This document shows, piece after piece, positions 1 through 32,332 of a stretch of 32,332 bases of DNA. Position numbers and translations under genes: made by a program. The notes below the pieces were generated by a model that saw only the letters and a list, made by a program, of their open reading frames with translations, did no database searches and was not told the origin of the DNA. Each line of letters begins with the position of its first letter. Within the stretch, counting starts at the first letter, position 1. The stretch is taken from positions 1 to 32,332 of the forward strand of contig VGNY01000013.1 in assembly GCA_016865895.1 (NCBI GenBank), read 5' to 3'. The stretch is from Chloroflexota bacterium (GTDB taxonomy: Bacteria > Chloroflexota > Dehalococcoidia > GIF9 > UBA5629).

Positions 1-2
1 TC

Positions 3-1199
3 CTTCTGGAACGGCTGGCTTCCCAGATCTCCATACCGGTGGAAAATAGCCGCCTCTATGCAAAAGCTGAACAAAGAGCTCGTGTCGATGAACTCACTAG
101 TTTGTTCAACCGCCGCCATTTCGATGAGAGCCTGAAACAAGAGATTGACCGCCATTCTCGCTATGGCGGCGCGCTGGGTCTGGTTTTAGTCGACCTTGAT
201 TTCTTTAAAGCCTACAATGACAAGTACGGACATATGGCTGGTGATAAGATACTAGCACAAATTGGACAGTTGGTGGAAAGGTCGGTAAGAACCACTGACA
301 TAGCTTTTCGCTACGGCGGTGATGAGTTTGCCATCCTCTTGCCTCAGACAGTAACTGATGACGCCTTTATTGTAGCCGAGCGAGTCCGGGGAAAGATTGC
401 CAGTGAAATGAGAGGCAAGCAAATTAGGATAACTGCCAGCCTCGGCTTAGCTTCCTGGCCCGGTGACGGAGTAACGCCAGACGAGATTTTAACTGCTGCT
501 GATAGGGCACTTTATTACGCTAAGCAAACTGGAGGTGACCGGACATACGTGGCATCCAAAATGCTGCCTTCTTTGGCTGAAACGGCTGCTTCAGGAGTTA
601 CTTCTGAAAAGGAGGCTTTAAGCATCATTTATGCCTTAGCTGCGACCATTGAGGCTAGAGACCTGTATACCTATGGTCATTCACGTAAGGTTAGTGGTTA
701 TGCTGTGGCTCTAGCTGAGGCTCTAGGCTTGCCTTCGGAAAAAGTAGCCATAATTAGCACCTCGGCTTTGCTCCACGATATCGGTAAGATAGGCGTTCCC
801 GATGATGTCCTCAACAAAATCGGCAAACTTGAAGCTCAAGGGTGGGAACTCATTAAGACTCATCCTAAATTGTCAGCTACTATAGTTGGACATGTCCTCA
901 GCCTAGTTTCTTGTCTGCCAGCTATTCTTCACCATCATGAACGATGGGATGGCACCGGCTATCCATCCGGGCTAAAGGGCGAGGCTATTCCACTTGAAGC
1001 TCGTATTCTGGCTATTGCCGACGCCTTTGACGCTATGACATCATCTCGCCCCTACCGTGGCTCCCTATCCTACAAGAAGGTATTGGAGGAGCTTAAGCGA
1101 TGTTCCGGCACTCAGTTTGACCCGAAGCTGATTGAGATTTTCCTGCCAATTGCTCTGGCTACAAGCTCCGGAGGTGTTTGGCATAGGAGAAAAGCATGA
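3..1199 (+). CDS. GGDEF + HD-GYP domain cyclic-di-GMP signalling protein, 5' end truncated by the window edge
   Basis: Motifs YGGDEF, LLHDIGKIGVP, HHHERWDGTGYPSGLKG and ADAFDAMTSSRPYR. The frame is open upstream of the listed start at 39 (LLERLASQISIPVENSRLYAKAEQRARVDELT, resembling a GAF C-terminal helix), so the true start lies outside the window. Confidence 0.93.
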   Translation, partial: LLERLASQISIPVENSRLYAKAEQRARVDELTSLFNRRHFDESLKQEIDRHSRYGGALGLVLVDLDFFKAYNDKYGHMAGDKILAQIGQLVERSVRTTDIAFRYGGDEFAILLPQTVTDDAFIVAERVRGKIASEMRGKQIRITASLGLASWPGDGVTPDEILTAADRALYYAKQTGGDRTYVASKMLPSLAETAASGVTSEKEALSIIYALAATIEARDLYTYGHSRKVSGYAVALAEALGLPSEKVAIISTSALLHDIGKIGVPDDVLNKIGKLEAQGWELIKTHPKLSATIVGHVLSLVSCLPAILHHHERWDGTGYPSGLKGEAIPLEARILAIADAFDAMTSSRPYRGSLSYKKVLEELKRCSGTQFDPKLIEIFLPIALATSSGGVWHRRKA

Positions 1200-1270
1200 C
1201 AGGTCAGAGCGGATGAAACAGTGATGTCATATAGCCGCAAGGTCTTGCCTCACTAAATGTCCTCTCAAAG

Positions 1271-1288
1271 GCGACCTTAAAAGGTCGC
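1271..1288. terminator. Hairpin between convergent genes, possible bidirectional terminator
   Basis: GCGACCTTAAAAGGTCGC inverted repeat between the stop codons of two convergent CDSs. No strong T-run follows. Confidence 0.35.
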
Positions 1289-1321
1289 AACTACATTTGT
1301 TGGTTCAGCGCCAGAGACGGC

Positions 1322-2008
1322 CTACTTTTTGATGAGAGCACATATATTCTGAGAAAAAAATCTCAATGGGAAGCGGTGGGATTTCTCTGGGAACATGCTG
1401 AGGACTCGAAAACCAGCTTGGGTTAACAGCTTGTAGAGTTCTAGATAGGAAAACAGGTAATAGTAACGATAGAGTATTCTGCCCCCTGATTTCCATGGTA
1501 CATTGACCTCTTTCCCTTTCAGCCAGAAACCTGGCTGCCAGCGGTTCCAAACGGTGACAAAGGCTTCACCACCAGGCTTAAGAACCCGCCTTAATTCCCA
1601 AAAGGCTTTCTGTCTTTGCTTATCTCCTCGAATATGGTGATAGGTAGCTACTGCAATTGCCCAGTCAAAGGTGTTATCAGGATAGGGCAAGCAAAGAGCA
1701 TCGGTAACTGCCAGGTTGACCTCAAAGTCGAACTTAGCAGCATACTTTTGTGCCAGTTTGAGCATCTGCACAGAAAAGTCTACTCCCCATAGCTCGAAAT
1801 TTTCTTTAAAGGGCAAAAAGTCTGGACCATGAGCACAGCCGACATTCAAAAGCCTCCCCTGACGCCACCTAATTGCCATCGCCTCAAGTTCTTCGGTGAA
1901 GCGAGACCAGTGTCTTAACCGATACCAGCTATCGGCTATTTCGTCAAACACTTCCCTGTTTATTGACATAGTCTGTAAATCTGCTAAACTCTGACGTAAG
2001 GAAAACAT
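1322..2008 (-). CDS. Class I SAM-dependent methyltransferase, Trm9/ALKBH8-methyltransferase-like
   Basis: LLNVGCAHGPDFLPF (motif I), WGVDFSVQML, DALCLPYPDNTFDWAIAVATYHHI, LRRVLKPGGEAFVTVW. The VW..YRYYYLF and C-terminal layout resemble Trm9. Start may be the internal ATG at 1969. Confidence 0.8.
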   Translation of the reverse strand: MFSLRQSLADLQTMSINREVFDEIADSWYRLRHWSRFTEELEAMAIRWRQGRLLNVGCAHGPDFLPFKENFELWGVDFSVQMLKLAQKYAAKFDFEVNLAVTDALCLPYPDNTFDWAIAVATYHHIRGDKQRQKAFWELRRVLKPGGEAFVTVWNRWQPGFWLKGKEVNVPWKSGGRILYRYYYLFSYLELYKLLTQAGFRVLSMFPEKSHRFPLRFFSQNICALIKK

Positions 2009-2046
2009 CCAATAACTATGCCTGTCATTCTAAGTCCTTCGCCTTA

Positions 2047-2102
2047 TGTCATTCTGAGCGAAGCGAAGAATCTAGAGACCCTTCGCTGCCGCTCAGGGTG
2101 AC
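2047..2102. repeat. Palindromic intergenic repeat (GTCATTCTGAGCGAAGCGAAGAATCT family)
   Basis: Contains tgtcattctgagcgaagcgaagaatct; related copies occur elsewhere in the window. Confidence 0.75.
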
Positions 2103-2134
2103 TGATAGACAGCCTTATTTAAGCAAACCATACT

Positions 2135-3502
2135 ATGAGAAAAATTTCAAGGACTATATCTGGGGTGACCCCGGTGGCTGTCATGGGTCAGCCAATAGGC
2201 TGTCCTGGTCAATGCATTTATTGCCCTACTTTCGCTGATGCGCCCAAGAGCTATACTCCAGAATCTCCCGCAGTGCTTAGAGCCAAGAGTTGCAATTATG
2301 AACCCAGACGGCAGGTTGAGGAAAGGATAAGGATTCTTACAGATATGGGGCACCCGGCCGATAAGGTAGAACTCATTGTCATGGGAGGCACCTTTTTGGC
2401 TTATCCCAAAACGTATCAATATCAATTCATAAAGGATTGCTATGATGCCTTGAACGGTAGCCAGTCCCCCAGTTTGGACGTAGCCAAGCAGATGAATGAA
2501 ACGGCCAACCACAGATGCGTAGGGCTGTGCATTGAAACCAGGCCTGATTGGTGTCAAGAACAAGAGGTCAAGAGTATGTTGGAATTCGGGGCTACACGGG
2601 TGGAGTTAGGAGTGCAAACCCTGGATGACCACATCTACCAACTGGTTAAACGAGGGCATACTATAGCCGAGGTGGTGAGAGCTACCAAGTTACTGAAAGA
2701 TTATGGCTTCAAGGTCTATTATCATTGGATGCCGGGATTGCCTGAAGCAACACCTAATCATGATTTGAAGTTGACTCAGCAGCTTTTCGATGACGAAAGT
2801 TTCAGGCCTGACGGGCTAAAACTTTACCCGACACTGGTTATCGCCGGCACTGAGCTTGAGACATGGTACAGGGATAACCGCTATCAGCCATACTCAATGG
2901 ATGAGATGGTGGATTTGATGATAAATATCAAAACCTCGATTCCCAACTATACCAGAATTCCCCGTGTCATGCGTGACATTCCTAGTAAATTTATCGTGGC
3001 TGGTTGTAAGGACTTGGCATTGAGAGGTTCGCTGAAGAAACGCATGGAGGAGATTGGTGTTCGGTGCAATTGTGTCCGCTGTCGAGAGTATGGGCATCGC
3101 CTCAGAGACGGCTGGAGAATTGGAAAACCACACCTGAAGAGGTTGGATTATGAAGCATCTGGAGGAAAAGAGGTATTCCTATCCTTTGAAGACGAAGGGG
3201 AAACTCTCTTCGGTTTACTCCGGATGCGGATAGGTTCTTCGGCAGTTGGCAACGAAGAGCTAGTCATGGTCAGAGAGCTGCATGTCTTTGGTTCTGAAGT
3301 CCCTCTAGGAGAGCAGCGGGTTGGGACAGCTCAACATAGAGGCCTTGGTAATGAGTTGCTCAAAGAGGCTGAAAGGATTGCCAGGGATGAATTTCAAGCT
3401 CGGAAGATAGCTATTATCAGCGGTGTCGGTGCCAGAGAATATTTCCGCTCCGAATTCTGCTATAAGCTAGATAGCGCTTACATGGTTAAGGAGTTAGTAT
3501 AG
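2135..3502 (+). CDS. elp3: Elp3-family radical SAM / GNAT tRNA uridine-34 modification enzyme
   Basis: N-terminal GCPGQCIYCPTFADAPKSY radical SAM cluster motif, CIETRPDWC, RVELGVQTLDDHIY, and a C-terminal acetyltransferase domain (RELHVFG...QHRGLGNELLKEAERIA...YFRSEFCYKLDSAYMVKEL). Confidence 0.95.
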   Translation: MRKISRTISGVTPVAVMGQPIGCPGQCIYCPTFADAPKSYTPESPAVLRAKSCNYEPRRQVEERIRILTDMGHPADKVELIVMGGTFLAYPKTYQYQFIKDCYDALNGSQSPSLDVAKQMNETANHRCVGLCIETRPDWCQEQEVKSMLEFGATRVELGVQTLDDHIYQLVKRGHTIAEVVRATKLLKDYGFKVYYHWMPGLPEATPNHDLKLTQQLFDDESFRPDGLKLYPTLVIAGTELETWYRDNRYQPYSMDEMVDLMINIKTSIPNYTRIPRVMRDIPSKFIVAGCKDLALRGSLKKRMEEIGVRCNCVRCREYGHRLRDGWRIGKPHLKRLDYEASGGKEVFLSFEDEGETLFGLLRMRIGSSAVGNEELVMVRELHVFGSEVPLGEQRVGTAQHRGLGNELLKEAERIARDEFQARKIAIISGVGAREYFRSEFCYKLDSAYMVKELV

Positions 3503-4459
3503 ATGGCAAGCTACAAAGTGGCCTTCGGATACTTCGATTAGGTCGGGCTCTTTTTGAGAACAAATTGGTAGTACCCGATGGCATCTGGGATGGAAGCAGC
3601 AGCCAGGTGGTGGGTTGAGGGGTGAAGGAACATCACCACGCAACAATATTCTGTCTTTGACTTTTGATTTCAGGCTGGGGGCCGCTGACAGCAGAGCTTC
3701 AGTGTAAGGATGGAGAGGATTACCAAAAATTTCCTTCTTACCAGCTAACTCAGCGATTTTTCCCAAATACATTACAGCCACTCTATGTGCCATGTGCTTT
3801 ATCACTGACAAATCGTGAGCAACGAACAAATAAGCAAGCCCGAACTTTTCCTGAATATCCGTCATCAGATTTAGAATTTGAGCTTGTATGGATACATCCA
3901 AGGCGCTCACCGGCTCATCGGCAATAATGAGTTTCGGGTTTACGGCTAAAGCACGAGCGATTCCAATACGCTGTTTTTGGCCGCCGCTAAACTCATGGGG
4001 ATATAGGGCAACTTGTCTGGATTCCATGCCGACTTGCTCCAACAGCTCATCCACCCTTTCAGCCCGCTCCCTGTCATCACCAATGTTATGGATAACTAAA
4101 GGCTCACATATAGAATCACCCACGGTCATCCTTGGGTCAAGCGAGGCATCAGGGTCTTGAAATATTATTTGAATTTCTTTCCTTAATTCCCTAAGCCCTT
4201 TTTTGTCCAGCCTGGCTACATCAGTTCCTCTAAATAAGATTTCCCCGCTGGTCGGCTCTTCCAACCGTGGAATAGTTCTGCCCAAGGTTGATTTGCCACA
4301 CCCTGATTCACCGACTAAACCGAGGATTTCCTTCTCTGCAATATGGAAGGTTACCCCATCTACAGCTTTTATATCGCCGATATGTCGAGAAAATAGCCCT
4401 GCAGTTACCGGAAAATACTTTTTCAGGTTTCTTATTTGTAATAACTTGCGATTAAGCAT
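3494..4459 (-). CDS. oppF: Oligopeptide/dipeptide ABC transporter ATP-binding protein (OppF/DppF-like)
   Basis: Walker A GLVGESGCGKSTLGRT, FSGGQKQRIGIARAL signature, LIIADEPVSALDVS. The ORF start at 4504 reads MRPFAALRVTAEAFQ from repeat DNA, so ATG at 4459 (MLNRKLLQIRNLKKYF) is more likely. Confidence 0.92.
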   Translation of the reverse strand: MLNRKLLQIRNLKKYFPVTAGLFSRHIGDIKAVDGVTFHIAEKEILGLVGESGCGKSTLGRTIPRLEEPTSGEILFRGTDVARLDKKGLRELRKEIQIIFQDPDASLDPRMTVGDSICEPLVIHNIGDDRERAERVDELLEQVGMESRQVALYPHEFSGGQKQRIGIARALAVNPKLIIADEPVSALDVSIQAQILNLMTDIQEKFGLAYLFVAHDLSVIKHMAHRVAVMYLGKIAELAGKKEIFGNPLHPYTEALLSAAPSLKSKVKDRILLRGDVPSPLNPPPGCCFHPRCHRVLPICSQKEPDLIEVSEGHFVACHLY

Positions 4460-4475
4460 TTGAAAAGCCTCGGCT

Positions 4476-4550
4476 GTCACCCTGAGCGCAGCGAAAGGTC
4501 TCAAAATTCTTCGGTCGCCCCGATAAAATCGGGGCTCCCTCAGAATGACA
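4476..4550. repeat. Palindromic intergenic repeat inside the opp operon (oppD/oppF junction)
   Basis: gtcaccctgagcgcagcgaaaggtct...cttcggtcgccccgataaaatcggggctccctcagaatgaca. Confidence 0.75.
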
Positions 4551-4579
4551 GATGCTCATTAAGTGATTCAGCATTTGTT

Positions 4580-5554
4580 TCATTTATACAAGTGACAACT
4601 TATCCTGTGCTCTCTGGAAATTACTATCTCTGGTGGCTCGTGTTGGCTGCAGATACCCATCACCTTTGGGCACCTGGGATGGAAAGCACAGCCTTGAGGC
4701 ATTTCACTAGGGTTGGGCGTTGTGCCGGGAATTGATGCTAGTCTGTCTGCAGTTTTAGAAAGGTCGGGCAGACATTCGATTAAACCAGCCGTGTAAGGAT
4801 GTTTTGGCTCACCGATTATTTCAGAAACTGGCGCTGTTTCGACATCCTTCCCCCCGTACATAATTACAGCTCTGTCTCCTATTTCAGCCACTACCGCCAG
4901 GTCATGGGTTATGAAGAGAAGTGACATCTGCCTTTTAGCCTTTAGCTCACGAAAAATATCGAGGATTTGAGCTTTGATAGTGACATCTACGGCAGTGGTT
5001 GGTTCGTCAGCGATAAGGATTTTAGGGTCGCAGGACAGACTCATAGCTATAAGAGCCCTCTGTTTCATACCACCGGATAACTGGTGTGGATAATAGCTCA
5101 TGACTCTCTCCACCGAAGGTATGCCCATTTCATTGAGCAAGGTCATAGCCCTTTCTCTAGCCTCGCTATGCTCCATTGGCAGGTGAAGCTTTATCTGCTC
5201 TACTATCTGGTCACCTATGGTCAACACCGGATTCAAGGCGGATTGTGCTTCTTGAAAGACAATGGCAATATCGTTACCCCTGATTTGCCTTAGCTGCTTC
5301 GGAGAACATTTGGCTAAATCCAAGCCATTATAGCTTATCTGACCATCAACTATTCTACCCGGTGGACTATCAATTAAGCCCAGAATGGATAGTGCTGTTA
5401 CCGTCTTACCACAGCCAGATTCGCCAACAAGGCAGAGACATTCTCCCCTTATCAGTTCAAAGTTGACGTCATCCACTGCCTTAACTACACCACGACGGGT
5501 GAAAAAGTATGTCTTCAGATGGCTGACCTTCAAAATTGTATTGTCCATAATCAC
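4580..5554 (-). CDS. oppD: Oligopeptide/dipeptide ABC transporter ATP-binding protein (OppD/DppD-like)
   Basis: CLVGESGCGKTVTALSILGL, LSGGMKQRALIAMSLS, LIADEPTTAVDVT, C-terminal GCAFHPRCPKVMGICS. Confidence 0.92.
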   Translation of the reverse strand: MIMDNTILKVSHLKTYFFTRRGVVKAVDDVNFELIRGECLCLVGESGCGKTVTALSILGLIDSPPGRIVDGQISYNGLDLAKCSPKQLRQIRGNDIAIVFQEAQSALNPVLTIGDQIVEQIKLHLPMEHSEARERAMTLLNEMGIPSVERVMSYYPHQLSGGMKQRALIAMSLSCDPKILIADEPTTAVDVTIKAQILDIFRELKAKRQMSLLFITHDLAVVAEIGDRAVIMYGGKDVETAPVSEIIGEPKHPYTAGLIECLPDLSKTADRLASIPGTTPNPSEMPQGCAFHPRCPKVMGICSQHEPPEIVISREHRISCHLYK

Positions 5555-5573
5555 ACTTGGTTATCACCTAAAT

Positions 5574-5609
5574 GAGATTCTTCGGTCACTTCGTTCCCTC
5601 AGAATGACA
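5574..5609. repeat. Palindromic intergenic repeat (oppC/oppD junction)
   Basis: tgagattcttcggtcacttcgttccctcagaatgaca. Confidence 0.7.
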
Positions 5610-5619
5610 GATAGAACGT

Positions 5620-6600
5620 CTAAATGTTGCTCTTAGGGTCAAAGGCATCTCTAAGACCGTCACCTAAAAAGTTGAAAGCAAGGACTGTTAGGAAAATCAT
5701 AATCCCTGGCTCTACAGCCACCCACCAGGCAGTGTTCAGGCTGTGCTGCCCACTTTCCAAGATTATCCCCCAGCTAGGTACTGTTGGGTCGCCCAAACCA
5801 ATAAAGCTCAGAGCAGCTTCAGCTAATATTACCCCCGGGATAGCCAGTGTAGCCATAACTATAATCAGGCTGATGACATTGGGTATGAGGTGGCGGAAAA
5901 CGACCCTGTTGTCGCTGGCACCCATAGCCTTAGCAGCGGTAACGAATTCCCGTGTCCTCAGCGATAGACCTTCGCTTCTAATAAGCCTGGCAGCACCTGT
6001 CCAGCCGGTCAACCCGATTGCCAGCACTATGATAGCCAAGCTGGGACCAAAAATGAAGACTATAAGCACCAGCAATAGAAAGAAGGGGAAGGTCATCATA
6101 ACATCAGTGAATCTCATCAGAGTGTTGTCGGCCCAGCCACCCAGATATGCCGACAGGACACCGATAATCGTCCCCAAGATTATGGCTATGCCGGTGGCAA
6201 TCAAACCAACCAACAAAGATACCCTGGCTCCGGAAATTAGCATCGCCAGCATATCACGACCTTTACTATCCGTGCCCAACGGGTGTTTCCAGTTTCCAGA
6301 AACTTTTGTGGTGGTAAATTCATCGGTTTCAATGTTGTAGATAGATTGCTCGATGGCAAAACCAACAGGCGGCAAGTTCTTCTCTTCAAAGTTGACCAAT
6401 GTAGGGTCTAATGTAAAGAAAGGGCCGACTACAGCCAATAGAACCAGGAATATTATGAATGCCAGACCGAAAATAGCCAGCTTGTTTCTCTTTGTCCTCT
6501 GCCAGTAATAATTAACCAGCCGCGAGTTGCTATATAACGGCCGACTAATCTTTCGAACTATGTCTCCCAGCCTCTTAGTCATATCTAATCCTCGGGTCAA
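5620..6600 (-). CDS. oppC: ABC transporter permease (OppC/DppC-like)
   Basis: HPLGTDSKGRDMLAMLISGARVSLLVG, REFVTAAKAMGASDNRVVFRHLIPN EAA motif, SFIGLGDPTVPSWG. Confidence 0.92.
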   Translation of the reverse strand: MTRGLDMTKRLGDIVRKISRPLYSNSRLVNYYWQRTKRNKLAIFGLAFIIFLVLLAVVGPFFTLDPTLVNFEEKNLPPVGFAIEQSIYNIETDEFTTTKVSGNWKHPLGTDSKGRDMLAMLISGARVSLLVGLIATGIAIILGTIIGVLSAYLGGWADNTLMRFTDVMMTFPFFLLLVLIVFIFGPSLAIIVLAIGLTGWTGAARLIRSEGLSLRTREFVTAAKAMGASDNRVVFRHLIPNVISLIIVMATLAIPGVILAEAALSFIGLGDPTVPSWGIILESGQHSLNTAWWVAVEPGIMIFLTVLAFNFLGDGLRDAFDPKSNI

Positions 6601-7552
6601 GATAGGTGTAGGTAATGTCCGCCAATAAGTTCACCAGTAGCACTATAAATGTCCCGATAAGGGTCACAGCTATTACCACAGGATAATCATTGGCAAAGAT
6701 GGCCTTGAAGGATATTTGCCCCAGCCCGGGGATACCGAAAATAATCTCGGTGAGATAAGCCCCACCAAAAACTATGCTACCCAAATCAAACAGCATGATA
6801 GTAACTAGAGGTAGCAAAGCATTCCTGAAGACATGCTTGCCAATAACGGTTCGTTCCGGCAGCCCCTTGGCTCGTGCAGTAGTGACAAACGCCTTCCTCA
6901 AATTATCGAGCATCGCTGACCTCGTATATCTGACATACCCTGCCAACATCCCTGTACCTAATGTCAGAACAGGCAACACTAGCGCTTTTAGATTCTCAAG
7001 GGAAAACAGAGGCAAGGTGGTATCATAGTAGGTCTTGAACAGCCCTAGTTGCACTGAGAAAATCAGGATAAGCATGACACCAAGCCAGAAATTGGGAATT
7101 GATATCCCAATAAAAGAGAGTAAGGTGAAAGTATAGTCTGCCTTAGTATATTGCTTAACTGCTGAGTAGATACCAATCAAGATGCCGAGTAAAGCGGCAA
7201 ACAGGCTGCTTAAGAGTATGAGTTGAAAGGAATAAATCCAGTGCTTCTTGATTAGCTCAACTACTGGCATTGAGGTGCTGAAAGACCAGCCCCAGTTTCC
7301 CCGGAACAGATTGCCCATATAATCTGCATATTGCTCCCATATGGGTTTATCCACCCCATACCTAGCCTCAATAGCAGCTACTACTTGTGTTACGTCATGT
7401 CCCCCCGCAGCTATATTAGCTAGGTATCTGTCGGCCGGTGAGTTCGGACCAACTCTGACTAAAACAAAGGTGACGGTTAATATACCCCAGGCGATAATTA
7501 CCGAATAGATGAGCCTTTTAATGACGTAATCTCTAAGCCAGCTCTTTCCCAT
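6575..7552 (-). CDS. oppB: ABC transporter permease (OppB/DppB-like)
   Basis: YVIKRLIYSVIIAWGILTVTFVLVR, VTTARAKGLPERTVIGKHVFRNALLPLVT, EIIFGIPGLGQ. Overlaps oppC by 26 nt. Confidence 0.92.
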   Translation of the reverse strand: MGKSWLRDYVIKRLIYSVIIAWGILTVTFVLVRVGPNSPADRYLANIAAGGHDVTQVVAAIEARYGVDKPIWEQYADYMGNLFRGNWGWSFSTSMPVVELIKKHWIYSFQLILLSSLFAALLGILIGIYSAVKQYTKADYTFTLLSFIGISIPNFWLGVMLILIFSVQLGLFKTYYDTTLPLFSLENLKALVLPVLTLGTGMLAGYVRYTRSAMLDNLRKAFVTTARAKGLPERTVIGKHVFRNALLPLVTIMLFDLGSIVFGGAYLTEIIFGIPGLGQISFKAIFANDYPVVIAVTLIGTFIVLLVNLLADITYTYLDPRIRYD

Positions 7553-7569
7553 GGCAGGTGTTTCGCCCC

Positions 7570-7671
7570 GTCATCCTGAACGAAGTGAAGGGTCTAGGTC
7601 TTTCAGTCGTCCCGATAAAATCGGGACTCCTTCAGAATGACATTAAACGAAGGGCTCCCCTCAGAATGACA
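7570..7671. repeat. Palindromic intergenic repeat (oppA/oppB junction)
   Basis: gtcatcctgaacgaagtgaag...cgtcccgataaaatcgggactccttcagaatgacattaaacgaagggctcccctcagaatgaca. Contains one arm of a long inverted repeat (7608-7655). Confidence 0.8.
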
Positions 7672-7717
7672 AAAGTGAGAGAAACTGTATAAACAACTAA
7701 GCACAAAGGTGTTCACT

Positions 7718-9460
7718 TCACCTCGCAGGTTCAAAATACCACAGGTGATAGTTGTATCCCATATTTATGCCAGGCTCTATACCCATGACATTCTTCTGGA
7801 AGCCATGGTTGGCTCTGTTAAAGACCAAGAAATCTACAGGCTGCTCTTCAGACAGAAGTCGAGACAGCTCAGCGTAGATTTGCCGCCTTACTTCTTCGTC
7901 CAGTGCTTCTCTCGACTTGGCTCGCTTAAACAAAGCATCAACCTCGGAATTAGAGTAGCCCATATAGTTAAGACCACCCTCGGTGGCAAAGAAGACATGA
8001 CTTCCAGATGGCTGCAATAAGTCAGTGTTGAACCCCATCAATATTAGGTCCCACGGCTCTTGGCTAACTGCTTCAGGGCCGTTATTATATCTAGGTTCCT
8101 GGTCTGTTTTGGGCACTTTATTCATGACATATTGCCTCAAAAGGGTTTCCCACGGCCTTAGCTTAATCTCGACTTCTATCCCCAATTCCACCAGCTCTTT
8201 ACGCACCATAAAAGCCGTATCCTCAGCCGGTTTGCTCCCGGTGCTGACTACCAAGACCAAGCGAAGAGGGGCACCATCCTTATTTGTAATCCTTATACTC
8301 CCGTCATCTTTTTTGACGCCATAGCCCTTCTGGTAGAGAAATTCAGCGGCCTTGTTTTTGTCATATAGAGGGTTAACTCCATATTTGACAAGGCCCTCTT
8401 CTACATACCACGGAGAGGTCGCTGGGATAAAGCTAAAAGCAGGGTCAGCAAAGCCAAGAAGTATTGCCTGACTAATCATCTGCTTGCTTATTGACATGGA
8501 CAAGGCTTGTCTCACCGTCTTATCCTTAAGCCCTTCCCAACCATTAGCCCGGTGATTGTAAGCCAGCAGCCAATACCCTCTACTGGGGACAGTATACACC
8601 TTGACATTAGGCAGATTTCTGAATTTATTTGCTTGTTCTGGCTCAATCCCTGTGTAAGTTATGTCCCCGGCCTCTAAAGCTGCTTGCCTGGTGGCTGGAG
8701 TACCGAAGAGTTTTACGATGTATTGGTCAAAATAGGGGGCCCCGACATCTTTCCCCAGGTAATATTCAGGATTCCGCTCAACTACAAACTTATCATTCCT
8801 GTTCCACTCTTTCAACCGATAAGGGCCAAGATTGCCGGTATAATCGAGATTGTTGAACTCCACGGCTTGGGTAAAGGCTTTAACATCACCTTCGTATTTA
8901 GTAGCTATGTATTTAGGGTAAGGTGTCAGGTCGTAAATGGTGTAGACAAACTCCGGGTCAACCGCCTGGCGAGTAATAGTAAAAGTAGTAGCATTTACCA
9001 CTTCCGGCATAACGAAGACAGCCTTACCGTCCACTTCTTCCTGCCAATCGCTTTTGTAAGTGTAGTTCAGCCAGTCAGAAAACATGAGATTCTTTAAGGT
9101 ATACACGTAATCATCAGCAGTAACCGGTGAACCGTCACTCCATTTCAGGTCATCTCTGATGGTGACGGTATAAACCAAGCCATCTGGCGATATTTCCACA
9201 TCCTTGGCTAAGCACCGCAATTGGATGTTAAACTTGTTATCGTAGGTTGCCAGTGAGTCTAATGTGTGCCCAACATAACTAAAGGAAGTAGCGTCAGCAG
9301 CTAGAATCCAGTTCAGTGTCTCGGCATCACCACCTGAACTTCCTTCTAAAAAGATGCCTCTAACTGATATACCTTGACCTTCTTTAATCTCACTTTTGGT
9401 ACAGCCTGTAAGTGCGACAATCAATATCAGTGACAGAATCATGAAGATTACCTTTCTCAT
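7718..9460 (-). CDS. oppA: ABC transporter substrate-binding lipoprotein, peptide/nickel family (SBP_bac_5)
   Basis: Lipoprotein signal MRKVIFMILSLILIVALTGC. DLKWSDGSPVTADDYVYTLKNL, YWLLAYNHRA.., KTVRQALSMSISKQ typical of OppA/DppA. Confidence 0.9.
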   Translation of the reverse strand: MRKVIFMILSLILIVALTGCTKSEIKEGQGISVRGIFLEGSSGGDAETLNWILAADATSFSYVGHTLDSLATYDNKFNIQLRCLAKDVEISPDGLVYTVTIRDDLKWSDGSPVTADDYVYTLKNLMFSDWLNYTYKSDWQEEVDGKAVFVMPEVVNATTFTITRQAVDPEFVYTIYDLTPYPKYIATKYEGDVKAFTQAVEFNNLDYTGNLGPYRLKEWNRNDKFVVERNPEYYLGKDVGAPYFDQYIVKLFGTPATRQAALEAGDITYTGIEPEQANKFRNLPNVKVYTVPSRGYWLLAYNHRANGWEGLKDKTVRQALSMSISKQMISQAILLGFADPAFSFIPATSPWYVEEGLVKYGVNPLYDKNKAAEFLYQKGYGVKKDDGSIRITNKDGAPLRLVLVVSTGSKPAEDTAFMVRKELVELGIEVEIKLRPWETLLRQYVMNKVPKTDQEPRYNNGPEAVSQEPWDLILMGFNTDLLQPSGSHVFFATEGGLNYMGYSNSEVDALFKRAKSREALDEEVRRQIYAELSRLLSEEQPVDFLVFNRANHGFQKNVMGIEPGINMGYNYHLWYFEPAR

Positions 9461-9622
9461 ATGTTTACCTCTCTATATTTTGTTTTGTCCCGTGGTCACT
9501 TGAACCTTGTTGACTTTTCTCGTCGATTGTTCGACCTCCGTTTTGCCTGCCGCCTTATTGCCTTGCTTGACTTGAAACGATTCAGGTTTAGGAAACCTTT
9601 GTTAGCCATAGAACCCCCGCTT

Positions 9623-10780
9623 CTAAATGAAACTCTCCTTTAGCTGTTGGATTACCTCGTCAATACTGTCGGGATTTTCCAAGTTAATTCGCTTTATAGC
9701 CTCATCAACTTTTTGATATTTATGAGCATCATAAATGTCGTCCAGTTTCTCATAGTAGCCGGCTCTCCTCCCCAGCCTGAAGTTGAGTTTCTCCTGAGAT
9801 GACAGTGCCAGATACCTTTTTATGGTGTGCAGGCATGCTGACTTGGCTTCAGGGAATTTACCATCTATTTCAGGGAGGAGATTCAATATATGGTCGCTCT
9901 TGAGATGGCTCGTAACCTCAAGTTTCTCGATAAGCTTGCCGATTTCCTCGACCACCTCATCTTCTGTCTGGAGCTCAAAATCGCCATCTTCTACCTTTGA
10001 CCATAACGGCACACCCGGCCGGACATAAAGACTGCGTAGTCTGATGTAATCTGGATTGATTTCATTTAAGACCATAGCTGTACCGATAACATGGTCTGAT
10101 GACATTTTCCTGCCACCAAGCCCTGGCATCACATATTCGCACAGTGAAATACCAGCTTCTTTCACCTTCCTACCACCCATGATATGTTCCTCAGAAGTAA
10201 CCCCCTTTTCCATATAGCTGAGCACAACGTCAGAGCCGCTCTCCAAGCCAATGTGCAACCTAGAAAGCCCGGCATCTTCAAGCTGTTTCAATTCTTCCAA
10301 CGACTTTTTAGCAGCAGTTTTGGAGCGGGCATATGAGGTAATCCTGGTCAACTCAGGAAAAGTTTGCCTCAAAAATGAGACTACTTTCACTAAGTCATAC
10401 GTCTTCATTATAAGGGTATTAGCGTCTTGAAGAAATGCGGACTCACCGTCTGCCCACAGCCATAGCGCCACGTTGCGGATACCAGCATTATGTTGATATC
10501 CATTGTAAACTGTGGCAGCTACGTCTCTTAGTCGGCCACCGTAACCCATTTTCCAGGCCAGTTCTCTTATTTCATCTGCAATAGCTTTAGCCGTTTCTAT
10601 ATCACTGATTACATCCTCAGCCGGTCTGAGCTCGAACTTCTGCCCCTTGTAAACCGGACAGAACTGGCAGCGGTTCCACGGGCAATTCCTCGTCGCTCTT
10701 ATCAATAATGAGTACGCCTCGCTAGGCGGCCTTATTGGCCCCAGCTCAAAGCAATGTTCGGTCAGTCTTTGCCTTATCAT
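9623..10780 (-). CDS. Radical SAM protein
   Basis: IRATRNCPWNRCQFCPVYKGQKFELRP cluster motif, LSRLHIGLESGSDVVLSYMEKGVT, YVMPGLGG. Confidence 0.85.
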   Translation of the reverse strand: MIRQRLTEHCFELGPIRPPSEAYSLLIRATRNCPWNRCQFCPVYKGQKFELRPAEDVISDIETAKAIADEIRELAWKMGYGGRLRDVAATVYNGYQHNAGIRNVALWLWADGESAFLQDANTLIMKTYDLVKVVSFLRQTFPELTRITSYARSKTAAKKSLEELKQLEDAGLSRLHIGLESGSDVVLSYMEKGVTSEEHIMGGRKVKEAGISLCEYVMPGLGGRKMSSDHVIGTAMVLNEINPDYIRLRSLYVRPGVPLWSKVEDGDFELQTEDEVVEEIGKLIEKLEVTSHLKSDHILNLLPEIDGKFPEAKSACLHTIKRYLALSSQEKLNFRLGRRAGYYEKLDDIYDAHKYQKVDEAIKRINLENPDSIDEVIQQLKESFI

Positions 10781-10838
10781 AACTCCTAAATTATATCCTT
10801 TGAGCTAATCCAGTAGCAATTTTTGAGAGTGTTTATTC

Positions 10839-11060
10839 ATCATTGCGAATTGTATTAAGCACCGAGGCAATCTATCTTCTCTTTTCTGTTATTGCGAGTC
10901 CCGATGCAATCGGGACGCGGCAATCTTGGTGCTTCTTCCTGTCATCCTGAGGGATGCCCTTCGTTTAATGTCATTCTGAAGGAGTTCCGATTTTATCGGG
11001 ACGACCGAAGAATCTGAGAGTGGGGAGGACGCGAGATTCTTCGCTACGCTCAAAATGACA
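10839..11060. repeat. Composite intergenic repeat block (both repeat families)
   Basis: attgcgagtcccgatgcaatcgggacgcggcaat followed by gtcatcctgaggga..., gcccttcgtttaatgtcattctgaaggagttccgattttatcgggacg, and agattcttcgctacgctcaaaatgaca. Confidence 0.8.
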
Positions 11061-11194
11061 AAAGGCGAAGGACTTGCAGTGGCAGATAGAAGTTGATAAA
11101 CGCCTCAATGTCTTATCTTAATGGAACCAAACTGAGGCTACCTTAACACTTTGCAATTGATTCTCAAGACAGGTAATATGGATAGGAGACAGAG

Positions 11195-11680
11195 ATGGAA
11201 CAAATCTGGGCACCATGGCGAATAGAATATATACTCCAAGCGGAACAAGGTGGCTGCTTTCTTTGCCAAAAGCCGAAGGAGAATAACGACGAGTCAAACC
11301 TCATCCTTTACCGGGGTGAAAGTACCTTTATAATCTTAAACTCCTTCCCTTATAACCCAGGGCACCTGATGGTAGCACCCTATCGCCACATAGGTCACCT
11401 TGATGAGCTGACTGATGCCGAATCAAAGGAGCATTTTGATATGGTCAAGCTGAGTATCAAACTGCTTACCGAAACAATGAAACCGGCTGGCTTCAATACC
11501 GGCATGAATCTGGGCAGAATAGCTGGAGCTGGTCTAGACGACCACATTCACACCCACATAGTGCCTCGATGGCAAGGTGATACCAACTTCATGCCAGTAG
11601 TTGCCAATACCAAAGTGCTCCCAGAAGCATTAGCAGCAACTTACAAGAAGTTGAAGGGTGGTTTGCACGGTGTGCTCTAA
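11195..11680 (+). CDS. HIT family hydrolase/phosphorylase (Ap4A-type)
   Basis: MEQIWAPWRIEYI, CFLC.K, NSFPYNPGHLMVAPYRH, DDHIHTHIVPRWQGDTNFMPV. Confidence 0.92.
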   Translation: MEQIWAPWRIEYILQAEQGGCFLCQKPKENNDESNLILYRGESTFIILNSFPYNPGHLMVAPYRHIGHLDELTDAESKEHFDMVKLSIKLLTETMKPAGFNTGMNLGRIAGAGLDDHIHTHIVPRWQGDTNFMPVVANTKVLPEALAATYKKLKGGLHGVL

Positions 11681-11686
11681 CCAATA

Positions 11687-12502
11687 TCAATTCTCGGCAC
11701 GAGGATAAGAGCCAAGTATTTTAACAAAGTTAGTCTTCTGCTCAAGCTCAGCCAGGACTTCTTGGCAAATCTTATCATCTATATGCCCCTCAAAATCAAC
11801 ATAGAATATATATTCCCACGGCTTGTTTCTACTAGGTCTTGATTCAAGTTTTGTCAGGTTTATATTTCTGGTGGCAAAAACCCCCAGACAAGCATACAAA
11901 GCCCCAGGAACATTCTTGGTACCAAAGACCAGAGAGGTTTTGCTTTTCGGCGCTGGTTCGGCTTTTTGTTTGGAAATAACAAAAAATTTGGTGTAATTAT
12001 TTACATTGGTCTCAATGTTCTCCGCCAGGATTTGTAAGCCGTAAATCTGAGCTGCTCGCCGGCTGGCTACGGCAGCACACCCTCTTAAGCCACCTTCCTT
12101 TATCCTTTTGGCACTACCAGCAGTATCATAGGTAGGCACGATTTCGGTTTTGAGCTTCCTCAGAAACTCCTCGCACTGGGCCAAAGCCTGGGGATGCGAA
12201 TAAACTGTCTTTATTCCTTCCAATTTTTCTCCGGGCAAAGCCATCAAACAATGGCTTATCCTCAAGTTGATTTCACCGAAGATATTCAGGGGATAGTTCA
12301 ACAACAAATCATAGGTATCATTGATGCTGCCGGCTTGGGAGTTCTCTACAGGAACCACACCAAAATCAACCCTACCTTCAAGCACAGCCTCGAAAACATC
12401 GCCTAAATAACGACTTGGAGAAAGCTCAGCATCACTGAAAAAAGTGATGAGTGCATCTTCACTGAAGGCTCCCCTCTCCCCTTGAAAAGCAACCCTGACC
12501 AT
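11687..12502 (-). CDS. pheA: Prephenate dehydratase with C-terminal ACT domain
   Basis: VRVAFQGERGAFSEDA, DFGVVPVENSQAGSINDTYDLL, ESRPSRNKPWEYIFYVDFEGH. ORF listed to 12514; ATG at 12502 is a plausible start. Confidence 0.93.
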   Translation of the reverse strand: MVRVAFQGERGAFSEDALITFFSDAELSPSRYLGDVFEAVLEGRVDFGVVPVENSQAGSINDTYDLLLNYPLNIFGEINLRISHCLMALPGEKLEGIKTVYSHPQALAQCEEFLRKLKTEIVPTYDTAGSAKRIKEGGLRGCAAVASRRAAQIYGLQILAENIETNVNNYTKFFVISKQKAEPAPKSKTSLVFGTKNVPGALYACLGVFATRNINLTKLESRPSRNKPWEYIFYVDFEGHIDDKICQEVLAELEQKTNFVKILGSYPRAEN

Positions 12503-12515
12503 TCCTCCTCCCAAA

Positions 12516-13178
12516 CTAATTACTTGCCAACTCTTTCTGCAGTGCTTCTTCGCTGCCAGTAGTCGTCAAAGCGATAATTCGGTCATTAGCCCGCAAGACA
12601 GTATCAGCAGTTGGTACCTGCGGTTTCTGCCCGTTCCGTATCAGCAGAGCTAAAATAGAATCAGGAGGTAGAGATAACTCCTTGATTGACTTGCCCACCG
12701 ATGTTGACCCCTCAAGTATTTTGACCTCAACAACCTCCATCTTCTCTTCGCCCATAGTCAAAAGATGAATTAGCGGATGTGTGGGAATTTTCTCTTCTAT
12801 ATGTTCCAAAATCAGGTTAGTAACACTAATAGGACAATCAATACCCAATTTCTTGAAGAGCTGCTCATTTTTAGGGTCATTGACTCGCGCGATAGTTCTT
12901 GGTACTCCAAATTTATGTTTGGCTACCTGGCAAGCCACCAAATTATCCTCATCCTCATCGGTAGCTGCTATAAATACTTCAGCCCTTGATACCCCAGCCT
13001 CTGCCAAGGTCGACACCTCACATCCATCACCCCGTATACAGACACTCCCTAGCTCGTCTTCAAAGCTCTCACACTTAGTTGCATCTTTGTCCAACACCAG
13101 CACCTCATGTCCCTCTCTGAGCAACGCTTTACACAAGTTATAGCCAACGCTGCCACCGCCGATGATAATGATATACAT
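12516..13178 (-). CDS. TrkA-type protein (RCK_N + RCK_C)
   Basis: MYIIIIGGGSVGYNLCKALLREGHEVLVLDKD Rossmann motif; C-terminal RCK_C/TrkA-C segment (VVEVKILEGSTSVGKSIKELSLP). Confidence 0.9.
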   Translation of the reverse strand: MYIIIIGGGSVGYNLCKALLREGHEVLVLDKDATKCESFEDELGSVCIRGDGCEVSTLAEAGVSRAEVFIAATDEDEDNLVACQVAKHKFGVPRTIARVNDPKNEQLFKKLGIDCPISVTNLILEHIEEKIPTHPLIHLLTMGEEKMEVVEVKILEGSTSVGKSIKELSLPPDSILALLIRNGQKPQVPTADTVLRANDRIIALTTTGSEEALQKELASN

Positions 13179-13196
13179 TTTACAGTTTCACCTCTT

Positions 13197-13598
13197 TCAC
13201 GTAGCCAACAGCTTATCTCTTAGCAATTGAGCAAAGACAGTTGTCGGGCTGACAGCATCAATCCCAAGCGCTTCATATATGTCCTTACGCAACGGGTCGT
13301 ATATGCGGCAGAGTACCTTTGGAACATTGAATATATTCCTGGCAATCTGAGCAGCCATAACATTGCGATTGTCACCTTGGGTCACCGCCACAAAAGCATC
13401 AGCTTCACCAACACCCGCTTTTTTTTGCACCTCCTCGTCGGTACCATCACCAACAAGTGCAGTCCCGCCAAAACTCGGTGGTAACCGTCTAAAACTATGG
13501 GCATCAATATCCAAGACCGTCACCTTATGTCCGTCAGCATCTAACAAGCTGGCTAATTGAGCCCCAACCCGTCCACACCCCACGATAACTACATTCAT
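13197..13598 (-). CDS. TrkA-type protein (RCK_N only)
   Basis: MNVVIVGCGRVGAQLASLLDADGHKVTVLDID; VAVTQGDNRNVMAAQIARNIFNVPKVLCRIYDP. No TrkA-C domain in its 133 aa. Confidence 0.9.
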   Translation of the reverse strand: MNVVIVGCGRVGAQLASLLDADGHKVTVLDIDAHSFRRLPPSFGGTALVGDGTDEEVQKKAGVGEADAFVAVTQGDNRNVMAAQIARNIFNVPKVLCRIYDPLRKDIYEALGIDAVSPTTVFAQLLRDKLLAT

Positions 13599-13608
13599 AA
13601 CTTCTACC

Positions 13609-14034
13609 TTACGATTTGGTTTCCCTGAGTAACAAGACGCGACACGGAGCTTCCTCTAAAACATGCGGTATGGCTCTGCCTAAACTAAAGGTGCCAAAGC
13701 GCTTCTTGTAAGTCAAGCCCATAAGGATTAAATCAACATCTCTTTCCATCGCCTCATCCACAATGGCCGGGCCAGCGTCACGCGACTGAATCAAGTCTGT
13801 CTCCACCTCATAATCTCTGTCAGCAGCAATATCCTCAGCACGAGTTAATACCTTTTCCGCTTTCTCTATCTCAGACTCGATTACCGCATCCAAAGGCAGG
13901 CTACGTTTAACTTCAATAATGTAAACAACATAAACCGTCGCCTTCGATTTCTTAGCCAGGTCGCAGGCTAATTTGATCGCCTCCTCATCAGCACCAGCAC
14001 CGCTCGCAGCAACCAATATTCTGCTCAGTCTCAT
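13609..14034 (-). CDS. Universal stress protein (UspA family)
   Basis: RILVAASGAGADEEAIKLACDLAK...VDLILMGLTYKKRFGTFSLGRAIPHVLEEAPCRVLLLRE. Confidence 0.88.
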   Translation of the reverse strand: MRLSRILVAASGAGADEEAIKLACDLAKKSKATVYVVYIIEVKRSLPLDAVIESEIEKAEKVLTRAEDIAADRDYEVETDLIQSRDAGPAIVDEAMERDVDLILMGLTYKKRFGTFSLGRAIPHVLEEAPCRVLLLRETKS

Positions 14035-14106
14035 CAGCCTACGTTATCATACCATCAATAACCGTCTTTGTGTACCTATTATAATTTCACCCTTCTAGTT
14101 ACGCAA

Positions 14107-15651
14107 TTATCCCTGCTTCCATGAAGGGTTAGCACCTTTCCCAGCTGTTTGTCCCAGTGGCAATCGCCTTCGCCAGCGGAAAAGGAGATAGAGAGCCAGC
14201 CCTATAGCCATCCAGCTTAAACCAACCCAACGACTATAAGGCTGGGTGAATATCACCACCAACCATATCACCCCTGTACCAACCAACCCCAAAATGGAGG
14301 TAACCGGCAATTCCCATTGCTTATACTTAATGTTCCCACCTAGTTTAAAAGGACGTGGCAAATCAGGATTTTTAATACGTAAATTTATAATGGCGGCGTG
14401 AGCGAGAAAGAATGAAAACAAGGAACCAAAAGCATATAAGGCACCAAGCTCCACAAACACACTCGGGGCAAAGAAACCCGGAATTAGAATCGCCAACGCC
14501 ACCCCTGCAAAAATAATAATTGAAATGTAAGGAGTTTTAAACCGACGATGAACACGGCCTAAGACCGGAGGAATAAGCTGGTACCTTCCTAGAGAGAAAG
14601 CAAGACGCGATATGCCCATTAGTCCGGCATTCGTGGCAATAAATAGAATGCTCGCTGCCAGAACAGCTACCAGGCCCGGCAATAAGTTACGCAGCCCATT
14701 AAATACCCAAGTCAAAATTATAACAATCTCTGTTTGTGAAGAAAACCGTGCCGCTATTTCCTGCGGTGTTATAGCAGAAGAGATACTGAAGGCAATCCCG
14801 GCTACAGGGTCAGTCGCCCAAGAAGTGGTAAGTTCCTGGGGTGTCATAGCCGAAAGGCCCACGGTGGAAACGCCACCAAACAGAATTAAAACAATGACTA
14901 TCATCAGGATAAGCGCCCTTGGCACTCTTATCGCCGGGCGCTTTGTCTCCTCGGCCATTTGAGACATTGTTTCAACCCCAGTATAAGCGATGGCGGCCAA
15001 TGCTACCCCCAGAATTAGATTCTCCAGGCTTGGCCAGTAAAAAGTAATATGATTGACAAGTACATCGAAATTGAATATTACCAATAAACCTAAAGCTATT
15101 ATCAGTATCTGAACCAGTAAGTCAAACACTGCTGCAGTCACGTTAACGATAGAGGTCTCCCTGACACCAATAACATTAATGACCATCAGGAAAAATATAA
15201 TCCCCATAGACACCGCTGTGCTGACAGTGGTAGATTCTTTAAGCAGCGGCAAGAAATGTCCCAAATAGGGAGGGATTACAAAAGCAGAAATGGCGATAGT
15301 CACGATATAACTAAGCATTAGCGCCCAGCCAGAGATAAAGCCAACCGCATCATTAAAACCATGGCGGGCAAAGCTGGCGGAGCCACCCGCTTCGGGGAAC
15401 ATAGCTGTGCCTTCAGCATAAGTGAGTGCAGTAAAAATAAAGAAAATCCCGGCAATAGCCAGTGCTATCGGCGTTGCTCCCATTGCCACCAAGGTGACAA
15501 TGCCCAAAGCATAATAAATAGAGGAACCGACATTGCCATAACCAGCACTGAATAAACCCGGGATACCTAGGACTCGCCGTAGAGGATGTGCCTTAACACG
15601 CGGACGGCGGACAAATTTATCGCCTAACTTAGGCTGCCACTCATTACGCAC
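14107..15651 (-). CDS. APC-superfamily permease
   Basis: Multi-pass hydrophobic 514 aa protein with GLFSAGYGNVGSSIYYALG, EGTAMFPEAGGSASFARHGFNDAVGFISGWALMLSYIVT, YTGVETMSQMAEETKRPAIRVPRA. Confidence 0.9.
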   Translation of the reverse strand: MRNEWQPKLGDKFVRRPRVKAHPLRRVLGIPGLFSAGYGNVGSSIYYALGIVTLVAMGATPIALAIAGIFFIFTALTYAEGTAMFPEAGGSASFARHGFNDAVGFISGWALMLSYIVTIAISAFVIPPYLGHFLPLLKESTTVSTAVSMGIIFFLMVINVIGVRETSIVNVTAAVFDLLVQILIIALGLLVIFNFDVLVNHITFYWPSLENLILGVALAAIAYTGVETMSQMAEETKRPAIRVPRALILMIVIVLILFGGVSTVGLSAMTPQELTTSWATDPVAGIAFSISSAITPQEIAARFSSQTEIVIILTWVFNGLRNLLPGLVAVLAASILFIATNAGLMGISRLAFSLGRYQLIPPVLGRVHRRFKTPYISIIIFAGVALAILIPGFFAPSVFVELGALYAFGSLFSFFLAHAAIINLRIKNPDLPRPFKLGGNIKYKQWELPVTSILGLVGTGVIWLVVIFTQPYSRWVGLSWMAIGLALYLLFRWRRRLPLGQTAGKGANPSWKQG

Positions 15652-15760
15652 AGCTAATCGCTTCTTGCTCTCGCTGGTGGCGAATTGTAGCCCTGTTCTC
15701 GCCCATTGTCAATAGAAATTCGGCTCCTATTGCCCGCTCTTTAGGTAAACTTGAAATTAA

Positions 15761-15790
15761 TTGAATCAAGAATAGCTGCTAAGTTATAAT
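15761..15790 (+). promoter_or_regulatory. Sigma70-like promoter upstream of tRNA-His
   Basis: TTGAAT (15761-15766), 18-nt spacer, TATAAT (15785-15790), about 18 nt upstream of the tRNA 5' end. Confidence 0.65.
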
Positions 15791-15807
15791 AACTAGCTGT
15801 GACCTGC

Positions 15808-15885
15808 GGTGAGCGTAGCCGAGCGGTTTAAGGCGCCAGGTTGTGGCCCTGGAGAACGAGGGTTCGAATCCCTCCGCTCACCCCA
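15808..15885 (+). tRNA. tRNA-His (anticodon GTG)
   Basis: Acceptor GTGAGCG/CGCTCAC with an extra 5' G-1 opposite C73, anticodon stem-loop CCAGG-TTGTGGC-CCTGG, T-arm GGTTCGAATCC, encoded CCA. Confidence 0.95.
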
Positions 15886-15928
15886 ATATTAACAAACTCT
15901 CAGAAAACCCAGATTCACAGCATCTCCT

Positions 15929-16002
15929 GCGCCTATAGCTCAGCGGACAAGAGCACCGGTCTTCGGAACCGGGGGTCGTGGGTTCGAATCCCTCTAGGCG
16001 CG
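15929..16002 (+). tRNA. tRNA-Arg (anticodon TCG)
   Basis: Acceptor GCGCCTA/TAGGCGC, D-arm GCTC..GAGC, anticodon stem-loop CCGGT-CTTCGGA-ACCGG, T-arm GGTTCGAATCC. CCA not encoded. Confidence 0.94.
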
Positions 16003-16205
16003 CACTTATATCTGAAATTAACCCATTAGACCCTCGGTTTTCCCAAAATCATCAAATACATCCAGCTACAAAGTACGCTGTGCCGGCAAGCGAGTTGAAC
16101 TTTCCGTCATGTGCAGTACCCATCCCCCAATATTCCAGGGTTTATAGTAATGGAAGTTTGTAGTATAGTAGTTTCAACTATGGGGCACCTTTCAGGATTG
16201 GAGGT

Positions 16206-16688
16206 ATGATGATTAAAAAGAAAATATTGCGGCTTTGCCTGACGTTGCTAGCATCGAGCGCGGTAACGATGCCTGTTGCGTTTACGGCTTGTACATCAGC
16301 TACAGTTCCGGAGATTGATGCCCCATCTTCAACCGAACCATCGTCCAGCCTCCTGGAGAGAATACCACGAATTACGATAGATGAATTGCTGCAGAAGATG
16401 GCGGACAATAGCAATATACTCATCGTTGATACCCGCCATGCTGAGGAATATGAAGTAGACCATATCAAAAGCGCCATTTCTGCTCCTCTGGATACGATAA
16501 TTGCAGGGGACTGGATGCCACCTGCTGATAAAGAGATTATTCTTTATTGCGGCTGACCGGACGAGAAGACAAGTGCCCGTGCGGCATTCACATTGATAGA
16601 CAAAGGCTTTGGCAACGTGAAGGTCCTGAAAGGCGGATACAATGCCTGGAAGGCAGGCGGGTATGCTATGGAAACCGGCAGCCAGTAA
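16206..16688 (+). CDS. Rhodanese-like domain lipoprotein with in-frame UGA at 16554-16556, candidate selenoprotein (or disrupted gene)
   Basis: Signal/lipobox VAFTAC. First part ...EIILYCG, UGA, then the same frame continues PDEKTSARAAFTLIDKGFGNVKVLKGGYNAWKAGGYAMETGSQ to TAA at 16686-16688. The continuation is the canonical C-terminal half of a rhodanese domain. Confidence 0.8.
16572..16588 (+). promoter_or_regulatory. Candidate bacterial SECIS hairpin
   Basis: AGTGCC-CGTGC-GGCATT: 6-bp stem (including one G-U pair), 5-nt apical loop CGUGC. The loop starts 21 nt after the UGA and has G at its second position. Confidence 0.5.
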
Positions 16689-16727
16689 GGCTATATACAC
16701 CACAACAAAATAAGGAGGTTGTTTATT

Positions 16728-17186
16728 ATGATTGCGGTAGGCAGTAAAGCGCCTGATTTTACATTGAAAGACCAGGGCGGCAAAGAGGTACAACTATCTG
16801 AGCTTAAGGACAAAAGGATGCTGCTCTCTTTTCATCCGCTGGCCTGGACCAAAGTTTGTGCCGAGCAGATGAAATCGTTGGAAGCGAACTATGAGCGATT
16901 CGAAAAGCTGAACATCATAGCGCTTGGTCTTAGTGTTGATGCCGTACCCTCGAAAAAAGCCTGGGCTAATGAACTCGCCATCGAGAAGACCAGATTTCTT
17001 TCCGACTTCTGGCCCCACGGCGAAGTGGCAAAGCTATACGGCATATTCAGGGATAAGGATGGGTTTTCGGAAAGAGCCAACATCATAGTCGATGAGAACC
17101 AGAAGGTCACATTTGCTAAGACCTATCCCATCTCTCATCTGCCGGATATTGAGGAAATAATACAATTCCTGGCTGGCAAAAGTTGA
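16728..17186 (+). CDS. Peroxiredoxin (AhpC/TSA family)
   Basis: IAVGSKAPDFTLKDQGGKEVQLSELK, LSFHPLAWTKVCAEQMKSLE (peroxidatic Cys). ATG at 16728 follows the Shine-Dalgarno-like aaggagg; the ORF call starts at an upstream TTG. Confidence 0.9.
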   Translation: MIAVGSKAPDFTLKDQGGKEVQLSELKDKRMLLSFHPLAWTKVCAEQMKSLEANYERFEKLNIIALGLSVDAVPSKKAWANELAIEKTRFLSDFWPHGEVAKLYGIFRDKDGFSERANIIVDENQKVTFAKTYPISHLPDIEEIIQFLAGKS

Positions 17187-17203
17187 CCCGATTAACTCAA
17201 GCG

Positions 17204-17250
17204 GTCATTGCGAGGAATCTCGATGGAACCGGGATGACGAAGCAATCTCT
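17204..17250. repeat. Intergenic repeat (GTCATTGCGAGG family)
   Basis: gtcattgcgaggaatctcgatggaaccgggatgacgaagcaatctct. Confidence 0.65.
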
Positions 17251-17498
17251 TGGAATTATAATGTGGAGCTTTATCCCGAGCGGTTGAGATTCTTGTTTTC
17301 TTACACCATACGCAGGTGCTCAAAGCATACAGCATCACTTGACCCGCATTTCTGCCCGGTACGTGCTCTACAACCATTCCTGCATCTCCCTTTGAGAATT
17401 TAGTCTGTAATCTTTCTCATTATACAACTTTCAATTATTTCAATCTGTGCCTTTGCCGAAGCTATCTGTTATAATGTAGCTTCTGAAGGAGCAATTCG

Positions 17499-18755
17499 TT
17501 GTATAAAGCGCCCCGGGGTACTGCGGATATTTTACCCGAAGAGCAGGGCTACTGGAGATTCATTGAGGACAGGGCAATTGCCCTGTGCCGGCTTTATGGA
17601 TACCAGCGCCTTGATACTCCGGCTTTTGAAGACGCTCAGCTTTTTACGCGGAGCATAGGCGAAGGCACCGACATCGTTACCAAGGAGATGTACACTTTCA
17701 AGGACCGGAGCGGCAATATCCTAGCTCTAAGGCCGGAAGGTACGGCGCCGGTGTGTCGGGCATATCTTGAGCATGGCATGGACAATTCGCCTCAGCCGGT
17801 CAAGCTTTACTACCTGGCTACTATCTTCAGGTATGAACGGCCTCAGGCGGGACGTTACCGGCAGCACTATCAGTTCGGTTTCGAAGCAATAGGCGATGCT
17901 GACCCCACTGCGGATGCCGAGGTTATCGAGATGGCATGGCAGTTTTTCAAGTCATTGGGACTTGGCAGTCTTTATCTGTATCTCAATAGCATTGGGTGTA
18001 AGGTATGCCGACCTAAGTACATGGAGAGCCTGAAGCGCTATTATTCTGCCCACGTGTCTGGACTATGTTCAGATTGTAAGACTAGGATTGAGAAGAATCC
18101 TCTGCGTCTGCTCGATTGTAAGAAGCCTTTTTGCTACGATGTGGCAGAGGCAGCACCTAAGAGCACTGGTTATCTTTGCCAGGAATGCGAAACGCATTTT
18201 GAAGCTGTTCAGACATATTTAAACACTCTGAAACTTCCCTTTGAGGTTAATCACAGGCTGGTACGTGGCCTGGATTATTACACCAAAACCGTTTTTGAAA
18301 TTCAGCCTTTAGGAGAGGGCGCTCAAAGTGCTCTTGGAGGTGGTGGACGATATGATGACCTTATCGAGGAGCTGGGCGGCAGGCCCACACCAGCCATCGG
18401 CTTTGCTGCTGGTATGGAGCGGGTTGTGCTTAACTTGAAGAGGCAGAAAATAACTGTGCCGAGTTTGACGACTCCTCCGGTCTTTATTGCCCATCTCGGA
18501 AATGAAGCTAATCTGGAAGCGGTGAAACTTGCCTCCACTCTGCGCAAGGACGGCATTGCAGCCATAATGGGTACTGGGGATAGAAGTTTGAAGAGTCAGT
18601 TGAGGCAAGCCAACAGCATCGGCAGTAATTATGTGGCGATTATCGGTGAGGATGAGGTGAAAAGCGGCACGGTAACTTTGCGGAATATGATGAGCGGTGA
18701 GCAAAAGACTGCGCCGCCAGCGGCGCTTGGAGATTTGCTCAAAAAAGTCGATTAA
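17499..18755 (+). CDS. hisS: Histidyl-tRNA synthetase
   Basis: APRGTADILPEE, class II motif 2 IFRYERPQAGRYRQHYQFGFEAIG, GLDYYTKTVFEI, GGGGRYDDLIEELGG. Starts with TTG. Confidence 0.97.
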   Translation: MYKAPRGTADILPEEQGYWRFIEDRAIALCRLYGYQRLDTPAFEDAQLFTRSIGEGTDIVTKEMYTFKDRSGNILALRPEGTAPVCRAYLEHGMDNSPQPVKLYYLATIFRYERPQAGRYRQHYQFGFEAIGDADPTADAEVIEMAWQFFKSLGLGSLYLYLNSIGCKVCRPKYMESLKRYYSAHVSGLCSDCKTRIEKNPLRLLDCKKPFCYDVAEAAPKSTGYLCQECETHFEAVQTYLNTLKLPFEVNHRLVRGLDYYTKTVFEIQPLGEGAQSALGGGGRYDDLIEELGGRPTPAIGFAAGMERVVLNLKRQKITVPSLTTPPVFIAHLGNEANLEAVKLASTLRKDGIAAIMGTGDRSLKSQLRQANSIGSNYVAIIGEDEVKSGTVTLRNMMSGEQKTAPPAALGDLLKKVD

Positions 18756-18761
18756 TGGGTG

Positions 18762-18803
18762 TCGTTGCCAGGGATGAGATTGCCACGCTTTGCTCGCAAT
18801 GAC
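18762..18803. repeat. Intergenic repeat (GTCATTGCGAGG family, reverse orientation)
   Basis: cgttgccagggatgagattgccacgctttgctcgcaatgac. Confidence 0.65.
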
Positions 18804-18825
18804 ATAGGATAGGCAGGAGGTCAGG

Positions 18826-19593
18826 ATGGATGAAGTAATTATATCTAAGGCGATAACTGAGAGTTACCTGAAAGATTTGCTCGATTCGATGGAGGTGGAT
18901 GTAGCTATAGCCGGAGCCGGGCCGTCAGGTATGGTTGCCGGCTATTATCTGGCAAAGAGCAATGTGAAGGCAGTCATATTCGAGAGAAAGCTAAGCGTTG
19001 GTGGTGGCATGTGGGGTGGTGGCATAATGTTTAATCGCATTGTCGTTCAGGGTGAGGCAAAAGAGATTCTGGATGAGCTAGGCATCTCGACCAAGCAGTA
19101 TCAGAAGGGTTATTATGTTGCTGATGCTGTTGAGACAGTGTCAACGCTTTGCTCCCGGTGCGTGAAGGCCGGAACAAAGATATTTAATTTGCTCAGCGTT
19201 GAGGATGTGATGATTCGCGAGAATGATAGAATAACCGGCCTAGTGCTGAACTGGAGCGCTGTGTCTCTGGCAAACCTGCATATTGACCCGCTAGCTATAA
19301 AAGCCAAGCTGGTTATAGATGCCACGGGCCATGATGCCGAGATTTGCCGCATAGTAGCCAGGAAGACAGGAGCTGGCGTAGAAGTTCGCGGTGAGAAGTC
19401 GATGTGGGCTGAAGTTGGCGAAAAGGAAATAGTGGAAAACACCAGACAAGTTTGTCCCGGTCTTTTGGTTAGTGGCATGGCAGCTAACGCCGTCTTTGGC
19501 TCTCCTCGGATGGGAGCTGTTTTCGGCGGCATGCTCCTCTCGGGTAGAAAGGCCGCGGAGCTGGCTATAGATTTATTAAAGAAAGCTAAATAG
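18826..19593 (+). CDS. thi4: Thiamine thiazole synthase family protein (Thi4, prokaryotic type)
   Basis: [46 protein letters not shown]-binding motif, [37 protein letters not shown]. Confidence 0.93.
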
Positions 19594-19611
19594 CAGGTCG
19601 AGAGCATTTAT

Positions 19612-19710
19612 GTCATTGCGAAGGGCAGGATGTCCCGAAGCCTTGTCCTGAACGAAGTGAAGGAACCCAGAGATTGCCACGTCCCGATTGCATCGGGACT
19701 CGCAATGACA
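19612..19710. repeat. Palindromic intergenic repeat (GTCATTGCGA...TCGCAATGAC)
   Basis: gtcattgcgaagggcaggatgtcccgaagcc...agattgccacgtcccgattgcatcgggactcgcaatgaca; the ends are inverted copies. Confidence 0.8.
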
Positions 19711-19742
19711 GGTGATGAATTATATTTTGGGGGTGAGGAAAT

Positions 19743-20948
19743 ATGGCAAAAACAATTGCTGAAATCAATGAAAAAATCAAAAAAGGTCAGGCGGTAGTAG
19801 TTACTGCCGAGGAAATAATTGATATCGCCAAGAAAAAGGGAATCAGCCAGACAGCTAAAGAAGTTGATATTGTGACTACTGGCACCTTCGGGCCTATGTG
19901 CTCCTCGGGCGCTTATTTCAACGTCGGGCATACTAAGCCGAGGATTAAGCTTGGCGGAGGCAAGGTCTATTTGAATGACGTTCCTGCCTATACGGGGATA
20001 GCCGCCGTGGACATCTTCCTGGGGGCAACGGCTCTGCCTGATGACGACCCCAAGAATAGAATCTATCCCGGCGAGTTTAGATACGGCGGCGGACATGTAA
20101 TCGAAGAGCTCGTGGCCGGTAAGGATGTCAGGCTGGTGGCTACTGCCTATGGCACCGATTGCTATCCCAAACGGAAGCTAGAAACTTTGATTAACATCAA
20201 GGATATGAATGAGGCAGTTTTATTCAATATGAGGAACGCATACCAGAATTACAATGTGGCAGTGAATCTGTCTGACCGAATCATTTATACCTATATGGGG
20301 GTACTCAAACCGAAGTTGGGTAATGCCAATTATTCGACTTCTGGTCAACTTTCTCCGTTATTTAATGACCCCTATTATAAGACTATCGGCATCGGCACTA
20401 AGATATTTCTCGGTGGCGGCATTGGCTATGTTGCCTGGCAGGGAACACAGCATAACCCCAATGTTTTGCGAGGCGATAATGGCGTGCCAAGAAGAGGTGC
20501 TGGCACGCTTGCCGTTATCGGTGATTTGAAACAGATGAAGCCTAAATGGCTGGTGGGCACCAGTTTCTTAGGTTATGGTTGTACCATGACCGTAGGTATT
20601 GGCGTCCCTATACCGATTCTATCTGAAGAGATGCTCCGCTATACATTGGTGACAGATGCTGGGATTTTTGCGCCTGTGGTCGACTATGCTGAAGCTTATC
20701 CTCAGAGAAAACCGGACATTCTGGCTGAGGTTAGCTATGCTGAACTCAAGAGCGGAACGATAAAGGTTCAGGGTCAGGAAGTCCCCACTGCCTCTCTTTC
20801 CAGCTACCCAGGAGCCGTGGAGATTGCTGACATTTTGAAAGGGTGGATAAAGAAAGGCGAATTCTTGCTGACCGAGCCGGTGGCACCCTTGCCCGGTGTA
20901 GAATCAGGAATCGTCTTCAAGCCGCTTGAGGAACGTCCAATTCTGTAG
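19743..20948 (+). CDS. Homocysteine biosynthesis protein, COG1900/DUF39 family (L-aspartate semialdehyde sulfurtransferase-like)
   Basis: AKTIAEINEKIKKGQAVVVTAEE, TTGTFGPMCSSGAYFNVGHTKPRIKLGGGKVYLNDVPAY, FLGGGIGYVAWQGTQHNP characteristic of the family. Confidence 0.9.
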   Translation: MAKTIAEINEKIKKGQAVVVTAEEIIDIAKKKGISQTAKEVDIVTTGTFGPMCSSGAYFNVGHTKPRIKLGGGKVYLNDVPAYTGIAAVDIFLGATALPDDDPKNRIYPGEFRYGGGHVIEELVAGKDVRLVATAYGTDCYPKRKLETLINIKDMNEAVLFNMRNAYQNYNVAVNLSDRIIYTYMGVLKPKLGNANYSTSGQLSPLFNDPYYKTIGIGTKIFLGGGIGYVAWQGTQHNPNVLRGDNGVPRRGAGTLAVIGDLKQMKPKWLVGTSFLGYGCTMTVGIGVPIPILSEEMLRYTLVTDAGIFAPVVDYAEAYPQRKPDILAEVSYAELKSGTIKVQGQEVPTASLSSYPGAVEIADILKGWIKKGEFLLTEPVAPLPGVESGIVFKPLEERPIL

Positions 20949-20963
20949 TGAAGGAGGGAGAAG

Positions 20964-21377
20964 ATGGCTAATGTTTCGAAGAGATTGGTTTTGCACTTTC
21001 CGAAGCGCTTAACAAACGAGCCTATAGTCTACAAGTTAGTGAAGGACTTCGACCTGGAGTTTAATATTCTCAAGGCTTCAGTTACCCCTGGGCAGGAGGG
21101 GCTTTTGGTCATGGAGTTAACCGGAGAGCAGCGGAGTTATGACAAGGGGGTGAAGTATCTGACTGAAGCCGGGGTGAAAATCCAATCGCTTAGCCAGGAT
21201 GTGGTCTGGAATGAATCGAGATGTACTCATTGTGGCGCCTGCATCACTCTATGTCCTACCGGAGCCTTTTCTCTGGAGCCGGAGACTCGAAAGGTGAGTT
21301 TTGACCATGCCAAGTGCGTCGTCTGCGAATTATGCATTAAAGCTTGTCCGCCTCGAGCCATGGAGCTGTATTTCTAG
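20964..21377 (+). CDS. NIL-domain 4Fe-4S ferredoxin (partner of COG1900 protein)
   Basis: N-terminal NIL-like domain (KRLVLHFPKRLTNEPIVYKLVKDFDLEFNILKASVTP), then CTHCGACITLCPTG and CVVCELCIKACPPR. Confidence 0.92.
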   Translation: MANVSKRLVLHFPKRLTNEPIVYKLVKDFDLEFNILKASVTPGQEGLLVMELTGEQRSYDKGVKYLTEAGVKIQSLSQDVVWNESRCTHCGACITLCPTGAFSLEPETRKVSFDHAKCVVCELCIKACPPRAMELYF

Positions 21378-21400
21378 CAGGCTTGCATTAAACTCTGCAT

Positions 21401-21573
21401 GTCATTCTGATCCCGATTTATCGGGAGAGGAATCTCATCGAATTGTTCAGAGTAGACCTTGCGCAAAATTTAAGGCTCACCACCTTTACCGAGTTATCCA
21501 GTGTGAGATTCTTCGGTCGCGGAGCTTACCCTGAGTTGAGATTCTTCAGTCGCTTCGCTCCTTCAGAATGACG
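21401..21573. repeat. Composite intergenic repeat block
   Basis: gtcattctgatcccgatttatcgggagaggaatctcatcg ... gtgagattcttcggtcgcgg ... gagattcttcagtcgcttcgctccttcagaatgac. Confidence 0.7.
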
Positions 21574-21596
21574 AAGAGCAAGAATGGTATTCTAAC

Positions 21597-22319
21597 ATGT
21601 ACCAGCCGAGGACATATCGCTGCTGGATTAAAGATGATGATTTAGTTTCCTTCAACGTTACAGTTAAGGAGACTGACCTCTATATCCGGGCGGCAAGTAA
21701 TCTTGAAGCTGAAGCTCTGAAATCAGTTATGAAGCACCGTACACCGCTTGAGGAGTATATCAAAAGCCATCCGCTTTTCCTCCATAGTTTAGAGCCTTGT
21801 TCTGTAGAGGATGATGCTCCGGCTATTGTCAGAGATATGGCACGAGCTGCACATATGGCCGGCGTTGGCCCGATGGCAGCCGTAGCTGGAGCTATCGCTG
21901 AAGCTGTGGGCAGAGACCTGCTTGCCCATACGCCAGAGGTGATTGTAGAAAATGGTGGCGATATATTTGTTAGGCTCTCAAAAACCAGGTTGGTCAGTAT
22001 TTATGCCGGTGAATCTCCTCTTACCAGCAAAATCGCTCTGGAGATAAAACCTGAGGACACACCTTTGGGTGTCTGCACTTCTTCAGGAACTGTGGGGCAC
22101 TCTCTCAGCTTTGGTACTGCTGATGCTGTGGTCGTTGTTTCTTATTGTACAGCATTAGCTGATGCCACAGCTACAGCCATTGGCAATAACATTAGAAGCG
22201 CCGATGATATTACTGCGGCGATTGAGCAGGCTCGGGCTATAGACGGACTGGCCGGTGTAGTTGTAATCAAAGGTGACAAAATAGGAGTATGGGGTAGGGT
22301 GAAGCTTGTGCCTTTGTGA
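21597..22319 (+). CDS. UPF0280 family protein (COG2122)
   Basis: YQPRTYRCWIKDDDLVSFNVTVKETDLYI, HMAGVGPMAAVAGAIAEAVG, VIVENGGDIFVR, LGVCTSSGTVGHSLSFGTADAVVVV. Confidence 0.92.
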   Translation: MYQPRTYRCWIKDDDLVSFNVTVKETDLYIRAASNLEAEALKSVMKHRTPLEEYIKSHPLFLHSLEPCSVEDDAPAIVRDMARAAHMAGVGPMAAVAGAIAEAVGRDLLAHTPEVIVENGGDIFVRLSKTRLVSIYAGESPLTSKIALEIKPEDTPLGVCTSSGTVGHSLSFGTADAVVVVSYCTALADATATAIGNNIRSADDITAAIEQARAIDGLAGVVVIKGDKIGVWGRVKLVPL

Positions 22320-22353
22320 CAGTATACAGCGAGTCGGTGGAACAGCTTTCCGT

Positions 22354-23046
22354 TCAACGGCCGCAGCAAAGCACTTTGAACGTTATTGACTCCTCGACCT
22401 GCCCACCTCTACCGTCGGTTACAATGACCGTGACTATATATTCACCAGTAACGCCTGGTGCAGTCCATCCGACCGTGTTTCCCTCTCCGGTAATTTTGCC
22501 ACCTGTGGCTCTCCACAGGTAACTTAGCTTGTCACCATCCAGGTCTTCGGCAATACATTGAAGAGTCATTGTTGTCCATTCTCTGGCTCGATTTTCATCG
22601 TCTGGCGGATTTCCGTCTCTTGTCAGTTTGACAATGACCGGGGGATGATTGGGCCTGGCTGTGGCGGTAATAGTTATCGACTTAGTAGCCTCCCCACCTT
22701 TTCCATCAGTTACCACGACCTTAATGGTGTAGTCACCAGGAATATCAGGCGCTACCCAGATGATACTGTTGCCCTCCCCATTAACGGTCCCGCCATCAGC
22801 CGACCACTGATAGCTCAGTATATCGCCATCAGCATCAGTGGCTTTACATGTTATCTGCGACTCTGATGAAGTGGGCACCTCTTTTTCGGCTGATAAAGAG
22901 TCAATGACGGGGGGTTGGTTTGGTGGTGGGGGTGGTGGGGGAGGCGGGGGCGGAGATAATAGCGTGCAAGCGCTGCTTAGCAGCATCGCTATGGTGACTA
23001 GCAGAATTGCCCACTTAAGTCGATGATGAAATCGCGACCTGTTCAA
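22354..23046 (-). CDS. Lipoprotein with two PKD/Ig-like repeats and a polyproline linker
   Basis: Lipobox MLLSSAC followed by PPPPPPPPPPP; two tandem repeats of the form NxPPVI..L......D.D.L.Y.W.A.GG...GEGN...W.AP...G.Y...V.VTDG.GG. Confidence 0.85.
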   Translation of the reverse strand: MNRSRFHHRLKWAILLVTIAMLLSSACTLLSPPPPPPPPPPPNQPPVIDSLSAEKEVPTSSESQITCKATDADGDILSYQWSADGGTVNGEGNSIIWVAPDIPGDYTIKVVVTDGKGGEATKSITITATARPNHPPVIVKLTRDGNPPDDENRAREWTTMTLQCIAEDLDGDKLSYLWRATGGKITGEGNTVGWTAPGVTGEYIVTVIVTDGRGGQVEESITFKVLCCGR

Positions 23047-23062
23047 TTGTACTTCCCTCGTT

Positions 23063-23623
23063 TCATGTTGTCGGCTTGGCTCGCCGCTCGACTCTTTTCC
23101 CTAACTTCTCCAGCCATGGTGGTGAAGACAGGAAGCCGCCAGGATGTATGAATATTATAACTAATGCCAGGGCGAAAAGTACAATGTCGATAGAAAGGGA
23201 TTGCACATGTGTCAGAGTGCCGAACATCTCTTCCCATACGCCAAAGCATTCGCAGGAAGTGAATTTCATCTTCCCTTGGCTAATGTACCAGGAGTTATTT
23301 GCCATGAAAGCCACAGTGAGTGGCAGGCTGAGAGCTGCAATCAGACGCGGCCAGACGCGCAAGATAAAGAGAAGTCCTAAAGCTAACTCTGTCCAGGGGA
23401 TAATATAGGGGAAAAAGATGTCACCAATAAAGTGAGCCACTCCTGGAGTGAGAAAAGCATCTGGCAAAATTGCACCGATGAACTGCATGGTCTGTCCCGG
23501 CATCTCTCCGAATCCAAATGCCTTACCACTACCTGCTAATAACAGCGTTAGCCCTATCAGGATGCTGGCTACCAGGCTTGCTATTGACCTCGCTCGCTCG
23601 CTCTTTTTACCGATGTTTGACAC
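23063..23623 (-). CDS. DoxX/MauE-type redox-associated membrane protein
   Basis: Four hydrophobic segments, LLLAGSGKAFGF, FIPWTELALGLLFILRVWPRLIAAL-type layout, KFTSCECFGVWEEMFG cysteine motif. Confidence 0.75.
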   Translation of the reverse strand: MSNIGKKSERARSIASLVASILIGLTLLLAGSGKAFGFGEMPGQTMQFIGAILPDAFLTPGVAHFIGDIFFPYIIPWTELALGLLFILRVWPRLIAALSLPLTVAFMANNSWYISQGKMKFTSCECFGVWEEMFGTLTHVQSLSIDIVLFALALVIIFIHPGGFLSSPPWLEKLGKRVERRAKPTT

Positions 23624-23720
23624 GATATTCCATTAGAGAGATGTTTACTATGTAGCGCATCCCGCAAAGCGGGATAACCTCGCTAGGCTCGACCCTAAAG
23701 AGTCACAACTCTTCGCCCCT

Positions 23721-23838
23721 GTCATTCTGAGCGAAGCGAAGAATCTCACATTGCTCACGGTAAACTCCGCGTGGCAATCTCAACACCATGCCCTCCACCA
23801 AGATTGCCACGTCCTTCAGCGGAAGGACTTGCAATGAC
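23721..23838. repeat. Composite intergenic repeat block (both families)
   Basis: gtcattctgagcgaagcgaagaatctcacattgctca...gtggcaatctc...agattgccacgtccttcagcggaaggacttgcaatgac. Confidence 0.75.
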
Positions 23839-24063
23839 AAGTACTATTTTGTTACATAGACTTGACGGGTTGATAATTATAAACTACACTAGTTGGCGTA
23901 TGCAAAACCTGGCTGGTGCCGTTTCCTAGTTCGGCATCCTCTTGTAATGGGGAGACCAATTTGCTGAGGATGTCCTTCTCGGCAATCTGTATATAGAGGT
24001 CTTGAGCCGTAAAGAAGCGCAACAGAAACAGGGCATAAGTATCTTTTAAATAAGGAGGCGCAA

Positions 24064-24357
24064 ATGGCTCTAGCGGACAAGACCTTAACCTGCAGAGACT
24101 GCGGCAGTAGCTTCACCTTTACTGTGGGTGAACAAGAGTTTTATAAGTCGCGGGGGCTGCAAAACGAGCCGGGCCGATGCCCAGATTGTCGGTCAGCTAG
24201 GCGGCAGAGTCGCTATCGGGGCCGTGGTCAAGCTCGGGAAATGTATTCGGCGACATGTGCTAAATGTGGCACTGAATGCGAAGTGCCTTTTGAACCTAGA
24301 GAAGACCGCCCGGTTTATTGCAGTGCTTGTTATACAGAGATAAGGCAAAGTCGTTAG
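24064..24357 (+). CDS. Zinc-ribbon protein with two CxxC-x17-CxxC modules
   Basis: LTCRDCGSSF...GRCPDCRSARRQ and YSATCAKCGTECEVPF...YCSACYTEIRQ. Shine-Dalgarno-like aaggagg upstream. Confidence 0.85.
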   Translation: MALADKTLTCRDCGSSFTFTVGEQEFYKSRGLQNEPGRCPDCRSARRQSRYRGRGQAREMYSATCAKCGTECEVPFEPREDRPVYCSACYTEIRQSR

Positions 24358-24369
24358 GATAATTGATGT

Positions 24370-24410
24370 CCCTCTCAGTAGTCTCCCCACTGAGAGGGCT
24401 CTCACTTTTG
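24370..24410 (+). terminator. Rho-independent terminator-like hairpin
   Basis: CCCTCTCAGT (24370-24379) / ACTGAGAGGG (24389-24398), 10-bp perfect stem, followed by ctctcactttt. Confidence 0.7.
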
Positions 24411-24444
24411 AGAAATCTACGGTATTTGCGAATTATTCTTACAA

Positions 24445-24738
24445 ATGAATGCTGGTATTTGCAAGGTAAAGCTTCACCTTTTGGAGAGTCGGTCGCTGAA
24501 AGAAAAACGGCGAACGGTCAAGTCTATCATATCTCGACTCCGAAACCAATATAATATTTCCATTGCTGAGGTGGATGACCAGGACTTATGGCAGTTGGTG
24601 ACTTTGGGCATAGCCTGTGTCAGCAACCATAATCAGCATGTGGATGAGATTCTATCCAAGGTGATTAGTTTTATCACCAATAACTATCCAGAGCTAGAAA
24701 TCATTGACCACGAGATAGAGATTCTGTCTGGCCCGTAG
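24445..24738 (+). CDS. DUF503 family (YlxP-like) protein
   Basis: KVKLHLLESRSLKEKRRTVKSIISRLRNQYNISIAEVDDQDLWQLVTLGIACVSN typical of the DUF503 family. Confidence 0.88.
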   Translation: MNAGICKVKLHLLESRSLKEKRRTVKSIISRLRNQYNISIAEVDDQDLWQLVTLGIACVSNHNQHVDEILSKVISFITNNYPELEIIDHEIEILSGP

Positions 24739-24816
24739 AGAAAAAGTGATGAGCAACTGCTGCCTGTCATGCGAGGAAGTCCTTCCCGAATGTGAAGGAC
24801 GATGTGGTGCCCTCGG

Positions 24817-24970
24817 ATTAAATGTAAAAATTAAACATTGAAATGCAAAATGACAAATCAAAAGTCAAAGATAAGGATATGGCTTCAAACCAGTTCGCGT
24901 GTAAAGAACAAAATTAAATTTTTGCATTTTTACCTGTCATTTTGATTTTTCCCCGATTTGTCGGGATGAA
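24817..24970. repeat. AT-rich repeat-like element with imperfect inverted segments
   Basis: aaatgcaaaatgacaaatcaaaag (24841 on) versus ttttgcatttttacctgtcattttgattttt (24920 on), inverted similarity in a non-coding gap. Confidence 0.45.
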
Positions 24971-24995
24971 TTTTGATGTCCCTTCAAATGGGAGA

Positions 24996-25027
24996 GTCTT
25001 CGCTCGCTTTACTCCCTCAGAATGACA
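24996..25027. repeat. Intergenic repeat fragment
   Basis: gtcttcgctcgctttactccctcagaatgaca. Confidence 0.6.
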
Positions 25028-25094
25028 TAAAAATAAAAGCTCAGAATGACGTTTTGGTCTCTGCTGAAGTATTAGTTGTATTTAGTGGACTTGA

Positions 25095-27377
25095 ATGTAT
25101 GTTGACGCTTTCATCCACCACATCACGACACTGTCCGACTATAAGGAACAGGTTGTCCATATCCAGCATATCCCCCCTCGTGATGCCGGCTTCGGCGAAC
25201 TAGGCAAGTCTCTTCATTCCGCTCTTCAATCACGCCTTGAATCCTTAGGTATATCATCTCTGTATATCCATCAGGCGCAGGCAATTGATGCAGCTCGCAG
25301 TGGCAAAAATGTGATGATAGCCACTGCCAGCGCTAGCGGCAAGACATTATGCTATAACCTGGCGGTTCTGGAAACGATATTGGACGACCGCACTAGCCGG
25401 GCTTTGTATCTTTTCCCAACGAAAGCTTTAGCCCAAGACCAGCTACGAAGCTTGAACCAACTAGCTTGCCCCGACATTATCTCTTTTGGTGACTGTGCCA
25501 CCTTTGACGGCGATACACCACAATCAGAACGGGCTGAGATAAAAAGGAAAGCCAGAATTGTGCTTACCAATCCCGATATGCTTCATCTGGGCATTTTACC
25601 CAACCACAAGTCGTGGTCACGTTTGTTTCGTAACTTGAAATATGTGGTGATAGATGAAGCTCATGTTTATCGTGGCGTTTTCGGTTCTCACGTAGCTAAT
25701 ATTATGCGCCGCCTGCGTCGTGTCTGTGCCTTCTATGGCTCTAATCCACAGTTTATCTGCTGTTCAGCGACTATTGCCAATACGAAAGAGCATGCTGAAA
25801 GACTCGTCGGGCTGCTTTTTGAAGTGATTGACGAGGATGGTTCACCTCACGGTGGCAAGTCTTTTATCTTCTGGAATCCGCCGTTTATTGACGAAGCCAG
25901 GACGAGACGGCACAGCTCCAATAGCGAAGCCACTTTGCTTTTTACCGAACTCATTCGGAGTAGTATCCGTAGTCTGGTATTTACCCGCACCCGGAAGCTG
26001 ACTGAGCTCATTTATGTTTATACTCGGGAGCAACTGGGCTCTTCTTTGGCTGGACTGATTAAGCCTTATCGTGCAGGTTATCTTCCTGAGGACCGGCGAC
26101 AAATCGAGCGGGAGTTATTCAACGGCCATCTCCTTGGTGTTGTCGCTACTACTGCTTTGGAATTGGGGATTAACATCGGTGACCTTGAAGCCACTGTGCT
26201 TGTTGGCTATCCGGGAAGCATTGCTAGCACGTGGCAGCAGGCAGGGCGGAGTGGTAGGGGTAGAGGTAGCTCGCTGAGCTTCCTTATTGCTCAGGACAAT
26301 CCACTTGACCAGTATTTTATGCGTTACCCTGATTACTTTTTCGGCAAAAATTTTGAGAATGCACTGACAAATTCGGAAAACCTTAACATCTTGAAACCTC
26401 ATCTACTTTGTGCTGCCTGGGAGAAGCCTTTATCTGATGGTGATAGCTCGTTTTTCGGTGAAGCCTTTGATATGGCAATCTCTGAGCTGGAGGCAGAGGG
26501 CAAGATTAGAAAAGGCGATGGACGCTGGCATCTTTCTCCCAGAATCGCCCATCCAGCCCAGGAGATCAATATAAGGTCTACATCGGGTAAGAACTACGCT
26601 GTTTTTGATGCCTCTCGAGGTTATGAATTGTTGGAGACGGTCGAAGCCAGTGTCGCCTTTTTCCAGATACATCCCGGGGCCATTTATCTTCATCAGGGTG
26701 AATCCTATTTGGTGGAAAAGCTTGACATTGAGCAGCGTGTAGCTATCGTAACTCCGACCGATGTTCCCTATTACACCCAGACCAAGGAACTAACTGATAT
26801 CAGGATTCTGAAAAGTGAACGTGAAAGAAGATGTTCAGGTACAAAAGTCTGCCTTGGAGAAGTGGATGTGAGTAATACTGTGGTTGGTTTCAAGAAGAAG
26901 ATGCAGTTTACTGAGGAGATTATCGGTGATGAACCTCTTGACCTGCCACCCCTGCGTTTTGTCACTCAGGCACTATGGTTTGACTTGCCCAAGTCTGCTG
27001 AGGAACAAATAGCTAAAGCCGGACTTGATTTGGCTGGTGGTTTACATGCTACTGAGCACGCAGCCATTGCCATGTTGCCCCTATTTGCCCTGTGCGACCG
27101 TAATGACATCGGTGGTGTCTCCACTCCCTTCCATGCCGACACCGGGAGAGCACAAATATTTATATACGATGCTTACCCCGGTGGCATTGGCATTGCTGAG
27201 AAGGGCTTTGAGATGATAGAGGAGTTATGGTCAGCCACTCTGCAGGCAATTGAGGGATGTCCGTGTCAGGATGGTTGTCCTAGCTGTATCCAGTCGCCCA
27301 AGTGCGGCAGCAACAACGAGCCTCTGGATAAAAAGGCAGCTCTGATTTTGCTGCAAAAACTGTTGGGCATCAAGTGA
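25095..27377 (+). CDS. DEAD/DEAH-box helicase with C-terminal DUF1998/MZB zinc-binding domain (MrfA/YprA-like)
   Basis: IATASASGKTLCYNLAVLE, VVIDEAHVYRGVFGSHVANIMRRLRR, CCSATIANTKEHA, QQAGRSGRG, C-terminal GCPCQDGCPSCIQSPKCGSNNEPLDK. Confidence 0.93.
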   Translation: MYVDAFIHHITTLSDYKEQVVHIQHIPPRDAGFGELGKSLHSALQSRLESLGISSLYIHQAQAIDAARSGKNVMIATASASGKTLCYNLAVLETILDDRTSRALYLFPTKALAQDQLRSLNQLACPDIISFGDCATFDGDTPQSERAEIKRKARIVLTNPDMLHLGILPNHKSWSRLFRNLKYVVIDEAHVYRGVFGSHVANIMRRLRRVCAFYGSNPQFICCSATIANTKEHAERLVGLLFEVIDEDGSPHGGKSFIFWNPPFIDEARTRRHSSNSEATLLFTELIRSSIRSLVFTRTRKLTELIYVYTREQLGSSLAGLIKPYRAGYLPEDRRQIERELFNGHLLGVVATTALELGINIGDLEATVLVGYPGSIASTWQQAGRSGRGRGSSLSFLIAQDNPLDQYFMRYPDYFFGKNFENALTNSENLNILKPHLLCAAWEKPLSDGDSSFFGEAFDMAISELEAEGKIRKGDGRWHLSPRIAHPAQEINIRSTSGKNYAVFDASRGYELLETVEASVAFFQIHPGAIYLHQGESYLVEKLDIEQRVAIVTPTDVPYYTQTKELTDIRILKSERERRCSGTKVCLGEVDVSNTVVGFKKKMQFTEEIIGDEPLDLPPLRFVTQALWFDLPKSAEEQIAKAGLDLAGGLHATEHAAIAMLPLFALCDRNDIGGVSTPFHADTGRAQIFIYDAYPGGIGIAEKGFEMIEELWSATLQAIEGCPCQDGCPSCIQSPKCGSNNEPLDKKAALILLQKLLGIK

Positions 27378-27392
27378 TGACTTAGTTTTCCC

Positions 27393-27438
27393 CTGTTATC
27401 CTGAACACGATTTATCCCGATTTATCGGGAAGAATCTC
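27393..27438. repeat. Intergenic repeat fragment
   Basis: ttatcctgaacacgatttatcccgatttatcgggaagaatct. Confidence 0.55.
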
Positions 27439-27481
27439 TCCGAACATAGCTGCTTGATACTTCCCGCAATAACACGACGTA

Positions 27482-27511
27482 TTGCTAATGCAACAATGTT
27501 GCATTTATAAT
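27482..27511 (+). promoter_or_regulatory. Promoter of the fur operon with an embedded Fur/Zur-type operator
   Basis: TTGCTA (27482-27487), 18-nt spacer, TATAAT (27506-27511). Palindrome AATGCAACA-A-TGTTGCATT occupies 27487-27505. Confidence 0.75.
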
Positions 27512-27534
27512 AGAAACATTGTAAAATTGAGACT

Positions 27535-27972
27535 ATGTCTCAGATTCATGGTGCACTCCAGGTCTTACACAGCAGAGGCTACAGGGTAACTGAACCTAGA
27601 AAGCGTGTGCTCAAGGTTTTGACGGAGGTGCAGAGTCCTGTCTCTCCTTACGACATACAAGAGATTCTGCACCGAAAAGGCGAATATCTTAACCACGTAA
27701 CCATCTATCGTGTACTCGAACTTCTTTGCTCTCTCAATCTGGCTCACAAGGTGTTGCTGGTGGGTGGATTCGTGAAATGTACGCTTGGAGAAGGGGGTGG
27801 ATGTCACCGCTTCGTGGTTTGTCGTCAATGTGGCGCTATTCGTGAGTATGCAGACAAGGCACTGTGCGAAGAAGAAAATGCAATTGCTCAGGAATTTGGT
27901 TTCCGAGCCGAGCAGCACTTCTCTGAGTTTTCCGGCATCTGCTCTGAATGTATGGCTTCGGCGATGTTTTGA
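27535..27972 (+). CDS. Fur-family metalloregulator (Fur/Zur-like)
   Basis: GYRVTEPRKRVLKVLTEVQSPVSPYDIQEIL, LNHVTIYRVLELL, HRFVVCRQCGAIREY, SGICSECM. Confidence 0.93.
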   Translation: MSQIHGALQVLHSRGYRVTEPRKRVLKVLTEVQSPVSPYDIQEILHRKGEYLNHVTIYRVLELLCSLNLAHKVLLVGGFVKCTLGEGGGCHRFVVCRQCGAIREYADKALCEEENAIAQEFGFRAEQHFSEFSGICSECMASAMF

Positions 27973-27996
27973 TTTCAGGCTTATTTGGCGATTCTC

Positions 27997-28614
27997 ATGC
28001 TTAGAAGAATAGGAATTGAACTGGCAAGACATGTCCCCTTCACCGCTGCTGGAGCAATTTCCGGCATTGTCATCATGGTCATCGTGATTTTTGTCCATGT
28101 CCCCTCCGGCATCTCCGAGACTATTTTCTACGTCCTCCATCCAGCCCATGTTCTGTTCAGTGCCATCGTAACCACAGCGATGTATAAGCGATATAGTGCG
28201 GGTAAACTATGGGCGGCAATTTTAATCGGTTACACAGGTTCAATTGGCATTGCTACATTAAGCGACGCCATAATTCCTTATCTGGGCGGAGAATCGCTTA
28301 AAGTTAGAATAGAATTTCATTTACCTTTTATTGAGGAGTGGTGGCTGGTAAATCCTCCAGCATTTTTGGGTATTGCTATCGGTTATCTGCGTCCGACAAC
28401 CAAACTACCGCATGCAGCACATGTATTTTTGAGTACGTGGGCATCTCTGTTCTATTTCACCGCATTCGGTGTGGCAAACTGGCTGCCATTGTTGCCTTTC
28501 GTCTTCTTCTTTCTGTTTCTGGCTGTTTGGATTCCCTGCTGTGTAAGTGATATAGTATATCCCCATCTGTTTCTCGGCGGCGAGCAGCATCATCACGACG
28601 AAATCGACCATTAG
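27997..28614 (+). CDS. Uncharacterised multi-pass membrane protein with His/Asp-rich C-terminus
   Basis: Several hydrophobic segments (AGAISGIVIMVIVIFVHV, FYVLHPAHVLFSAIVTTAMY, LPLLPFVFFFLFLAVWIPCCVSDIVYP); C-terminus GGEQHHHDEIDH. ATG at 27997 preferred over TTG at 27985. Confidence 0.85.
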   Translation: MLRRIGIELARHVPFTAAGAISGIVIMVIVIFVHVPSGISETIFYVLHPAHVLFSAIVTTAMYKRYSAGKLWAAILIGYTGSIGIATLSDAIIPYLGGESLKVRIEFHLPFIEEWWLVNPPAFLGIAIGYLRPTTKLPHAAHVFLSTWASLFYFTAFGVANWLPLLPFVFFFLFLAVWIPCCVSDIVYPHLFLGGEQHHHDEIDH

Positions 28615-28632
28615 CTCTGCGGATGTGCAGAG

Positions 28633-29562
28633 ATGGGTAATATGGTGAACAAAATGCCTGATTCTTTAGATAGAACCAAGAAAGCTGTAAAACGTAGCCG
28701 AGAGAGCTGGTTTGGTAAAATTGCTAGTCTTTTCGACCAAACCAGTGTCGAAGATGAGGTTTGGGATGAGTTAGAGGAGTTGCTCATCTCTGCGGATGTT
28801 GGTGTGGCTACTACAAATAAGCTCATTGAAAAAGTGAAGAAACGAGTAAAGGAAGAGAAGCTGAGCCAAGGCGTACAGATACGCGCTGCTTTGAAGCAGG
28901 AGATGGTGAACCTGCTAGCATTTGATGCTGGAACAAGAAGCGTCTCTAATCAGGACAAGCCACAAATCATCTTGGTGGTCGGAGTAAACGGTTCAGGCAA
29001 GACAACGAGCATTGCCAAGCTGGCTCACTGTTTTAAGAGCGAAGGGAAAAGGGTCATTTTAGCTGCCGCCGATACTTTTCGAGCCGCGGCTATTGACCAG
29101 CTTAAGCGCTGGGGGGAGAGGGTGGGAATGGAAGTTGTTGCTCACCAGCCCGGCGGCGACCCGGGAGCTGTGGTTTTCGATGCCATTCAAGCGGCTCAAA
29201 ACCGCCAAGTTCAGGCAGTTATAGTTGATACGGCTGGCCGTCTTCACACCAAGTTCAACCTGATGGAGGAGCTTAAAAAGATTAAGCGTGTCGCTGGTAA
29301 GTACGATATGCCTCAAGAGGTGTTGCTGGTAATGGATGCTACAACTGGCCAGAATGGACTGGCCCAAGCCAGGCATTTCACTGAGGCTGTGGGTGTGGAT
29401 GGCATTTTGCTGGCTAAGCTTGATGGCACAGCTAAGGGAGGAATAGTTTTGGCGATTTGCGATGAATTGAAAATTCCCATAATTTACATTGGGACCGGCG
29501 AGCAGCTTGATGATTTAGCTCCTTTTGATGCTGACGCCTTCGTTGAGACGATTTTTTCATAG
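28633..29562 (+). CDS. ftsY: Signal recognition particle receptor FtsY
   Basis: VVGVNGSGKTTSIAKLAH, AADTFRAAAIDQLKRWGERVG, VIVDTAGRLHTKFNLMEELKKI, LDGTAKGG. Confidence 0.96.
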   Translation: MGNMVNKMPDSLDRTKKAVKRSRESWFGKIASLFDQTSVEDEVWDELEELLISADVGVATTNKLIEKVKKRVKEEKLSQGVQIRAALKQEMVNLLAFDAGTRSVSNQDKPQIILVVGVNGSGKTTSIAKLAHCFKSEGKRVILAAADTFRAAAIDQLKRWGERVGMEVVAHQPGGDPGAVVFDAIQAAQNRQVQAVIVDTAGRLHTKFNLMEELKKIKRVAGKYDMPQEVLLVMDATTGQNGLAQARHFTEAVGVDGILLAKLDGTAKGGIVLAICDELKIPIIYIGTGEQLDDLAPFDADAFVETIFS

Positions 29563-29577
29563 GCAGGAGAGAGAAAA

Positions 29578-30399
29578 ATGCTTACCATAGGAATTAATCC
29601 GGTTGCTTTTAGTATAGGGGCTTTTGAAGTGAGGTGGTATGGGATTATGGTGGTTCTGGCTATTGTGGCAGTAATCGCTATTTCTTTACTTGAGGCAAGA
29701 AGGGTTGGTATGCCCACTGAGCACATTTATAATGTCGGCCTATGGGCAATCATCGGCGGTATAGCAGTATCCAGACTTTTTCATATCATTGACAAGTGGG
29801 ATTATTATGTGACACATCCGGAGCAGATTATCCATTTTGAAGGTTTGACTGTTTACGGTGCAGTTATCGGCGCCATACTAGGAGTATTGATTTACGCCTG
29901 GGTTAAAAAGCTTTCTTTCTGGCAAATAGGTGATATAGCGGCTCCAGGAGCACTTGTGGGACAGGCAATAGGCAGGGTCGGCTGCACCCTTAACGGTTGC
30001 TGCTATGGATTACCTACCTCATTGCCCTGGGGAGTAATCTATACCTATCCTGGCAGTTATGGACCACATGAAGCTGTCCATCCTACGCAGATTTATCATC
30101 TGCTGTGGAACCTGATTGCGTTTGCCATAATCTGGTCATTACGCACCCGACTCAAGCCAGTGGGCTCGGTCTTCCTTATTTACCTTGCCTTATATGCTGC
30201 TGGCGACCTGAGCATAAGATTTGTTCGTGAAGGGGAGCCTTTCCTTTTCGGCATACAACAGGCTCAGCTGATTGGCATAGCAATACTTGTGGTTACAGTG
30301 CCTTGGCTCATTATCAGGATGTGGCGTTATCGGGTGAAGCAACTGGCGACAGCAAGCATCAGCGAAGTCAGTGAGACGGAGCAAAATCGAGGAGTTTAA
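29578..30399 (+). CDS. lgt: Prolipoprotein diacylglyceryl transferase
   Basis: FEVRWYGIMVVLAIV, GLTVYGAVIGAILGVLIYAW, GQAIGRVGCTLNGCCYGLPT, HPTQIYHLLWNL. Confidence 0.95.
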   Translation: MLTIGINPVAFSIGAFEVRWYGIMVVLAIVAVIAISLLEARRVGMPTEHIYNVGLWAIIGGIAVSRLFHIIDKWDYYVTHPEQIIHFEGLTVYGAVIGAILGVLIYAWVKKLSFWQIGDIAAPGALVGQAIGRVGCTLNGCCYGLPTSLPWGVIYTYPGSYGPHEAVHPTQIYHLLWNLIAFAIIWSLRTRLKPVGSVFLIYLALYAAGDLSIRFVREGEPFLFGIQQAQLIGIAILVVTVPWLIIRMWRYRVKQLATASISEVSETEQNRGV

Positions 30400-32047
30400 G
30401 TCGAAGCCTCTCTTCGCTGTTCCAGCGGTCTATATCTAGATTATAGGCGATATCCAGGTAAGTAGTCATCTCTTGAGCTAAATTGCCGAATCTGAAGGCA
30501 ATGGCATCCCAGACTGTACCTTCTTGCCTCAGCTTCAGCTTCAAATGCTCACCTTGGCTCCCAATCTGATGCTGGTCAACTATTTCAACGCAACGGCTGA
30601 CAAAAGTAGGTAACGGATTGCCGCTTCCAAAAGGAGCTAGTTGTTGTATTTGTTTAAAAGTATCCCCGGCAAAGGCAGACAAAGGCACCTCAGCATCTAC
30701 GTCTATGTGGGGACGGAGGTCTAGACCAGCCAGCTTAGTCTCGGCTATATCAAGGAGTCGTTTCTGCAGGTAGGCTAAGTTGGTGGTGGGTACAGTGAAG
30801 CCGGCCGCCTTGGTGTGACCACCGAAGTTGGACAGGAATTCACGGCAGTCGCTAAGTGCGGCCATGAGGTTGAACTCAGGTATGCTCCGTCCGCTACCAC
30901 GACACATCTCCGGACCGATTTTAAAAAGAATCACTGGACGGTAGAATTCTTCGGATAGTTTGCCAGCGACAAGCCCCATGACGCCCGGGGGATAATCTTC
31001 ATCGCCTGCCATCAACAGTGGAAGGTCAACGCCGGCGGCAACTATTTTCCCTCTGGCTTTTTCTAGCGACTCACTGGTTAGCTTTTGCCGTTTAGCGTTC
31101 TTTTCCTCAAGCTCCGAAGCCAGCCGACTGGCCTCCTGTGGGTCTTGGGTGAGAAGCAATTGGTAGCTGGTAGTGGCATCATCGAGTCTACCGGCAGCAT
31201 TAAGACGAGGTCCCAGTATCCAGGAGATGCTTTCGGTATCCAGATTGCCAGCTTTCAGGCCTGCGCAGCGCATCATTTCCTGAAGTCCTGGGCGTTCGGT
31301 GTTGTTAAGGAGTTCAAGTCCACGTTTTACCCAGTAACGATTGTCACCGACGAGAGGAATCATATCGGTTACAGTGCCTAAAGCTACCAGGTCTAGTAAC
31401 TTGTTCAGTATTTCCTCCCGACCACTACCCTTGAATAGCGCCTGCAGAAGTTTGAAAGCGACACCTACCCCGGCAAGTTCGGCTGAATGGCAAGCGGAAT
31501 CGCTCCGTTTGGGGTCGACCACCGCCAGGGCTGGTGGCAGAGAGGCCAGCGGGAGGTGATGGTCAGTGATAATTATGTCCAGTCCCATCTTGCGAGCCTT
31601 TCCCACTTCGGTGAGGGCTGTGATACCGGTATCGGTGGTGATTACTAGGCTGACACCTTGCTTGTGGAGCTTTTCCAGAGCGGCTACCTGCAGTCCATAG
31701 CCTTCACGGTGACGATGTGGAATGTAGGGGATAGCCCTGCCACCAAGTGCTGATAGCCCTTGAACTAATAATGCTGTGGCTGTGATGCCATCAGCATCGA
31801 AGTCACCATAGATGGCTATTTCTTCACCGGAAAGCAATGCTTGATAGGTTCTGCTTACTGCCAGGTGCATGTCTGGAATCAGGAAAGGGTCAGCTTCTAA
31901 ACGTCTGTCAGCACTGAGGAAAAGTTCAGCCTGGGAAGGCTCGGAGATACCTCTGTTGTGAAGCAATTGAGCCACTAGCGGATGAAGACCGGATATGTTA
32001 ATTAGCTGTTCGGCTGGGGGTAGTAGTTTCCAGTGAATGCGGCTCAA
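30368..32047 (-). CDS. recJ: Single-stranded-DNA-specific exonuclease RecJ
   Basis: IYGDFDADGITATALLVQGL, PHRHREGYGL, ITTDTGITA, IITDHHLP, LGPRLNAAGRLDDA, FGGHTKAAGFTV, LAPFGSGNPLPTF. Confidence 0.96.
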   Translation of the reverse strand: MSRIHWKLLPPAEQLINISGLHPLVAQLLHNRGISEPSQAELFLSADRRLEADPFLIPDMHLAVSRTYQALLSGEEIAIYGDFDADGITATALLVQGLSALGGRAIPYIPHRHREGYGLQVAALEKLHKQGVSLVITTDTGITALTEVGKARKMGLDIIITDHHLPLASLPPALAVVDPKRSDSACHSAELAGVGVAFKLLQALFKGSGREEILNKLLDLVALGTVTDMIPLVGDNRYWVKRGLELLNNTERPGLQEMMRCAGLKAGNLDTESISWILGPRLNAAGRLDDATTSYQLLLTQDPQEASRLASELEEKNAKRQKLTSESLEKARGKIVAAGVDLPLLMAGDEDYPPGVMGLVAGKLSEEFYRPVILFKIGPEMCRGSGRSIPEFNLMAALSDCREFLSNFGGHTKAAGFTVPTTNLAYLQKRLLDIAETKLAGLDLRPHIDVDAEVPLSAFAGDTFKQIQQLAPFGSGNPLPTFVSRCVEIVDQHQIGSQGEHLKLKLRQEGTVWDAIAFRFGNLAQEMTTYLDIAYNLDIDRWNSEERLRLKLLDFAPSH

Positions 32048-32136
32048 AATTATGCCTTACACGTCCAATTTTCTGATTTATATCACAAGTAGCCATCGCC
32101 TGCAAGTAGAAACTAAGAAACTAAGGACATTTTTCA

Positions 32137-32166
32137 TTGACCTTAGAAGCTAAAGACAAATATAAT
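32137..32166 (+). promoter_or_regulatory. Sigma70-like promoter upstream of the mtaB/miaB-like gene
   Basis: TTGACC (32137-32142), 18-nt spacer, TATAAT (32161-32166), 25 nt before the ATG at 32191. Confidence 0.7.
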
Positions 32167-32190
32167 TGCTATTGTTTGAGAATTACGATT

Positions 32191-32332
32191 ATGGAGCAAG
32201 GAACGAAAGTAGTCTTTCATACTCTAGGCTGTAAGCTTAATCAAGCTGAAACTGAGCTTCTGGCGCGGCAATTTGCTGAAGCTGGTTATAGTGTCGGTGA
32301 CGGCGACAGGGCGGATATTTATGTCCTCAACA
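32191..32332 (+). CDS. MiaB/MtaB-family tRNA methylthiotransferase, N-terminal fragment (truncated by window end)
   Basis: MEQGTKVVFHTLGCKLNQAETELLARQFAEAGYSVGDGDRADIYVLN: TLGCKLNQAE is the MTTase N-terminal cysteine motif typical of the MtaB subgroup. Confidence 0.85.
   Translation, partial: MEQGTKVVFHTLGCKLNQAETELLARQFAEAGYSVGDGDRADIYVLN

Follow-up and report, generated by a model that had tools for sequence, protein, structure and literature searches.

A CxU rhodanese selenoprotein with one selenocysteine (Sec) has already been catalogued as 'form 3' (PMC13188914; PMC9312934). It is described in NCBIfam by the model rhodanese_LYCAU (NF041203, example TKB26178.1), which consists of a rhodanese domain with CxU in the active-site loop. 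Forms 1, 2 and 4 of the rhodanese selenoproteins likewise have Sec in a rhodanese domain and are listed as single-Sec, UxxS or UxxG (PMC13188914). Another protein with Sec in the loop of a rhodanese domain is TsoB (NF045694), a large rhodanese/DsbD fusion-like protein (572-position model) with a UxxxxU motif. Bacterial SECIS (bSECIS) elements have a published shape, which comprises a stem of 4-16 bp, a loop of 3-9 nt with G in the first two bases, a distance from UGA to loop of 16-37 nt and a minimum free energy (MFE) of at most -7.5 kcal/mol (PMC13188914).

The window analysed here is a whole stretch of 32,332 nucleotides from a Chloroflexota bacterium, corresponding to one contig (C13) of a 2.61 Mb assembly in 306 contigs that is 96% complete and 8.9% contaminated; its gene content likewise suggests a Dehalococcoidia-like host. 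On the plus strand of the window a predicted gene for a Sec-containing rhodanese-like lipoprotein, with homologs across the phylum, occupies positions 16206-16688. Its frame of 160 codons plus TAA is interrupted by a single TGA at 16554-16556. Direct reading confirmed that the open reading frame 16206-16556 encodes 116 amino acids ending in EIILYCG. It also returned 43 further codons in frame before the TAA at 16686-16688, with a translation identical to that reported earlier. The rhodanese family (PF00581) matches residues 59-150 of the read-through protein with 63.7 bits (cut-off 22.2), the domain therefore spans the TGA, and its second half lies 3' of the UGA as the original prediction held. 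We propose that the UGA at codon 117 is translated as Sec, and give this reading a probability of roughly 0.93. Its support is at the level of sequence and comes from the frame, the conservation of the TGA, covariation in a hairpin, the Sec machinery and the predicted rhodanese fold.

A Shine-Dalgarno-like GGAGG was read directly at 16200-16204 (plus strand), its spacing is better for the second ATG (16209) than for the first (16206). Genes for tRNA-His and tRNA-Arg lie closely upstream of the rhodanese gene (window 15809-15885 and 15929-16003), and in an Rfam scan around the gene tRNAs alone were found above threshold.

The predicted protein starts with a putative N-terminal signal peptide with a weak lipobox, FTAC, identified by hydropathy and motif scan (16206-16292, plus strand), in which the lipobox cysteine is Cys29 (16290-16292). 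The protein had been described as an exported lipoprotein. FTAC is a weak match to a lipobox, and close relatives have the better motifs LVAC and LSGC. An N-terminal hydrophobic stretch is found in 44 of 57 CxU proteins, 20 of which also have a lipobox by a crude motif. We suggest that the gene product would be an exported, membrane-anchored single-domain rhodanese that may be lipidated.

An AlphaFold2 model built from 39 sequences gives a pLDDT of about 97 for the rhodanese domain, and its best PDB matches are rhodaneses. In this model C115 (16548-16550, plus strand) stands at the end of the strand formed by residues 110-114, and a profile alignment to solved rhodaneses places it at their catalytic Cys. 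The predicted Sec, U117, is encoded by the TGA (16554-16556, plus strand). The loop of the active site, which follows the fourth strand, would thus read C115-G-U117-P-D-E-K-T-S, with the usual catalytic Cys and a Sec two residues on. The resulting YCGU-PDE contains the CxU motif that also characterises NF041203. The U117 loop is about two residues longer than in solved rhodaneses.

A TGA is also found at the homologous codon in three complete relatives of the same family (G003 and G004, both YCSU, and G022, YCTU), and two further relatives have Cys, encoded by TGT or TGC, in the motif YCSC (G005 and G026). A fragment at a contig end in the same family (G027) reads YUAU, with TGA at both loop positions. 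Class- and phylum-wide searches returned many more homologs. In total 68 distinct post-UGA sequences have U at the site of residue 117, 12 are of the UxU form, and two orthologs are CxC; no UxC form was present among the homologs read in these searches. Distant matches that are ordinary rhodaneses without the motif (L056, L108, L111, L117, L123-L126 and L128-L130) were excluded from the Sec counts. The UGA therefore lies, as had been predicted, at a site of Cys/Sec exchange with conserved coding flanks, and chance is excluded because 68 distinct sequences share this TGA at the equivalent codon. A scan of the contig collection with the Cys-substituted protein found distant rhodaneses of other phyla only, none with the CxC/CxU pattern. 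A pattern scan of the window's own genome for a Cys-codon paralog gave four matches, no excess over a reversed-pattern control.

A nonsense mutation, a sequencing error or a pseudogene could in principle have truncated a former CxC rhodanese, as TGT or TGC becomes TGA by a single base change and the assembly is a draft in 306 contigs. This alternative, which had been raised for the gene from the start, is contradicted by the relatives that share the same codon across the phylum, by the conserved hairpin described below and by purifying selection after the TGA. Comparisons with G003, G004, G022 and G005 give a dN of 0.18-0.30 for the part that follows the TGA, with a dS that is at least 1.6 or saturated. 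The pattern 3' of the TGA is much like that of the 5' part and equally purifying, and close relatives show no decay of the downstream half. These rates indicate that the half downstream of the TGA is under constraint at the protein level, and we regard truncation as having a negligible probability.

Several homologs depart from the common architecture. One (L055, from G055) has the motif in a shifted position, VVYAEANDCGUPEHD, with a short insertion ahead of CGUP. Another (L047, G171:C34:19348-20088) is a tandem CxU-CxU protein whose two rhodanese domains have a TGA and a hairpin each. Four multi-span membrane proteins that resemble a cation/proton antiporter (L115:117-902, L119:117-869, L121 and L127) end in a C-terminal CxU rhodanese domain. 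Three related rhodaneses (midpoints L109, L114 and L122) have an in-frame TGA elsewhere in the loop (YCxGxTUGxSY, CxxxxU), and these are possibly another Sec rhodanese subtype.

The genes for Sec insertion are present in the same genome. One contig (C92) contains selB, which scores 349 bits and is over its cut-off, and a tRNA-Sec (selC) at 72.7 bits that ARAGORN also calls as SeC. The same contig has the C-terminal part of selA, which runs into the contig end and scores 262.1 bits, just below the cut-off of 267.9. On a second contig (C73) lies selD (L009, G000:C73:2831-3757), which scores 397 bits and has a TGA in frame within SGAGUASKLGPG; selD is therefore a second likely selenoprotein of this genome. 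The search proposed with the original prediction thus recovers selB, selC and selD complete and selA in part, all on contigs other than that of the window and in a possibly mixed bin (8.9% contaminated). Across 18 genomes checked with strict thresholds, selB and/or tRNA-Sec were found in 16 of the 16 with a TGA version and in neither of the two with Cys only. The two Cys sequences cluster in the tree (support 94/73) and adjoin the four CxU sequences of the family. This distribution fits a Cys/Sec change associated with the loss or lack of the Sec machinery, with either direction of change.

The inserted residue cannot be named from the sequence alone, and the UGA might instead be read by a Trp or Cys suppressor, or be read through partially to give two products. 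Against this, the residue that replaces U117 in the two genomes without selB and tRNA-Sec is Cys and never Trp, and a SECIS-like element lies at the right distance from the UGA. In addition, the neighbouring peroxiredoxin gene is terminated by an ordinary UGA (17184-17186), which bears out the earlier statement that UGA is a normal stop in this window. We consider read-through by means other than Sec very unlikely.

A candidate SECIS hairpin for codon 117 is found at 16572-16588 (plus strand). It reads AGUGCC-CGUGC-GGCAUU and has a 6-bp stem which starts 15 nt downstream of the UGA. For the loop, CGUGC (16578-16582), the spacing from the UGA is 21 nt, and the stem, loop and distance all fit the published bSECIS shape (PMC13188914). 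The conforming hairpin has an energy of about -6.4 kcal/mol, above the published -7.5, and most relatives are lower. Whole-segment folding of the window was no better than that of shuffles, and the MFE of a short segment chooses a different structure from the conforming hairpin. Thermodynamic folding of the window alone was therefore rejected as evidence for a SECIS, and comparative evidence was relied on.

The third base of codon 7 after the UGA, which mostly encodes Ala, is C in 68 of 68 sequences, and that of codon 9 is G in all 68. At codon 8 the third base is T in 63 of 68; elsewhere in these genes CGT makes up 75 of 476 Arg codons. The 5-bp core of the hairpin is paired in 99.4% of cells compared with 22-61% for slid controls, and nine double-change cells were seen where shuffles gave 1.1 on average and at most 5 (68 sequences in each case). 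A full 6-bp stem with a G loop is present in 31 of 62 rows, where 1.5 would be expected under synonymous recoding. These figures are not exact probabilities because related sequences are not independent. Compensatory changes include AGT..GCA for AGC..GCG, in the window among others, and TCAGCC..GGCTGA in L068. In L100 the pair is kept through two amino-acid changes, from SARAA to SVRAT. Taken together these comparisons are a strong signal that the hairpin is maintained by synonymous constraint and compensatory changes. The hairpin would direct SelB and Sec-tRNA to the UGA.

The 12 UxU rhodaneses (L038, L051-L054, L060, L067, L097, L100, L102, L112 and L120) have two TGA codons six bases apart, one of which is at the catalytic Cys position, where the window gene encodes C115. 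The hairpin loop lies 27 nt from the first UGA and 21 nt from the second; both distances are within the published 16-37 nt, so one hairpin could serve both. Of the UxU proteins, 11 have an N-terminus, and all 11 lack the hydrophobic stretch, compared with 13 of the 57 CxU proteins (p about 2e-6, uncorrected for kinship), and the UxU members with a known N-terminus look soluble. The UxU label needs five changes on a poorly resolved tree (three to five over bootstrap trees). We think it probable, with less assurance than for Sec at codon 117, that these proteins form a phylum-wide Sec rhodanese family which includes a soluble double-Sec form with a Sec nucleophile and one hairpin for both insertions.

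In the predicted membrane-anchored protein of the window C115 and U117 may act as a redox pair, alternating between selenenylsulfide and selenolate. Such a pair could accept or release persulfide sulfur, or reduce oxidised thiols, outside the cytoplasmic membrane. We rate this redox and sulfur-transfer chemistry at about even odds. The usual CxxGxR loop of rhodaneses is not kept in the window protein, and sulfurtransferase activity is therefore not assured.

The gene immediately downstream encodes an AhpC/TSA-type peroxiredoxin (16728-17186, plus strand; PF00578, 112.5 bits), which is 39 nt from the rhodanese gene, in the same direction and with its own ribosome-binding site. The proximity of the two had been mentioned when the rhodanese was first proposed as an extracytoplasmic selenium/sulfur redox enzyme. 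The peroxiredoxin was absent beside homologs at all loci fetched with flanks, the phylum loci having flanks of about 500 bases only; it was rejected as a conserved partner, and a functional link between the two proteins is unsupported. Sec might nevertheless be inserted into a protein that is chiefly an extracytoplasmic thiol/selenol redox enzyme, or a peroxide-coupled enzyme acting with the peroxiredoxin, and not a sulfurtransferase. CxU is a typical redox pair and the adjacent, co-directional gene is suggestive, but the neighbour is not conserved, the peroxiredoxin sequence lacks a signal peptide, and the fold and the position of the catalytic Cys are as in sulfurtransferases. This alternative is possible, though we hold it as the less probable account of the function; it bears on function alone and does not conflict with the reading of UGA as Sec.

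If the proposed reading is true, an anchored Sec rhodanese would put selenium into extracytoplasmic sulfur chemistry, and the UxU site would allow a sulfur/selenium transfer cycle based on a diselenide or selenopersulfide. With CxC, CxU and UxU in one fold, the series would be a natural experiment on the reasons for replacing Cys by Sec. With the UxU members one could ask directly whether a single SECIS recodes two UGAs six bases apart.

The locus was first presented as a new selenoprotein; as a kind it is not new, since CxU rhodaneses are already described in the publications cited above and in NF041203. NF041203 is the best NCBIfam match of the window protein and of all relatives scanned. 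The window protein scores 83.8 bits against a curated cut-off of 115, and all 13 relatives scanned are also below 115, ten of them at 61.5-114.7 and no close relative above 101.1. The family is therefore best described as a variant of that known kind, not as a confirmed member. As it scores below the curated model, automatic gene calling will probably end the frame at the UGA and miss the active site in many genomes. Other systems are further away. TsoB is a weak match (36 bits, its cut-off of 805 being far off) and differs in its fusion and its Sec spacing. In contrast to forms 1, 2 and 4, the window gene keeps the catalytic Cys and has Sec two residues on. The single-domain rhodaneses GlpE, PspE and YgaP share the fold and the catalytic Cys position, whereas they have Cys only, a shorter loop and no Sec. 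In the literature searched, with subscription journals largely outside it, a UxU rhodanese was not found, nor was any paper that links rhodanese and selenocysteine with Chloroflexota. Compared with form 3, members of the present family mostly have an N-terminal membrane anchor or lipobox, and the UxU variant is absent from the published lists. What appears to be new is thus a phylum-wide, mostly membrane-anchored CxU family together with a putative soluble UxU form.
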